A model generated the notes under the pieces. It worked only from the letters and a program-made list of their open reading frames with translations, had not been told where the DNA came from and did not search any database. Source: Syntrophaceae bacterium UBA1163 (GTDB taxonomy: Bacteria > Desulfobacterota > BSN033 > UBA1163). From it: 64,000 nucleotides of DNA. The position numbers were made by a program, and so were the translations under genes. Shown piece by piece: positions 1 to 64,000 of this stretch (position 1 is the stretch's first letter; the number at the start of each line of letters is the position of its first letter). The stretch covers positions 15,468 through 79,467 of the forward strand of contig DBZJ01000100.1 of the NCBI GenBank assembly GCA_002311635.1. The letters run 5' to 3'.

Positions 1-313
1 CGATCAATAACTCATGGAAACTTTTCTTGCTTAGATAAAGATCCGTCAGATCGTGAATCTCCCTTTTTACAATGGGGTGATTTAATGCAAATTCTTTTCT
101 ATCTCGGGACATAAAATCCATGATGGTTTGGAAATCTTGAACCATCCTTTCTCCATACCTGACCTTTTCTTGAAGGATGTTGCTCTCCACGATCTTGGAA
201 ATGGTAAACCCGATGAGCAGGATTGCCGCTAACATGAGAAAACAGATATTAATGATGACCTCTGTCCGGAGGCCTAAATTTAATTTTTTGAATAACCAGA
301 AACCTTGTTTCAT
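1..313 (-). CDS. Membrane sensor protein, N-terminal part (runs off the window)
   Basis: The reverse strand from the ATG at 313 reads open to the window edge, giving 104 residues. A short basic N-terminus (MKQGFWLFKKLNLGLRTEV) is followed by one hydrophobic segment at about residues 20-40. After that comes a charged periplasmic-type stretch with the words QDFQTIMDF and KREIHDLTDL. This architecture is typical of the sensor half of bacterial two-component histidine kinases, but no kinase domain is visible here, so the function is inferred. The start codon lies 1 base past the end of pilD (stop at 315-317), so the two genes are probably co-transcribed. Confidence 0.6.
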   Translation of the reverse strand, partial: MKQGFWLFKKLNLGLRTEVIINICFLMLAAILLIGFTISKIVESNILQEKVRYGERMVQDFQTIMDFMSRDRKEFALNHPIVKREIHDLTDLYLSKKSFHELLI

Positions 314-314
314 A

Positions 315-1076
315 TCATCGCCCGTGGCGTAGGTACCAGAATATTATTTCATTTTGATAAAATAGTGCGATCACTGCCCCGAGGGAAAGAAACGGTCCAA
401 AAGGGATAGCGTATTTAAAGTCCTTGCCTTTCGAGACCATGAGGATTATACCAGTAATTGAACCAATAAGTGAACCTAAAAAAATAGTTAGGATGACAGC
501 TTTCCACCCCAGAAATGCGCCAATCATCGCCAGCAATTTGACGTCTCCTCCTCCCATTCCCTCCCTTTTAAAAAGCCATTGATATACGGTTGCTATCAGG
601 AATAGGCTCCCGCCTCCCACCAGTATCCCCAACAGGGAATTGGAAAAGGTGATTTGCGAAATTATTAGAGAAGCCAATAGACCCACCCCTATTCCAGGAA
701 GGCTGATCACATCCGGAATGATTTGGTGATAGAGGTCGATGACGGTGATGACAATCAATGCGGCAACAAATGCAAAATAGATGAGATAACTGAGAGAAAG
801 ACCGAATCTCATAATCAAGAGAAGTGAGCTGAGGGCTGTAATTCCTTCGACCAGAGGGTATTGAAGGGAGATGGACCCATGACATTGCCGGCATTTCCCC
901 CGCAAAACGAGATAACTAATTAGGGGGATATTGTCGTAAAACTTTATAGGGGTCTTGCAATGAGGACAGTGAGACCCGGGCCAAATGATAGATTCTTTAT
1001 TGGGCAGCCTAAAGATGCAGACATTTAAGAAACTACCGACCATCGCTCCAAATATAATCGAAACAATGTGCCACAT
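315..1076 (-). CDS. pilD: Type IV prepilin peptidase / N-methyltransferase PilD (A24 family)
   Basis: PilD is an inner-membrane aspartic protease that cleaves the leader of type IV prepilins after the conserved Gly and methylates the new N-terminal Phe. The 253-residue product has the usual N-terminal domain with a membrane segment (GSFLNVCIFRLP) and two CxxC pairs (Cys37/40 and Cys62/65) that bind zinc. The polytopic A24 domain carries both catalytic aspartates, in IDLYHQIIPD and in GMGGGDVK. The frame stays open upstream to 1163, but that part runs through the repeat at 1089-1122. The ATG at 1076 is preceded by a GAAGGGA-type ribosome site and matches the family N-terminus. Its likely substrates are the three pilins at 18.7-20.2 kb. 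Confidence 0.93.
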   Translation of the reverse strand: MWHIVSIIFGAMVGSFLNVCIFRLPNKESIIWPGSHCPHCKTPIKFYDNIPLISYLVLRGKCRQCHGSISLQYPLVEGITALSSLLLIMRFGLSLSYLIYFAFVAALIVITVIDLYHQIIPDVISLPGIGVGLLASLIISQITFSNSLLGILVGGGSLFLIATVYQWLFKREGMGGGDVKLLAMIGAFLGWKAVILTIFLGSLIGSITGIILMVSKGKDFKYAIPFGPFLSLGAVIALFYQNEIIFWYLRHGR

Positions 1077-1088
1077 GGTCCGTCCCTT

Positions 1089-1122
1089 CACGCATGGCGC
1101 ATAGCGCATGGCGTTTTGCGTC
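1089..1122. repeat. GCGCATGG-type stuttered repeat, 3' flank of the S23 gene
   Basis: The sequence repeats the words GCATGGC, GCATAGC, GCATGGC with a period of 8 bases. It starts at the stop codon of the four-helix-bundle gene and ends just before the ribosome site of pilD. Seventeen bases (1092-1108) recur exactly at 32444-32460 beside tRNA-Leu. Confidence 0.7.
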
Positions 1123-1480
1123 ATTTCTTTAACGATGTTTGAAAATTTGTGATTTGACGACAAAGGTGATCAAGCTTGTCCAAAAGTTGTGCTAAATACT
1201 CTGTGGGCACTAAACCTCGTTTCTCGAGTAAAATTGATATATTTGCGCTCTCATAAGTGGATCTTCGCGCCATATTTAAGAATTGTACGAATTCCTTTTT
1301 AAATGAAGATCCTGAACCTTCCGCAATGTTGTTTGGAGCAGACATCGCAGCCCCTCTGAGCTGTTCAGCAAAGCGATACAATCTTCTTTTTTCGAGGTTG
1401 TCGGCGATGTCGAAAAGTTCGTCAGCAATTTGAATTGCCAATTGCCAAATCTTCAAATCCTGAAATCTAAATTTGATCAT
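1121..1480 (-). CDS. Four-helix bundle protein, S23/IVP family (Avd-like fold)
   Basis: The 119-residue protein begins MIKFRFQDLKIWQLAIQ and contains the family signatures DLKIWQLA, FAEQLRGAAMSAPNNIAEGSG and FLNMARRSTYES. Proteins of this family were first found encoded by 23S rRNA intervening sequences, and they share a fold with the Avd accessory protein of diversity-generating retroelements. Their molecular role outside those settings is unknown. The ATG at 1480 is chosen because AGGAGGTAAT lies directly upstream (1481-1490). The gene stands alone, not in an rRNA operon, and fills the gap between the TPR protein gene and pilD. Stuttered GCGC-type repeats bracket it on both sides. No reverse transcriptase is nearby. 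Confidence 0.85.
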   Translation of the reverse strand: MIKFRFQDLKIWQLAIQIADELFDIADNLEKRRLYRFAEQLRGAAMSAPNNIAEGSGSSFKKEFVQFLNMARRSTYESANISILLEKRGLVPTEYLAQLLDKLDHLCRQITNFQTSLKK

Positions 1481-1494
1481 ATTACCTCCTTTCA

Positions 1495-1530
1495 TTACGC
1501 TCTGCGCTCGGCGCTGCGCGCTCTGCGTTC
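1495..1530. repeat. GCGCAGAGCGC-type stuttered repeat, 5' flank of the S23 gene
   Basis: The words CTCTGCG, CTCGGCG and CTGCGCG follow one another between the ribosome site of the S23 gene and the stop codon (1531-1533) of the TPR protein gene. The repeat directly abuts that stop codon. It resembles, but does not copy, the repeat on the other side of the S23 gene. Confidence 0.6.
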
Positions 1531-3429
1531 TTAATGTTCCAAGTCCTGGATCATCCACCTCAGGTCCTCGACTAAGAATTTAGCTCCTGGTGCAGCTTCG
1601 ATCCCTTTGGCATAATAATATCTCGCTTTCTCCAAATCTCTATAGTTACCCGCATAAATATTCCCAAGTTCCTGGTAGGCGTTTATAATATGGGGGGCCA
1701 GTTCCACAGATTTCAGTAGTTCTGATATCGCCGCCTCGCACTGTCCTGCTTCTTTATAAACCATCCCCAGCCGAAAATGAAGATACGCATCCTTGGGATT
1801 CTTTGTTAACAGGTATTTTAGAACACTCTCCGCCTTCTCATACTCCTTCTGCTTTTCGTAAAACGCCGAAAGATTGATTTTGATCGTATCGTCTTCAGGC
1901 TTTAGCCAGATGGCTGTCATCAACTCTTTCAATGCCTTTTCCGGCTCGCCGAGTCTTCCATAAACGATGCCAAGATTATTCCGGGATTGATAATCATAGG
2001 GAAGTAGTTGGACAGCTTTTTCCAAGTACTTTGCCGCTTGCCGGTCCATCGCCAAATCCATATAAACTACACCCATCATGGCGTTCGCTGTATTGCTTTC
2101 AGGATGCTTTTGAACCGCGTCAGTCCACAGTGTGTAGCTGTTTTCCCATAGGGTGTTTTGTCGGATCGTCATGAACGAATAACCTGCTAACAGGCAAACA
2201 AAGAGCACTACTGACAGTAATTTGAAGAACCCTTCCGAAAACCTTTTATGCTGATAAGAATAGAGATGGTCGAAAGCGATACCCAGCAAGAAAATGTAAG
2301 AAAAAGAGGCTATAAATACATATCGATCCGCCTTGAGCGTACTGATCGGAATAATATTAAGGTAAGGAAGAAGCGTAATGAAGAAGAAAAAAAAGGAGAA
2401 AAAGATGACCTTGGTCCGCCGAAGAGATAGGATACTAACGGCAAAAAGAGAGAATACGACAAGGAATAAGATCACATTTTTCGCACAAAACACCGGCATA
2501 TTGACCAAAAAGGAATAGGCTGCCGAGTAATTGATCGTGACGAGAAGAAGCCGAAGGCTTTGCAGAAACACATAGACGCAAACGAGAAGGTTACTTGCGA
2601 AAGTATCCCCTTTATAGTGTTTAATGCCTCCTGCCTCCAACATCACCTTCATTAAAATAAATGTGAAGATAGTCGATAGGATTAGAAGTAAGATGAGAAA
2701 GACCCAGTGACGTTTAAAAAAAGTGACAACCTCTTTTTTTCTTTTCGAGATCTCGTAGACTGCAATCACCCCTGGGAAAACAACTGCAGAAGGTTTTGAA
2801 AGAGTGGCCAAGAGGATGGATAGGACCACGAGACTTAGGTAAAGGTAAAAAGCTCTTCGTCCCACCTCCTCGTTTGCCTTAAGATATAGATAGAACCCAA
2901 GGAAGAAAAAGAATCCTTGAAGGACTTCTTTTCTGGCCGCAAGCCAAGTAACGGCTTCGACGTGCACAGGATGGGCTGCAAAAAGAAGCGCCCCAAAAAT
3001 CGCAACCCGCCCATGAGAATTCGGAGATGCTTCTTTTCTCAACTCAGCAGAAAGGAGATGAATTGTGAAAAAGATCATGATGCAGGTAAGGATGTAAAAG
3101 AGGATGTTAGTGATATGATATCCAACAGCGTTTAATTTCCAAAAGTAATAATCCACTGCATAACTGAGCATACGGATGGGTTGGTAAGTATTCCCCTGTT
3201 CGAGGGTAAATATTTTTCTAATCCCCGTCCAGTCCAGATTTCGGACTTGGGAATTCTGATAGATCATCCCATCGTCCCAATTTGTAAATTGGTTCCCTAA
3301 CGAATTGAAGTAGAGTATTGCAACAAATACCGAGATAAGAAAACAGAGACCGATTAGCCTGAGGGGTTTCCCGCCACCTTCAAGTTCAATCGCAGCGAAT
3401 TCGTCTACCCTATTCCTACTAAGCCCCAT
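1531..3429 (-). CDS. GT-C-like membrane protein with C-terminal TPR repeats (TMTC-like)
   Basis: This 632-residue protein has about ten membrane segments in residues 25-415, then a soluble tail of tetratricopeptide repeats (about 430-620; e.g. AAKYLEKAVQLLPYDYQSRNNLGIVYG). The first lumenal loop has the acidic motif NWDD after GNQF. Later words QPIRMLSYAVDYYFW and AAHPVHVEAVTWLAARKEVL are characteristic of the bacterial relatives of TMTC/PMT-type glycosyltransferases, which use polyprenyl-phosphate sugars. The acceptor cannot be predicted. Its start overlaps the stop of asnB by 11 bases, which suggests coupled translation within the polysaccharide operon. The 3' end abuts the repeat flanking the S23 gene. 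Confidence 0.8.
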   Translation of the reverse strand: MGLSRNRVDEFAAIELEGGGKPLRLIGLCFLISVFVAILYFNSLGNQFTNWDDGMIYQNSQVRNLDWTGIRKIFTLEQGNTYQPIRMLSYAVDYYFWKLNAVGYHITNILFYILTCIMIFFTIHLLSAELRKEASPNSHGRVAIFGALLFAAHPVHVEAVTWLAARKEVLQGFFFFLGFYLYLKANEEVGRRAFYLYLSLVVLSILLATLSKPSAVVFPGVIAVYEISKRKKEVVTFFKRHWVFLILLLILSTIFTFILMKVMLEAGGIKHYKGDTFASNLLVCVYVFLQSLRLLLVTINYSAAYSFLVNMPVFCAKNVILFLVVFSLFAVSILSLRRTKVIFFSFFFFFITLLPYLNIIPISTLKADRYVFIASFSYIFLLGIAFDHLYSYQHKRFSEGFFKLLSVVLFVCLLAGYSFMTIRQNTLWENSYTLWTDAVQKHPESNTANAMMGVVYMDLAMDRQAAKYLEKAVQLLPYDYQSRNNLGIVYGRLGEPEKALKELMTAIWLKPEDDTIKINLSAFYEKQKEYEKAESVLKYLLTKNPKDAYLHFRLGMVYKEAGQCEAAISELLKSVELAPHIINAYQELGNIYAGNYRDLEKARYYYAKGIEAAPGAKFLVEDLRWMIQDLEH

Positions 3430-5398
3430 ACAAAAAGGAATCTCCTTCCCTATCGATAAAGACCCTGAACCAAATCTCTAAAAAGAGTAAAGCCCAGATC
3501 TTCGAAGAATGATCGTAACGCAACGCTATATGATCGTCTAATAGTCTCTCGACGCCCTCCCTTCTGAAATATCCCCGCTTTAGCGTTCTTGGATCCAACA
3601 GAATATCATAGACATAATCTTTTAATTCATTTCTGAACCATCTTGAAACCGGGACTCCGAAGCCCATTTTCCTCCTCTTGAAAACCGCATCAGGCAGAAA
3701 ATCCTTAAAAGCTGTTTTCAAGATGAATTTACTTTTCGTCCCTTTCAGTTTCAAATGAGACGGAATTCCAGCGACCAATTCCATAAACTTATGGTCGAGA
3801 AAGGGGACTCGGGCTTCGAGAGAATTTGCCATGGTGGCAATATCCATCTTGACGAGCAGGTCTTCAGGAAGGTAGGTTATCATATCAAGATAAAGCAGTT
3901 TTTCTAAAAGATCATCCGTGTCCCCTTCCTCATATTTTTTAATCAGATAGTCCAAGGGGTCCGTTCCCTTCACCTGTCTCGAAAAATCTTCAGATAAAAC
4001 GTCATCCTTGTCTTTTTGATTGAAAATCTTTATCTGCTCGGCATAATTTCGTCCTTGATGGGAGGATAACATTTCTGTAAAATCAGCAAGGCGGTTCAGT
4101 GTCTCTCGCCTCCAGGGTGATTGGGAGAGTATCCTCAAGAAGGATGGCAAGAGGTTTCTTCGCACTTTTTCAGGTAACCGGGTGAACCACGATACATATT
4201 TACTCCGGAGATAGCGGGGATATCCTGCAAAATTTTCGTCTCCTGCATCTCCTGTAAGCACAACCTTCACATAATCCCTCGTCATGTTTGCAACGTAATA
4301 GGTCGGGATTGCAGAGGAATCGGCGAAAGGCTCGTTATAGTACCATACCAGCTTAGGCAGAATTTCAATTGCGTTCGGTTTCACAACGAATTCATGATGT
4401 TCTGTAGCAAAGTGGTTCGAAACTAATCTTGCATAGAAAAGTTCATCAAAATCTTTCTCCTCAAAGCCAATGGAAAAAGTTTTAACAGGCTTTTCGCTAA
4501 ACTTTGCCATGATTCCAACGATGAGACTGGAATCCACACCCCCACTTAGAAAGGCGCCCAGCGGAACATCGCTAATCAACCTGAGATTCACAGACTCTTC
4601 GAGTTCCGTTCGTATCCGATCCCCCAGTTCTTGCGCGTCGGTATAAGTTTGGTGATTCGAGTTAAATTTGAGCTTCCAGTAACGTTCTATCCTGATATTA
4701 CCGTTTCGGTCATAAAGAAGGTAGTGGGCAGGAGGTAGTTTCTTTATTCCTTCGAATATTGTGTCTGGAGAAGGAACGTATTGATAGGTCAAGTACTGAT
4801 GGATGGCAGTAGCATTTACTGTTCTTTCGATTCCCGGAATCTGGAGAAGGGCTTTAATCTCGGAAGCAAAAGCAAAATGACCGTTTTGATGAGCATAGAC
4901 TAAAGGTTTTTTCCCCAATCGGTCACGGGCCATGAATAATCGCTGGAGGTTGGAGTCCCATACTGCAAATCCGAACATTCCGCGGAAATGATTTAAACAT
5001 TCAACCCCAAATTCCTCGTAGGCGTGAAGAATAACTTCTGTATCCGATTTTGATTTGAACCTATGCTCCTTCTTTTCTAACCCATCCCGTAGTTCTTGGA
5101 AGTTATAAATTTCTCCATTGAAGACAATCCAGATCTTCCCATCTTCATTACACATAGGCTGGTGAGCATCTATTGAAAGATCAATGATAGAAAGACGCCG
5201 ATGCCCCAACCCAACCTCAAAAGGATTTGTATCAGGAATGAATTCCGAGGAATCCTTTACCTCAAGATATTGATTACCTTTGATGAAAACCATGCCTTGA
5301 TCATCAGGCCCCCGGTGAGTTAATACTCTGCACATCCGTTGAATGGGCTCCACCCCGACGCCCTCATTAAAATCTATTTCTCCACAGATTCCACACAT
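3419..5398 (-). CDS. asnB: Asparagine synthase-like glutamine amidotransferase (class II), copy 1
   Basis: Such enzymes move the amide nitrogen of glutamine to an ATP-activated carboxylate. AsnB makes asparagine, and relatives in polysaccharide loci may amidate sugar acids. The N-terminal nucleophile Cys2 follows the initiator Met (MCGICGE), and GATase words HRGPDDQG, LGHRRLSIIDL and FNGEIYNF follow. The synthetase domain has the PP-loop SGGVDSS at 285-291. At 659 residues it is slightly longer than copy 2 (637), partly through an insert at about 41-65. It overlaps the upstream glycosyltransferase gene at TAATG and the TPR gene downstream, so it belongs to the sugar operon. Direct assignment to asparagine synthesis is not secure. 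Confidence 0.9.
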   Translation of the reverse strand: MCGICGEIDFNEGVGVEPIQRMCRVLTHRGPDDQGMVFIKGNQYLEVKDSSEFIPDTNPFEVGLGHRRLSIIDLSIDAHQPMCNEDGKIWIVFNGEIYNFQELRDGLEKKEHRFKSKSDTEVILHAYEEFGVECLNHFRGMFGFAVWDSNLQRLFMARDRLGKKPLVYAHQNGHFAFASEIKALLQIPGIERTVNATAIHQYLTYQYVPSPDTIFEGIKKLPPAHYLLYDRNGNIRIERYWKLKFNSNHQTYTDAQELGDRIRTELEESVNLRLISDVPLGAFLSGGVDSSLIVGIMAKFSEKPVKTFSIGFEEKDFDELFYARLVSNHFATEHHEFVVKPNAIEILPKLVWYYNEPFADSSAIPTYYVANMTRDYVKVVLTGDAGDENFAGYPRYLRSKYVSWFTRLPEKVRRNLLPSFLRILSQSPWRRETLNRLADFTEMLSSHQGRNYAEQIKIFNQKDKDDVLSEDFSRQVKGTDPLDYLIKKYEEGDTDDLLEKLLYLDMITYLPEDLLVKMDIATMANSLEARVPFLDHKFMELVAGIPSHLKLKGTKSKFILKTAFKDFLPDAVFKRRKMGFGVPVSRWFRNELKDYVYDILLDPRTLKRGYFRREGVERLLDDHIALRYDHSSKIWALLFLEIWFRVFIDREGDSFLYGA

Positions 5399-6576
5399 TA
5401 GGATTTCCTATTCAACATACGCTGATATAAAGTAATATATTTTTCTGCTACCAAATCGATGGAAAAATTCTTCTGAATATATTGGCGACCACTTCTTCCC
5501 AAATTCTCCCTCTTTTTTGGATTCCTCACCAAGAAGAGAATGGCCTTGGTAAGGCCGTCAATATCCTCTGGTTGGAATAGCAGTCCATTAGGCGTAGCCG
5601 TAAAATTTCCCTTAGGGATTCTGCTATTTTCCCCCATTCCCATTAATTCCGCATTCCCACTGATATTCGTGGCGATACAAGTCAACCCGTGGCTCATGGC
5701 TTCCAGCAGCGAATTGGACATTCCTTCTGCCCTCGAGGCAAGGACGAAGATATCGGATTTTTTTAACTGTTCCTCTACCTGAATAACCTCTCCCATAAAT
5801 TTTACTGAATCGGAAATCCCTAAGGATTGGCAGAGGTCCTTGAGTTCGCGTTCATGAGGACCCTTCCCTATTATGAGAAGGTTCAGATTATTTTCATGAG
5901 TCACAACCCCTGCCCATGCTTTTAAAAGGATATCGATTCCCTTTTGCTTGTCGAGTCTCACAGTGGTGATGACAAAGAGGACTTGATCATACTTCCCTTT
6001 TCCGTCCGAAGGGAGTGCTACTCCGTTTGGAATGGACAGAATTCTCCCTGAAGGATACCCGAGAGCGTGGAATTCTTCTCCACCTTCATTGTTCACTGTT
6101 ACCAAATAATCCAGTTTTTTGATAAGATACCTTAACTGGAGACTACCGAACGGGAAACGTTTCAAGTTTCTTATATCACTTGTCAACCCGGAACACCCCA
6201 TTTTGGCAAGGACCGGTTTCTTCAAAATGCCTTTGGCAATAAATGTAGAAATAAAAGCCGGGTAAAGTACTTGATGGACATGGATGATGTCGTATTCTTT
6301 TCGATTGGTCAGCAGATAAATGCCAAGGCTGATCGCGTAGAAAAAAACACCGAGAAAGCGCATCCCCCTGATCCCAAACAATCCCCAGCAACAAAAATTC
6401 CTGAATACCTTAACTCCGTTGATAGTCTCTTTCCGTGGAGTTCTGAGTTTCCACCATCCAGTCACCACTTTGACTTGGAGTCCCTTTTCGATCAATTTCT
6501 GAGCAAGGAATTGCGCTTGCCTCTCTGCTCCCCCAATAATTGGATGGAATTGTGAAATAACCATGAGTACTTTCAT
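5398..6576 (-). CDS. Glycosyltransferase family 4 (GT-B fold)
   Basis: The 392-residue protein has the two Rossmann domains of GT-B enzymes. The N-terminal glycine-rich loop is HPIIGGAERQAQFLAQKL. The C-terminal donor domain has VRLDKQKGIDILLKAW and the retaining E-x7-E region around SRAEGMSNSLLEAMSHGLTCIAT. These features predict transfer of a sugar from a nucleotide donor to a lipid-linked glycan at the inner face of the inner membrane. The specific sugar cannot be deduced. Its stop overlaps the asnB start (TAATG), so it is translationally coupled. Confidence 0.9.
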   Translation of the reverse strand: MKVLMVISQFHPIIGGAERQAQFLAQKLIEKGLQVKVVTGWWKLRTPRKETINGVKVFRNFCCWGLFGIRGMRFLGVFFYAISLGIYLLTNRKEYDIIHVHQVLYPAFISTFIAKGILKKPVLAKMGCSGLTSDIRNLKRFPFGSLQLRYLIKKLDYLVTVNNEGGEEFHALGYPSGRILSIPNGVALPSDGKGKYDQVLFVITTVRLDKQKGIDILLKAWAGVVTHENNLNLLIIGKGPHERELKDLCQSLGISDSVKFMGEVIQVEEQLKKSDIFVLASRAEGMSNSLLEAMSHGLTCIATNISGNAELMGMGENSRIPKGNFTATPNGLLFQPEDIDGLTKAILFLVRNPKKRENLGRSGRQYIQKNFSIDLVAEKYITLYQRMLNRKS

Positions 6577-6695
6577 CTCTATGCACTTCTTAGGCCGGTG
6601 GCAGGGGATGACAATATCCGATACAGAATCACACCGTGCCCGGTATAAGGGGCTTCACGTCATGAGATTTTTCCAATCCCGCAACTGGCTCCACG

Positions 6696-7538
6696 TTATT
6701 TTCCTTCCCGTTTCCGAATAAACACGTATTCATTGCAACCGAGTCCCCAGGCGCACGTTTTCAGCTTCATGAGAGTAAAACCTCTCATCCTATAGAAATC
6801 GAATATCTCCTCAGGCTTAGCTACTTCAAAAGGATATCCACCCACCCAGTCAACAAGATCATGCCAAACTGACATTCCTCTGCTCTTTTTCTTGTCAGCC
6901 CAGGATTTAAAAGGAAGCGGATTCTGTCCCCGCAAGATTCGGATAAATGCAGCACCTGTTTGCAAAAAAGCACCCACCCCCAAGATCATAATAATTTTTA
7001 GTAATTTAGGGGAATGGTTATAGGTTTTCTTAATCAATTTCCAAAATTGACTTAATAAACCCTGATCGTTATAAATTGAAATAAATAGTCGCCCTCCTGC
7101 ACGAACTAACGGAACGACATTTTCTAGAGCTTTCCACATGTTCCCCGTGTGGTGGAGCACTCCCCACGAATAAACAATATCATATTCTCCTAAGCCGCTT
7201 AGATAGGGCCAACTTAAAATATCCCCACGTTCAATAATCCAGTTTTTATCATCGGGGAAATAGCGTCGCTTCAGCTCTTTCGTGCATGCAACGCATAACG
7301 AATCGTAATCAAAGGAATGAACTTTAGCCCCCAACTTCCTGGCAGCAAGAGAGAATAGACCGCTACCTGAACCAATGTCGAGAAAATTTTTACAATTTAG
7401 GTTTTCTATTCCTAACATCTCTTTGAGTGATTTTTCAGCTTCTAAAATTCGTTCTCTATTCAATATCTTAAGAAACCGTCCCCAGTTTCTGCCGAATTCA
7501 AAATGGCCCCCTTTAACCCTTTCCTTCTCGTCACCCAT
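6696..7538 (-). CDS. Class I SAM-dependent methyltransferase
   Basis: The 280-residue protein shows the SAM-binding loop FLDIGSGSGLFSLAARKLGA (motif I) and then the acidic residue of motif II in VHSFDYDSLCV. The post-motif YSWGVLHHTGNMWKALENV and the strand GGRLFISIYND follow. It belongs to the broad UbiE/bioC-like superfamily, and members inside glycan loci often methylate sugars or chain ends. It starts 9 bases after the stop of the glycosyltransferase at 7548, with a weak ribosome site. A gap of about 120 bp separates it from the next gene downstream and shows nothing recognisable. Confidence 0.85.
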   Translation of the reverse strand: MGDEKERVKGGHFEFGRNWGRFLKILNRERILEAEKSLKEMLGIENLNCKNFLDIGSGSGLFSLAARKLGAKVHSFDYDSLCVACTKELKRRYFPDDKNWIIERGDILSWPYLSGLGEYDIVYSWGVLHHTGNMWKALENVVPLVRAGGRLFISIYNDQGLLSQFWKLIKKTYNHSPKLLKIIMILGVGAFLQTGAAFIRILRGQNPLPFKSWADKKKSRGMSVWHDLVDWVGGYPFEVAKPEEIFDFYRMRGFTLMKLKTCAWGLGCNEYVFIRKREGK

Positions 7539-7547
7539 CTTTAAATC

Positions 7548-8738
7548 TTATGCCTCTTGAAATAATCCCAAGAACGATTCTACAAATTTCTCTTCTGAAC
7601 AATTCTCTTTAACCCAGAGCCAAGAGTTGTAAGATAAACCATTGTAGATTTCCTCATTGCTTAGCGTCCGAATCATAAACTCAGCAATCTTTTGCGGCTC
7701 TCGGCTGTTGAACACAGGCGGAATGGTTTTATAGTAAGGAAGAGAAGAATTCGTCTCCTTAAAGAAAGAGACGCAGACACTCGCATTGGCCAAGGGTTCA
7801 AGGACCGAAAAATTAATTACTGAGGCACCGAATTGGCCGAAGCAAATTGATGCTCCCTGGTAATATTTATCCAGCGCCTCCCGTTTCATTTCCTCGAGCC
7901 ATTCAACAGAACGTTCGATTCCTAAGCTACGAGCCAGCTTTCTTGAATGTTCAACGTCATGACCTTTCTTCACCAGAACAAGTTTGGAACGACGGCCTTT
8001 AGATAAGCGGAGATATTTCGCAAACGCATGCAATACAACGTCATTTCCTTTCCTATCGTTCATTTTTCTCGAGGAACCAGCCCAAACATGCCGCGTTGAC
8101 GAAAAGAAATACTCATCAGCTCCCACCTCTTTACATATAGATTCTCTATTCTCTTTTCTTTTTTTCTCCAATTCACTAAATTCCAAAATATTTAAAGGGT
8201 GCGGCAAGAAATACATTTCCTTGTTCAAACTCACCTTCATCAGGGCCTTAAATTGATAGGGAGCGATCATGACTGAATCTGATCTCCGAATGGATTTTCT
8301 CCCTCTTTGTCGTTCCTGATAAACACGGAGGGGATGGATCAACAATCTCTTGCTCAACACTGGATTTGATAAACTGGCACGTATGAAACAGTATTGGTCT
8401 AGGTCTGAACCATAGGTCCAATATTTGTACGGAATACCTGCCTCTTTGAGGAGATAGGCGTCTATTCCAATCGCTAGACAATCACTGATGCTGTATTTCT
8501 CTTGGACCTGCAATAATAATTGGATAATTCTTCCAGGGTTGTTCAGATCATCTTGAAACAGTTTCGATAAATCCCAGTTCCATGATAACTTTCCATAATG
8601 GAACTGGGTTGAATTGTGATCCGCAGTGTTCTTACCCAAATAGATATAGTAGGTTTCAACCTTATGGCGGTTCAGAATGTCCGCCATCCGAAAAGGTATT
8701 CCCCCGACTTCAAAAGAACAAAATACCAAAAAGCTCAT
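7548..8738 (-). CDS. Glycosyltransferase, GT-B fold (GT4-like, divergent)
   Basis: The 396-residue product starts MSFLVFCSFEVGGIPFRMADIL. The middle has YKYWTYGSDLDQY, a loop seen where GT4 enzymes read TxHGSDL. The C-terminal half carries a donor-binding region with KGNDVVLHAFAKYLR, KLVLVKKG and FGQFGASVINFSVLEPLANA, where a Glu-containing loop sits as in GT4 enzymes. The N-terminal half is not closely recognisable, so the acceptor is unknown. Neighbours place it in lipid-linked glycan assembly. Confidence 0.75.
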   Translation of the reverse strand: MSFLVFCSFEVGGIPFRMADILNRHKVETYYIYLGKNTADHNSTQFHYGKLSWNWDLSKLFQDDLNNPGRIIQLLLQVQEKYSISDCLAIGIDAYLLKEAGIPYKYWTYGSDLDQYCFIRASLSNPVLSKRLLIHPLRVYQERQRGRKSIRRSDSVMIAPYQFKALMKVSLNKEMYFLPHPLNILEFSELEKKRKENRESICKEVGADEYFFSSTRHVWAGSSRKMNDRKGNDVVLHAFAKYLRLSKGRRSKLVLVKKGHDVEHSRKLARSLGIERSVEWLEEMKREALDKYYQGASICFGQFGASVINFSVLEPLANASVCVSFFKETNSSLPYYKTIPPVFNSREPQKIAEFMIRTLSNEEIYNGLSYNSWLWVKENCSEEKFVESFLGLFQEA

Positions 8739-8842
8739 CGCTCCGCTCCGGGAAAAGAAAAGGAATTAGTTATCACATATAATGTATATTAGGCATAAGA
8801 GTTCAAGAACCACATCTCCAACAAAGGTTTTACGGATTCCGA

Positions 8843-9988
8843 TCATGATAAGGTCAACAAAACGTCTTTAAAGGTGTTACAAACCAATTCGACCTCTTCT
8901 TCAGTAAGCCTCGGATACAGAGGAAGAGAGATGGTGCGATTTCCTATTTCAAGAGCATTTGGAAAGTCTTCAAGGTGATATCCGAATTTTTCCCGAAAGT
9001 ATTTCAGAGTGTGAATTGAACGATAATTAACGGCTAACCCAATTCCTCTCTCCTCCATTCCTTGAATCACCTTATCTCGCGAAACCTTTTTGGGGACAAG
9101 CGCTGTGAAAAGGTGGTGGCCACTGATTTCACTCCCATAAGGTGGCTCCATGAATTTGAGCCCTTCTACATCTTTCAGCCGCTCTCGATATAACTGTTCA
9201 AGAGTCTCCCTTCTTTTTCGATGTTTGTTTAACCTATCGATTTGTTGAATTAACAGAGCAGCTTGAATGTCATCCATATTGTATTTCCATCCCATTATCT
9301 CCATATCCCAATGTTCGTATTTTTGGGTGTACCGGTAGGAGGCATTTTTTGAGATCCCGTGATGCCTTGCCGAACGATACCATGAGGCATCATCTTGAGA
9401 GCCGCACGCTAAGGCTCCTCCTTCTCCGCAGGTCATGCTCTTAGTGGCATAAAAGGAAAAACATGCGGCATGGCTAACCTGGCCGGGCCTTACTCCTTCC
9501 CGTTTACCTTCAATACAATGAGCCGAATCCTCGATCAATACTAACTTATGTTTTTCGGCCAGTCTTGAAAACCCCCGCATATCGGCCATCCTTCCATACA
9601 AATGGACAGGCAAGATAGCTTTTGTCTTCTCGGTGATAGCTGTTTCCACCATCTCGGGTAAAATCAATCCACTTTCCCGACAGACATCTACAAAAACGGG
9701 TATGGCACCTGCTTGAAGGATGGCCGTGGTTGTTGCGACAAAGGTCATCGGCGTTGTAACCACCTCGTCCCCAAGTCCAATTCCATGTCTCAGCAATGCT
9801 AGGTGCATAGCTCCAGTGCAACTGGTCAAGCCGACAACTTCAGGAAGGCCCAGATATTCTGCTAATCTTTTTTCAAACTGGGTCACCATAGGACCTGTCG
9901 TGAGGAATATTGAATGCATAACTTGGTTTGCAAGTCCGATATCCTCTTCTGTAAGGTTGTGTCTAAAAAATTCAATTTTATTTTTCAT
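8843..9988 (-). CDS. DegT/DnrJ/EryC1/StrS family PLP-dependent sugar aminotransferase
   Basis: These fold-type I aminotransferases convert a 4-keto (or 3-keto) nucleotide sugar to the amino sugar with glutamate as donor. In the 381-residue protein, the PLP-stacking region is TSCTGAMHLALLRHGI, Asp154 lies in VLIEDSAHCIEG, and the Schiff-base lysine is Lys183 in FYATKSMTCGEGG. The C-terminal dimer segment NYRSIHTLKYFREKFGY is typical. With the dehydratase encoded at 11316, a keto-sugar intermediate could be made and then aminated; that pairing is an inference. The start overlaps the flippase stop (ATGA). Confidence 0.92.
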   Translation of the reverse strand: MKNKIEFFRHNLTEEDIGLANQVMHSIFLTTGPMVTQFEKRLAEYLGLPEVVGLTSCTGAMHLALLRHGIGLGDEVVTTPMTFVATTTAILQAGAIPVFVDVCRESGLILPEMVETAITEKTKAILPVHLYGRMADMRGFSRLAEKHKLVLIEDSAHCIEGKREGVRPGQVSHAACFSFYATKSMTCGEGGALACGSQDDASWYRSARHHGISKNASYRYTQKYEHWDMEIMGWKYNMDDIQAALLIQQIDRLNKHRKRRETLEQLYRERLKDVEGLKFMEPPYGSEISGHHLFTALVPKKVSRDKVIQGMEERGIGLAVNYRSIHTLKYFREKFGYHLEDFPNALEIGNRTISLPLYPRLTEEEVELVCNTFKDVLLTLS

Positions 9989-11283
9989 CTTATATTTCGT
10001 AAAAAGTGCGTTCTGAACAATACGATCTCTGCCCTAAAATCTGGGTCAAATATAATAAGTGGATTCTTCCGCGTAAGGTACCTAAAGAATATTAAAGTGA
10101 CACAGAACCCAATAAAGCATGTCAAGGCCGTTGAAAGAGAAGCTCCCATAGCTGCATATCTTGGAACCAAAAAGATGTTTAGGCTTATGCTGACTATTCC
10201 TAATAATATCGCTAATAATGATGCGAGTCCAAAGGCACCTGCCTTCACATAATAAGGCGCTATCATAGAGGATAAAGGTAAAAACCACGCGGCCACCATT
10301 AGTATTCGAAAGTTACTAATGGAATCTAAAAACTTTATTCCTGCATATAACAATAAAATAGGCTTGGCAAATATAACCATTAATATAACGGCTCCTCCCC
10401 ATAGGTAAAAACCTAATCTTAAAGATCGAACTGTGATTTCATATTCGTCCATTGCATGAATTACTCTGGGGTACAAGACCATTTGAAAGGTCATCGGTAT
10501 AAACATCAGATAGAAAGCAGCTGTCAGAGATACCGCAAAAATACCTGCATTGGTTTCTCCGCAATATCGAAAAACGATGAGTTGGTTGATTCTCATATAA
10601 ATGAATGTTGCTATTGTAGCTATATGCTGCTTCAGTCCTGCCATAATGATTCCTTTCGCAAGCGGCTTTGAAACCTTTCCAATTAACAGTTTGTCCTTTT
10701 TAAATCGTAAAAAAAGCATAATCAATGTTACCATCTGTACAATAATTACACTGAACAAGATAAGTTTAATATCAACCAATTTCCCAAGATACGCTATGCT
10801 AATGATACCTGCAGTGCTCACGCCTTGAACGTATCCTATAATCGCAGAGTATTGAATATTTCCAAGGGATTGTAAAAAAATAGTGAGGTTCCCTACGAGC
10901 ATGGTAGCTACCAAAACGATGCTAAGGAGGAACAAAAATCTTGAAGCCTCAGAAGAAATCTCTCGTGGAAACAAAACTGCGAAAACGGTCAAGGCAATAG
11001 ATGCCGAAAGGGCATAGATCAGGCTTAACAACAAGATGGTCATGAACCTTGCCTTATCATCGGTCCCGTAAAGGGATTTATTCGCGAAATGATAGATTGC
11101 TGTGTCCATGCTAATGCCAAAAACAACTGCAAATAACCCAATCCACGTCTGCATTTCGGCATAAATCCCTCTCATCGAAGGCCCTAAAGCGCGGTTGATC
11201 AAAGCGCCCGCCAAAAACCCAGCGGCTATGGCGAAGGTTCTACTACTCAACATCCAAACAAAATCACGTTTTAGATCTACCAA
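9985..11283 (-). CDS. Polysaccharide flippase (Wzx/PST family, MOP superfamily)
   Basis: The 432-residue protein is almost entirely hydrophobic and has about 12-14 membrane helices. It begins MVDLKRDFVWMLSSRTFAIAAGFLAGALINRALGP in the way of Wzx/PST lipid-linked oligosaccharide flippases. The family moves undecaprenyl-diphosphate-linked units across the inner membrane. No Wzy polymerase or Wzz chain-length regulator is recognisable in the window, so the repeat-unit polymerase must be elsewhere or be one of the unassigned membrane proteins. Overlaps DegT by 4 bases. Confidence 0.88.
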   Translation of the reverse strand: MVDLKRDFVWMLSSRTFAIAAGFLAGALINRALGPSMRGIYAEMQTWIGLFAVVFGISMDTAIYHFANKSLYGTDDKARFMTILLLSLIYALSASIALTVFAVLFPREISSEASRFLFLLSIVLVATMLVGNLTIFLQSLGNIQYSAIIGYVQGVSTAGIISIAYLGKLVDIKLILFSVIIVQMVTLIMLFLRFKKDKLLIGKVSKPLAKGIIMAGLKQHIATIATFIYMRINQLIVFRYCGETNAGIFAVSLTAAFYLMFIPMTFQMVLYPRVIHAMDEYEITVRSLRLGFYLWGGAVILMVIFAKPILLLYAGIKFLDSISNFRILMVAAWFLPLSSMIAPYYVKAGAFGLASLLAILLGIVSISLNIFLVPRYAAMGASLSTALTCFIGFCVTLIFFRYLTRKNPLIIFDPDFRAEIVLFRTHFLRNIR

Positions 11284-11315
11284 AGCCTAATTCCCCCTTA
11301 GACATATCTTCTCTT

Positions 11316-12368
11316 TCAATGCAGTTCTCTCTTTCCGCTTTTGGTGATGATGGGAATTGTTCTCATCCAAAGTTGTTTTTCCCACCACGGCCGGTTTTCG
11401 CGATACCATTCGATGGTTCTCCGAAGCCCCTCTTCCCAGGTAACCTTGGGCTCCCATTGGAAACGTCTTTTCATCTTCTGGATATTACCTGTGTGCCTAA
11501 ACACTTGTCCAGGCCGATCCTCGACAAATTCAATAATCGATTCGTCCTTTCCCATCATCTTTACAATATCCTTTGCGATGGAAAGGACCGAACGGTGGAC
11601 TCCTGCGGCGACATTAAATACTTCTCCTTTCACCTTTCCGAGGTCTGCATGCAACAGCATATCAAGCGCGACGCAAAGGTCCTGCACAAAAATATAATCT
11701 CTGGAAGCGTTTCCGTTCCCGTGAACCCGAATTGGCTCATTTAGGATACAACTAGTAATAAATCGCGGGATTGCCTTTTCAAGATGCTGGTAGGGGCCGT
11801 AATTGTTAAATGGTCGGACGATGATGACGGGTTCATCATAAGTAGTCCAGTACGAATACACAAGTCGATCTGCACCAGCTTTTGCGGAAGCATATGGACT
11901 CATCGGCATTAATGGGTGAATTTCGTCCATCTTTTCTTTCAATGCCGTTCCGTAGACCTCTGATGTCGAGATATGGATGAAACGTTCAACTCGATCCCTA
12001 TATTTCAAGACAGCATTAGCAATTGTCTGAGTGCCTAAGACATCAGTTTCAAAAAAAATATAATTATCGTAAATAGAGCGAGTAACATGGGTCTCGGCTG
12101 CGAAATGGATGACTACATCTGATTGGGAGACTATCGTATCGACGAGCCCTCCATTCTTCACATTACCATACCAAAAAACTATTCTCTTCTCAGCGTGAGT
12201 GTTAATATTCACAGGCAAATTCTCAATGTTTCCGGCATACGTTAGGGCATCCAGAACGATAATCTTATACTCAGGATATTTGCCAAAGAGGTACCTTACA
12301 AAATTACTTCCCATGAAACCGGCACCACCAGTAACCAGTATGGTTTTCTCCACGTTCACCACCTCCAT
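11316..12368 (-). CDS. NAD-dependent sugar-nucleotide 4,6-dehydratase/epimerase (extended SDR; RmlB/LegB-like)
   Basis: The 350-residue protein has the Rossmann NAD loop GGAGFMG (14-20) and the catalytic pair Tyr159-x3-Lys163 in SPYASAKAGADRL. It also has the sugar-binding words VRPFNNYGPYQHLEKAIPRFI and NGNASRDYIFVQDLC. The active-site segment reads ISTSEVYG: Glu137 is kept, but residue 136 is Ser where dTDP-glucose dehydratase RmlB has Asp (STDEVYG). This leaves RmlB, LegB-type UDP-GlcNAc dehydratase or another extended SDR possible. It may supply the keto sugar for the aminotransferase downstream. Confidence 0.85.
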   Translation of the reverse strand: MEVVNVEKTILVTGGAGFMGSNFVRYLFGKYPEYKIIVLDALTYAGNIENLPVNINTHAEKRIVFWYGNVKNGGLVDTIVSQSDVVIHFAAETHVTRSIYDNYIFFETDVLGTQTIANAVLKYRDRVERFIHISTSEVYGTALKEKMDEIHPLMPMSPYASAKAGADRLVYSYWTTYDEPVIIVRPFNNYGPYQHLEKAIPRFITSCILNEPIRVHGNGNASRDYIFVQDLCVALDMLLHADLGKVKGEVFNVAAGVHRSVLSIAKDIVKMMGKDESIIEFVEDRPGQVFRHTGNIQKMKRRFQWEPKVTWEEGLRRTIEWYRENRPWWEKQLWMRTIPIITKSGKRELH

Positions 12369-12513
12369 TAAACTTCTTTAATAGCTATTGCACTCGCCAG
12401 ATCAAGACAACTCCAAGGGGCCTTAAACTATGTAAAGCATACGAGACCGCAATGAACATAATCCTGGCGATCGACGTTGATTAAGTGGAATCAAATTGTT
12501 TTCCACATTGGTG

Positions 12514-13392
12514 TTACCAAATTCCCCCATGTAAATTCTTCCTAGAAGTTGTAGTCTCCTGTTGGCGTTTTACAAACGGCGGTTCATTAAACGGAACGAA
12601 TTTGATTAATGGAATATTCTCCTTCAAAAAAAAGACTTCGGCTTGGCTATAAGTCTTATTATAGGTACGTTCTGATACATCAAACCAACAGACCCCTTCC
12701 TTTCTACCATTGGGTGACGAAATTACGATCAATTGCCCGTTGTGCTCCGGATGCTTTTCTACAAAGGCATCAATAATTTCCTGTAATTTACTAGCTTTTT
12801 GCTCAACACTAGGTGATTTGAATTGAAATCCCAACTTGTCCGTTACATCTCTTGCGGGAACCCCGGAATAAATATGATTTGGAATCATATCCCGAGTAAC
12901 CACTGATCCCGCTAACGCCATACTCCTTTCACCAACGTGAATTGGCGATACAATGCAATGACCAACGAACCATGCATCTTTTCCCACATACATATATTTT
13001 CTTGAGAAGAACCTGCAACCTTCTAGTATATCTCCAAACTGAATATGAGTCCAAAATTGACTGTGGGCGCCAATTCCAACATTATCGTCTATATCAAGCC
13101 CCTCCATCGAATCTAGTATCGTATTCTCACCAATCCAACAGTTGCGCCCTATCTGCAGTGCTTTTTCCCCGTGGAGGAAGGAAAAACAATGCACCTTACT
13201 GTAATCACCTAAGCGAAACTCTGGAACCATTATCCTTGTTTGTTGCCCGATGAAAGAAAAATCGCCTAACACAACTTTATTAGCTGCCCCGATTTTACCT
13301 GTAATCAGGACTCCCTTTTCAACTACTACCCCTTTTCCTAGAAACAATTCCTTCGCGTCGATTTCACCTTCTATTTTAGGTTCAAAAATCAT
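12514..13392 (-). CDS. Left-handed beta-helix (hexapeptide repeat) acyltransferase family protein
   Basis: Residues about 10-185 are made of hexapeptide turns ([LIV]Gxxxx; e.g. IGRNCWIGENTILD, IDDNVGIGAHSQFW, VGERSMALAGSVVTRD) and end in the diagnostic tail IYSGVPARDV. Such enzymes acetylate sugars or serine. The C-terminal 100 residues (SPSVEQKASKLQEIIDAF onward) are not recognised. The frame opens at 13419, but the ATG at 13392 is chosen because an AGGGAG ribosome site lies about 7 bases upstream while the first ATG has none. Confidence 0.82.
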   Translation of the reverse strand: MIFEPKIEGEIDAKELFLGKGVVVEKGVLITGKIGAANKVVLGDFSFIGQQTRIMVPEFRLGDYSKVHCFSFLHGEKALQIGRNCWIGENTILDSMEGLDIDDNVGIGAHSQFWTHIQFGDILEGCRFFSRKYMYVGKDAWFVGHCIVSPIHVGERSMALAGSVVTRDMIPNHIYSGVPARDVTDKLGFQFKSPSVEQKASKLQEIIDAFVEKHPEHNGQLIVISSPNGRKEGVCWFDVSERTYNKTYSQAEVFFLKENIPLIKFVPFNEPPFVKRQQETTTSRKNLHGGIW

Positions 13393-13534
13393 TTTCAACT
13401 CCCTGCTCCTCCTGGGCATAATTGAATAATCTGAATCGGCTAATCATTTTTGTTATTCCTATTCTTCCTAAAAGGGGCTTTGATCTTCCATCTCTTTATG
13501 ACGAATCCGCATCCTCAAAAGATTCTCTGAGATC

Positions 13535-14701
13535 TTATCTCTTGGCAACTGACAAACGGGTATCATTCGTCACTTGAAAAACCCTTTCTTTCCAGTCGAA
13601 TACAAAAGCGTTCTTTCTCTCCTGACATAATCCCTTCACTCTATCGAGATATTCTTGATCAGTAAAGAGTTGTTGAATTTTATCCACAACAGCCTTTTCA
13701 TCCCTCGGATCGAATGTCAGTTCATCATATTGGAGAATATCTATGACACCAGGAATTCTGCTCCCAAAACAGGGCAGGTTGAGTCCGAGGGCTTCTAACA
13801 TGGCGTTGGGCATTCCTTCGCTCGATGAAGGTAATACAAAGACATCGGAAGCAAGGAAAATCTTCCAAAGATCCTCTTTCTCAAGCCAACCTGTAAAAAT
13901 AACCCGTTTGTCTATCTCTAATTGTTTTGTCAACCTTTGCAAGGACTCCTGATAGCGGGAATCAGCTTTGGTGGAGCCTTCTCCCACAACCAAGACATAA
14001 ATGTTTTTTGCTTGGATTTTCGGTAAGCATTCTATTAGGGTTTCAATATTCTTGCCCCGGTTTAAGATCCCGGCTGTCACCAAAATTTTCGCATCTCCAG
14101 TGATGCCGTATTTCTCTCTGGTCTTGGAAATATCTTCTGGTTCATGAATGTCCATGGGAGGAATATTGTTACAGAGAACCTGAACATCGATGTTTTTTTT
14201 CTTCCCTAATCCATTTAGAATTTCTCCCCGGGCGGTGATATTATTGGTGATAATCCGATCAGAAAAATGTAACCCGATGTTTTCTATAGCCCTATTTAAA
14301 TACACGGCATATCTAAAAGAATTCCTCATCTTGAGACCGAAGGATGAGTTTCCCCTGATGAAGGTGACCATAGGCCTTTTTAGAAACCATTTTGAAAAAC
14401 CCTGTATAAAGGCATATAGGGACCCGAAGGCGATTAAGAGATCAATTCCGTTTCTCCAGGCTATCCAAATACACCACAGAGGAAATACAGAAAGAACCAG
14501 CAATCTCACTATCAAACCATCTGTCGTTTTAAATGGGAAATACATTACATGGTTATGGAAAAGAGAATGTTTAATCTGAATCGGAGACAAGGATAGACAA
14601 TGGATTTCACAGTCTCTCTCCAAAAAGGCTTCGAGCATCATGACGAATCTGTCGTAAGCCCCCCCTCTTCTAATCGTATACATGGCTGTCATAACCTTCA
14701 T
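13535..14701 (-). CDS. Glycosyltransferase family 4 (GT-B fold)
   Basis: The 388-residue protein has the GT4 donor domain with AGILNRGKNIETLIECLPKI, VIFTGWLEKEDLWKIFLASDVFVLPSSSEGMPNAMLEALG and LPCFGSRIPGVIDIL, which includes the conserved Glu-x7-Glu. A hydrophobic stretch at about 68-85 may associate with the membrane. A CAGGG element lies about 8 bases before the ATG. It is the next gene after the winged-helix regulator in the direction of transcription. Confidence 0.9.
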   Translation of the reverse strand: MKVMTAMYTIRRGGAYDRFVMMLEAFLERDCEIHCLSLSPIQIKHSLFHNHVMYFPFKTTDGLIVRLLVLSVFPLWCIWIAWRNGIDLLIAFGSLYAFIQGFSKWFLKRPMVTFIRGNSSFGLKMRNSFRYAVYLNRAIENIGLHFSDRIITNNITARGEILNGLGKKKNIDVQVLCNNIPPMDIHEPEDISKTREKYGITGDAKILVTAGILNRGKNIETLIECLPKIQAKNIYVLVVGEGSTKADSRYQESLQRLTKQLEIDKRVIFTGWLEKEDLWKIFLASDVFVLPSSSEGMPNAMLEALGLNLPCFGSRIPGVIDILQYDELTFDPRDEKAVVDKIQQLFTDQEYLDRVKGLCQERKNAFVFDWKERVFQVTNDTRLSVAKR

Positions 14702-14720
14702 TTCAGTAACCCTGAAAATA

Positions 14721-14745
14721 ACGTGACCGTGTCCGTGTCTCGCGT
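14721..14745. repeat. Stuttered CGTGTCCGTGTC-type sequence
   Basis: The words CGTGACC, GTGTCC, GTGTCTC follow each other in the gap between the glycosyltransferase start and the regulator gene. It is one of several self-repeating intergenic stretches in the window, each with its own word. Confidence 0.4.
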
Positions 14746-14843
14746 TTGAAACCTATTGAATTTTCATGCCCGTAGCTGAAAACATCCGTCACGAAGGATC
14801 GCCTCCATAACCAAAACTTTACAATCATCAGTTCCTGACTTGC

Positions 14844-15473
14844 TTATGGAACGCAGATATCTTTTATGCAAATTGAATTCCGGCTGAAGATATCTTCAAG
14901 CCTTTCCCTCTTTTTTTCGCTATCTATTAACGAAGTGATCAATATCCCATCGGGTTTGAGTTCCTGAACCCGACTCACGGGTTCTATTTCGTAGCCAAAG
15001 ATGATTCGTGGTGTCATTTTCTCATCATCTTCAACAATTCCAACTAACTTCAAATTCACTCCCTGAAGGGTAATGTAAGCCACTTCCATCTCATCGCTCA
15101 CTCCGTAGAAGACAATTCGCTGTAACCCCTCGCCTTGCATCTCCAGTAGCTTCTGACTAATAATATTCTTCAATTCTGAATAATGTTGAACGATATAAGA
15201 AATGAGATGAAGACTAAGTTTCGCTCTCTCTGCAAAACCTTTTGGAGTTAAATAGTATCCAATTTTCCGATGATTTAGACCCCGGATTCGAATGAGTCCT
15301 TTCCGAGCCATCCTTTTTAAACAGGCATTCGTAACCCCTAAAGCGATGCCGAATTTGTGACTCAACTCGCGTTGCGAGATAATAGGGTTCCTTCCCAACT
15401 CCTCGAGAAGTCGAAGATCCCGCATCTCTCCAGATGGTTTAAATATGTTTGGGCTTTCTACCTGTTTTTCCAT
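14844..15473 (-). CDS. Winged helix-turn-helix transcriptional regulator of the glycan locus
   Basis: Residues about 15-90 form a MarR-like winged helix: the helix-turn-helix is NPIISQRELSHKFGIALGVTNACLKRMARKGLI, and the wing is RIRGLNHRKIGYYLTP. The C-terminal half (about 115-209) has a beta-alpha Rossmann-like pattern (RIVFYGVSDEMEVAYITL, KLVGIVEDDE, PDGILITS), suggestive of a small-ligand or nucleotide-sugar sensing domain. This architecture recurs at the head of polysaccharide gene clusters in Proteobacteria. It is the first minus-strand gene after a 373-bp gap and may control the genes downstream to 1.5 kb. An internal start at residue 17 (MRDLRLLEEL) is also possible. Confidence 0.8.
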   Translation of the reverse strand: MEKQVESPNIFKPSGEMRDLRLLEELGRNPIISQRELSHKFGIALGVTNACLKRMARKGLIRIRGLNHRKIGYYLTPKGFAERAKLSLHLISYIVQHYSELKNIISQKLLEMQGEGLQRIVFYGVSDEMEVAYITLQGVNLKLVGIVEDDEKMTPRIIFGYEIEPVSRVQELKPDGILITSLIDSEKKRERLEDIFSRNSICIKDICVP

Positions 15474-15846
15474 TTTGGCGACTGATCGTTAAGTCTTCTT
15501 AACCATTGAACCGGGGAAATCGTTTTCGGTAAAGGCTACGAAGCCAGTTTGGTCTTTAGTTAAATGCTTATGTGAAAGGTTTTGAAGCCCAACAACATAC
15601 CCCTTTAACCAAACCGGCATCCTTACCCTTCCCTCTGGACTATTGACTTTTAATCTTTTGGCAACTTTTGTAAATCATAGCTCTATTTTTGTAATCCGTT
15701 CATTATCCGAACACAAAAATGAAAAAAAATAATAATGCTCTCAAGCACTCGACAATATTGGAAAATTCACGAACATTGATTCCCCCATAGGGCCAAGATC
15801 AATTCTTTATTGATAAATGACAAGCAATTTCTATACCGTTCCAATT
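15474..15846. other. Intergenic region with palindromic repeat; probable promoter region of the regulator operon
   Basis: This 373-bp gap has no credible ORF. It holds the repeat at 15528-15630 and a long AT-rich stretch (15650-15800). The start of the glycan operon promoter should lie here, on the minus strand, but I see no -10/-35 pair that I would defend. Confidence 0.5.
15528..15630. repeat. Imperfect palindromic repeat, copy 1 of 2
   Basis: The element opens GGTAAAGGCTACGAAGCCAG followed by TTTGG, and closes with CCAAACCGGCATCCTTACC, so the ends are related as imperfect inverted repeats. A second element with the same end words lies at 23181-23290. The interior is not conserved between the copies. 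Confidence 0.6.
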
Positions 15847-17010
15847 TTAGGAATTCAAGATATTCGTGTAAATGCTCCTAATTCGTTTAATATATTCTGA
15901 CCATAATGCCCTTTGTTCAACAATCAGGCGATTTTTTGTTGGACCTTTCTGTAACAATTCATGGTTACGAATGGCATCGATAATCCTACTGGCTAAGGAT
16001 TTTGGTTCGTGTGGAGAAATTAGAAATCCGTTCTCTCCATTAATAATCCACTCCCTGTTGGCCGGAATATCTGTGACCACCGGAAAAGCTCCGGACCCCA
16101 TTGCCTCAAGCAAAGAAACTGACGTCCCATCGTATAGAGAGGTCGATACATAAATATCTGCTTGGGACAAAAGATTTGGCATCTGGTCATGGGGCACCCG
16201 CCCCAAAAACTTTACAGATGAATTGATATTCAAGTTCTTTACCTCTTTCTCTAAAACCACTTTCTCAGACCCCTCTCCAGCAATTAGAAATTTTGTCCCC
16301 GGTTCTTCCTTCAGGACAATTGGAATAGCCCGGATTAACAAAGAAACGTTGTAGATCGGGAGAAGGTTCCGATTGCTCAGAATCGTGATAGGTCTGTTCC
16401 ACGACTCCACTTCCCTATTCTTCCCGGTCTCTAAAAATGAGGCATCAATGCCCATTGGAATTGTTGAGATTTTTTTAGTTGGCACACCCAATCGCTCTAA
16501 TTCCTTTTTCTGCACCTCTGAGACACAATTGAGATGGTCCGCTTTTTTGCAAACATAGACAAATATCTTTCTAAGAAATCCCGGTCTATCTAAAGCCATT
16601 CTTAAATCGGAACCATGGATGGTTACAATAAATGGTTTTCTTAGAAGGGCCTTAATCCAAACCCCGATCAGGCCTGTTGGAATCGCCCAGTGGACATGAA
16701 TCACATCGCATTTGTCCCTTAACACGGTATAAACCGTTAAGAAGAACCCGGTGACATAATAAAGAATCATTCTGAGAAACGGGATTTTTTTATACTCGAC
16801 GAGGAGTTTGTTTCTGGCAAAAAAGGGAAAACGATAGACCTTTATCCCATCCTCTTCTTCAAAATAACGGCTCCCTTCATAAATCCTCGGAGTAACAACA
16901 GAAATTTCGTATCCTTCCTTTTGTAGCAATGAGGCTATTTTTTTGATAAAGATGCCACGATAGGAATCCTTAAAATCCGGATAGGCATTGGTAAGGAATA
17001 AAATCCTCAT
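15847..17010 (-). CDS. Glycosyltransferase family 4 (GT-B fold)
   Basis: The protein begins MRILFLTNAYPDFKDSYRG and has the GT4 acceptor-domain words HWAIPTGLIGVWIKALLRKPF and TIHGSDLRMAL. The donor domain has FLGRVPHDQMPNLLSQADIYVSTSLYDGTSVSLLEAMGSG with the conserved Glu-x7-Glu region. The frame is open to 17094, but the extra 28 residues are encoded by the repeat at 17011-17098. The ATG at 17010 fits the family N-terminus. No clear ribosome site precedes it, because the repeat arm runs right up to the start codon. This suggests that the sequence between this gene and the next was replaced or inserted. Confidence 0.88.
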   Translation of the reverse strand: MRILFLTNAYPDFKDSYRGIFIKKIASLLQKEGYEISVVTPRIYEGSRYFEEEDGIKVYRFPFFARNKLLVEYKKIPFLRMILYYVTGFFLTVYTVLRDKCDVIHVHWAIPTGLIGVWIKALLRKPFIVTIHGSDLRMALDRPGFLRKIFVYVCKKADHLNCVSEVQKKELERLGVPTKKISTIPMGIDASFLETGKNREVESWNRPITILSNRNLLPIYNVSLLIRAIPIVLKEEPGTKFLIAGEGSEKVVLEKEVKNLNINSSVKFLGRVPHDQMPNLLSQADIYVSTSLYDGTSVSLLEAMGSGAFPVVTDIPANREWIINGENGFLISPHEPKSLASRIIDAIRNHELLQKGPTKNRLIVEQRALWSEYIKRIRSIYTNILNS

Positions 17011-17098
17011 AAGGAAGCCAAGAATACAGGAGAATTCAAAATGATTTTTTCTTGCCTTCCTGCATTCCTTATAATAAGGAAACCAGGAATACAAGAAT
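17011..17098. repeat. GGAAGCCAGGAA-type repeat, 3' side of the GxxExxY gene
   Basis: Two direct copies of a 19-base word differ at three positions (17013-17031 GGAAGCCAAGAATACAGGA and 17078-17096 GGAAACCAGGAATACAAGA). An inverted version (CTTCCTGCATTCC) lies between them. The block fills the whole space between the glycosyltransferase start codon and the stop of the GxxExxY gene. Confidence 0.75.
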
Positions 17099-17491
17099 TT
17101 ATTTACGAATAACCCTTTTTACCTCCAAAACAGGTTTGGAGAAATTTATGATCAAACCATGCTCCTTGCCCAGTGCCTTAAGATAAGATTTTACGATTGC
17201 GAAGTGGAAATCTTCGACATTTTTGACTGCCTTCAACTCAACGACAATAGTATCGTCGACAATGAGATCCAGCCTGTGCCTTCCAACTTCAATTTCATCA
17301 TATTTAATGACCACTTCCCGCTGTCTTTGAACTTTGAGATTTTGTTTGTGCAATTCGATAATAAGGGCGTTTTCATAGACCGATTCCAAAAATCCAGGTC
17401 CCAATTTCTTATGGACCTCAATCGCACACCCGATAATTTTGTTCGTTAGTCCTGCATGTTCTAATCCTTTTCCTGGTTTCATCGCTTCCAT
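17099..17491 (-). CDS. GxxExxY family protein (putative PD-(D/E)XK nuclease fold)
   Basis: The 130-residue protein has the defining motif Gly33-x2-Glu36-x2-Tyr39 (GFLESVYENAL). It also has a nuclease-like core, with Asp75 in RLDLIVDD and Glu85-x-Lys87 in VVELKAV, as in PD-(D/E)XK enzymes. Family members are widespread small proteins, often in single-gene settings, and have no established biochemical role. Here the gene sits between two glycosyltransferase genes, with repeats built on the word GGAAGCCAGGAA on both sides, and has a weak ribosome site. It looks like a small independent insertion, not a glycan gene. Confidence 0.88.
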   Translation of the reverse strand: MEAMKPGKGLEHAGLTNKIIGCAIEVHKKLGPGFLESVYENALIIELHKQNLKVQRQREVVIKYDEIEVGRHRLDLIVDDTIVVELKAVKNVEDFHFAIVKSYLKALGKEHGLIINFSKPVLEVKRVIRK

Positions 17492-17536
17492 AGATTTTGT
17501 TGCTTGATCCTAAGTTTCATGGCTTCTTCAGGCTAT

Positions 17537-18514
17537 TTATCCTTGGCTTTTTTCCTGAGTTCCTGGCTTCCTCATCTCATTTCTTAATTCTAAATTCTCC
17601 TTCTGAACCCGGAGTATCTCTCTTCGAAGAGAAACGATCTGGATAGCAATAAACCCAAATGAGAGTATCTGAATCCCTCCTAAAATTAATAAGATGGCAA
17701 ATGTGATGAGCGGTCTTCCAGGCGTCAAATCTCCCGAGAACCTCAAATACGCAATATATAGACCAATCAAAAGGCCGATAGTAAGAGTTAAAAGTCCGAT
17801 AAAACCAAATACGATCATGGGTTTTTCAAATGCAGAAAAGACCAGATGAGAGAGAGCTGTTTTCCTAAATTTAAATTTGGATTTACCTTTCTTCCGACTG
17901 CTTAATATCGCCGGGCTCTCTTTAACACGATATCCAAGGGCTAATGCCTTAGAGAGAATCTCGAGGTGGATTTCTTTCCCATCTGATTCGATCTCAAGAG
18001 AATCAAGAACTTTTTTCCGGTAGGCACGGAAGATCCCGGTGGATGTGTAAATCCGGTTCGGCATGACCAATCGAAGTATTCTGTTTCCCAGCTTACTCAC
18101 CCATAATCGAAGAACAGGGACGTTTTCAACCCCTCCTCCGGGCATATATGGGGATGCAAGGACGAGATCAACCTCGGCTTCTCTCCTCAACGTCTCAACG
18201 AGATCGAGTATATATTGCGGGCTATAGCTTAGATCTGCATCAATGGAAACGATTATCTCTCCACTCGATTCCTTAAAACCTTTCCTTAATGCCATTCCAC
18301 GGCCGGCATTCTTCGAGTAAGAAACAACTTTCAACTTCTTATCCTCCCCCGCTAATCGACTTAAAACGTCAAGGGTGTTGTCGAGACTTCCATCATTGAC
18401 TGCAATAATCTCATATTTCCCCCTGAACGAAGCCAACACCTCCTCAACCCGGCTCAGGGTAGATTCTGCATTCTCAGCCTCATTAAACATCGGGATGACG
18501 ATTGAAAGGTCCAT
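17537..18514 (-). CDS. Polyprenyl-phosphate glycosyltransferase (GT2, DPM1-like) with C-terminal membrane helices
   Basis: GT2 enzymes of this type load a sugar onto undecaprenyl phosphate at the inner face of the membrane. The 325-residue protein has the GT-A core: LSIVIPMFNEAENAE, IIAVNDGSLDNT, and the metal-binding ISIDADLSYSPQYI. Two membrane helices follow at about 225-250 and 262-290. The product is a donor for GT-C enzymes such as those at 21.6-26.8 kb and 1.5 kb; that link is inference. The last 11 residues (RKPGTQEKSQG) are encoded by the GGAAGCCAGGAA repeat arm, so the native C-terminus may have been replaced. Confidence 0.9.
   Translation of the reverse strand: MDLSIVIPMFNEAENAESTLSRVEEVLASFRGKYEIIAVNDGSLDNTLDVLSRLAGEDKKLKVVSYSKNAGRGMALRKGFKESSGEIIVSIDADLSYSPQYILDLVETLRREAEVDLVLASPYMPGGGVENVPVLRLWVSKLGNRILRLVMPNRIYTSTGIFRAYRKKVLDSLEIESDGKEIHLEILSKALALGYRVKESPAILSSRKKGKSKFKFRKTALSHLVFSAFEKPMIVFGFIGLLTLTIGLLIGLYIAYLRFSGDLTPGRPLITFAILLILGGIQILSFGFIAIQIVSLRREILRVQKENLELRNEMRKPGTQEKSQG
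17541..17571. repeat. GGAAGCCAGGAA-type repeat arm, 5' side of the GxxExxY gene
   Basis: Read on the minus strand, this arm gives GGAAGCCAGGAACTCAGGAA followed by AAAGCCAAGG. It matches the word used at 17011-17098 but in the opposite orientation. It lies inside the 3' end of the GT2 coding region. Confidence 0.65.
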
Positions 18515-18663
18515 AGTTTTTCTTAAAGTTACAGTTATGATGCCTGAATCGTCAGTAAAAGGCTACGTATCCTGTCTGTTGAATCAGCCCTCTACCGATT
18601 GGCGACGCGGGCTTTGTCATCAACCCACGACGACTTATTGACCTTTAATTATAATTATTAAAC

Positions 18664-18698
18664 AAAAAAAGCAAGATAAATAAATTATCTTGCTTTTT
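18664..18698 (-). terminator. Rho-independent terminator after the pilin genes
   Basis: A perfect 9-bp stem (GCAAGATAA 18671-18679 with TTATCTTGC 18685-18693) has a 5-base loop. On the minus strand it is followed by a run of seven T, and on the plus strand by TTTTT, so it could stop transcription from both sides. It lies 24 bases past the last pilin stop codon. Confidence 0.9.
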
Positions 18699-18721
18699 CA
18701 TTTCATTCCTGTTTAGACAAA

Positions 18722-19183
18722 TTATTTCGCCCACGCCGAAGAGGGATCTGCGGGGTAATAGTGCAATACTCCATCCTTATCGACACTCCATTTACTACCA
18801 GCCTGGTTGATATATAATTTCCCTCCAGAGTCCGAAGTCTGCGAACCAACTGGGTCTGCCTCAGCAGTAAAAGAATTGACATTCAACGTTCCACTAAATT
18901 GCCAAGTATAGTACGGGCTTATTGTTGTTGAAGGAGCGCCCATCGTCGTGATAAGCTCCACTCCTGTGACATCTGTTGAATAGCCTCCCTTTTCTGCTCT
19001 CCACATCTCTTGCGCCGCTCTCAATTGTTCTAAGGCAGTTTTGGCATCGGCCCTCCTCGCCTGTTGCATATAACTGTTATAAACTGGGATTGCAATTGCC
19101 GCAAGTATTCCTACAATTACTACCGCGAGCAATAATTCAATAAGCGTTAACCCTCTATTGGATTTCATCGGAAACCTCTTCAT
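18722..19183 (-). CDS. Type IV pilin-like protein (PilE/minor pilin type)
   Basis: The prepilin has an 11-residue leader ending in Gly (MKRFPMKSNRG), then LTLIELLLAVVIVGILAAIAIP with Glu at +5, as needed for PilD processing and assembly. The alpha-1 helix continues as YNSYMQQARRADAKTALEQLRAAQEMWRAEKGGYS, which is the pattern of PilE-type minor pilins. Residue +1 is Leu instead of the usual Phe or Met. The start directly follows the stop of the upstream pilin. The AGGAGG within the end of that gene is the likely ribosome site, so the two are translationally coupled. Confidence 0.88.
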   Translation of the reverse strand: MKRFPMKSNRGLTLIELLLAVVIVGILAAIAIPVYNSYMQQARRADAKTALEQLRAAQEMWRAEKGGYSTDVTGVELITTMGAPSTTISPYYTWQFSGTLNVNSFTAEADPVGSQTSDSGGKLYINQAGSKWSVDKDGVLHYYPADPSSAWAK

Positions 19184-19621
19184 CTACCTCCTAGGCCTAA
19201 ACTGAGGAGGAAAATCCGGGGACCACCCCCAATTCCACGTTACTGAACTATCAGTATTTGTAGTTGGTGTTAGAGTCAATGTTTTGTTATCAACTATTGG
19301 ATCAATGCTTTGAACTATTGCATTAATTGAGCCGTCCGCGCCCGAAACCGATAAATTTTGAATTCTTCCAACAGCGCCTAACATGACACCCAGGCTATCT
19401 GCAACCGCAGGTATCGAAGGGCAATTAGGCCAAGAGTTCTGGAGTTCATAGTATCCTGTGACGCCACTCGCAACGGTGGACATCGCATTTTCAACTTCAG
19501 ACAGTTTGGCCGTAATCGTATAACCCTTATACATAGGAAGAGCAACAGCGGCCAAAATGCCTATGATTGCAATCACCACTAATAACTCGATCAACGTGAA
19601 GCCTAATCTATTATTTTTCAT
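19184..19621 (-). CDS. Type IV pilin (PilA-like)
   Basis: The 145-residue prepilin has a 7-residue leader (MKNNRLG), cleaved before FTLIELLVVIAIIGILAAVALP, with Glu5 present. The alpha-helix MYKGYTITAKLSEVENAMSTVASGVTGYYELQNSWP aligns with the pilin at 19743 (MYKTQTIKAKLTEVTNGMSNVASAVAAYMQETGGWP). The C-terminal strands end ITWNWGWS/ITWNWSSA in both (here VTWNWGWSPDFPPQF). The two are clearly paralogous, and the globular region between them has diverged. No cysteine pair is apparent for a D-loop. Its transcription must pass the terminator at 19671-19724. Confidence 0.9.
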   Translation of the reverse strand: MKNNRLGFTLIELLVVIAIIGILAAVALPMYKGYTITAKLSEVENAMSTVASGVTGYYELQNSWPNCPSIPAVADSLGVMLGAVGRIQNLSVSGADGSINAIVQSIDPIVDNKTLTLTPTTNTDSSVTWNWGWSPDFPPQFRPRR

Positions 19622-19660
19622 TTAAAACCCTTATCTTCTCAAATTAAAGGGTTCTGTTTT

Positions 19661-19724
19661 CAAAAATAAAATAATGTTGGTGCCCAAGATTTCACTTGAA
19701 TAACTCTTGAGGCACCAACATTAT
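19661..19724 (-). terminator. Rho-independent terminator or attenuator between pilin genes
   Basis: A perfect 14-bp stem (19671-19684, ATAATGTTGGTGCC, with its complement at 19711-19724) encloses a 26-base loop. On the minus strand it is followed by TTTTATTTTT. It stands 18 bases past the stop of the first pilin gene and 49 bases before the next, so it probably reduces expression of the two downstream pilins relative to the first. Confidence 0.85.
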
Positions 19725-19742
19725 ATTATCAGAGATCTTAAA

Positions 19743-20177
19743 TTATCGTTTCGGGATATACGCCGGTGGCATATCGGCGCTGGACCAATTCCAAGTGATA
19801 GATCCGTCCGTATTCGAAGTCGGCACCATTGCAAGAGTTTTGCCATCAACGGTAGCATCAATGGTACCTGCTGATATCGTCGCAGTAATCACCCCTTTGA
19901 CTACAGTCAGCGTACCAATTCTTGTAAGGGCTTTAGTTGAAACACCTAAACTGCTTTGAATTAAATCCTGAGAATCGGCAGTCGGCCATCCACCAGTCTC
20001 CTGCATGTATGCTGCTACAGCACTTGCCACATTACTCATGCCATTTGTAACTTCTGTCAGTTTGGCTTTGATTGTCTGTGTCTTATACATCGGAATGGCA
20101 ATGGCGGCCAGAATACCGATGATGGCAATGACGATCAACAACTCGATCAATGTAAAACCTTTTTCTCTTCTTAACAT
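19743..20177 (-). CDS. pilA: Major type IV pilin PilA (probable)
   Basis: The 144-residue prepilin has the leader MLRREKG followed by FTLIELLIVIAIIGILAAIAIP, with Phe+1 and Glu+5. The frame is open to 20207, but the ATG at 20177 has GGAGG 7 bases upstream and gives the normal short leader. It is the promoter-proximal pilin, sits behind a sigma-54 promoter (20312-20326) and is followed by a strong terminator. These features favour it as the major subunit over its paralogue at 19184. PilA polymerises into the pilus fibre after processing by PilD and is a likely substrate of any pilin-glycosylating GT-C enzyme nearby. Confidence 0.9.
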   Translation of the reverse strand: MLRREKGFTLIELLIVIAIIGILAAIAIPMYKTQTIKAKLTEVTNGMSNVASAVAAYMQETGGWPTADSQDLIQSSLGVSTKALTRIGTLTVVKGVITATISAGTIDATVDGKTLAMVPTSNTDGSITWNWSSADMPPAYIPKR

Positions 20178-20799
20178 AATTGATACCTCCTTTTTTGTTT
20201 TGATCAACGGTTAATTTTTTGCACTTTGCATTAAAAACACGAGACCCCCTAACCAATATAGAAGAACGTTTTTTAGAATCACCTCCTTCATAAAATTTTA
20301 CAGGTATTCCAGCATAATTTGTGCCAAATTAAAGAGTTTTCCAAGCATTTTATTAACACGTTTAACTAATTGATATCTCAGGGGTTATTATCATACTACT
20401 AAATATAGAAACTCACATACCCTGTTTTGCTTTATTATAAAGGCAAACTAAATCCCCACTTTTTGTCTACGCGTGACAAATATTGTTAACTTCCGAAATA
20501 GTATTCTACTCCATAATCTGCCTATCCTTAAGGGATACCAATTCTTGCCAAACGAGGCTTTTAAAAAAGTATACTAAATTGGACACCTAATGGCGAGGGA
20601 TTTCTTTAATTCCAAAAAGAGACATTAGAATAAATCTCTCTTTATTAAGTTGACTTGTTGAGAATATATTGGATCCTCAGCATCTAAGCCAAATCCTTTG
20701 GAAGTTAAATAAGTTGTTTAATAATGGTTCATCTCTGAAAATTTAGTTCACCGCGACACCACGTCAAAATCGATTTTAATAGAAAGAGACACTGTTTAG
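20178..20799. other. Divergent intergenic region between pilA and the plus-strand methyltransferase
   Basis: This 622-bp AT-rich gap holds the pilA sigma-54 promoter and a leader of about 120 nt. Within the leader, a second ribosome-site-like GAAGGAGG (20281-20288, minus strand) is part of a possible 26-codon ORF (ATG at 20290, ending 20210-20212). The rest (20330-20799) is unassigned and should contain the plus-strand promoter. Confidence 0.5.
20312..20326 (-). promoter_or_regulatory. Sigma-54 (-24/-12) promoter of pilA
   Basis: On the minus strand the sequence reads TGGCAC-AAATT-ATGC. The sigma-54 consensus is TGGCAC-N5-TTGC; the GG and GC are at the required spacing, with one mismatch in the -12 block. 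Transcription would start near 20300. PilR (44162) is the expected activator, as in other PilS/PilR systems. Confidence 0.8.
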
Positions 20800-21582
20800 T
20801 TGACCAATATCACGACATATGCTAAGAAAACGTCAATGGATGAATCCAAATTAGGAAAAAATCTTAACCCTTATGATGTTGAAAGCGAGGTGGAGAGTTT
20901 CCATTGGTGGTTCGTTGTTAGGAGGAAACTCTTGGCATCTGTTTTATCATCCATTCATGTTCCGACAAATTTTATGACCCTTGACATAGGTTGCGGGGCT
21001 GGTTCAAATCTGAAGGTATTGTCATCGGTGGGGATAAATGCAATTGGATTAGATCGATCAATCTACGCTTTATCCCTCATCTCAAAGAAATTAAAGGTTT
21101 CTCTTTTAAATGCTGATTTAAATAAATTACCCGTACGGTCCAATGCGATTGGTCTAATTATTGCAATGGATATTCTCGAGCATCTGGATGACGATGCAAA
21201 TGGTATCAGTGAATTTTATCGGGTATTAAGTAACGGAGGGATGCTCATCGTAACTGTTCCGGCCTTCAAGTTTCTTTGGGGAACTCAGGATGAAGTGACG
21301 GGACATAAAAGGAGGTATTTGAGGGAGGAAATTACGAACAAGTTAAGAGAGGGGGGCTTCGAAATATTAAAGGCCTCTTATTTCAATTGTTTTCTCTTCA
21401 TTCCTATTCTTATTGGAAGGCGCATAATTCGGTTTCTTGGATTGAAGGTTGAATCTGAAAATGAGATAAATTCTCCTTTGATCAATTTCGTTTCGAAAAC
21501 CATTTTTTCGCTTGAACGTTATTTGCTTAAACATTTTTCATTCCCGTTTGGCGTTTCTATTTACTGTCTTGCTAAGAAATGA
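20800..21582 (+). CDS. Class I SAM-dependent methyltransferase
   Basis: The protein has motif I TLDIGCGAGSNLKVLSSVG, the acidic motif II in AIGLDRS, and then IIAMDILEHLDDDANGISEFYRVLSNGGMLIVTVPA, a UbiE-type core. The segment FLWGTQDEVTGHKRRYLREEI is typical of methyltransferases found beside lipid-linked glycan enzymes. The first possible start is TTG at 20800; the ATG at 20833 (12th codon) is an equally good choice. Its stop overlaps the GT-C start by ATGA, so this gene heads a plus-strand operon inside an otherwise minus-strand locus. Confidence 0.87.
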   Translation: MTNITTYAKKTSMDESKLGKNLNPYDVESEVESFHWWFVVRRKLLASVLSSIHVPTNFMTLDIGCGAGSNLKVLSSVGINAIGLDRSIYALSLISKKLKVSLLNADLNKLPVRSNAIGLIIAMDILEHLDDDANGISEFYRVLSNGGMLIVTVPAFKFLWGTQDEVTGHKRRYLREEITNKLREGGFEILKASYFNCFLFIPILIGRRIIRFLGLKVESENEINSPLINFVSKTIFSLERYLLKHFSFPFGVSIYCLAKK

Positions 21583-23165
21583 GATTGGACCCAATGGATT
21601 TCAATCATCCGATTGAAAACAGGGGAAGCCGAAAAGAAATGATTATCCTCATCCTTTGTTTAATCATCGGCTTTGCCCTTCGGTTCTACACCTTCGATCA
21701 AAAATCCCTCTGGATTGACGAAATTCACACTTATAATGATTCGAGAGATGGTATCCAAAACCAACTGAAGTATTACAAAGAAAACCCAACTTACCTTCAC
21801 CCCCCTCTTTTCTTTGTTCTCACTCATTCATTCTATCCTTTCACAAAACCAGAACGAGACCTTCGAATCTTCCCTCTAATACTTGGGATCCTTTCGATAC
21901 CAATGCTTTATCTCCTTTCACGCCAGTTCTCTCCGAATATCGCAATCCCTTGTACCGTTTCTTTAACTTTCATGACTTATCACATCTATCTTTCTCAGAA
22001 TGGTCGTCCCTATTCGCTAATCATGCTTCTCGGAATGGCGGCCCTCTATTTCTTTATGCGGCATCTCAAAACATTCCAAAAACGATATCTGATCCCTGCT
22101 GCCTTCTTTTTCGCCACTTTGTTTTATACAAGTTACAGCTCTATCCAATTTATTGTCTTATCCCAGATTCTGTGGCTTTACCAATTGAGGGAAGATAATA
22201 AGAAACCGGCTTTCTCATGCTTTATAATCTTCAATGGCATCATTCTCTTTCTCTGTCTCCCCTGGCTTCTTTTTCTTGGTTTGAATTATCACGGTCAGTC
22301 TGTCATGGATCCCCTTACACTCCAAGACATTGGATCCCTTTCTACGATACTGCATGGAATCTTAAACGACTGGGTACCCCATTTACCTTTGATGATCATT
22401 TCTACCATCTTACTAATCCTGTTCCCATTTTTTTCGAGAAATAGAAGGAATGCTCTCATTCTTTTAGGCGTTTTCGTTCTTCCAGTTGCAGGACTTTATT
22501 TGTACTGTAAGCTTTTAACCGTGACTCAGTTTATCACTTCGAGGTACTTTATCAATTTTCTCCCTCTCTTTTTTGTTGCTTTGTTCTCTTCTCTGGGTGC
22601 GGTTAAAACGAAGTTTGACAAATTAAATAAGCTGATCCGGTTGGACCTTCTCTTTGTAATTCTTTTTATCGCGTCCAATCTGGTGATCTTACCTCTCTAC
22701 TATCGCTCCGAAAAACAAGATTTCAGAAGTTTGGTGAATTATCTGAATAGCCAACTCAGGGATGGGGATATGATTTTTGTCAATACCTTAACGTATATTC
22801 CTGGAATACTTCACTATTTTGGAGTGTATCCACAAAACCGGCATTACAAAATTCCCTTTTCATGGAAGAAACCCGAAAAGGAGTTCGAATTCAGAGCATC
22901 TCTTATTTCCGAAAACCGAGGCTTCACAATATTCCATTCCAATATTCCCTATGCCCGATATGTTGCAGATGGGAATCGACTTTGGATTCTTACCGGGAAA
23001 GAGGGAGCAAAGGAGATCAAGAAAAGTTCTCCCTGTGTTTTAAAGGGATATTTTGATGGGAGTTTTGCCAACTTCAGACGGTTTCCAAGCGATGCCTCCA
23101 TGTACCTTTTCCTCTGGGATCCTAAATCTCCAGAGGAAAAGGGGATTGACATGCCGATCGAATAA
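21579..23165 (+). CDS. GT-C family membrane glycosyltransferase (ArnT/PMT-like, GT39 type), copy 1
   Basis: The 528-residue protein has about 10-12 membrane helices. The first lumenal loop has the acidic motif of GT-C enzymes in WIDEIHTYNDSRDG, followed by HPPLFFVLTHSFYPF. ArnT/PMT relatives transfer a sugar from polyprenyl phosphate to a lipid or protein at the outer face of the inner membrane. The hydrophilic C-terminus ends KGIDMPIE. Much of it is the same as the protein encoded at 23309, including the start, the DE motif and the last 30 residues, so it is a tandem duplicate. Acceptor unknown; lipid A, glycan or pilin are possible. Confidence 0.85.
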   Translation: MRLDPMDFNHPIENRGSRKEMIILILCLIIGFALRFYTFDQKSLWIDEIHTYNDSRDGIQNQLKYYKENPTYLHPPLFFVLTHSFYPFTKPERDLRIFPLILGILSIPMLYLLSRQFSPNIAIPCTVSLTFMTYHIYLSQNGRPYSLIMLLGMAALYFFMRHLKTFQKRYLIPAAFFFATLFYTSYSSIQFIVLSQILWLYQLREDNKKPAFSCFIIFNGIILFLCLPWLLFLGLNYHGQSVMDPLTLQDIGSLSTILHGILNDWVPHLPLMIISTILLILFPFFSRNRRNALILLGVFVLPVAGLYLYCKLLTVTQFITSRYFINFLPLFFVALFSSLGAVKTKFDKLNKLIRLDLLFVILFIASNLVILPLYYRSEKQDFRSLVNYLNSQLRDGDMIFVNTLTYIPGILHYFGVYPQNRHYKIPFSWKKPEKEFEFRASLISENRGFTIFHSNIPYARYVADGNRLWILTGKEGAKEIKKSSPCVLKGYFDGSFANFRRFPSDASMYLFLWDPKSPEEKGIDMPIE

Positions 23166-23180
23166 AGAATCTTTAGTATC

Positions 23181-23290
23181 AAGGGTAAGGGATAAGGTCA
23201 TGAAGCCAGTTTGGGCAATGTTAAAAGGTGATGAGAAGGCTTTATGACTAACGATCTTACCCAACTACTAAACTGGCATCTTTACCTTTA
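23181..23290. repeat. Imperfect palindromic repeat, copy 2 of 2
   Basis: The element opens AAGGGTAAGG, carries TGAAGCCAGTTTGG, and closes with AAACTGGCATCTTTACC. It shares its end words with the element at 15528-15630. It occupies the gap between the two tandem GT-C genes and continues with related words up to the start codon at 23309, which has no obvious ribosome site. Confidence 0.6.
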
Positions 23291-23308
23291 CCATCACCTA
23301 AGACCCTT

Positions 23309-24853
23309 ATGAGTGACTCGAAACAAAAAGAGATCGTGATCCTAATACTCTGCCTCCTCATAGGGTTTGCCCTGAGATTTTACACCTTTGATCGAAAATC
23401 ACTCTGGATAGACGAAATCCATACGTTCAATGATTCGAGGGATGGTCTCAGAGGCCAATTTAACTTTTATAAGGAGAATCCCTCATACCTTCACCCTCCT
23501 CTCTTCTTCATCTTTACCCACCAATTCTACCCATTTACCAAACCAGAAAGGGACCTCCGCATCATTCCACTGATCTTCGGAACCCTTTCCATCCCTATGA
23601 TCTATCTGCTTGCAAGATCATTTTCTCCCGGTATTGCCCTCCCATGCACGCTCTCCTTAACCTTTATGGCCTACCATATTTGCCTCTCTCAGGATGGACG
23701 AGCTTATTCGCTCGAAATGTTTTTAGGAATGGTGAGCCTTTATTTTTTTCTGAAATACTTGAAAACTTCAGAAAAGCGCTATTTGGTATTGGCCCCCTTT
23801 TCCTTTGCGACATTATTTTACACAAGTTACAGTTCTATCCCGTTCATTTTCTTTTCTCAGATCCTATGGTTCTATCGAGTAAATGGAAATAAAAGACCGC
23901 GATTTTATTACTGTTTGATCCTAAATGGTATCCTTCTTTTCTTCTGTATTCCCTGGATACTTTTTCTGGCGCTAAACTACCGTGGCCAGCCCCTGATAGA
24001 TCCTTATGAACTCAAACTCTTGTTCTCCTTTTGGGATATTTTATCTGGTGTATTAAATGATTGGGCACCTTATCTACCTCTCACACTTGTTTCGTTGGTC
24101 CTTTTAATAGCCTTATTTTTCTTTTCAAAATATCGTACGAATGCCCTAATTCTCATTGCCCTTTTCATCTTACCGATCGGTGGGCTATACCTGTATTGTA
24201 AGTTATTCGATGTTTTTCATTTCATTACCTCCCGGTATTTTATCTGTTTTCTACCTCTTTTCTTCATCGCTCTACACCTGTCGCTTAGTGCTATCGAAGA
24301 TAGATTTGAAAAATTAAACAAATTTGTGCGATTCAGACTCCTCTTTGTCATCCTTTTTATCGCATCTAATCTCGTGATCCTCCCACTCTATTACCGCGCT
24401 GAGAAGGAAGATTTCAGAGGTTTAGTAAATTATTTAAAGGGCCAACTCCGGAAAGGAGATAAACTTTTCGATAGCGACATGGCCTATATCCCAGGCATAC
24501 TTCACTATTTCGGGGTTTACCCGGAGAAACGGCACTATGAGATTCCTTATTATAAGGTTTCAGAAAATGAGATCGCATTCAGGAAATCTTTTGTTTATAA
24601 AAATAGTCAATACACAATCTATTGTTCCAAAACCTGTTGCAACCAGTATCTTTCTGACAAAGGCCGTATATGGATTATTGGAGGAAAAAGGACCGCGAAG
24701 GAGATCAAAGGGAATTCTCCTTGTGTTTTAAAAGGATACTTCGATGGGAGTTTTCTTAATTTCAACAAATTTCCGACAGATGCTTCTATATATCTTTTTC
24801 TCTGGGACCCTAGATCCCCAGGAGAAAAGGGGATTGATATGCCGATTGAATGA
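23309..24853 (+). CDS. GT-C family membrane glycosyltransferase (ArnT/PMT-like, GT39 type), copy 2
   Basis: The 514-residue paralogue of the enzyme at 21579 keeps the membrane-helix pattern and the acidic loop WIDEIHTFNDSRDG. It also keeps the HPPLFFIFTHQFYPF and KPERDLRI segments and the same C-terminal DPRSPGEKGIDMPIE. The two differ most in the middle loops and in the lumenal region at about 400-450 (YEIPYYKVSENEIAF against YKIPFSWKKPEKEFEF), which could change acceptor choice. Two Cys pairs near residue 440 (SKTCCNQY) occur only in this copy. It ends 3 bases short of the convergent gene at 24857. Confidence 0.85.
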   Translation: MSDSKQKEIVILILCLLIGFALRFYTFDRKSLWIDEIHTFNDSRDGLRGQFNFYKENPSYLHPPLFFIFTHQFYPFTKPERDLRIIPLIFGTLSIPMIYLLARSFSPGIALPCTLSLTFMAYHICLSQDGRAYSLEMFLGMVSLYFFLKYLKTSEKRYLVLAPFSFATLFYTSYSSIPFIFFSQILWFYRVNGNKRPRFYYCLILNGILLFFCIPWILFLALNYRGQPLIDPYELKLLFSFWDILSGVLNDWAPYLPLTLVSLVLLIALFFFSKYRTNALILIALFILPIGGLYLYCKLFDVFHFITSRYFICFLPLFFIALHLSLSAIEDRFEKLNKFVRFRLLFVILFIASNLVILPLYYRAEKEDFRGLVNYLKGQLRKGDKLFDSDMAYIPGILHYFGVYPEKRHYEIPYYKVSENEIAFRKSFVYKNSQYTIYCSKTCCNQYLSDKGRIWIIGGKRTAKEIKGNSPCVLKGYFDGSFLNFNKFPTDASIYLFLWDPRSPGEKGIDMPIE

Positions 24854-24856
24854 AGT

Positions 24857-26842
24857 TCAATTGGGTGAGGGAAGGATCTTGAACACCCTATATTTCTGGT
24901 AGCGAAAAAGCTCATGGGTCTCGTTGCTCAAAAAGTGACCAAAGATAACTCGCTCGTTTTGTTCCATGTTTTTTTCCAATAAGGGAAGGTTCAAAAAAAG
25001 GTGGGTAAATCCAGCCCGGGTCAACCTTCTGGAGAGTTCTTCTCCGTTGGCTGATGCGTGAATGAATTTCTTCAGCGTGGTGTCTTCTATAAAAGTATCA
25101 GAATAGTACTTGCAGCTCAGGTAATACCCATATGCTCCTGTCCATATGCAAAGCAAGTAAGAATGTGGGGGTAGGTTTTGATTGATAAATTCCATGGCAG
25201 GGTAACCCGGGACTTCTCGAATCAGAAAATCCTTCTCCTGCTCTATGCCCAAGACCGGCCTGTAGAATCCAACCTTAAAAAACTGCGTGCCTAGAAACCA
25301 CATGTTCCACGCAAGAGAGCCAATGAGAACCAACAAAAGCAAAACATTTATCAAGTGTCTCCTTCTTGCCCAGTTTACGAGAAGCTCTACCGATGGAGCG
25401 GCAAAAGCGCAAGCCAGCATTTGAGAAGGCAACCAAAACCTGACTTGCTGCGTTCCGAACACAAAAAATGCAGCGGATACTACAAACATCAATCCTATTT
25501 GTCTCAGCATACTCCCCATCAACCGGCGACGATACAAAAGCATGGCCGAAACCGCGCTTAGAATTACACTAAGAATTAGGAATGGTCCTATGGCGCCGTC
25601 GAAATGTGTTGTGTCAAATCTTCCTAAGAAGGCCAGCCGCCACGGAAGGAAAAGATAGTCCAGAAAATTCTTTCCCATTCCATAAATATCTAAATACTGA
25701 GACATTGCGAGCGCCCTGGCTTCATCCCAGCCTTTTCCACCAAAAAGGAACCAGCCCATGGGATATACTGGATTGCCCAAGGTCATCCAGTTCCACCCCA
25801 TCCAACAAAGACCTGGCGCCGCTGAAAGGCTGAATACTCCGATCATGCTTAGAGCATTTTTAGGAAGTACTTTTCTCTGGCTCCACAAGAGGATCAGTCC
25901 GAGCAATCCTAAATAGATCAATCCACTATATTTGAGCGCAGGCATCCAACCTGCCAGGAACCCAATCAATGAAATAGGTCCGAGTCCCAAGCTTCCAGCC
26001 TTGTTCGACTCCCTTCCAGGTCGGAAGAAAAGGAATAAAACTAAAAGACTTCCTCCAAGGGTCATGAGAAGGGCTGGCTCGACATAGCCACTTCCAGTGA
26101 AGTACATGACAGGGGGAACTGTGGCGAATCCAACCGTGCACAATGCGGCCGGCCAAGGTCCAGCCATTAGGTAAGTTAAGCTGTAAAGCTCCCCAATTGC
26201 GGCAACCTGCTGAAAGACCGAAAACCCCTGGGCCGCGCGATCGCCCGCGTTGGACAGTAGAAGGGTCATAATGACCTCTTGCCCTTTGGGAAATGCTGAG
26301 AATAGATTTCCCTGGATGTGCACGAGGCGGCCTGCCTTCAAATACACTTTTGGGCATAGGAGGTGATAAACCAAAGAGTCTCGGAGATAAGGTGGAGTTG
26401 CTGCTTGAAAAATCGCTGGTACAATGAAGAGCCCAACTATCACAATTAAAATAATTTTTGCAATCTTTTCCTTTTTTATTTTTCCTGCTATCTCTCTGTC
26501 GGTATCCTCTTGAATCGTTTGATCTATCAATCCGAGCGTGGATGGTCTTTTGAATTCTACTTTAATCTGCCAAATTGCTATTCCAATCCCTATAAAAAAA
26601 AGAGTCCAAAGTATTATCGGAACAAAGGCCCCGATAAATCCTAAAACTGTTAAAAGGTATGAAAACAAAACGTTTCCTGTTGTAAAGGCAAGAGTATGAC
26701 GGGCCGTAGAGGGTAAGTCAATGTTTTTGCCCAAAAAGCACCTGAGCAGAATATTCCCGGCGGCCCAGCAAGCTGCGCCGAAAGTAATCATACAGACGAA
26801 CTGCCAGAAGAGATTCATAGGACCATTAAAACTGGAAAACAT
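24857..26842 (-). CDS. Polytopic membrane protein, GT-C-like (unassigned)
   Basis: This 661-residue protein has about 12-14 hydrophobic helices. Its long lumenal loop after the fifth or so helix contains YLRDSLVYHLLCPKVYLKAGRL and FPKGQEVIMTLLLSNAGDRAA, a pattern of the large GT-C-like families. The C-terminal soluble part (about 575-661) has SYLLCIWTGAYGYYLSCKYYSDTF and FTHLFLNLPLLEKNM, reminiscent of the lumenal tail of PMT-like enzymes. No single catalytic motif identifies the family. It starts 4 bases after asnB copy 2 and probably forms an operon with it. A role as a glycan polymerase or transferase is a guess. Confidence 0.7.
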   Translation of the reverse strand: MFSSFNGPMNLFWQFVCMITFGAACWAAGNILLRCFLGKNIDLPSTARHTLAFTTGNVLFSYLLTVLGFIGAFVPIILWTLFFIGIGIAIWQIKVEFKRPSTLGLIDQTIQEDTDREIAGKIKKEKIAKIILIVIVGLFIVPAIFQAATPPYLRDSLVYHLLCPKVYLKAGRLVHIQGNLFSAFPKGQEVIMTLLLSNAGDRAAQGFSVFQQVAAIGELYSLTYLMAGPWPAALCTVGFATVPPVMYFTGSGYVEPALLMTLGGSLLVLFLFFRPGRESNKAGSLGLGPISLIGFLAGWMPALKYSGLIYLGLLGLILLWSQRKVLPKNALSMIGVFSLSAAPGLCWMGWNWMTLGNPVYPMGWFLFGGKGWDEARALAMSQYLDIYGMGKNFLDYLFLPWRLAFLGRFDTTHFDGAIGPFLILSVILSAVSAMLLYRRRLMGSMLRQIGLMFVVSAAFFVFGTQQVRFWLPSQMLACAFAAPSVELLVNWARRRHLINVLLLLVLIGSLAWNMWFLGTQFFKVGFYRPVLGIEQEKDFLIREVPGYPAMEFINQNLPPHSYLLCIWTGAYGYYLSCKYYSDTFIEDTTLKKFIHASANGEELSRRLTRAGFTHLFLNLPLLEKNMEQNERVIFGHFLSNETHELFRYQKYRVFKILPSPN

Positions 26843-26846
26843 GAAA

Positions 26847-28760
26847 TCAAAACGAAGGATGAAACTGGTTCACCCAGAGTTCCCATACAAGTAAAGTCCA
26901 GAGCTGTTTTCGATTATCTTTCTTATTAGACAGATGATCTTGAAGCAAGAGCGTGACGTATTCAGGGTTGAGAAATCCTTCCCGTTTTATTCGATCCGGC
27001 GAGAGAAAATCTTCAAATAGTTCCTTTAACTCCCTTTTGACCCATTTAGCGATCGGGACGCCAAACCCCTTCTTCGGCCTGTTTATCACCTCATCTGGAA
27101 TCCAACCTCTCATCGCCTTTTTCAAAATATATTTTGAAGTGAACCCTTTCAATTTCAATGTCGAGGGAAGGCCCATTACAAACTCAACCAACTTGTAATC
27201 GAGGAACGGAGCTCTCACTTCCAGAGAAGACGCCATACTGGCACGGTCTACCTTAACCAGAATGGCTTCCTGGAGATACAGTCTCATATCGAGATATTGA
27301 AGCTTTGTTATCCGATCCTCGCAAGGGCATTCTTCTCCGTATGACAAAACTTCCTCAACCAAATGATCCCGATTGAAGTGCTGTCGGATCTCCGGGGATG
27401 TTACCTTTTCATTTTCTAAAAATGCGAAGGAGCCAAGCCAGACTGAATTCCTTATCCCATCTGGATAATCTATCCCAGAAAGAAATTTCTTTATTTTAAA
27501 ATCAAAGCTTATATTCTTGTCGGAGACCGGGAGTAAATTCCCTAAAAACTTAATCGCCGGGTGTAAAAATTCTAAATAGCGCTCATATTGGTTGGCAAAT
27601 CTATGAGCCAGATAGGTTGGATATCCCGCAAACAGTTCATCTCCCCCGTCTCCACCCAAGGCAACCGTGACGTGTTCACGAGTGAATTTGGAAAGAAGAT
27701 ACGTTGGTAAAATGGATGCATCTGCCATCGGTTCGTCCAAAATATCAGGCAACCTGGGAATGATGTTGAGTAAATCAATAGGGGTCATAGTTTGTTCATG
27801 ATGCTCGGTACCAATATATTTCGATGCCAACCATCCATATTTCGACTCATCGAAAGAAGGGTCTTCGAAACCAATTGAAAACGTTTTTATCTTCCCAGGA
27901 ACCTCTTTTTGAGCCAGGGCAGTGATGGCACTCGAGTCGATCCCGCCGCTTAGAAAAACACCCAGTGGCACGTCGCTTATGAGTCGGCGTCTGACGGACT
28001 CTTTGAGAAGGTCCATCATTCTCAGCTCCGCTTCGGCTTCAGAGTAACTTTCTTCACACTTCTGGTGATCAAAAGGGGACCAGTATTGTCTAATCTCTAT
28101 CTTTTTCTTATCCCAGATAAGATAGGAGGCAGCTGGAAGTTTTTGAGCATTCGTAAAAATGGTATGAGGGCAAGGAATGAATTCAAAAAATAAATATTTC
28201 ATAAAGGAAGAGGGATCGACCTTTCTCGGGAAGGCGGGATAAGCCATGATCGTTTTCAACTCAGAAGCGAAAAGGAAGGTTTCATTAATCAGGCTATAAT
28301 AAAGGGGTTTCTTACCTATGCGGTCCCTCGCCAATACCAATCGACCCCCCTTTTCATTCCAGATCCCAATAGCGAACATCCCGTTGAAATATTGGAAACA
28401 ATCTTCTTTATACTCTTCATAAGCATGAACAATAACCTCCGTATCTGACCTGGTACGAAACTGATGACCCCTATCCTGCAATTCTTCTCTCAATTCCTTA
28501 AAATTGTAGATCTCTCCATTAAAAATTACCCATACCGTTCCGTCCTCATTAGATAATGGCTGATGCCCAGTCGTCAAATCGATGATGCTGAGACGGCGAT
28601 GTCCAAAGAAGACGAAGGGGCCTTTTTCATCCAGGGGACGAATGTATTCTCCAGCCTCGTCCGGGCCGCGATGAACGAGAACATCCCGCATTTTCCTTAG
28701 GATTTCAAATTCGGGAATATCTGCTGCCTTTGTGGTGAGAAACCCGACAATACCGCACAT
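26847..28760 (-). CDS. asnB: Asparagine synthase-like glutamine amidotransferase (class II), copy 2
   Basis: The 637-residue protein has the nucleophile Cys2 (MCGIVGFL), GATase words HRGPDEAGEY, FFGHRRLSIIDL and FNGEIYNFKEL, and the PP-loop SGGIDSS at 271-277. The C-terminal synthetase region YLDMRLYLQEAILVKVDRASMASSLEVRAPFLD is complete. It is clearly a paralogue of the protein at 3419 but differs throughout, so the duplication is old or one copy was acquired. The copies sit at opposite ends of the glycan region. This one is coupled to the GT-C-like gene downstream. Substrate not deducible. Confidence 0.9.
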   Translation of the reverse strand: MCGIVGFLTTKAADIPEFEILRKMRDVLVHRGPDEAGEYIRPLDEKGPFVFFGHRRLSIIDLTTGHQPLSNEDGTVWVIFNGEIYNFKELREELQDRGHQFRTRSDTEVIVHAYEEYKEDCFQYFNGMFAIGIWNEKGGRLVLARDRIGKKPLYYSLINETFLFASELKTIMAYPAFPRKVDPSSFMKYLFFEFIPCPHTIFTNAQKLPAASYLIWDKKKIEIRQYWSPFDHQKCEESYSEAEAELRMMDLLKESVRRRLISDVPLGVFLSGGIDSSAITALAQKEVPGKIKTFSIGFEDPSFDESKYGWLASKYIGTEHHEQTMTPIDLLNIIPRLPDILDEPMADASILPTYLLSKFTREHVTVALGGDGGDELFAGYPTYLAHRFANQYERYLEFLHPAIKFLGNLLPVSDKNISFDFKIKKFLSGIDYPDGIRNSVWLGSFAFLENEKVTSPEIRQHFNRDHLVEEVLSYGEECPCEDRITKLQYLDMRLYLQEAILVKVDRASMASSLEVRAPFLDYKLVEFVMGLPSTLKLKGFTSKYILKKAMRGWIPDEVINRPKKGFGVPIAKWVKRELKELFEDFLSPDRIKREGFLNPEYVTLLLQDHLSNKKDNRKQLWTLLVWELWVNQFHPSF

Positions 28761-28836
28761 GATATTTTAGAATTGAATTATCGTGTTCCGTATCTGTGAT
28801 TCTTCTTCATTATACTGTATGAAAGGTTGATGCTAA

Positions 28837-28892
28837 CGATACTCGTATCGAAGCCCGAAGCTCGGTGCTGGAGGACCGAGTGTCAAGCTTCG
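28837..28892. repeat. Nested palindromic intergenic sequence
   Basis: Two hairpins adjoin: CGATAC-TC-GTATCG (28837-28850) and CTCGGT-N8-ACCGAG (28861-28880), with CGAAG/CTTCG extending the second. No T-run follows, so it is not a standard terminator. It lies between the GT2 stop and the asnB start. Confidence 0.5.
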
Positions 28893-28921
28893 AAAACGAT
28901 AAACATTCCTTCCCATATCTT

Positions 28922-29878
28922 CTATGGAATCGTCTCCTTAATTTGATAGGTAGGCTTTCCCTGCGATTCATAGTATGTTCGGGTTAGTATTTCAGCCAAA
29001 AAGCCCATCAGAATGGACAAAAATCCTAACAACAGGAGAAAAACGCACAGTAAAGGTAGCGGCGTCAAAATGAAGGAAGTCCCTTTGAAAAACTTCAAAT
29101 AAACCGCGTAGCACCCGGCCAGAATGGATCCCAAAATCATCAAAAGTCCCATCCCACCGAAAACATAGATGGGTTTCTGGGAATAGGACAAAAGAAACTT
29201 AACCACCATCAGGTCTAAAATGACCTTGAAGACCCTACTCATTCCATACTTCGATGAACCAGACCCCCTCGGAAAATGACGAACCGGAATTTCTGACACG
29301 CGGGCCCCGATCCATTGGGCATAGATCGGGATGAACCGATGCATTTCCCCGTAGAGTCTAATATTTTTCAAAATGTCTTTACGATAGGCTTTGAGAGTGC
29401 ATCCATAGTCGTGAAGATGAACGCCCCCAATCCATGAGATGATTTTATTGGCAAAGATGGAGGGTAATCGGCGGGTTAGAAAGGGGTCCTTACGACGTTT
29501 CCGCCATCCACTTACCACATCAAATCCTTCTCCAATCTTTTCAAGAAGAGGAAGAATATCCTCCGGATCCGTCTGAAGGTCACCATCCATCGGAATGATG
29601 ATATCCCCTTTGGAGAAATCGATTCCAGCGCTAAGTGCTGCGGTTTGTCCGAAATTCCGTGAGAAACTAACGATCTTTACGTTTGGATTCTTCTCCCTAA
29701 GATCGAGCAGAATTTCCAATGTCCCGTCTGAGCTTCCGTCATCGACAAAGATCACTTCATAAGGTTTCCCCGCCTTTTTCAATGCCGTCATCAATTTCTC
29801 GTATAGCATGGAGAGGTTTCCTTCCTCATTATAGATCGGGATCAAAATGGATAGAGTCTCACTTAATCTGCCGTTCAT
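28922..29878 (-). CDS. Undecaprenyl-phosphate glycosyltransferase (GT2, ArnC/GtrB-like)
   Basis: The 318-residue protein has a GT-A domain (LSILIPIYNEEGNLS, VIFVDDGSSDGT, and the metal-binding IPMDGDLQTDPEDI) and two membrane helices at about 235-258 and 272-298. The word GCTLKAYRKDIL and the basic loop FPRGSGSSKYGMSRV are typical of the ArnC/GtrB/DPM group, which makes undecaprenyl-phosphate sugars. It probably supplies the GT-C proteins of this locus. The frame upstream of its start reads open for about 30 codons with no start of its own (noted separately). Confidence 0.9.
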   Translation of the reverse strand: MNGRLSETLSILIPIYNEEGNLSMLYEKLMTALKKAGKPYEVIFVDDGSSDGTLEILLDLREKNPNVKIVSFSRNFGQTAALSAGIDFSKGDIIIPMDGDLQTDPEDILPLLEKIGEGFDVVSGWRKRRKDPFLTRRLPSIFANKIISWIGGVHLHDYGCTLKAYRKDILKNIRLYGEMHRFIPIYAQWIGARVSEIPVRHFPRGSGSSKYGMSRVFKVILDLMVVKFLLSYSQKPIYVFGGMGLLMILGSILAGCYAVYLKFFKGTSFILTPLPLLCVFLLLLGFLSILMGFLAEILTRTYYESQGKPTYQIKETIP

Positions 29879-30015
29879 TCGCCTTGTCTCCCATTTCTCT
29901 TAAAATTGGAAGGATCTCTCTTGCCTTTGCTACTTCAGGTTCTCCGCTTCTGACTAATTTGTTGAAAAATTTGCCTTATTATTATATCCTTCCAAAAGAG
30001 AAGTCAAGGACTTAA

Positions 30016-30164
30016 TGAAGCCCAAATCCCGATTTAGAAATTGTCATTGCGAGTGAAACGAAGCAATCTCGCCTTTTTCAATGAGATTGCCGCGCACCTT
30101 GCAGGTGCTCGCAATGACCGGATGGGAAAAGGGTTTCGGCTCCTAAATCGGGATTTGGGTGAAG
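30016..30164. mobile_element. Miniature inverted-repeat element (MITE) with 5-bp target duplication
   Basis: A 139-bp element has perfect 17-bp terminal inverted repeats (CCCAAATCCCGATTTAG at 30021-30037 and its complement at 30143-30159). It is flanked by the direct repeat TGAAG (30016-30020 and 30160-30164). Internally it has two further inverted pairs: GTCATTGCGAG with CTCGCAATGAC, and GCAATCTC with GAGATTGC. It encodes nothing. It sits 20 bp upstream of the PBP1A start and may affect expression of that gene. Confidence 0.9.
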
Positions 30165-30184
30165 GATATTCGTTTTAACTAAGA

Positions 30185-32248
30185 ATGAAGACTGCCAAAC
30201 CTGTTTCTATTGAAAAAATCGTAAAAATATCAATTGTTGTGATGATGACGATTGTTACTATTCTCACGGTATTTGGAGCAGCCTCTTATTTTTATTTCAC
30301 ACACGATCTTCCAAGCATCGAAACGTTGAGGAACTACAAACCATCGGGCATTACAAAAATATTTTCTGAAGATGGCAAGGTCATCGGTGAGTTTTTCTAT
30401 GAGAAAAGACAGGTAGTCCCTCTGGACAGAATTCCAAACTATCTGATTCAGGCCTTTGTCGCGGGAGAGGATGCAAGATTCTTCCACCACAAAGGCTTAG
30501 ACTATGTAGCCATCCTTAGGGCCCTTTTTAGAAATATTTTTTCCGGAGAGATTGTCCAGGGAGGGAGCACCATTACCCAACAGGTAGTGAAATCACTTCT
30601 ACTCTCTCCTGAAAAAAGCTTCGCGAGAAAGATCCGAGAGGCTATATTGGCTTATCAAATTGAAAACTATCTCACCAAGGAGGAAATTCTCTTTTTATAT
30701 CTGAACCAAATCTACTTGGGTCATGGGGCCTATGGGGTGGCGGCTGCGGCGGAAAGTTATTTCGGCAAGACGGTTGAAGAATTAAATTTAGCGGAGTGTG
30801 CTGTGCTTGCCGGACTTCCTCAGGCACCAAGCAAAAACTCTCCATACCAGCATCCCGAACAGGCAAAAAAGAGACAAATCTATATTCTCAATCGAATGGC
30901 CGAGGAAGGTTTTATTACGTCGAGTGAGGCAAGTAAAGCCAGCAAAACTCCATATGCCATCCGGGGTGAAGAAAAACCTTCTGTCGAAAGCGCACCGTAT
31001 TTCGTAGAATACGTAAGACGTTATGTCGAAGAGAAATATGGGAAAGATGCCCTTTACAAAAATGGCCTTCAGGTTTTTTCCACGATTGATCTTCACTATC
31101 AGAAAACGGCTGAAGAGACGATGGAGGCTGGATTAAGGGAGATAGAAAAAAGGGAAAAATATCCAACGGCTGATATACCATTAGCGCCGGAAGGCGCTCT
31201 TATTTGTTTTGATTTGGAAACTGGATATATCAAGGCAATGGTAGGAGGAAGGGATTTTAGAAAAAGTCAATTTAATCGCGTGATCCAAGCCCGCAGGCAA
31301 ACCGGGTCTGCCTTTAAGCCCATCGTTTATGCCTCTGCCCTCGATAATGGTTTTACACCCTCCTCTGTTATCGTGGATTCTCCGATCGTTTTTGAATGGG
31401 GAGACAAAAAATGGAAACCCAAGAATTTTGAAGGAAAATTTTCTGGACCGATTACCTTGAGGAACGCCCTCACACATTCCGTCAATGTTGTGACCGTGAA
31501 GATCGCGCGAGAGGTCGGCACTGATTATATCAAGAGTTATGCACAGAAATTGGGGATATCCTCGCCTCTTCACAACGACCTTTCCATGGCTCTTGGTTCT
31601 TCAAGTATCTCTCTTTATGAATTGACCAAAGCTTATTCCGTATTCGCCAATCAAGGGAATCTCTTTAAGCCTATCTTTATCAAAAGGATCTTAGACAGGG
31701 ATGGGAACCTCTTAGAAGAAAATCTGCCTCCTTTCTATTCTGAAGCATCCTCGAAGGAAGAACAAATAATTGCGCCTCAGACTGCCTTCTTGATGACCTA
31801 TCTTTTGGAAGGTGTTGTCAAACAAGGGACGGGTTGGAGAGCCCGATCGCTGGGCAGGCCAGTAGCTGCAAAAACAGGGACAACGGACCAATTTATGGAT
31901 GCTTGGTTTATTGGCTACACCCCTGAATTGATCACAGGGGTGTGGGTAGGTTTTGATGAAGAGAGATCACTCGGCGAAAATGAGACAGGGGCACAAGCAG
32001 CCTCCCCTATCTGGGTCGCTTTCATGTCAAAGATATTGAAAGATAAACCTGTTAAAGACTTCCCTGCTCCTCAGGAGGGGATAGAATTTATAAAGATCGA
32101 CCCCAAAACAGGTCAGCTCAGTTTAGAGAAGGACGGCATCCTTGAATGCTTCAGGGAAGGGACAGGACCGACACAAAGAGAACCCTCCCCAATAAAGACC
32201 TCAACAGATTTCTTCAAATACGATTTCAATTTCTCAGCAAAACCTTAA
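30185..32248 (+). CDS. Bifunctional class A penicillin-binding protein 1A
   Basis: This enzyme polymerises lipid II (GT51) and cross-links peptidoglycan (transpeptidase) in the periplasm, anchored by one N-terminal helix at about residues 12-36. GT51 motifs are present: catalytic Glu95 in EDARFFHHKG, GGSTITQQ, and LYLNQIYLGHGAYG. The transpeptidase has its serine motif at Ser375-x2-Lys378 (GSAFKP), SVN at 432-434 and KTGT at 563-566. At 687 residues it lacks the large inserted loop of E. coli PBP1a (850). It stands alone on the plus strand, 20 bp after the MITE. Confidence 0.95.
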   Translation: MKTAKPVSIEKIVKISIVVMMTIVTILTVFGAASYFYFTHDLPSIETLRNYKPSGITKIFSEDGKVIGEFFYEKRQVVPLDRIPNYLIQAFVAGEDARFFHHKGLDYVAILRALFRNIFSGEIVQGGSTITQQVVKSLLLSPEKSFARKIREAILAYQIENYLTKEEILFLYLNQIYLGHGAYGVAAAAESYFGKTVEELNLAECAVLAGLPQAPSKNSPYQHPEQAKKRQIYILNRMAEEGFITSSEASKASKTPYAIRGEEKPSVESAPYFVEYVRRYVEEKYGKDALYKNGLQVFSTIDLHYQKTAEETMEAGLREIEKREKYPTADIPLAPEGALICFDLETGYIKAMVGGRDFRKSQFNRVIQARRQTGSAFKPIVYASALDNGFTPSSVIVDSPIVFEWGDKKWKPKNFEGKFSGPITLRNALTHSVNVVTVKIAREVGTDYIKSYAQKLGISSPLHNDLSMALGSSSISLYELTKAYSVFANQGNLFKPIFIKRILDRDGNLLEENLPPFYSEASSKEEQIIAPQTAFLMTYLLEGVVKQGTGWRARSLGRPVAAKTGTTDQFMDAWFIGYTPELITGVWVGFDEERSLGENETGAQAASPIWVAFMSKILKDKPVKDFPAPQEGIEFIKIDPKTGQLSLEKDGILECFREGTGPTQREPSPIKTSTDFFKYDFNFSAKP

Positions 32249-32335
32249 TAATTTTTAATGATTCCCTGAATTTTCGAAAATTTTCTACGGTGGCCATGAA
32301 AAAACGGAACTCAGGTATTTTGGAATAATGCGGTT

Positions 32336-32422
32336 TGGTGCCGAAGAGGGGACTCGAACCCCTACAGGTGTGACCCCACTAGACCCTGAATCTAGCGCGT
32401 CTACCAATTCCGCCACTTCGGC
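32336..32422 (-). tRNA. tRNA-Leu(CAG)
   Basis: The minus strand from 32422 gives a full cloverleaf with the acceptor stem GCCGAAG/CTTCGGC, a D-arm with GGTAGACGC, and anticodon loop TTCAGGG with anticodon CAG. It also has a long class II variable arm, the T-arm GGGGTTCGAGTCCCC, discriminator A, and an encoded CCA. The length is 87 nt. Confidence 0.96.
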
Positions 32423-32443
32423 CTGTGTTTAAAATAGCAAAGT

Positions 32444-32460
32444 GCATGGCGCATAGCGCA
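32444..32460. repeat. Dispersed GCGCATGG-type repeat beside tRNA-Leu
   Basis: The 17 bases GCATGGCGCATAGCGCA match 1092-1108 exactly. The copy lies 21 bp upstream of the 5' end of tRNA-Leu. With ribF at 32550, this leaves the space between the tRNA and ribF without any other recognisable feature. Confidence 0.65.
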
Positions 32461-32549
32461 AAAAAAGGCCGTAATCCACTGATTGAATTTCAACGGGTAT
32501 TATTTTAGTATAAAATTGCGGTGAAGATCAACTCTTAAGATATTTTTTT

Positions 32550-33512
32550 GTGCTTTTTGTCATGGAGATTATTAAGGGAATTCAAAATCTAAAAAGACCC
32601 TTCCGAAATCCTGTTGTCACACTGGGGAATTTCGATGGGGTGCACTTGGGCCACCAACAGATCTTCAAGAGGCTGAAAGAGGAAGCATCCAAAATTCGTG
32701 GGCAAGGAGTGGTCATCACTTTTGAGCCCCATCCCCTCAAAGTGCTTGCACCCGAAAAGTTCCTACCCCTGCTGACGCCGTTTAGAAAAAAGATGATGCT
32801 GATCGAAAAATCGGGAATCGAGATCGTACTCTGCATCGAATTCTCGGTGACATTTTCAGAGATTGCCTCCTCCGAATTCATCAAAAGTATTCTGGTAGAA
32901 AAAGTAAAGGTGAAGAAGGTCATCATTGGATATAATTATCATTTCGGCAAGGGACAAGGAGGAGACGCGCAGACCCTTCAAGAGGCGGGAAAGGTTTTTG
33001 ATTTCGAAGTCGAGGTTGTGGAGCCATTGAAAGTTGGCCAAACGATTGTCAGCAGTTCAAAGATAAGAACTCTCATTCAAACGGGAGAAGTAGAAGGGGC
33101 CTCGAAGTTATTGGGAAGAGATTATCCGATCATTGGAAAAGTAGTGGAAGGGGAAAAAAGAGGAGGAACTTTGGGTTTTCCTACAGCAAATTTAGAAATT
33201 TCAGATGAGCTTTATCCAAAGACAGGGGTCTACGCCGTGGAGGTGGTGTGGCATCAACAACGTTTCAACGGCCTCGCCAATATCGGGTCAAATCCCACTT
33301 TTTCCGCTCAAATCGCCAAAAGACAAGAACCATTTTTGCTGGAGGTGCATATTTTGAATTTTAACCAAGAGATCTATGGAAAGGAAATCGAGGTTCGTTT
33401 TAAAAAAAGAATTCGAGATGAAGTCCGATTTGAATCTTCCTCGCTCCTTATTGAACAGATTAGGAAAGATATTCAGTGGGCGAGGGAAAATGTATTTTCA
33501 GGACAAGAATGA
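32550..33512 (+). CDS. ribF: Bifunctional riboflavin kinase / FAD synthetase
   Basis: RibF phosphorylates riboflavin to FMN and adenylates FMN to FAD. The N-terminal nucleotidyltransferase domain has VTLGNFDGVHLGHQ with the HxGH motif and VVITFEPHPLKVL. The C-terminal flavokinase has KRGGTLGFPTANL and LANIGSNPTF. At 320 residues it is the usual length. The first ATG (32550) and a second at residue 5 (MEIIKGIQNL) are both possible starts. It faces lepB convergently across a stretch with the repeat at 33616-33642. Confidence 0.93.
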   Translation: MLFVMEIIKGIQNLKRPFRNPVVTLGNFDGVHLGHQQIFKRLKEEASKIRGQGVVITFEPHPLKVLAPEKFLPLLTPFRKKMMLIEKSGIEIVLCIEFSVTFSEIASSEFIKSILVEKVKVKKVIIGYNYHFGKGQGGDAQTLQEAGKVFDFEVEVVEPLKVGQTIVSSSKIRTLIQTGEVEGASKLLGRDYPIIGKVVEGEKRGGTLGFPTANLEISDELYPKTGVYAVEVVWHQQRFNGLANIGSNPTFSAQIAKRQEPFLLEVHILNFNQEIYGKEIEVRFKKRIRDEVRFESSSLLIEQIRKDIQWARENVFSGQE

Positions 33513-33615
33513 TGAAAAGCGCTCCTCGGACAGGGTTACGAGGATCTTTTGGTACCATGATTGATGAACAATCAACAATTGGACAATGGACTAAAGACAT
33601 AATACACTGTTTGTA

Positions 33616-33642
33616 GTTTATCGTTTAATGTTCATCGTCCCT
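33616..33642. repeat. Dispersed 27-bp repeat, copy 1
   Basis: This 27-bp word (starting GTTTATCGTTTAATG, ending TCATCGTCCCT) recurs at 37652-37678 with one mismatch. Related words extend about 35 bp to the left of both copies. This copy ends 2 bp from the lepB stop codon. Confidence 0.75.
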
Positions 33643-33644
33643 CA

Positions 33645-34262
33645 TTAATGAATCAGTTTGCCTATTCTCCTCCATTTTATTTCACCCCATCTCCAAATTT
33701 TCCATATCTCCCAGAAATTTGGACCTGAATAATAGATAACAAATGCTCTTCCTATCACATCATTGTTAATATTGACAAATCCCCAAAAGCGACTATCCTG
33801 ACTGTTATCACGGTTATCCCCCATGACGAAGAGAGAGCCTTCAGGGATTTTTATAGGGCCAAAGTCCTCCAGCGAAGGTCTCGCCAGTATAAAGTGGCCC
33901 CATGGATCGTTCATCAACTTGTCGTTAACGTAAATATTATTGTTAATGATCTCGACTTTTTCACCTTCCAATCCAATAACCCTCTTAATAAAATCTTTTG
34001 ACCGGTCTTTTGGAAAAATGAAGACGATGATATCCCCTCTCCCCGGTTTCTTATACTGAAAAAATTTGATATTGGTGTAAGGAATTCTTATTCCACAAAT
34101 AAATTTATTAACCAGGATATGGTCGCCCACCAGCAACGTCGGCTCCATTGAACTTGATGGTATCTTGAATGCCTGAACGATGAAAGCACGGATAAAAAGA
34201 GCGATCAGTACAGCGATGACAATCGGCTCCACATATTCCTTGATAAACTTTTTTCTCTCCAT
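33645..34262 (-). CDS. lepB: Signal peptidase I
   Basis: LepB is an inner-membrane Ser/Lys protease that removes signal peptides from exported proteins. The 205-residue protein has one N-terminal helix (about 12-30) and the catalytic Ser38 in IPSSSMEPT. It also has the general-base Lys93 in DFIKRVIGL and the box GDNRDNSQDSRFWG. It is shorter than the E. coli enzyme and similar to the usual length of other bacterial type I peptidases. It lies beside the nitrilase-family gene, with about 60 bp between them. Confidence 0.95.
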   Translation of the reverse strand: MERKKFIKEYVEPIVIAVLIALFIRAFIVQAFKIPSSSMEPTLLVGDHILVNKFICGIRIPYTNIKFFQYKKPGRGDIIVFIFPKDRSKDFIKRVIGLEGEKVEIINNNIYVNDKLMNDPWGHFILARPSLEDFGPIKIPEGSLFVMGDNRDNSQDSRFWGFVNINNDVIGRAFVIYYSGPNFWEIWKIWRWGEIKWRRIGKLIH

Positions 34263-34322
34263 GATCTCCTCGATATGTCAGAAATAACACCCTTTTTTCT
34301 CTTTCATAAGGTGGGGGACAAT

Positions 34323-35159
34323 TCATGGCTCTTGAATTGGTTTTTTACCAGAACAAATTTCCTGATACGTTTCAGGTCTCCTGTCCTTCAAGAAGGGCCA
34401 CTCCTTCCTTGTCTGATCAATATTCTTTAGATCAATTTCAACCAAAGCAATGCTGTCTTTCATTCCTGTCGGTTTATCCAGTAATTCTCCCTCTGGGGAA
34501 ATACAAAAAGATCTCCCGTAAAAATCTTGTTTCTCCTCGCTCCCCACCCGATTCACTCTGAAACTGTAAACCCCGTTGGCGACGGCATTGCTCGAGATCG
34601 CCGTTTCCCATTTCCGTTGTGAAGCGAAAGCAGCGGCGGTAGGACAAAATAAAATCTTGGCTCCTTTTAATGCCAATATTCTTGATCCTTCTGGAAAGAA
34701 GTTGTCCCAACAGATCTGGACACCAATGGGTGCGAACTTGGTCCTAAAGACAGGAAACCCATGATTTCCTGACGAAAAATAATATCGCTCTTCCCAAAGC
34801 GGAATCTGAGGGACATGAATTTTTCTGTAACTTCCCAAAATCTCCCCATCCGCATCGATCACGATCGCCGAATTGTAAAAAGAATCTTCTTCGATTTCGA
34901 AAATAGGACAGACCAGAACGACCTTATTCTCTCCTGCTAACCTTTGCATTCTTGTAACGGTGGGGCCATCCATCTTTTCAGCCAGAGAAAAGTAGCGTTT
35001 GTTCATTTCTCTCGGAAACCAATGGGTCGTGAAGAGCTCTTGGAAACAGATGAGGTTGGCACCTCTTTCCGTAGCGATTTGAGCAAATTTAACCGCCTTT
35101 TCAATATTTCGCCCTTTCTCCTCAGAACAGGAGATCTGGATCCCTGCCAATTTGATCAA
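34323..35159 (-). CDS. Carbon-nitrogen hydrolase (nitrilase superfamily, AguB-like)
   Basis: Members cleave non-peptide C-N bonds. Related N-carbamoylputrescine amidases work in putrescine synthesis, but substrate is not settled here. The catalytic triad is visible: Glu41 (CFQELF), Lys113 (YRKIHVPQIPLWEERYYF) and Cys150 (GVQICWDNFFPE). The frame is open to 35267, but the extra 36 residues are rich in basic residues and have no homologous look. The TTG at 35159 is preceded by GGGAAAGGG and starts the protein at the family N-terminus (KLAGIQISC), giving 278 residues. An ATG at 35240 is the alternative. Confidence 0.85.
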   Translation of the reverse strand: MIKLAGIQISCSEEKGRNIEKAVKFAQIATERGANLICFQELFTTHWFPREMNKRYFSLAEKMDGPTVTRMQRLAGENKVVLVCPIFEIEEDSFYNSAIVIDADGEILGSYRKIHVPQIPLWEERYYFSSGNHGFPVFRTKFAPIGVQICWDNFFPEGSRILALKGAKILFCPTAAAFASQRKWETAISSNAVANGVYSFRVNRVGSEEKQDFYGRSFCISPEGELLDKPTGMKDSIALVEIDLKNIDQTRKEWPFLKDRRPETYQEICSGKKPIQEP

Positions 35160-35358
35160 GATTTTCCCTTTCCCCGGCGGATGGAAAATTTGGCAAATGC
35201 TAACAAAGTTAAGATAGCGTGTCAAGGTTCTGGGGGGCATTATTTTCGCTATTGCTTTTTTTAACAATAAATTTATAATGATAGCGTTTATTCCTTCTTT
35301 ATTTCACAAGCTGTGGGCGAGTGATTAACACTTTTTTAGGGGTGTCGCTAAAAAAGAA

Positions 35359-36030
35359 ATGAGAATCTTAGTCATCGAAGATGAAAAAAAGGTTGCCAAT
35401 TTCATTAGGAAAGGACTGGAAGAGGAACATTACGCGGTGGATAATGCCTACGACGGGGAATCAGGCCTTTACATGACAGAAGTGAATGAATACGATTTGA
35501 TCGTTCTTGACCTCATGATCCCGAAGATCGATGGACTGGAGGTGCTAAAAAGGATCCGAGGGAATCGAAACAACGTCCCTATCCTGGTGTTGACTGCCAA
35601 GGATAGTGTCGAAGATACTGTGAGGGGACTGGATGCTGGTTGCGATGATTATTTGACGAAGCCGTTTGAATTTTTGGAATTCTTGGCCAGAATCCGTGCT
35701 CTGTTACGCCGCGAAAAGCTAGATAAGGAACCTATCTTGAAAATAGCTGATTTAACCCTGTCTCTCGTCACCCATAAAGTGATGCGAAAAGGGAAAGAAA
35801 TTGAACTCACGGCGAAGGAATATTCTCTCTTAGAGTATTTTATGAGAAATCCGGATAAGGTCCTCACCCGGACCATGATTTCCGAACATGTCTGGGATTA
35901 CCATTTCGACTCGGTGACCAATGTGATCGATGTCTATGTAAACTATCTCCGAAGAAAAATTGACAGGGAATTCGAACCCAAACTGATCCATACGATTCGA
36001 GGGGTCGGTTATATCATGAAAAGGGCCTAA
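35359..36030 (+). CDS. OmpR/PhoB-family response regulator
   Basis: The 223-residue protein has a receiver domain with the acidic pocket IEDE, phosphorylation site Asp51 (LIVLDLMIPKIDG) and conserved Lys in LTKPF. It also has a C-terminal winged-helix DNA-binding domain (about 125-223; LTAKEYSLLEYFMRNPDKVLTRTMISEHVWD). It forms a pair with the kinase that starts one base past its stop codon. The nearest look-alikes are CusR-type regulators of metal or envelope stress, but the inducing signal cannot be read from sequence. Confidence 0.92.
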   Translation: MRILVIEDEKKVANFIRKGLEEEHYAVDNAYDGESGLYMTEVNEYDLIVLDLMIPKIDGLEVLKRIRGNRNNVPILVLTAKDSVEDTVRGLDAGCDDYLTKPFEFLEFLARIRALLRREKLDKEPILKIADLTLSLVTHKVMRKGKEIELTAKEYSLLEYFMRNPDKVLTRTMISEHVWDYHFDSVTNVIDVYVNYLRRKIDREFEPKLIHTIRGVGYIMKRA

Positions 36031-37503
36031 ATGCATTTCAGAAGTCTTCGATTTAAACTTACCCTTTGGTATGTCTTGATATTAGGAGTTTTATTAGTCT
36101 CCTTTAGTACTTTTTTATATTTCACCCTCTCAAAAAGTCTTCATCGAGATGTGGATAGTAAATTGAGGTCTCTTGCTGAATTCATCGCCTCGGAATCGTC
36201 GTCTCCCTTATCGAAATTTGGCTTCGGAAATATTGACCAAGCCCTTGAAACGTCCATGAACCTAAAACCGATTGGCAAATTCATTCAGGTCTTGGATGAA
36301 TCGGGAAATGTTGGCCGGAAGTCTGATAATCTAAAAAATGTTCAACTCCCAATCAGTTTAAGTACGCTGAAGAATGCTTCCGAGGGTTTGATCACCTTTG
36401 AAACGAATCGTTCTATTGGAAACACTCCCTTGCGAATTATCACCTTCCCTGTGGTTGAAAATGGTCGCGTTACTAAAATTGTCCAAATCGCCTCTTCTTT
36501 GGAGGAGGTCGAGGATGCCCTTAACACCCTGTTTATCATCTTAATGATCACAGTCCCTTTAGCCCTCCTGGTGGCCATTCTGGGGGGACAATTTCTCGCC
36601 CATAAGGCATTGAAGCCTGTTGATGACATCACCCAAACGGTTCGAATGATCACCTCCCAAAATTTAAGCCAACGGATTAGTCCTCCCAAAGTGAAGGATG
36701 AAATATCGAGATTGATTGAGACCTTCAATGAGATGATCTCCCGGCTTGATCAATCCTTCCGACAAATGAAGCAGTTCAGCTCCGACGCTTCGCATGAACT
36801 AAAAACTCCTTTAACCATTCTTAAAGGAGAAGCCGAGGTGATGCTTCGAAAGGAAAGGTCCTCCCAAGAATATCAGCAAACCTTGAAGAGCAACTTGGAA
36901 GAAATTAATCGCATGTCACAAATTGTTGAAGATCTCTTGCTTCTTTCAAAAGCGGATACCGGGGAAATAAGGTTGAATAAGGAAGATATTAATCTGACGG
37001 AGATCCTCACCGACGTTGCCGCTCAAATGGATCTATTAGCGAAATCCAAGAGACTCCGCCTATCCACATCGAATCATCAGCAGAGTATTTATATTTTTGC
37101 GGATGCTTTGCGGATGAGAGAATTGCTTATAAATTTAATTGAAAATGGGATTAAATATACTGAAGAAGGAGGTTCTATACATATCACCCTCCAGGAAGAA
37201 TACCCAGCCCCTGTGAGAAACCAATCGGATCGGCTAGAAGGAGAGAGGGGAAAGTTTGTTAGAATCATCGTATCGGATACTGGAATTGGAATTGCCAAGG
37301 AGGACCAGGAAAAGATATTTAACCGTTTCTTTCGAGTGGATAAAGCTCGGTCACGAGAGCAAGGAGGAAGCGGCCTTGGCCTTAGCATTTGCAAATGGAT
37401 CGTCGAGGCTCATCAAGGTGAAATCCAGGTGGAAAGCGAATTGGGAAAAGGAAGTTCTTTTATCGTCAAATTGCCCCTCTCTCCCCCTCGAATGATGAAT
37501 TGA
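36031..37503 (+). CDS. Sensor histidine kinase (HAMP-HisKA-HATPase)
   Basis: The 490-residue kinase has a membrane helix at about 11-33, a periplasmic domain of about 130 residues and a second helix at about 166-190. A HAMP linker follows (KALKPVDDITQTVRMI) and then the phospho-acceptor His255 in SSDASHELKTPLTILKG. The ATPase has N-box NLIENGIKYTEEGG, G1 SDTGIGI and G2 GGSGLGL. The 45-residue segment between N and G1 boxes is short. It is co-transcribed with the response regulator (adjacent stop and start codons). Confidence 0.92.
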   Translation: MHFRSLRFKLTLWYVLILGVLLVSFSTFLYFTLSKSLHRDVDSKLRSLAEFIASESSSPLSKFGFGNIDQALETSMNLKPIGKFIQVLDESGNVGRKSDNLKNVQLPISLSTLKNASEGLITFETNRSIGNTPLRIITFPVVENGRVTKIVQIASSLEEVEDALNTLFIILMITVPLALLVAILGGQFLAHKALKPVDDITQTVRMITSQNLSQRISPPKVKDEISRLIETFNEMISRLDQSFRQMKQFSSDASHELKTPLTILKGEAEVMLRKERSSQEYQQTLKSNLEEINRMSQIVEDLLLLSKADTGEIRLNKEDINLTEILTDVAAQMDLLAKSKRLRLSTSNHQQSIYIFADALRMRELLINLIENGIKYTEEGGSIHITLQEEYPAPVRNQSDRLEGERGKFVRIIVSDTGIGIAKEDQEKIFNRFFRVDKARSREQGGSGLGLSICKWIVEAHQGEIQVESELGKGSSFIVKLPLSPPRMMN

Positions 37504-37651
37504 AATCCGCCTTTGGACCCCCACACGGCCAGGGTTCATTCCCCTCCCGGAAAAATTCTTTTACATCCCCTAAGCGATGGTCTCGGTTACGAGGCCCATT
37601 TCGTAAAATGAACCATGGACCATAAACCGAAGAGATAATGCATTATTCGTC

Positions 37652-37678
37652 GTTTATCGTTTAATGCTCATCGTCCCT
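37652..37678. repeat. Dispersed 27-bp repeat, copy 2
   Basis: It matches 33616-33642 at 26 of 27 positions. The 40 bp to its left (with GAACCATGGACCATAAACC) is a self-repeating stretch of the same character as the first copy's left side. Confidence 0.75.
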
Positions 37679-37921
37679 AAATATCACGGGTGCCTTTACC
37701 CCCGCCGCTCGACGTAACCTGTTTTCTGCAAAATTTTACATGAGGAGTTCGTTATCCCCGCCCTCTCCCCTGGCGGGGTCAGGGATTATCGAGTTATTTT
37801 CTAAATAATATCGGTTAATTATTAGCCAATTGTACCATTTTTTTGCACTATTTTGTAAGAAGAGGGATGTAAAAAATTACTAAACTTCTTAGAATTCCAA
37901 CAATTAGAAATAGGCAAAAAT

Positions 37922-37936
37922 TGGCACTCATTTTGC
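37922..37936 (+). promoter_or_regulatory. Sigma-54 (-24/-12) promoter of the pilB operon
   Basis: The sequence TGGCAC-TCATT-TTGC is a full match to the sigma-54 consensus with the exact spacing. Transcription would begin near 37948, leaving a leader of about 65 nt before pilB. The PilR protein from the end of this operon is the probable activator. Confidence 0.92.
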
Positions 37937-38014
37937 TATAGGTACTTTACTCTTGACAAAAATTTATCTTTTTGAATATTGTAAACTATTCTGGAAACTT
38001 AAGAGGAGGCAAGA

Positions 38015-39811
38015 TTGACAGAGCGCTTAGGTGAACTTCTCATAAAGCGAAATTATATCACCCCCGACCAACTCAAGAGGGCGTCAGACGAGCAGAAATT
38101 AAAGGGGGGCCGCTTAGAATCGAACCTGGTCAGATTGGGGTATATTAAGGAGGACGAATTATTATCTTTCCTCAGCGCCCAATATAGAGTTCCTTCTGTC
38201 AAGATTTCAAAAATGGAAATCAATCCAACTGTGATCAAATTAATTCCTTCCAGCCTTTCAAAAAAGTATTTCATCATCCCCATCAACAGAATGGGCCCTA
38301 AATTGACCCTGGCGATGGCCGATCCCAGCAATATTGTGGTGATCGATGAAATTAAATTTATGACCGGCTTCAATGTCGAGCCCGTCGTGGCCTCGGAGAC
38401 GGAGATTATCGATGCGATAAAGAAATATTACGGAGGGGGCGGAAACGTCGCGGGATTGGGAAGCATTTCTTTCGAGGCGAAAGATTATGATCTCAACGAT
38501 GCAAAGGACGACGCCCTGGGTGACGGCATCTCGCTTGATGACGACGTGGTTGATGTGGATGATTTTGATAAACTGGTTCATGGAGCAGTGGATAATGTCG
38601 AAGTTGTCGATAGTCAAAATCTTGAGAATTCCATGGATATGGAGGGTCCGATCATTAAGATCGTCAATGGAATTCTGATCAAAGCCATTAAATTGGGGGC
38701 GAGCGATATCCATTTTGAGCCTTACGAGAGGACTTTCCGAGTAAGGTATCGAATCGACGGCGTGTTGAGGCGGGATATGTCGCTTCCCATCCAAATCAAA
38801 AATGCGATGACCTCACGCTTAAAAATCATGGCGAAATTAGACATTGCTGAAAAACGACTCCCACAGGACGGAAGAATTAAGTTACGGACGGGAAAAGGAA
38901 GGGAAATGGACTTTCGTGTCTCTGCCATCCCTACCCTTTTTGGGGAAAAGCTTGTCCTTCGTTTATTAGATAAATCGGCGCTGCAATTGGACATGACAAA
39001 ACTGGGATTTGAAGAATCTTCCCTGGCTGATTTAAAGGCTGCGATCCACAAACCCGTTGGAATGATCCTGGTGACCGGACCAACCGGAAGCGGAAAGACG
39101 ACCACCCTCTATTCTGCCTTATCGGAATTAAACAAAGAGACCGATAATATTATCACGGCAGAAGATCCCATCGAATATAATTTTATGGGAATCAATCAGG
39201 TCCAGATGCATGAAGAAATTGGGCTCACCTTCGCCTCTGCCCTGCGTTCCTTCCTCCGTCAAGACCCTGACATCATCATGGTCGGCGAGATTCGAGATTT
39301 CGAAACCGCTCAGATCGCGGTTCAAGCCGCGTTAACCGGGCATCTCGTCCTCAGTACCGTTCACACCAATGACGCCCCAGGGACGATCAATAGACTAATT
39401 GATATGGGAATCGAACCGTTTTTAATTTCCTCAGCCGTCGTATTAATTCTGGCCCAGCGGTTAATTAGAAAAATCTGTATGGATTGCAGAGAACCCGTCA
39501 AGGTTCACCCTCAACTCTTAATCGATTTAGGAATTCCGCCTGATGAAGTGAAATCCATCCAGGTCTATAAAGGGAAAGGGTGCTCCATCTGCAATAATAC
39601 CGGATACAAGGGCAGACTCGGTCTTTACGAAGTGATGCCTATGAAGGAGGAGGTTAAGGAGCTTGTCTTATCGCGGGCTTCCAACTCTGAAATTAAGAAG
39701 GAAGCCATCCGATTAGGAATGAAAACGTTAAGGCAAAGTGGAGTCACGAAGATTAAGGACGGGTTGACGACGATTGAGGAAGTCCTTCGGTCAACGATCG
39801 AGGACCGATAA
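38015..39811 (+). CDS. pilB: Type IV pilus extension ATPase PilB
   Basis: PilB is the hexameric ATPase that drives pilus assembly at the inner face of the membrane. The 598-residue protein has an N-terminal MshEN/T2SSE-N domain (about 1-140) and an acidic linker (about 155-200). The ATPase follows with Walker A GPTGSGKTT (355-363), the Asp box and Walker B RQDPDIIMVGEIRD. The zinc-binding tetracysteine is Cys488, 491, 523 and 526. It starts at TTG with GAGGAGG 6 bases upstream. The operon continues with pilT, pilC, pilS and pilR. Confidence 0.95.
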   Translation: MTERLGELLIKRNYITPDQLKRASDEQKLKGGRLESNLVRLGYIKEDELLSFLSAQYRVPSVKISKMEINPTVIKLIPSSLSKKYFIIPINRMGPKLTLAMADPSNIVVIDEIKFMTGFNVEPVVASETEIIDAIKKYYGGGGNVAGLGSISFEAKDYDLNDAKDDALGDGISLDDDVVDVDDFDKLVHGAVDNVEVVDSQNLENSMDMEGPIIKIVNGILIKAIKLGASDIHFEPYERTFRVRYRIDGVLRRDMSLPIQIKNAMTSRLKIMAKLDIAEKRLPQDGRIKLRTGKGREMDFRVSAIPTLFGEKLVLRLLDKSALQLDMTKLGFEESSLADLKAAIHKPVGMILVTGPTGSGKTTTLYSALSELNKETDNIITAEDPIEYNFMGINQVQMHEEIGLTFASALRSFLRQDPDIIMVGEIRDFETAQIAVQAALTGHLVLSTVHTNDAPGTINRLIDMGIEPFLISSAVVLILAQRLIRKICMDCREPVKVHPQLLIDLGIPPDEVKSIQVYKGKGCSICNNTGYKGRLGLYEVMPMKEEVKELVLSRASNSEIKKEAIRLGMKTLRQSGVTKIKDGLTTIEEVLRSTIEDR

Positions 39812-39842
39812 GCCGTCAGACGGAATATTGGGGGAAAGGAAT

Positions 39843-40949
39843 ATGATAGAACTACAAAGATTACTTGAAATCGTCATTGAAAAAAAGGCCTCGGATTTAC
39901 ACATCACCACTGGGGCTGCTCCTCAATTCCGGATTGACGGAAAGCTGGGGAGCTTCGATGATACCTTCCTGACAGCAACCGATACGAAAAGACTCTGTTA
40001 TAGCGTGTTGACCGATGCGCAGCGCCATAAGTTTGAGGAGGAGTGGGAATTAGACTTCTCATTCGGAATTAAAGGATTGAGTCGATTCAGAGGGAATGTC
40101 TATATGCAGCGGGGTGCCGTGGCGGGAGCCTTTCGGGCCATTTCTTTCGACATCCTCAATTTTTCTGATCTTGGAATTCCCGCCCTTGTCAATGAGCTGC
40201 TTAAGAAACCCAAAGGCCTTGTCTTGGTGACCGGTCCAACGGGAACCGGAAAATCAACGACCTTAGCCGCCATGATTGACAAGATCAACGATGAAAAAAA
40301 CTCCCATATCGTGACCATCGAAGATCCGATCGAATATCTTCACCGTCATAAGTCATGCATTGTCAATCAAAGAGAGGTAAACCAAGATACAAAGAGTTTT
40401 ACCGCTGCCCTTCGACACATCCTACGGCAGGACCCGGATATTATCCTCATCGGCGAAATGAGGGACCTGGAAACGATTGAGGCAGCCCTCATCTGTGCAG
40501 AGACTGGCCATTTGACATTTGCCACCCTGCATACGAATTCCTGCGTGGAAACGATCAATCGTATCATCGATGTGTTTCCTCCTTATCAACAAACTCAAAT
40601 ACGGACACAACTCTCTTTCGTCTTAGAAGGGGTGTTAGCCCAACAACTTATTCCAAGGATAGGGGGCAAGGGGCGTGCCTTAGCGATGGAGGTGATGATT
40701 CCGAACCCCGCAATTCGAAACCTTATTCGGGAAGATAAAATTCAACAGATCTATTCGTCCATGCAAGTTGGGCAGTCAAAATTCGGGATGCAAACGATGA
40801 ACCAGGCGCTCTTTTCGCTTGTGGAACACCGTATCATCTCTCTGGAGGATGCCATGGAGCGAAGCCATAATCCTGATGAATTCCGGCAGATGCTTTCCAG
40901 TTCCGGCACGACCATGCTGAAGAAGGAGAGACCGGCGAGAACTGCTTAA
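39843..40949 (+). CDS. pilT: Type IV pilus retraction ATPase PilT
   Basis: PilT depolymerises the pilus and so powers twitching. The product has 368 residues from the ATG at 39843. The frame is open to 39774, but GGAAAGGA precedes the inner ATG, and the protein then starts MIELQRLLEIVIEKKASDLHI, as expected. It has Walker A GPTGTGKST (131-139), Walker B DPDIILIGEMRD, the His box TGHLTFATLHTN, and the PilT-specific AIRNLIREDK at 290-299. It begins 31 bases past pilB. A gap of 253 bp, with no obvious feature, precedes pilC. Confidence 0.95.
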   Translation: MIELQRLLEIVIEKKASDLHITTGAAPQFRIDGKLGSFDDTFLTATDTKRLCYSVLTDAQRHKFEEEWELDFSFGIKGLSRFRGNVYMQRGAVAGAFRAISFDILNFSDLGIPALVNELLKKPKGLVLVTGPTGTGKSTTLAAMIDKINDEKNSHIVTIEDPIEYLHRHKSCIVNQREVNQDTKSFTAALRHILRQDPDIILIGEMRDLETIEAALICAETGHLTFATLHTNSCVETINRIIDVFPPYQQTQIRTQLSFVLEGVLAQQLIPRIGGKGRALAMEVMIPNPAIRNLIREDKIQQIYSSMQVGQSKFGMQTMNQALFSLVEHRIISLEDAMERSHNPDEFRQMLSSSGTTMLKKERPARTA

Positions 40950-41202
40950 TTCCTCTTTAGAATTAGGTCCGATACGCTTATGGCGAACCAAAAACCTGTT
41001 TCGTTAAAAAGAAGGCAGTCTTTATCAGAGTCGAAGCTTGTCGGGGTTCATCGATGAAGACAGCGTTTTTCGGTTTCTTTCCCCGGTTTCCCGTGTTCGG
41101 GTCTATTCGACTTGTATCGATACGAGTTTCGCCAATCATAAACGCCGATTCCTTACTTTGCTGTGAGAAGAACTCTTATCTCTAAAACAAGGGAGACGCA
41201 TT

Positions 41203-42408
41203 ATGCCAGTTTATAAATGGGAAGGAAAGACAGCCAAGGGAGCCGTCAAAAAGGGAGAGATGGAAGGTCCCAGTGAGGCGGCTGTTCGAATCCATCTTCG
41301 ACAACAGAACGTCATCCCCACCAAAATCAGTTCCAAGGGAAAAGAGATCCACATTCCTTCACCTTTCAAGAAGAAAGTGAAACAGAAATCAGTTGCTATT
41401 TTTACACGGCAACTGGCTACTATGATCGACGCGGGATTACCCCTAGTTCAATCCTTGGAAATTCTTTCCTCCCAGCAAGAAACCAAAACCTTCAAAGACG
41501 TCCTCCGGGGGATTAAAGAAGATGTGGAAGGAGGTTCTACCTTTGCAGGAGCCCTTAAGAAGCATCCCGCGACCTTCAATGACCTGTATACGAACCTCGT
41601 CGTTGCAGGTGAAGAAGGAGGAATTTTGGACAATATTTTGAACCGCCTTGCGAGCTACATAGAAAAGTCAGAGGCTCTTAAGAAGAAGGTAAAATCAGCG
41701 CTCGTGTATCCAGCGACCATTATAGCCGTGGCTGTTATTGTCGTGATGATATTAATGATCTTCGTCATCCCCGTTTTTGAAACGATGTTTAAATCGGCTG
41801 GGAATGCCTTACCCCTTCCCACGCTCATCGTCGTCACGTTAAGTAAAATGATCAAGAAATACATACTCATCGTTATCCCGGCCCTGATTCTTTTCTTCTA
41901 TCTGTTTAAAAAATACTATCAAACACAAAGCGGAAAGTCCGTCATTGACCGTGTCCTTTTAAAATTGCCCGTATTTGGACTATTGCTCAGAAAGATTGCT
42001 GTGGCTCGGTTCTCTCGCACTCTGGGAACTCTCGTCAGTAGCGGGGTCCCTATCTTAGACGGGCTAACGATTGTTTCAAGAACCGCGGGGAACAAGACCA
42101 TCGAGACCGCCATCCTCAATGCGCGGGCCAGCATCCGGGAAGGTGAGACCATTGCAGAACCGTTGGGCCGGAGTAATATCTTTCCTCCCATGGTCATCCA
42201 AATGATCTCGGTTGGAGAATCTACCGGTGCCTTGGATTCCATGTTGTCTAAAATTGCAGAGTTCTATGAGGAGGAAGTCGATGTGGCTGTGTCCAATTTG
42301 ACCTCTCTTCTCGAACCGCTTCTGATGTGTTTTTTAGGAGTCGTGATCGGGGGCGTTGTGATCGCCATGTATCTCCCCATTTTCAATATGGCCTCCGCGG
42401 TGGGCTAA
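41203..42408 (+). CDS. pilC: Type IV pilus inner-membrane platform protein PilC
   Basis: PilC is the GspF-like platform that PilB or PilT acts on. The 401-residue protein has two T2SSF domains (about 65-190 and 270-395), each with the conserved GVP/GLPL pocket (IDAGLPLVQSLEIL and VSSGVPILDGLTIV), and three membrane helices near 168-190, 215-235 and 375-395. It has an AAGGGAG ribosome site 8 bases before the ATG. Its distance from pilT (253 bp) leaves room for an internal promoter, none of which I can identify. Confidence 0.94.
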   Translation: MPVYKWEGKTAKGAVKKGEMEGPSEAAVRIHLRQQNVIPTKISSKGKEIHIPSPFKKKVKQKSVAIFTRQLATMIDAGLPLVQSLEILSSQQETKTFKDVLRGIKEDVEGGSTFAGALKKHPATFNDLYTNLVVAGEEGGILDNILNRLASYIEKSEALKKKVKSALVYPATIIAVAVIVVMILMIFVIPVFETMFKSAGNALPLPTLIVVTLSKMIKKYILIVIPALILFFYLFKKYYQTQSGKSVIDRVLLKLPVFGLLLRKIAVARFSRTLGTLVSSGVPILDGLTIVSRTAGNKTIETAILNARASIREGETIAEPLGRSNIFPPMVIQMISVGESTGALDSMLSKIAEFYEEEVDVAVSNLTSLLEPLLMCFLGVVIGGVVIAMYLPIFNMASAVG

Positions 42409-42436
42409 ATCTCATCCTGTTAGATGGTGGCATTGA

Positions 42437-44146
42437 ATGGACACGCGTTCAACCCCTTCACTCGATACACACCCCAAAATGTTAAAAAATGTGAAGGGGT
42501 TGATGTTGGGTCGTGTCATCATCCTCACCCTTCTTCTCACCATCACCTTGCTTTTCCAAGTTTCTAAAAAACAATTTTTTTTCATCCCTTTGACCAACAA
42601 TCTTTATTATTTTATAGGTATCTTTTACCTGGTGACGATCGTTTACGCACTTCTTTTGACAAGAATTGGAGACCCCTACCGATTTGCATTTTTCCAAATT
42701 GTCATCGATCACTTTTTTATCACCGGCTTGATCTATTTTACCGGGGGGAAAGGAAGCTTCTTCCCCGTTACGTATATTTTCTCGATCATTGCAAGCAGCA
42801 CGATTTTTTATAAGCGGGGGGCTCTCTTGTCAGCCTCCCTCTCCTCGCTCCTTTACGGTCTTCTCCTGTTGCTCCAACTTCACGAATGGATCAATCCATT
42901 AGGCGCCTCTTCGATTTACGACGCCAGTCAAATCTTCTATTCGTTGATCACTTACATGGCTGCTTTTTATATTGTGGCCTTCCTGAGCGGCGCCATATCA
43001 GAAGAATTGAAGAAGAAGAAAAAGGAGCTCCTCCAGAAGCAGGTAGATTACAATCAATTAGAGGCGTTCAATCAAAATATTATTCAGAGTCTGGACAGCG
43101 GTCTTCTGACAATCGACCTCAACGGAAACATCAATTTTATGAATCGAACTGCTGAAAGAATTTTAAGCCGGGACGGAGAATCCCTGAGTGATACTTCCAT
43201 TTATGACTTGTTCCCAAAAATTTCTAAGGTGGTCGAACAACTTAAGAGGAAAGTCCCGGAGTCCTCCTCTGACTACCAACGTTATGAAACTCTCCTGACG
43301 AATCATGACCGGAGAAAAATTTATCTTGGATTTTCCATCTCTCCTTTGACTGACCCAGAGGGATCGCTGATCGGCCATACCCTGATCTTCCAGGACATTA
43401 CAAAATTCAAAGAGATGGAAGAACAGATGAAACGAGTGGACAAGATGGCAGCTGTCGGGGCGCTCGCAGCGGGGATGGCACACGAAATCAGAAACCCCTT
43501 GGCATCCTTGAGCGGATCCATTCAAATGCTAAAAAGCGAGCTCACGCTGGATGACTCCCAACAGCATCTTATGGAGATCACCTTGAGGGAATCGGAGAGA
43601 CTGAATGCCCTGATCACAGACTTTCTGCTCTTTGCACAACCTCCTCAAAGCCATAAAATCCTCTACCCGATCGGAAGGGTTCTTGAAGAAACCCTTGACC
43701 TGCTCATCCGTTCCCCTTCCTTTCGTGACGGGATCCAAGTCCTGCGGCCCACCCGCCAAGAAGAGATACGGGTACGGATCGACCCCGACCAGATGAAACA
43801 AGTTTTTTGGAACCTTTTCATTAATGCCGCCCAGTCGATGTCCGACGGAGGAAAGATTCAGGTTCACTTAAGCAAAGGGGATGCTCTGGGGGGCACGAAC
43901 CTTTCTCTCTCATCCCAGGTGAGAGAGAAGGCATGGGTAAGGATTACCATCACCGATTCTGGAAATGGGATTGCTCCGGAGGAGAAGGAAAAAATCTTTG
44001 AGCCTTTTTTTACGACCAAGGAAAGCGGAACGGGATTGGGTCTTTCGATCGTCCATAAAATCATCGAGAACCATGAAGGCTTGATCAAGGTGGATAGTGA
44101 ATTGGGCAGAGGGTCTACCTTTACCGTTTTTCTCCCTGCCGAATAA
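42437..44146 (+). CDS. pilS: Sensor histidine kinase PilS
   Basis: PilS is the membrane kinase that phosphorylates PilR, in Pseudomonas in response to PilA levels in the membrane. The 569-residue protein has about six N-terminal membrane helices (residues 20-190), as for PilS, and a PAS domain (about 207-325; LDSGLLTIDLNGNINFMNRTAERIL). It then has HisKA with His349 in GALAAGMAHEIRNPLASLSG and an HATPase with FWNLFINAAQSMSDGG, ITDSGNGIAPE and ESGTGLGLSI. It is immediately followed by pilR (15 bp). Confidence 0.93.
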   Translation: MDTRSTPSLDTHPKMLKNVKGLMLGRVIILTLLLTITLLFQVSKKQFFFIPLTNNLYYFIGIFYLVTIVYALLLTRIGDPYRFAFFQIVIDHFFITGLIYFTGGKGSFFPVTYIFSIIASSTIFYKRGALLSASLSSLLYGLLLLLQLHEWINPLGASSIYDASQIFYSLITYMAAFYIVAFLSGAISEELKKKKKELLQKQVDYNQLEAFNQNIIQSLDSGLLTIDLNGNINFMNRTAERILSRDGESLSDTSIYDLFPKISKVVEQLKRKVPESSSDYQRYETLLTNHDRRKIYLGFSISPLTDPEGSLIGHTLIFQDITKFKEMEEQMKRVDKMAAVGALAAGMAHEIRNPLASLSGSIQMLKSELTLDDSQQHLMEITLRESERLNALITDFLLFAQPPQSHKILYPIGRVLEETLDLLIRSPSFRDGIQVLRPTRQEEIRVRIDPDQMKQVFWNLFINAAQSMSDGGKIQVHLSKGDALGGTNLSLSSQVREKAWVRITITDSGNGIAPEEKEKIFEPFFTTKESGTGLGLSIVHKIIENHEGLIKVDSELGRGSTFTVFLPAE

Positions 44147-44161
44147 AAAGAGGAAACCAGA

Positions 44162-45562
44162 ATGATCAAGGACAAAATATTAGTGGCGGATGATGAACAA
44201 AGCATGAGGGAATTCTTAGACATCATGCTAAAAAAGGAAGGGTACAAAGTTTCACTTGCCTCGAATGGAGAAGAAGTTGCCAAACTGGTCGAAAATGATC
44301 TTTTTGACTTGGTCTTGCTCGATATCCGGATGCCGAAGCTGGATGGAATCTCTGCGCTCAAAAAGATTAAAGCCAACGCCCCGGAAACCGTCGTGATCAT
44401 GATCACCGCTTATGCTTCTGCGGATACGGCCATCAAGGCGATGAAAGAAGGGGCGTATGATTACATCACGAAACCCTTCAAGGTCGAAGAGATCAAATTG
44501 ATCATCAAGAATGCACTGGAAAAGAAGAATCTCCAGAAGGAGAACATTCTTTTAAAACAGGTGGTCAGAGACCGCTTTCATTTTGGGAATATCATCGGCC
44601 AAAGCCCTAAGATGGCGGCGTTGTATGATCTTTTGGAGAAGGTATCTCCTACCAAAACAAATATTTTGATTACCGGGGAAAGTGGAACGGGCAAAGAATT
44701 GGTGGCGAAGGCGATCCATTATAATAGCCCCCGGAAGGAGAAACCTTTCGTGACGCTAAATTGTGGCGCCATCCCGGAATCCCTCATCGAAAGCGAACTC
44801 TTTGGCCACATGAAAGGGGCGTTCACCGATGCCATTGCTACCAAAAAGGGATTGTTCGAAGTAGCTGACGAAGGGACGATCTTTTTGGACGAGATCAGCG
44901 AATTGCCTCTCCTCATGCAGGTGAAATTGCTACGAGTTTTGCAGGATAAGGAATTTAAGAGAGTGGGCGGGACAGAAGACATTCGGGTGGATGTCCGAAT
45001 TATCGCTGCTACAAATAAAGATCTCGAAGAGGCCGTGAAAGAAAAACGTTTTCGGGAAGACTTATTCTACCGGCTCAATGTGATTCAGATCAAACTCCCC
45101 CCGTTAAGGGACCGGAAAGAAGACATCCAGATCCTGGCTAACCATTTTCTGAAAAAGTATTCTCAAGAATTAAGTAAAGCCATTTCGAAGATCTCTCCGG
45201 AGGCACTTCAAATCTTACTGAATTATGACTATCCAGGCAATGTGAGAGAACTCCAAAATATTATCGAAAGAGCGGTGGCTCTCGAGGGTAGTCAAGAACT
45301 TACCCCGCACAATCTGCGATCCTATTTAAGCGAACAGCCGCTTCTGAAAAAAGGACCGGTTGACATCGAAATCCCAAATGAAGGAATCGACCTTGAAAAG
45401 ATGGTCGAGGATCTTGAAAGGAGTCTACTGCTGAAAGCGTTAGATAGAACGAAGGGGATAAAAAAGAAGGCGGCGGAACTTCTCCATATCAATTTCCGCT
45501 CGATGCGCTACCGTTTGGAAAAATACGGCTTGAATCACGAGGCGGATTCTGAGCTGGGTTGA
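44162..45562 (+). CDS. pilR: Sigma-54-dependent response regulator PilR (NtrC family)
   Basis: PilR activates sigma-54 transcription of pilA. The 466-residue protein has a receiver domain with Asp54 (LLDIRMPKLDG) and a central AAA+ domain with Walker A GESGTGKE (172-179). It also has the sigma-54 contact loop GAFTDA (219-224) and the DEGTIFLDEISELPLLMQ Walker B. A Fis-type helix-turn-helix (LLKALDRTKGIKKKAAELLHI) ends it. The contact loop differs from the usual GAFTGA at the fifth residue. The matching promoters at 20312 and 37922 are its expected targets. Confidence 0.94.
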   Translation: MIKDKILVADDEQSMREFLDIMLKKEGYKVSLASNGEEVAKLVENDLFDLVLLDIRMPKLDGISALKKIKANAPETVVIMITAYASADTAIKAMKEGAYDYITKPFKVEEIKLIIKNALEKKNLQKENILLKQVVRDRFHFGNIIGQSPKMAALYDLLEKVSPTKTNILITGESGTGKELVAKAIHYNSPRKEKPFVTLNCGAIPESLIESELFGHMKGAFTDAIATKKGLFEVADEGTIFLDEISELPLLMQVKLLRVLQDKEFKRVGGTEDIRVDVRIIAATNKDLEEAVKEKRFREDLFYRLNVIQIKLPPLRDRKEDIQILANHFLKKYSQELSKAISKISPEALQILLNYDYPGNVRELQNIIERAVALEGSQELTPHNLRSYLSEQPLLKKGPVDIEIPNEGIDLEKMVEDLERSLLLKALDRTKGIKKKAAELLHINFRSMRYRLEKYGLNHEADSELG

Positions 45563-45585
45563 AGGGGTACCCCATTGCCTGTTGG

Positions 45586-46260
45586 CTAGTACTTCGAAGC
45601 CCCTATTTCCTCCATCCTTCCTGTTACCGTGAAGACCACGCGCTCGCAGATATTCGTAGCGCGGTCCGCCGCACGCTCGAGGTTGTGGGCTACCCATATG
45701 AGCCGGGTGGCACGGTTCGTCGTCTTGGGATCGACCATCATGAAGGTCAGAAGCTCCCGAAAGACCTGGTCGTAAAGACCGTCCACGACAGTATCCATGC
45801 TGACGACCCGCATCGCCAATTCCACATCTCGCCTGGCGAAAGAATGGATGCTGTTATTAATCATCTCAATCGTTATCTCCCCCATCCGCGGGATATCAAT
45901 CAACGGCTTCAGGGGCGGCTCGTCGCCAACCATAATGACAATCTTGGCAATGCCATCGGCGTAGTCGCCGATTCGTTCCAACTCTATGATGATGTTGAGA
46001 ACGGCTACGATAATGCGCAGGTCGCTCGCCATAGGCTGCTGGGTGGCGATGAGTCCGATGCATTTGTCTTCAATGCTGTACCGCTGCTTGTCAACCTGGT
46101 CGTCGTCGGCAATGATTTGGTGAGCCAGAGTTAAATCCCGCTTTTTTAAGGCTTCGATAGCACGGTCTATCGCTTTGGCCACCATGTCGCCCATCGCGAG
46201 TACATCCTCTTCGACCTCCTGCAATTGTTTATGAAAAGTTGTTCTTGTTTCCATGGCCAT
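45586..46260 (-). CDS. phoU: Phosphate transport system regulatory protein PhoU
   Basis: PhoU is a two-domain helical metal-binding protein that damps phosphate uptake signalling. The 224-residue protein repeats the PhoU motif twice (RIIVAVLNIIIELERIGDYADGIAKI and ATRLIWVAHNLERAADRATNICERVVF), with the ExxxD sites that bind metal. It converges on pilR (23 bp). The usual partner genes pstSCAB and phoR are absent; the pit transporter gene and a DUF47 gene lie just upstream instead. Confidence 0.93.
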   Translation of the reverse strand: MAMETRTTFHKQLQEVEEDVLAMGDMVAKAIDRAIEALKKRDLTLAHQIIADDDQVDKQRYSIEDKCIGLIATQQPMASDLRIIVAVLNIIIELERIGDYADGIAKIVIMVGDEPPLKPLIDIPRMGEITIEMINNSIHSFARRDVELAMRVVSMDTVVDGLYDQVFRELLTFMMVDPKTTNRATRLIWVAHNLERAADRATNICERVVFTVTGRMEEIGASKY

Positions 46261-46360
46261 TCCTCCGAATCTGCTTCAGCCTGCAGCTGTGCTCTGTAAA
46301 CCAAGGCCGAATGCAAATAACTCACGTTAGCACGCCTGACTCCATCTCAAGAATCCTCTA

Positions 46361-47356
46361 TCATTTCAAGCCGAGCATTCCGCACAAAAAATAAATCAAG
46401 CCGGCCAATAAAGCGGCTGTCGGAATCGTAAAAATCCAGGCCCAGACAATCCGAACCGTCACGCCCCATCGCACCGCGGTAAACCGGATTGCAGAACCCA
46501 CGCCCGATATAGCGCCCGTGATGACATGGGTCGTACTCACTGGAACCCCCAGATAGGTGGCTAAGAAAATGCTAAAAGCGGCGGATGTCTCAGCACAAAC
46601 ACCATCAATTGGCTCTAACTTCGTAATCTTCTGACCCATGGTCCTAACAATCCGCCAGCCGCCGCTCAGGGTGCCCAATCCAATAGCGGCGTGGGCGCTC
46701 AGAACAACCCAGAGAGGTATTTTAAATTCGCGGATTAAGCCCCCGGCAAAGAGAAGACTGGCGATGATGCCCATGGTTTTTTGTGCATCATTGCTGCCAT
46801 GGCCCAGGCTGTAAAGAGCCGCAGAAAAAAGTTGCAATACTCGAGACCACTTATTAACAACAGCCGGCCTACGTTTATAAATAATCCATGTTGTAATGAC
46901 CTTTAGTAGAAACCCTAAGAATAGACCGATCATAGGCGCCAAGACGATAAAAATCAACGTCTTGTACCAACCACCCACAATAATCACTCCCAGCCCACTC
47001 TTTACGACAGCTGCTCCGGCATATCCGCCAATGAGGGCATGGGAAGAACTACTCGGCAGTCCAAAATACCAAGTAATCATATTCCATAGAATGGCGCCCC
47101 CAAGCCCCGCGAGAACCACCGTCGAGGTGATTGTCCTAATGTCAACCATTCCTTTACCGATTGTTTCGGCCACCGTGGTGTGAAATATAAGAAAAGCCAC
47201 GAAATTAAAAAATGCCGCCCACACCACCGCCTGTCTGGGCGATAGAACCCTCGTGGAGACGATCGTGGAGATCGAATTCGCAGCATCATGCATCCCGTTG
47301 GTATAATCGAAGACTAAAGCGATGGCTATGATGACAACGATGAATAACAAACCCAT
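46361..47356 (-). CDS. pit: Low-affinity inorganic phosphate transporter (Pit family)
   Basis: The 331-residue protein has about ten membrane helices. It carries the two family signatures (DYTNGMHDAANSISTIVSTRVLSPRQ near the N-terminus and GHGSNDAQKTMGIIASLL in the middle), each with a conserved Asp-Ala. Pit proteins import metal-phosphate complexes with protons. The gene follows the DUF47 gene in the same direction, a pairing known from many bacteria, and precedes phoU. Confidence 0.95.
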   Translation of the reverse strand: MGLLFIVVIIAIALVFDYTNGMHDAANSISTIVSTRVLSPRQAVVWAAFFNFVAFLIFHTTVAETIGKGMVDIRTITSTVVLAGLGGAILWNMITWYFGLPSSSSHALIGGYAGAAVVKSGLGVIIVGGWYKTLIFIVLAPMIGLFLGFLLKVITTWIIYKRRPAVVNKWSRVLQLFSAALYSLGHGSNDAQKTMGIIASLLFAGGLIREFKIPLWVVLSAHAAIGLGTLSGGWRIVRTMGQKITKLEPIDGVCAETSAAFSIFLATYLGVPVSTTHVITGAISGVGSAIRFTAVRWGVTVRIVWAWIFTIPTAALLAGLIYFLCGMLGLK

Positions 47357-47436
47357 CGTACCCTCAGGCAGAAAAGACAGGGGCGGAGACGGCCGGACTT
47401 AGAGCATCAATGGTGGAAACGACGTGAGATTCAGGG

Positions 47437-48066
47437 TCAGGCATATTTTATAGCCACGCCTTCCAGTATGTTGGCTATATCCTCGCACCTGTCGATGACA
47501 CTCTCCATATGGTTGTAGATCTCGCGCCACTTGATAAGCGTCGCATAATTTGTTGAGTCATCGAACAGCTCGGCCATTGCCGAGCGATAAACGATATCCC
47601 CTAAGTTTTCCAGGCGATTGATCTCTACACATCTCTTGAGAAGCTGCTTTCTCCCAACACGGTCATGCATTTCCGAGACGGCCTTTTCAACCTCAGCCAC
47701 TGCTTGCACAACGAGATCCGCCAACTCTTTGGCCCTATTCGTCGGGCATTCGACCTTATAGAGGAGCATCGCATCCGCCGCTGCGTGAACGAAGTCAGCG
47801 ACATCGTCAAGGGAATGGGCTAAAAGAGCGATATCCTCCCGGTCGAACGGGGTAATAATGGAGCGGTGCAACTGGTCAAAGATTTGATGAGTAATCGCAT
47901 CTCCCTGGTGCTCCAGGTCATTGATAACCCCCACCCTTTCCTTCACGTTCTCCCAGATAGACACCATATCCTTTAGCTGCTGAGCTATCTTGACCGCATT
48001 CCGCGTCCCCTGCTCGAAAAGGGCGAAAAATTTCTTCTCCTTAGGTATAAGAGACAACCTGAACAA
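47437..48066 (-). CDS. DUF47 family PhoU-like protein (Pit accessory protein)
   Basis: The 209-residue all-helical protein belongs to the DUF47/TIGR00153 family, distant relatives of PhoU. It has EQGTRNAVKIAQQLKDMV, DLEHQGDAITHQIFDQLH, FDREDIALLAHSLDDVADFVHAAADAM and NRLENLGDIVYRSAMAELF, with acidic sites that may bind metal. Its gene is next to a Pit transporter gene, where it is thought to modulate phosphate import. The start at 48066 has a modest ribosome site. Confidence 0.92.
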   Translation of the reverse strand: MFRLSLIPKEKKFFALFEQGTRNAVKIAQQLKDMVSIWENVKERVGVINDLEHQGDAITHQIFDQLHRSIITPFDREDIALLAHSLDDVADFVHAAADAMLLYKVECPTNRAKELADLVVQAVAEVEKAVSEMHDRVGRKQLLKRCVEINRLENLGDIVYRSAMAELFDDSTNYATLIKWREIYNHMESVIDRCEDIANILEGVAIKYA

Positions 48067-48106
48067 CGCGGGCCTTCCTTTGCCGGCAAGACACCGGCTT
48101 CAATAA

Positions 48107-49858
48107 TCATTTCCTTTTAAACTGTCTTTTCAATTCATCCAAGGGAAAGAAAAAAAAGATGGGCCGGCCATGCGGGCAGGTAGTGGAAGCATGGAAAGGA
48201 GCGAGGTCCTCGACCAGCTTATCTATCTCCTCTCTTCTCAACATAGAGTTCCCTCGAACGGCAGAATGACAGGCCAACGTGACCAGAAGGGTATAGATCG
48301 TTTCCTTCCCCCTCCCCCTTTTTTCCAAAAAAGAGAGCTCTTCCAATATCCCCCTAACCATTTCTTTCGGATCCTTTGGGTCGATAAAAGAAGGCACGGA
48401 TTGGATCGCAAACAGCTTTTCGCCAACAGGTTCGACTTCAAACCCAATCTCCTTCAACGCTTCCCCGGCTGAATCGAGCGTACACGATTCTTCCGCAGAC
48501 AGTTCGATCAAGATGGGAAGGAGTAATCTTTCTGAGATCACGGACCCGTTTTCAAATTTCTTCTTAAACTTTTCGAAGAGAATCCTCTCATGGGCGGCAT
48601 GTTGGTCGATAAAGACCAGGCTTCCTTCCCCCTCGCAGAGAATATAGGTTCCCCGGATCTGCCCTAGCACAGCATAGGGCCATTTCTTCTCGACTTCCCA
48701 CGGAAGTTCTCCTCCATCGCGAACTGTGAGCATTCCTTTTTCCTCTCCTCTTAAAAAGGAGGAAGGAGGGGACAGGGTTTCTTGGACAAAAAAAGAGGGC
48801 TCCGCCCACTCTCGAAAAACCCGTTTCTCTGTCGCCCCTCGGGGAGCCACTTCTTCTGACCGGCGGGGACCCTCTTCAAGCACCATTCGGATGGCCCCCA
48901 AGACGGCCTGGTAGACCCGGTCCGGGTCCTTGAACTTCACCTCGGACTTGGTGGGGTGGACATTCACATCGACAAAAGACGGAGGAAGGGTGATGAAGAG
49001 GACGACCACAGGAAATTGATTCATAGGAAGGACATGTCGATAAGCATCCAAGACAGCTCTGTAAATCATCCGGTCCTTGATAAAGCGCTGGTTGACGTAA
49101 AAATAGATGCCTTCTGCATTCCTCTTCGAAAACGACGGGAGGCTCGCAAACCCTGAGAGTCTGATTTCTCCCTGCTCGAACCCGATGGGTTGAAGATGGC
49201 CATAAACCTCTTTTCCCAAAACGGCCTCGACTCGAGCCAAAGGCGACTCTGTTTTGACATGTTCATGGAGGGTCCGGCCGTCATGAATGAACCTAAACGA
49301 AATCGTCGGGTGGGAAAGGCTCAATCGGAAAAAGTGACTCAAAGCAGACCGAAGTTCTGAACGGATCGATTTCAAAAATTTTCTTTTCGCCGGAATATTG
49401 TAGAAAAGTTGTTCGACTCCCACTTCCGTCCCAACGGGAAGGCCTGTCTCCGAAACACGCTTTATCTCCCCCCCTTCACAGATCACTTTCGTTCCGGTAA
49501 GGCAATCATGCGTCCTGGTTTGAAGGGTCATCTTAGAGACCTGAGAAATGCTTGGCAGGGCCTCCCCCCTAAACCCTAATGTATGAATGGCATAGAGATC
49601 CTCCGCTCTCCTTAGTTTGCTGGTGGCGTATCTTTGAAAGGCCAATGGAACATCCTCCTGGTCCATTCCCTCTCCGCTGTCCGTCACACGAATCAATTGG
49701 AGCCCTCCTGCTTTTAACTCAACCGTGATTTCGGAGCTCCCCGCATCGATGGCGTTTTCCATCAGTTCCTTTACAACGGAAGCGGGTCTCTCGATCACCT
49801 CTCCGGCCGCAATGATCTGGGAAACGGATTCTGGTAATACTTCAATTTTTCTCGCCAT
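48107..49858 (-). CDS. mutL: DNA mismatch repair protein MutL
   Basis: MutL couples mismatch recognition by MutS to strand removal. The 583-residue protein has the GHKL ATPase domain (IAAGEVIERPASVVKELMENAIDAG; DSGEGM; FRGEALPSI) and the transducer domain (about 220-330). A variable linker follows and then the C-terminal dimerisation domain. The endonuclease motif DQHAAHERILFE (Asp418 onward) and CPHGRP are intact, so this is a nicking-type MutL, as expected for bacteria without MutH. It lies 16 bp after accA. Confidence 0.95.
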   Translation of the reverse strand: MARKIEVLPESVSQIIAAGEVIERPASVVKELMENAIDAGSSEITVELKAGGLQLIRVTDSGEGMDQEDVPLAFQRYATSKLRRAEDLYAIHTLGFRGEALPSISQVSKMTLQTRTHDCLTGTKVICEGGEIKRVSETGLPVGTEVGVEQLFYNIPAKRKFLKSIRSELRSALSHFFRLSLSHPTISFRFIHDGRTLHEHVKTESPLARVEAVLGKEVYGHLQPIGFEQGEIRLSGFASLPSFSKRNAEGIYFYVNQRFIKDRMIYRAVLDAYRHVLPMNQFPVVVLFITLPPSFVDVNVHPTKSEVKFKDPDRVYQAVLGAIRMVLEEGPRRSEEVAPRGATEKRVFREWAEPSFFVQETLSPPSSFLRGEEKGMLTVRDGGELPWEVEKKWPYAVLGQIRGTYILCEGEGSLVFIDQHAAHERILFEKFKKKFENGSVISERLLLPILIELSAEESCTLDSAGEALKEIGFEVEPVGEKLFAIQSVPSFIDPKDPKEMVRGILEELSFLEKRGRGKETIYTLLVTLACHSAVRGNSMLRREEIDKLVEDLAPFHASTTCPHGRPIFFFFPLDELKRQFKRK

Positions 49859-49874
49859 CGTCCTTCCGCATCAT

Positions 49875-50846
49875 CTACGTGCCACCATCATCGATGAAAG
49901 TACCCATTCTCCTGAACTTCTCATATCGAAGGCTTAATAATTCTTCCTCATCCATTTTTTCTAATTCTTTCAGGTGTCGTTCGACGACCTCTTTCAGAAT
50001 CCGCGCCATTCCTTCCGCGTCTCGATGAGCTCCCCCCAGCGGCTCTTTGACAATCTCATCGATCACGCCCAATCGAGACAAGTCGGCAGCGGTCAACTTC
50101 AACGACTCCGCAGCGACCTCCTTTCCTTTCTCACCATCTTTCCAAAGGATCGCCGCACATCCCTCCGGAGAGATCACCGAATAAATCGAATGCTCCAACA
50201 TCAAGATTCGATCCCCCACACCAATCGCCAAAGCACCTCCACTTCCCCCTTCTCCAATCACCACGGTGATGATCGGCGTCCTCAGCACGACCATCATCCT
50301 AAGATTTCTGGCAATGGCCTCTGCCTGGCCTCTTTCTTCGGCTCCTACCCCAGGAAAGGCGCCCGGCGTATCGATCATCGTCAGGACAGGCTTTTTGAAC
50401 AGCTCCGCCAATTTCATCAACCTTAACGCCTTCCGATATCCTTCCGGATGAGGCATCCCGAAATTCCGGTAAGCCATTTCCTTCGCATCTGCCCCCTTTT
50501 GGTGGGCGATGATGGTGACCGGCCTGCCATTAAACCTCGCCATTCCCCCGAGTATCGCAGGATCGTCTCCATAGTTTCGATCTCCATGAAGCTCTACAAA
50601 ACCCTCACACATCCATTGGACATAGTGGGAGGCTTTGGGCCGGTCAATATGCCTTGCCAATTGTGTGATTTGCCAACCGGTTAAGTTGGAAAATATTTCT
50701 TTCTGCAGACGATGGAGTTTCTCTTCCAAACTCTTCAGTTGTTCCCTGAAATAAAGGGGGTTCCCTCTAGAAAACCTTTTCAGATTTTCGATTTCTCTTT
50801 CCATCTCGACCAACGGTTTTTCAAATTCCAGATAATGTTTTACCAT
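49875..50846 (-). CDS. accA: Acetyl-CoA carboxylase carboxyltransferase subunit alpha
   Basis: AccA forms the carboxyltransferase half with AccD in fatty-acid synthesis. The protein of 323 residues has FKKPVLTMIDTPGAFPGVGAEERGQAEAIARNL and the oxyanion-hole region IGEGGSGGALAIGVGDRILMLEHSIYSVISPEGCAAILWKD. The preceding GTG at 50849 lies directly before the ATG chosen. It follows dnaE by about 12 bp; accA-dnaE is a common bacterial pair. Confidence 0.95.
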   Translation of the reverse strand: MVKHYLEFEKPLVEMEREIENLKRFSRGNPLYFREQLKSLEEKLHRLQKEIFSNLTGWQITQLARHIDRPKASHYVQWMCEGFVELHGDRNYGDDPAILGGMARFNGRPVTIIAHQKGADAKEMAYRNFGMPHPEGYRKALRLMKLAELFKKPVLTMIDTPGAFPGVGAEERGQAEAIARNLRMMVVLRTPIITVVIGEGGSGGALAIGVGDRILMLEHSIYSVISPEGCAAILWKDGEKGKEVAAESLKLTAADLSRLGVIDEIVKEPLGGAHRDAEGMARILKEVVERHLKELEKMDEEELLSLRYEKFRRMGTFIDDGGT

Positions 50847-50858
50847 CACCGTGCCTGT

Positions 50859-53800
50859 CTATTCAAAAGAGACGGAGGAAGACTTAAAAAGATGTTGAAG
50901 ACGGACTTTAAAATGTTGGGAAGGGTCGACCATATATTGATCTGACAAAGCAACAACGGTCTCCCGGTTGTTTCCACCCATAAAGTGAAGGAGAACCTTA
51001 GAAGAGCCTCGGTTCGCCAGGATAATCTCCTTTAAATCTGAAAGATGAGAGGGGGCCAACGCGGAGAGGGGAATTCTTAAATGGAAGGGTCTCACGGGTG
51101 AAGAGGTCAACTCCGGAAGTGAGTGAACTTCCGTTCCCTTTATTTTGATATGTTCCTCGGATAGATCCAGGGTCCCTTCCACGAGAAGAGGGTCTCCCCC
51201 TCTTAAGTAGGGCAAAGCCGCTTTAAAAACCTCGGGGAAAAGAATGACCTCAACAAATCCTTTCATATCCTCCACAGTCAAGAAAGCCATCCGGTCCCCT
51301 TTCTTGGTGACAATCTCCTTCAAGGCGCTGACGAGGCCGCAGATCTTGACGCTGGCTCCGTTCTGAAGCTTCGGAAGACCGGCAGTATCCAAATCGGTAT
51401 ATTTTTTAATTTCGTCCTGGTAGCGGGACAGCGGATGCCGGGAGATATAAAAACCAATCGTCTCTTTTTCAAACGTGATCAGCTGATTTTCGGGGAATTC
51501 ATCAATATCCGGATAATTCTCTCTTAGCTCTCCGGGATGGTTGATGAGCATGCTCAACTGAGGCTCCCCTTTCTTCTTTTGGGTCGATTGGGACTCTTCG
51601 AGAAGTTCTCCAAGGACGGTCAACATTTGGGACCGATGCGCTTTCGAAAAGTCAAAGGCCCCACACTTCACCAGACTTTCGACCACTCTTCGATTCACTT
51701 TTCTCAGGTCGGCGCGTTGGCAAAAATCGCACAAGGACTTGAATTTTCCGTTGGCGTTTCGTTCCGTCAGGATGATGTCGATGGCCGCATCCCCGACGTT
51801 TTTTACAGCGGTCAGACCGAAGCGGATCTGATTCCCAAATACTGCGAAATGTTTAAAACTTTCATTAATATCCGGAGGCAAGACTTCAATTCCCATCTCC
51901 CGGCATTCGGAAATGTACCTGACAATTTTATCCGCATTTTGGGCTTCACTTGTCAGCAAAGCGGCCATAAACTCGACCGGGTAGTGAGTCTTCAAATAGG
52001 CTGTACGGTAAGCGAGAAGGGCATAGGCAGCGCTGTGGGACTTATTGAAACCATACCGACCGAATGTCTCCATCTGTTCAAAAATCTTCTCAGCCTTCTT
52101 GACAGAAATCCTGTTTTTTTTCGTCCCGTCCAGAAACTTCTCTTTCTGCCTCTCCATCTCCAGGGCGTCTTTCTTAGCCATCCCTCTCCGTAGATTATCC
52201 GCATCTTCGAGGCTGAAATTGGCCAGGGCGCTGGCGATACGCATGACCTGCTCCTGATAAACAATTACCCCGTAAGTATCCTTTAGGATCCCTTCCAAAG
52301 CTGGGAGCTCGTACCTGATCGATTCTTGGCCGTGTTTTCGCTTGATGAACTCGCCTACCATACCACTATCCAGAGGGCCGGGCCGATAAAGGGCTACCAG
52401 AGCAATGATGTCTTTGAAACTCTGTGGCTTGAGCTTGACTAAAAGGTCGCGCATCCCCGAACTCTCCAACTGGAAGACGCCGAGGTTTGAACCCGCTCCG
52501 AGAACGGCATAGACTTCTGAATCATCCAACGGGATCTCAGAAAGCTCAAGCTGAATCCCCCGGTTTTTCTCGATCAGCTGAATCGTCTGGTCCAAGACAG
52601 TGAGGGTCTTGAGCCCAAGAAAATCGAATTTGACCAAACCGATGGATTCAACCTGCTTCATGGCATACTGGGTCATCACCTCGTTGTTCTGGCCGCGCTG
52701 GACCGGAAGATATTCCATCAAAGGCTTGTTAGCAATCACCACTCCCGCCGCATGGGTCGAGGCGTGCCTTGCCAATCCCTCCAAAGATCTGGCGATCTCA
52801 AACAGAGAAGCAATTCGGATGTCTCTTCCAACCGCCTCTCTTAGGCCCGCCTCTTGCTGTAAGGCTTGGTCAAGCGTAATGTCGAGCTTGTTCGGGATGA
52901 GTTTTGCGAGTCGATCGACTTCTGCATAAGGAATCCCAAGGACACGACCCACATCCCGGACGACCGCCTTCGCCTGCATCTTACCGAAGGTGATGATCTG
53001 AGCCACGTTCTCTTTCCCGTACTTTCCCGATACGTATTGAATGACCTCGTCCCTTCGTTCCATGCAAAAATCGACGTCCACGTCGGGCATGCTGTTCTTT
53101 CTACCCGGGTTCAAAAACCGTTCAAAGATCAGATCATATTCGATCGGGTCCAAGTCCGTAATGTTTAAGGCGTAGGCTACCAGACTTCCGGCCACCGACC
53201 CCCTTCCGGGACCGACGGGGATCTGATGGCTCTTGGCATAGTGGATAAAATCATAGACGATCAAAAAATAGCCCGGAAACCCCATCGATTTGATGATCTT
53301 GAGCTCTTCTTCAAGACGCGCCTTGTAACGGACAGACCGATCGTTAAAATCCTTCTCTCCGTGAAACCGCGATAGCCGTCGTTCCAACCCTTCTTTTGCC
53401 AGTCTCTCCAAATAACTTTCAGCGGTCTCTCCGGCCGGAACAGCGATTCTTGGGATATGCTTCTCATCAAAATGGATCTCAAGATTACACTGTTCTGCGA
53501 TCTCCGCCGCATGGGTAATCGCCTCCGGCGTGTTTCGGAAAAGATCGGCCATCTCCTGAGGCGATTTAAAATAAAATTCGTCGGATGAAAATCTCATTCG
53601 ATCGCTATCCTGGAGCGTCTTCCCCGTTTGAATGCAGAGGAGGACCTCCTGTGCCTTGGCGTCCTTTCGATGAAGATAGTGACAGTCGTTTGTCGCGACT
53701 GAAGGAAGGGAGAGTTGATGTCCAATCTCCAAGAGCCGCTCATTCACTTGGAGCTGGTTTTCCACGCCGTTGTTCTGAATCTCAATGAAAAACCGACGAT

Positions 53801-54311
53801 CGTCAAAAATCCTTCGATACTCTTCGGCTGATTGCAGGGCTTTTTTCATCTCCCCCCGGCTGGCATGACTGGCAATCTCCCCTTTCATGCAGCCGCTCAG
53901 GGCAATCAAACCCTCGTTATATTTACTGAGGAGTTCTTTATCCACCCTCGGCTTGTAATAAAACCCTTCAAAATGGCCGAGGGTCACCAATTTTATTAGA
54001 TTGAAATAACCCGTCTCATTTTTGACCAAAAGGGTGAGATGGTAGTTTCCCTCCCCTCCTGGTACCGTTTTTCTCTCAAACCGGCTTCCCGGGGATACAT
54101 AAATCTCGCATCCCACAACGGGTTTAATGCCGTGCCGGATGGCCGTTTGATAAAATTCGACAACGCCAAACATGCTCCCGTGATCGGTCAGTGCCATCGC
54201 ATCCATTCCGTATTTCTTGGCCAACTCGAAGGCCTCTTCAAACCGGATGGCGCCATCCAGCAGACTGTATTGACTATGGACATGAAGATGGACAAATTTA
54301 GAGTGTTCCAT
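50859..54311 (-). CDS. dnaE: DNA polymerase III subunit alpha
   Basis: This is the replicative polymerase, in the C-family. The product has 1150 residues from the ATG at 54311, with an N-terminal PHP domain (HLHVHSQYSLLDG, then LTDHGSMFG). The catalytic aspartates lie in PDVDVDFCMER, and GRGSVAGSLVAYALNI marks the active-site P-loop-like region. Helix-hairpin-helix and OB-fold (CGLVSALKEIVTKKGDRMAFLTVEDMKG) domains follow. The frame opens at a TTG at 54332, but that extension is inside the stuttered repeat. The ATG at 54311 matches the family start. No ribosome site is visible before it. Confidence 0.95.
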   Translation of the reverse strand: MEHSKFVHLHVHSQYSLLDGAIRFEEAFELAKKYGMDAMALTDHGSMFGVVEFYQTAIRHGIKPVVGCEIYVSPGSRFERKTVPGGEGNYHLTLLVKNETGYFNLIKLVTLGHFEGFYYKPRVDKELLSKYNEGLIALSGCMKGEIASHASRGEMKKALQSAEEYRRIFDDRRFFIEIQNNGVENQLQVNERLLEIGHQLSLPSVATNDCHYLHRKDAKAQEVLLCIQTGKTLQDSDRMRFSSDEFYFKSPQEMADLFRNTPEAITHAAEIAEQCNLEIHFDEKHIPRIAVPAGETAESYLERLAKEGLERRLSRFHGEKDFNDRSVRYKARLEEELKIIKSMGFPGYFLIVYDFIHYAKSHQIPVGPGRGSVAGSLVAYALNITDLDPIEYDLIFERFLNPGRKNSMPDVDVDFCMERRDEVIQYVSGKYGKENVAQIITFGKMQAKAVVRDVGRVLGIPYAEVDRLAKLIPNKLDITLDQALQQEAGLREAVGRDIRIASLFEIARSLEGLARHASTHAAGVVIANKPLMEYLPVQRGQNNEVMTQYAMKQVESIGLVKFDFLGLKTLTVLDQTIQLIEKNRGIQLELSEIPLDDSEVYAVLGAGSNLGVFQLESSGMRDLLVKLKPQSFKDIIALVALYRPGPLDSGMVGEFIKRKHGQESIRYELPALEGILKDTYGVIVYQEQVMRIASALANFSLEDADNLRRGMAKKDALEMERQKEKFLDGTKKNRISVKKAEKIFEQMETFGRYGFNKSHSAAYALLAYRTAYLKTHYPVEFMAALLTSEAQNADKIVRYISECREMGIEVLPPDINESFKHFAVFGNQIRFGLTAVKNVGDAAIDIILTERNANGKFKSLCDFCQRADLRKVNRRVVESLVKCGAFDFSKAHRSQMLTVLGELLEESQSTQKKKGEPQLSMLINHPGELRENYPDIDEFPENQLITFEKETIGFYISRHPLSRYQDEIKKYTDLDTAGLPKLQNGASVKICGLVSALKEIVTKKGDRMAFLTVEDMKGFVEVILFPEVFKAALPYLRGGDPLLVEGTLDLSEEHIKIKGTEVHSLPELTSSPVRPFHLRIPLSALAPSHLSDLKEIILANRGSSKVLLHFMGGNNRETVVALSDQYMVDPSQHFKVRLQHLFKSSSVSFE

Positions 54312-54540
54312 AATAAAAATGCCAAATGTCAATGTTCGAATGCCAAATCAAATCCAACGCTCAAATATTATAAGGTTTTACTTTTGAACTTTGACATTCA
54401 TTTGGCCGGAACGTGCCCCACATGCCCTGCCTTGTAAGCAGGGCTAAGGAGCACAATACAAACGAGATTACCTTCCCGGGAAGCCCCCGCCCCGGGGGCG
54501 GGGAGCTTCACATTTGAATTTTGAAATTTGGATTTCCTTT
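54312..54540. repeat. Stuttered AAATGTCAATG-type sequence and GC-rich hairpins between dnaE and guaA
   Basis: The 230-bp gap begins at the dnaE start codon with the words AATGCCAAATG, TCAATGTTCG, AATGCCAAATC, and ends with TTTGAATTTTGAAATTTGG near 54520. Between them are two hairpins: GCCCTGC-N7-GCAGGGC (54424-54444) and a GC-rich one at 54479-54508 without a T-run. No ORF. Confidence 0.6.
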
Positions 54541-54544
54541 CTCT

Positions 54545-56104
54545 CTATTCCCACTCGATCGTGCTCGGAGGTTTGGAGCTAATATCGTAGACGACCCGGT
54601 TGACCCCTTTCACCTCATTGATAATCCGGTTTGAAACATGTTCCAAAATTTTGTAGGGCAGTCTAACCCAATCCGCCGTCATACCGTCCTGACTCTCTAC
54701 CACTCGCAAGGCGATGACATTTTCATAAGTCCTTTCATCCCCCATCACGCCCACAGTCTTCACCGGAAGCAACACCGCAAAAGATTGCCAGACCCTGTCC
54801 AAGTACTGGTTCTTCTCCATTTCTCCGATGACAATTTCATCCGCCGCTCTTAGGATCTCTAACCTCTCCTTCGTCACTTCCCCGATAATCCGGATGGCAA
54901 GCCCCGGCCCTGGAAAGGGCTGCCGTTTTATAATCTCATCAGGTAATCCCAAAACCTTCCCCAGCCGTCTCACTTCATCCTTAAATAGTTCTCGCAGGGG
55001 CTCCACGAGCTTTAGTTTCATCTTCTCGGGTAACCCTCCTACGTTATGGTGGCTCTTGATGGTCGCCGACGGGCCTTTCGAGGAGACGCTTTCAATCACA
55101 TCAGGATAAAGAGTCCCCTGGGCTAGGTATTCCACCCCGCCGATCTTTCCAGCCTCCTTTTCAAAAACAGAGATAAACTCCTTTCCGATCCTCTTCCTCT
55201 TATCTTCTGGATCGAGCACCCCTTCCAGTTGCTTCAGGAAGGAATTTTCCGCATCGACGTAGGTTAATGGTATCTTAAAATGATAACGAAATAAATTCAC
55301 TACTTGCGAGGCTTCGTTTTTTCTCAACAGACCGTTATTCACGAAGATACATAGCAGACGGTCGCCGATCGCCTTGTGAAGAAGTAGGGCCACCACCGTG
55401 GAATCAACTCCGCCGCTTAAAGCGCAGATGACTTTCTCTTCCCCGATCTTCTTCTTCAGATGGCGGCGGGTCTGCTCCAAAAAAGACTCCATCGTCCAAA
55501 GTTTGGAACATTCACAAATATGAAAAAGAAAATTTCTGATGAGATCAAGTCCTCTCTGGGTATGGACCACCTCTGGATGGAACTGGAGCCCGTAGATCCT
55601 TTTTTGAGCTTCTTCAATCGCTGCGAAGGGGGTATTCTTCGAATGGGCGATGGCGCGGAACTCAGAGGGCAATGTCTTGACGCGATCCCCATGGCTCATC
55701 CACACCACCAGCTGACCACCCTTTCTCCCCAGACCTCTGAAAAGCCCTCCATCCCCGTTCAAAGTCAATTTGGCTTTTCCATACTCCCTTTTTTCCGAGT
55801 GAGTAACCTCCCCCCCCCATAAGTGGGCGATCAATTGCATGCCGTAGCAAATGCCTAAGACAGGGATGCCCATTTTGAGAACGGCGGGATCACAGACGGG
55901 GGCATCCTTCATATAAACGCTCGCCGGCCCTCCGGATAAGATGATCCCGTTGGGAGACAAGGATCTAATTTTGTCTATAGGAATATTATACGGATGAATC
56001 TCGCTGTAGATCTGACATTCCCGCACCCTTCTTGCGATCAGTTGAGTATATTGGGAGCCGAAATCGAGGATGAGAATCTTATCGAAAAGAGTCTGCCTCT
56101 CCAT
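54545..56104 (-). CDS. guaA: GMP synthase (glutamine-hydrolysing)
   Basis: GuaA converts XMP to GMP with glutamine. The 519-residue protein has the class I GATase triad: Cys86 in GICYGMQ, and His176/Glu178 in QFHPEVVHT. It also has the ATP pyrophosphatase PP-loop SGGVDST (230-236) and the C-terminal dimerisation domain ending KPPSTIEWE. The neighbouring guaB (59315) is in the same direction, with a DUF4388 gene and a TPR gene between. Confidence 0.96.
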
Positions 56105-56162
56105 TTTTTCTAAACCCAGAGCAAGACATTTGGAAAAGAAGATAGAGGGAATCCGTATGCGC

Positions 56163-57275
56163 TCAATGCTTTAAAAAATATTTTCCTTCCTTAAATTCGT
56201 ACTGATAGGAGACCCCTTTACGGTAAAAAAGGTCGCTCTTCTGCAGAAGCCTTGCTGAGATCAATTCTTCGAGGTGCGAAGGATATTGTCCCGTTTCCAA
56301 GGAGTATATCTCTAAGGCGTTCTTGATCCGGTCGAGCTGCGTCTTATGGGCCAGATGCATGGGGATCTCAATATCCGCTCGTTCAATCTTGGAATCCCAT
56401 AAGTTCTGTAAAAAATTCGGCTTAACATAAACAAGGACGAGAAAGATAAACGCTAAAAAGGCACCATAGTAAACAAAGGTGAAGGCTTCTCTGAAATTGA
56501 TCAGGCGCACCTTTTTGACGAGGCCGGGCGTTCGAACCCCTGCCATTTCGATCAGCCCCATCTCGAAAAGATCTACTAAGTTTTCACTAGCGCTGAATTT
56601 TCCCAAAAGGCTTCGATCAATAATGTCCTGTACCGTTTTGACCCCGTCTACTAAGTTGTAGATCAATTCCTGTTCAGACGTCAGTTTCTCTTTCAAGTAA
56701 CTCTGAGAAGGGAGTCCACTCACAGATCTCTCTTCAAGCCTGAGGACCTTCTTAAATACCAAGTGGGGTGAGAAAATCTTTTTTTCGATCTCGGACCACT
56801 CATCCACCATTCGCAGGATATTCAATAACACCTGTTCTGTGCTCAGGGCAAACGGGATTTTCTTATAGCTTTCCACCAATTTCAGATCGAAGTTGAAATA
56901 ACCATCCTCCCACCAAAAAAGATCGTAAATCGTTTCGTAGATCTGCGTTGAAATCACCTTGAGGACATCGTCCTTGGTCAAGAGCTGGAGTTCCACCAGG
57001 ATCTCCCCCAGGTATTTGAGCGTATCTTTTTGAATTTTCAAAACCCGGTCCAACTGTTCTTCGGTGATCCGTTCCGCCTTCACCAATATCTCACCGATGA
57101 GGTCTTTTCTCCCACGATAATTGGAATAGATATGGACGATCATTCCATCCACAAAATGTATTTCAACGAGATCTTTCCCTCGGCGAATTTTCAAAACACC
57201 CGTTTTGAGCTGCTGGCCGATGAGCTGGATGATTTCGGTAATGCTGAAGTCTTTTAAAGTTCCCTGCAGGGCCAA
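56163..57275 (-). CDS. DUF4388 domain membrane protein with a pseudopilin-like C-terminus
   Basis: The 370-residue protein starts with a DUF4388 (PATAN-type) domain ([29 protein letters not shown]), found in gliding and signalling proteins of Deltaproteobacteria. A helical part (about 75-250) follows, with [17 protein letters not shown], close to the MshEN pattern of GspE/PilB proteins. A membrane helix lies at about 267-287. The C-terminal region ([31 protein letters not shown]) resembles the periplasmic part of T2SS G-type pseudopilins. The mix suggests a regulator or linker of the pilus/secretion machinery; that is inference. It lies between guaA and the TPR gene, with a 47-bp gap to the latter. 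Confidence 0.75.
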
Positions 57276-57322
57276 GGTCTTCTCCGTTCAATCTTTTGTT
57301 CGAGTACGAGATGTAATTCTCA

Positions 57323-59287
57323 TCATTGACTCGGGGATTCCTTCGTAGACGATACAGTCTTAGGACGGCCTCCCGACCGTTCCCTTTTCGCCTCAACCTC
57401 TGATTCAAACCGATAGAGCCGTCGGACGGAAAAAATGTAGAAAAGAACGAAAAGGCATCCCCAGAAGAACCATTTCCAGAAGGTGGAGAACGTTTGGGGA
57501 TAAGAAGAAGAGATCGCACCGTTCCAATAGGCGAATCTAAGAATAAAAACAAAAAAGAGGAACAGCAGAAGGAGCCCTTTGAGAGCATGCTCTCTCCATA
57601 GGTAACCGAATCCGATCAGAAAAAAATTAATAAATTTGGAAATCGAATGATTCTGTTTTTGAAATTGACGTACCTCGGAGGATTTTTTCTCCACAATCTT
57701 GGGGTGGAGTTTTTCCTTCTGGATGAAAATACGATAACAGTTGAAACAGACAAATTCCTCACTGGAGCTTCCTAAATAAAACCGGTGGGTTGGGCTGCCA
57801 CACATGGGGCATCGAGTCAAAAATCGTTTCGCCCGGCAAAACCTAGCCATCCCTATTAAAAACGCCAGAAATAAGATGGGCGCCAAAAAAGGAATTCTCG
57901 ATGGAATTTTTTCGAACCAAGCCTTAAACAAACGGAACAACAACCCTTCTTTCCCGATGAATTGGTCCATAAATCTCTTCCAGAGCCTTTGGGGGGTTAA
58001 GACCTGATCGATCACCAGTCGATTAAGATTGGTAGGCCTGTTGGGCATATCGATGTTCATATAGTAGTCCACCAGGTCGGGATCCAGCTGCCTGGCTCTC
58101 TCGAAGGCTTTATCGATTTTTCCGGAAAGAAAGGAATCTTGAGAGTAAGCCCGGGAAAGGTTGTAATAGTAAGCTCCTCGATCGGGATTTAAGTCAGAAG
58201 CTTGCTGATAAGCGGCAATGGCCTGGGAAGTCTGTTTTTGGGCCAGATAAACATTCCCCAGATTAGAAATGGCTTCACTAAATTTGGGGTCCTGTTGGAG
58301 CGCCTTCAGGTAAAACTCTTCCGCCTCCGGATAATGGCCTTGCCTCTTTTCTGCCAATCCGAGTGAGAAAAGAACTTCGGCGTCATTGGGATGGGTTGCC
58401 AACCACGTCCGCAATTTTTCTTCTGTCGCCTTTCCCCATTCTTCATGATTTATCTGATTCATCTCCAAAATGGTATCCGAAAATGCCCCATCCAAGAAAG
58501 AAGAGGTAGAATGAAGGAAAAAAGGAAAATAAGCTAAGACGATGAGAAAGACCAGAATGAGTTGTTTCTCCTTTTTCGTTACATGGCCCCATAACAAAAC
58601 GCACCAAAAGAGAATAGCCCAGAGCATGTCCAGACGGAGGAAGAACGGGATGAAGAAAATAATAATCTTTAGGCTGTTCATGAAAAGCCTTAAGATCTCT
58701 TGACTCAAATTTTTTCGGATGTCGTAGAAATAGAGAGGGAAATATTTGACCATAACGATGACGCCCAGAACAATAAACGTCATGAGGATGCCGTTGGAGA
58801 GAATATAGAACACGTTATAAAAAAGCCTCAGGGAACTGGGGTAATATTGAAATTGCATGATCACCCCCCGCAGCAGTTCTGCTAGGATTTTGTGGAGCTG
58901 TAACGGGTTCTGATAGCAGAGAGCTTGCGCCAATTCAAAATAGGGCTGGGGCAGGTCGGGCGAAAATTTTATGGAATCGGTCGCGGCTCGGATGGCTCGA
59001 TCGGCATCTCCTTTCCTCCTTGCCCGCTCAGATTCTCTGATCAAGAGAAAAGAGAGGGTTGGAACGTTTCGGATCCCTTTATCCAATTTCAACTGGTAAA
59101 GTTGATCCAACTCTTTCGGATTAACGGAGGTGCCTCTTTCGAACCCCCATAGACGGTCGGACGAACCAGAGCTTTCAACAGAAAAGAATTCTTTAGAAAA
59201 GGGAAGAATTTCCTTCTTCGTGAGCATTCCCGTGTAATAAAGAAGGGATAGAATTAAAATGATTAAAATAAGGATGGCTTTTTTCAT
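57323..59287 (-). CDS. Membrane protein with TPR repeats and a zinc ribbon
   Basis: The 654-residue protein begins with a helix or signal segment (about 5-22) and a TPR-like N-terminal stretch (about 70-135). A cluster of membrane helices (about 155-265) comes next, followed by TPR repeats (about 285-430; EVLFSLGLAEKRQGHYPEAEEFYLKALQQDPKF). Then come a helix at about 470-490 and a zinc ribbon with CPMCGS and CFNC (about 500-525). Two or three C-terminal helices follow. I do not recognise a named family. It may serve as a scaffold for a membrane complex with its DUF4388 neighbour. Confidence 0.7.
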   Translation of the reverse strand: MKKAILILIILILSLLYYTGMLTKKEILPFSKEFFSVESSGSSDRLWGFERGTSVNPKELDQLYQLKLDKGIRNVPTLSFLLIRESERARRKGDADRAIRAATDSIKFSPDLPQPYFELAQALCYQNPLQLHKILAELLRGVIMQFQYYPSSLRLFYNVFYILSNGILMTFIVLGVIVMVKYFPLYFYDIRKNLSQEILRLFMNSLKIIIFFIPFFLRLDMLWAILFWCVLLWGHVTKKEKQLILVFLIVLAYFPFFLHSTSSFLDGAFSDTILEMNQINHEEWGKATEEKLRTWLATHPNDAEVLFSLGLAEKRQGHYPEAEEFYLKALQQDPKFSEAISNLGNVYLAQKQTSQAIAAYQQASDLNPDRGAYYYNLSRAYSQDSFLSGKIDKAFERARQLDPDLVDYYMNIDMPNRPTNLNRLVIDQVLTPQRLWKRFMDQFIGKEGLLFRLFKAWFEKIPSRIPFLAPILFLAFLIGMARFCRAKRFLTRCPMCGSPTHRFYLGSSSEEFVCFNCYRIFIQKEKLHPKIVEKKSSEVRQFQKQNHSISKFINFFLIGFGYLWREHALKGLLLLFLFFVFILRFAYWNGAISSSYPQTFSTFWKWFFWGCLFVLFYIFSVRRLYRFESEVEAKRERSGGRPKTVSSTKESPSQ

Positions 59288-59314
59288 AGGAGAATGATTG
59301 TGACGACAGCCGGT

Positions 59315-62480
<3,166 letters not shown>

Positions 62481-62565
62481 TCCGAAGACATTGCCGTATA
62501 CTCTGCTAATTTATTCCTCCTTTTTAAACAATTCTAATATGTGTAACGAATGAAGTCAAGTCTTC

Positions 62566-63621
62566 CTATTCATTGAGAAATTCAACTCTACCCGGTCTTC
62601 CTATTTCTCCCCACCTTCGAACCTTTACCTCCAAGAAGTGGCCGACGACCCACAAGTTTGTGAGAAGATGTTCGGTCATTTGTGTGGTGGCGAAAAAAGA
62701 GTTTCCTTTTGCCACAGCCATGAAAGGAACAAGCTGGTCTGCCAAGTGAGGATCAATACAGCCATCCGATTCAATGAAATCTTTCATGGAGTCTACGGCT
62801 TCGTCGGCCACCTTCTCTGCTGGTTTGCCTCTTGCACCTAAAGACGAAAAGGCGGCGCGTGTCTTTTCGTATTCAGCTAACAAGAACAGGAAAGAACCTG
62901 GTCCATTTGAAGGAATATCATTCAAGGTGGCAATCTCTGCTTCAATCTTCAGTTCACTTTGAATCTTTCTTAAAGCCTGCTCCCTCTGCCTCTCTGCCAC
63001 ATGTTTAGGAAGATTAGAGATAGCAGAAATTCCCCGAACCTTTTTCAGTAAACCCCGCTCAGCCAAAGAGATCGGCTCCAATTCATGAACAGGATCGATT
63101 TTCAATTGAATCTTGCCTCCTCCTTTTGGATAGAATCCCCATTTTTCAATAACGGCTTGGGCGGAAACTCCCATCAATTGGAGAGTGGGCAAAAGAACCT
63201 CAGCGATGTAGTGAAACGATGGACTCCATGGGACATGGGTACCACCGACCAATATTAACTCGGACGCTTCATTCGCTAAACAAAGAGGAAGAAAAATCGC
63301 TTGAAGCAGAAGGGTGACAGATCCTGCAGTCTTTACCTCGAATTGATAATCTCCTGGAAGAATTTCTTGGGGGGCGAAAGTAATTCTTTGCGACCCAAAC
63401 TTAACTCCTTCTGTTTGTGCCTTTGTAATTCGGGTCAAAGCCTCAACGGCCTCCAGATGTTGACCTTGAAGACCAGGGTTCTTTCGATTTGATCGGATGT
63501 GATAAATGGTGAAGGGTTTCCTTCGAATCGCTGAGAGTGCAAGAGCGGTCCTTAGAATTTGTCCTCCTCCTTCCCCATAAGACCCGTCAATTTCAATAGG
63601 CTTTTGTTCTACGACAACCAT
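62566..63621 (-). CDS. rtcA: RNA 3'-terminal phosphate cyclase RtcA
   Basis: RtcA converts RNA 3'-phosphate to the 2',3'-cyclic form through an AMP-protein intermediate. The 351-residue protein has IDGSYGEGGGQILRTALALSAI, KNPGLQGQHLEAVEALT and the catalytic His318 in TTQMTEHLLTNLW. It is of the usual length. No rtcB ligase or rtcR regulator lies beside it, and an RNase Z-like gene starts divergently 128 bp away. The pairing with an RNA-processing nuclease may be meaningful but is inference. Confidence 0.95.
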   Translation of the reverse strand: MVVVEQKPIEIDGSYGEGGGQILRTALALSAIRRKPFTIYHIRSNRKNPGLQGQHLEAVEALTRITKAQTEGVKFGSQRITFAPQEILPGDYQFEVKTAGSVTLLLQAIFLPLCLANEASELILVGGTHVPWSPSFHYIAEVLLPTLQLMGVSAQAVIEKWGFYPKGGGKIQLKIDPVHELEPISLAERGLLKKVRGISAISNLPKHVAERQREQALRKIQSELKIEAEIATLNDIPSNGPGSFLFLLAEYEKTRAAFSSLGARGKPAEKVADEAVDSMKDFIESDGCIDPHLADQLVPFMAVAKGNSFFATTQMTEHLLTNLWVVGHFLEVKVRRWGEIGRPGRVEFLNE

Positions 63622-63749
63622 TTCTTATACCCTATTCAAAAGATGGGTCAATGTCAATTCCTTAAGGATGCCGAGAGTGCATGGAAAGTAAGTTGCAATT
63701 TGTCCGAATTGTGGTATTCTGATCAGAATTATTCTGGTGGAGGAATAAA

Positions 63750-64000
63750 TTGGCTGAATTGATCGTTACAGGTTCGGGAACCGGAATTCCGTCTTTGAGA
63801 AGAGGCTTCCCAGGCATAGTGATTCTCTCAGATAGCGCCAAATTATTGGTCGACAGTGGGTCTGGGACATTGAGGAGGATGTTGGACATCGGCTTAACTT
63901 ACCGAGATATCGACCTTCTCCTCTATACTCACATCCACCCGGACCATGTTTCCGATCTTGTTCCCATTCTCTTTGCGTGTAAGTATGCAGACCTTCCGCG
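63750..64000 (+). CDS. Metallo-beta-lactamase fold hydrolase, RNase Z-like (partial, runs off the window)
   Basis: The frame opens at TTG 63750 with GGAGG 6 bases upstream, and reads open to the window edge (83 codons). The protein starts MAELIVTGSGTGIPSLRRGFPG, the beta-strand and Gly-rich turn of RNase Z-type enzymes. It then gives LLLYTHIHPDHVSDLVPILF, with the metal-binding HxHxDH at residues 61-66 (His61, His63, Asp65, His66). RNase Z cleaves tRNA precursors. Other MBL enzymes with this pattern exist, so the exact role is open. Confidence 0.85.
   Translation, partial: MAELIVTGSGTGIPSLRRGFPGIVILSDSAKLLVDSGSGTLRRMLDIGLTYRDIDLLLYTHIHPDHVSDLVPILFACKYADLP

Follow-up and report, generated by a model that had tools for sequence, protein, structure and literature searches.

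The window, a stretch of 64,000 nt from Syntrophaceae bacterium UBA1163, has a GxxExxY gene between two glycosyltransferase genes, GT2 and GT4 (Table 1). In profile searches, the GxxExxY protein matches PF13366 (PDDEXK_3) at 130.1 bits (cut-off 22) and TIGR04256 at 139.7 bits (cut-off 35), and PF13366 is the gene's sole Pfam match at E ≤ 0.001. When 24 GxxExxY sequences are aligned, G33, E36, E85 and K87 are invariant and Y39 and D75 are nearly so; the same residues, with the numbering one lower, are invariant in a set of 61 sequences (A2). The top PDB matches of an AlphaFold2 model of the protein (pLDDT 91.7, pTM 0.84) are PD-(D/E)XK proteins, with Foldseek E-values that are all at least 0.001, and a search of solved structures by sequence gave no match. 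From the model, the window's protein is predicted to be a PD-(D/E)XK nuclease. PF13366 is present in 140 of 395 sampled genomes of the phylum. The open-access literature that we searched gave no description of the function of the GxxExxY family, and no match to PDDEXK_3, TIGR04256 or the string CCGCAGAGACGCAGAG.

Table 1. Genes, word arrays and units at the GxxExxY locus (positions within the window).
Feature	Position	Strand	Notes
GT4 gene	15847-17010	-	start codon adjoins outer array
Three-word array, outer end of small unit	17009-17034	+	AAGGAA GC CAAGAA TA CAGGAG; strict match 17011-17031 (+)
Inverted unit without gene, 64 nt	17009-17072	.	contains both small-unit arrays
Three-word array, inverted, other end of small unit	17049-17072	-	strict match 17050-17070 (-)
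Three-word array, gene-unit end downstream of GxxExxY stop	17074-17097	+	strict match 17076-17096 (+)
Gene-bearing word-framed unit, 502 nt	17074-17575	-	
GxxExxY gene (TIGR04256 / PF13366)	17099-17491	-	profile matches; predicted PD-(D/E)XK fold, Asp75, Glu85, Lys87
GT2 gene	17537-18514	-	last codons are array sequence
Three-word array, gene-unit end upstream of GxxExxY gene	17550-17575	-	encodes part of GT2 tail; strict match 17553-17573 (-)

Each repeat at the locus has the form AAGGAA-nn-CAGGAA-nn-CAGGAA, with small changes and a word pitch of 8 nt. The original prediction placed two direct copies and an inverted word on one side of the gene and an inverted arm on the other, and we recovered all of these; the direct copies are at 17009-17031 and 17074-17096 (87% identity over 23 nt). 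The repeats also reach into both neighbors, as had been claimed: one array encodes the C-terminal tail of GT2 (RKPGTQEKSQG), and GT4 begins at the end of another. The gene is indeed framed by repeats, but they do not form a single unit. They make up two neighboring inverted units, 1 nt apart, and the four arrays run + - + -. The small unit is predicted (with RNA parameters) to fold as one hairpin at -18.4 kcal/mol. The units alter the neighboring genes, in that GT2 gains a C-terminus and GT4 and GT2 are pushed apart.

A strict three-word pattern, RAGGAANNCARGAANNCARGA, has four matches in the genome of 4,084,907 bases, and all four are at the GxxExxY locus (Table 1). Read backward as a control, the pattern has 0 matches in the whole genome, and it also has 0 matches in 50 Markov-1 windows of 64 kb. 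The 12-mer alone, with up to one mismatch, is weak evidence (4 matches in 64 kb vs. 0.72 expected). RAGGAANNCARGAANNCARGA was found in 15 of 59 genomes, and 13 of these 15 are among the 17 genomes of the window's family.

The original prediction also held that a GxxExxY unit had been inserted with its repeats, and the GT2-GT4 junctions of relatives agree with this. Orthologs of GT2 (E ≤ 1e-60) are present in 6 of the 23 genomes searched, including the window's genome; G016 lies outside this search, and its junction was reached through the GxxExxY search. (G and L numbers denote our genomes and loci.) G016 and G007 have the GxxExxY gene and the same words at the junction. Three relatives (G001, G012 and G018) have neither the gene nor the repeats at this junction; their GT2 tail differs from RKPGTQEKSQG, and the start of GT4 overlaps the stop of GT2 or lies close to it. 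The gene and the words are thus present or absent together, which implies that unit and repeats were gained or lost as one, and insertion of the unit together with its words is well supported. At the junction of G004 (L036:2445-3218), inverted GGTTAAGG-like words surround a four-helix-bundle gene (59.8 bits to PF05635, the protein of 23S rRNA intervening sequences), and TTCCTTGGTTTCCTTATG, likely a remnant of CAGGAA words, lies ahead of GT4. Elsewhere in the same operon, there is one CAGGAA-class array about 220 nt (G001, L038) or 310 nt (G004, L036) upstream of GT2, so the words are absent from the junction and not from those genomes.

GxxExxY genes also lie between the ribosomal protein genes rpsK and rpsD (L023 and L027), and we examined 22 such junctions. 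Two are filled by a gene with GATTACACAGATT words (G011, and G002 with an internal stop). Seven are empty, with 11-15 nt between the genes (G001, G006, G017, G018, G021, G022 and G025). By eye, another seven are scarred, with remnants of words or of the gene and no intact gene (G003, G004, G009, G012, G013, G014 and G015); for example, in G003 the left and right arrays are adjacent, as if the gene had been lost. The remaining junctions, six in all, are either short or ambiguous (G000, G005, G007, G008, G010 and G023). Five of the seven genomes with empty junctions are outside the window's family, and the filled and scarred states are confined to that family.

To describe framing more broadly, we took 238 GxxExxY loci (31 from searches of relatives, 80 from a wide search, and 27 and 100 from a phylum-wide search). 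All of them are high-scoring (the wide set comprises the top 80 among at least 587 matches, and the 100 are from the matches listed), and a few of the 238 repeat one another. The gene was found in 236, and we kept the 229 that have 100 nt or more on either side. A locus passes our inverted-word test if its flanks share a 6-mer in inverted orientation across the gene and the best such 6-mer scores at least 5 copies. Of the 229 loci, 109 pass, and 56 pass in the direct orientation, probably because the flanks often hold arrays in both directions. PIN genes from the window's relatives never pass (0/30 inverted and 0/30 direct). In the wide sample, 37/72 loci pass inverted and 12/72 direct, vs. 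2/130 for intervals shifted by 1300 nt at the same loci. The 120 loci below the inverted threshold and the 56 direct passes count against reading the unit as mobile. On whether GxxExxY genes in general carry repeats of the same word on both sides, about half of the tested loci have inverted words on the two sides, and the word varies by locus. In an earlier and blunter test, exact pairing of 7-mers between flanks, 18/27 GxxExxY loci and 15/25 four-helix-bundle loci exceeded all 100 shuffles.

The commonest word labels are CACAGA, CGCAGA, CACGAA, CGCAAA and CACGGA (together CRCNRA); ACAGGA and CAGGAA classes occur as well. At 166 of the 229 loci, more CRCNRA words face the gene than face away from it; 39 loci have fewer, and at 24 the numbers are equal (sign test). 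Per 200-nt flank, GxxExxY genes have 2.67 and 2.73 words toward the gene vs. 1.22 and 1.19 away; PIN genes have 0.50 and 0.63 toward vs. 0.73 and 0.73 away. The density of CRCNRA drops with distance on both sides of the gene, over about 250 nt. The pitch between words is 8 nt (100), 9 nt (130) or 10 nt (61), with mostly two to three words per side.

Related proteins tend to have the same word. We labeled 153 GxxExxY loci with their word and placed their 151 distinct proteins in a tree. The label changes 64 times on the tree, vs. a mean of 102 and a minimum of 93 in 200 shuffles; near-copies contribute to this. Among the 134 rows with CRCNRA labels, most pairs of proteins that are over 70% identical have a common word, and below 60% identity, the word is shared in 13-19% of pairs (setting aside the smallest bin, which has one pair). 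A single letter can differ throughout the words of close relatives: two loci in one genome (L265 and L300) have CGCAGA vs. CACAGA, step for step, in both of their arrays. The word is thus passed on along with the gene and changes in its entirety. We also sought a code that relates residues to words and rejected it: with three word positions and about 117 columns compared, the best sister-pair result (p = 0.0016) leaves nothing after multiple testing, and among the output listed, there were too few independent pairs on supported branches.

Arrays also occur without the gene. We counted matches to an array pattern, CCRCNRAGNNCRCNRAGNNCRCNRAG, in the 395 genomes; 77 have it, and 44 have at least four matches. 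PF13366 is present in 38 of these 44 array-rich genomes vs. 102 of the 351 others (Fisher exact test, P = 1.8e-13, which is too small because the genomes are related). By family, array-rich genomes occur in 23 families, and in 21 of these at least one of the array-rich genomes carries GxxExxY. Some genomes have tens to hundreds of arrays. Two results count against GxxExxY as the mobilizer: six genomes (G040, G152, G162, G201, G242 and G354) have at least 10 arrays and no match to PF13366, and G015, from the window's family, has 11 CAGGAA-class arrays and no match to PF13366.

Gene-free arrays can form short inverted pairs. About 800 kb of G075 has two GxxExxY genes and 48 three-word matches, vs. 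0.2 and 0.0 in Markov controls for its two contigs. Under looser rules, there are 53 merged arrays, and neighbors within 700 nt face inward in 12 cases, in the same direction in 2, and outward in 1. The 48 matches give 15 pair rows (some with a common partner), of which 12 span 74-261 nt without GxxExxY, one is the GxxExxY unit, and two are longer. Of the 48 arrays, 21 lack an inverted partner within 1600 nt, which counts against the mobile-unit reading. In G351, 28 of the 41 listed neighbors within 700 nt face inward, and 26 of these pairs span 70-109 nt; a 464-nt unit in this genome consists of an array, a GxxExxY gene, and an array. In G214, all 20 neighbors within 700 nt, among the arrays listed, face inward. 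The idea that gene-free units have unrelated interiors was rejected, as 20 of 28 distinct interiors resemble another interior. As a separate observation, L442:260-1200 (G351) has about six near-identical framed units in tandem, about 163 nt apart, near a GxxExxY unit.

We compared a 13-kb stretch of G075 to four genomes from the same genus. G038 and G165 lack one short pair at the orthologous site, and so does G138, in which the stretch has diverged. The insert of G075 at this site measures about 145 nt and exceeds the array pair; its arms are CGTAAAAAGTC-like. At least some short pairs of G075 sit within larger repeats with CGTAAAAAGTC-like arms; these repeats may have a mobilizer of their own. 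At the GxxExxY site of G075, the gene is missing from G038, whose arrays there consist of a different word, and in G165 the gene is shortened on one side. A dispersed repeat of 187 nt (L332:3564-3751) has matches in all four of the same-genus genomes, and we noticed no word array in it.

The word frame, the relatives that lack both gene and frame at the junction, and similar frames at about half of the loci make it likely that the gene is part of a poorly known type of mobile DNA. We hold with moderate confidence that GxxExxY is a predicted PD-(D/E)XK nuclease in a likely mobile unit, and that it would recognize the words at the ends, cut, and so start the copying or movement of the unit. We infer that the units move by themselves and that GxxExxY is the mobilizing enzyme, which recognizes the words and drives the movement. 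In such a mechanism, the protein would bind a unit at the arrays on its two ends and cut there, and host repair would then copy or move the unit, which would complete the insertion. Gene-free pairs would be non-autonomous relatives that GxxExxY serves in trans. Loss of the interior or of one arm would leave scars such as those at rpsK-rpsD. Besides the points named above, several results speak against this reading: target duplication is not general among the paired units, word positions are not tracked by any protein column, other genes occur in frames too, and the larger repeats around some short pairs of G075 may be mobilized separately.

The strongest rival is that another transposase moves the frames and that GxxExxY is a frequent passenger, like the framed toxin-antitoxin and four-helix-bundle genes; we consider this somewhat unlikely. 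Other genes do occur in frames. In G075, an MNT-HepT toxin-antitoxin pair lies within inverted CGCAAA arrays (C1:379631-380714, L349-L350). A site that holds a short unit in G075 and G038 is occupied in G138 by a longer insert (L387:2160-2600), in which an MqsA-like ORF lies between similar, word-like ends; the ORF scores 26.5 bits, which is below the Pfam cut-off of 30. These inserts indicate that frames hold varied cargo. Besides the framed four-helix-bundle gene at the junction of G004, 9 of 22 four-helix-bundle genes pass the word test inverted (and 5/22 direct). In the relatives, these genes (L041-L070) are often framed by other words, such as TTCAAGG, GTTACAA, GTGTCCGT and TTAAGTAA. The six array-rich genomes without PF13366 also fit a passenger. 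On the other hand, GxxExxY genes are framed far more often than the PIN genes of the window's relatives, including in the wide sample, and the word label follows the relatedness of the GxxExxY proteins. The window itself has a PF05635 gene (91.5 bits) at 1148-1462 on the - strand, with iterated flanks (GCATGGCGCATAGCGCATGGCG and GCTCTGCGCTCGGCGCTGCGCGCTCTGCG), and its genome has 14 matches to PF05635. The open-access literature that we searched had no match for a four-helix-bundle protein together with inverted repeats.

A second alternative is that the arrays do not move but serve GxxExxY as binding sites, for autoregulation or for the organization of DNA, and that the differences between genomes are due to deletions. 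A pitch near one helical turn and the inward orientation would suit an array that binds protein, and we found no general target duplication for the units. We tested 34 single arrays from the window's relatives and 36 paired units. Of the paired units, 32 are not above the 95% point of the control, and the other four are one tandem cluster (L442). Of the single arrays, 11 score at least 18 (vs. 14 for the control's 95% point): four are tandem copies (L462, and L487 three times), another four (L465, L464, L469 and L490) resemble words or have low complexity, and three (L482, L472 and L485) have imperfect direct duplications of 34-40 nt, with control fractions of 0.007-0.02. Those three are single CAGGAA-class arrays with flanks as if the target had been doubled, and L472 and L485 are in one genome. 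Against immobile sites, seven relatives have just 11-15 nt between rpsK and rpsD, and five of the seven are from outside the window's family, whereas the junction is filled or scarred only inside it. Also, two different framed genes occur at the one GT2-GT4 junction, and arrays number in the tens to hundreds in some genomes. We consider this explanation improbable.

A unit that acts at the RNA level, like the 23S rRNA intervening sequences, seems very improbable. The arrays would pair in the transcript, and the unit would be excised from the operon's mRNA. The predicted hairpin of the 64-nt unit, the location of units within operons (including rpsK-rpsD), and the frequent framing of PF05635 genes, whose family takes its name from the 23S intervening sequence, are all consistent with this, but plain pairing of the ends does not require the CRCNRA grammar that unrelated loci have in common. 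Finally, chance repeats in an AT-rich spacer would fit the mild enrichment of the 12-mer alone, but this reading is refuted by the strict pattern, with all four of the genome's matches at the locus and none in the controls.

The link to word-framed units gives a widespread family a testable function, and it accounts for a class of repeats that is seen in many genomes. The family also offers a natural set of small proteins, for each of which the flanks of the gene show a possible target word. More tentatively, units framed by inverted arrays of three iterated words may be a new, phylum-crossing class of mobile DNA, in which GxxExxY, as a lone small PD-(D/E)XK endonuclease, reads a word and moves its own unit, gene-free pairs and framed cargo (toxin-antitoxin genes, for instance). 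The whole word would switch from lineage to lineage, and the word and the protein would evolve as a pair.

Three known systems are similar in part: 23S rRNA intervening sequences, in which a small gene lies between inverted flanks; MITEs, which are small and have terminal inverted repeats and no gene; and REPINs with their RAYT transposases, which are of the HUH type. Like the 23S intervening sequences, the window's unit has a small gene and inverted flanks, and PF05635 genes are often framed by words, but the GxxExxY protein is from another family and the unit lies between two glycosyltransferase genes instead of in rRNA (an Rfam scan of the window found one tRNA only). The small gene-free pairs resemble MITEs in their inverted ends, and one pair from G075 is missing from the orthologous site in congeners. 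Unlike MITEs, they have iterated words instead of one fixed terminal repeat, and no known transposase has been assigned to them. As for target duplication, no general one was seen, with 32 of the 36 paired units within the control's range and imperfect duplications at three of the 34 single arrays.

REPINs are described as short inverted pairs that are dispersed, lineage-specific, and linked to the single-gene RAYT family, which is flanked by the same repeats, and RAYTs are described as tyrosine transposases (PMC3116915). As in that system, inverted doublets are dispersed in G351 (28/41) and G214 (20/20 among those listed). The window's genome (G000) differs in that it has only the four arrays of the locus. 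The ends of our units also differ from those of REPINs: they have three iterated words, at a pitch of 8-10 nt, and the word changes between related loci. By its Pfam matches (only PF13366 at E ≤ 0.001), the window's GxxExxY gene is not a tyrosine transposase, and its predicted fold is shared with Cas4-like (4ic1) and Holliday-junction-resolvase (1gef) PD-(D/E)XK nucleases. By analogy, we read the unit as a putative REPIN-like mobile unit, with a predicted PD-(D/E)XK protein in the place of the RAYT transposase.
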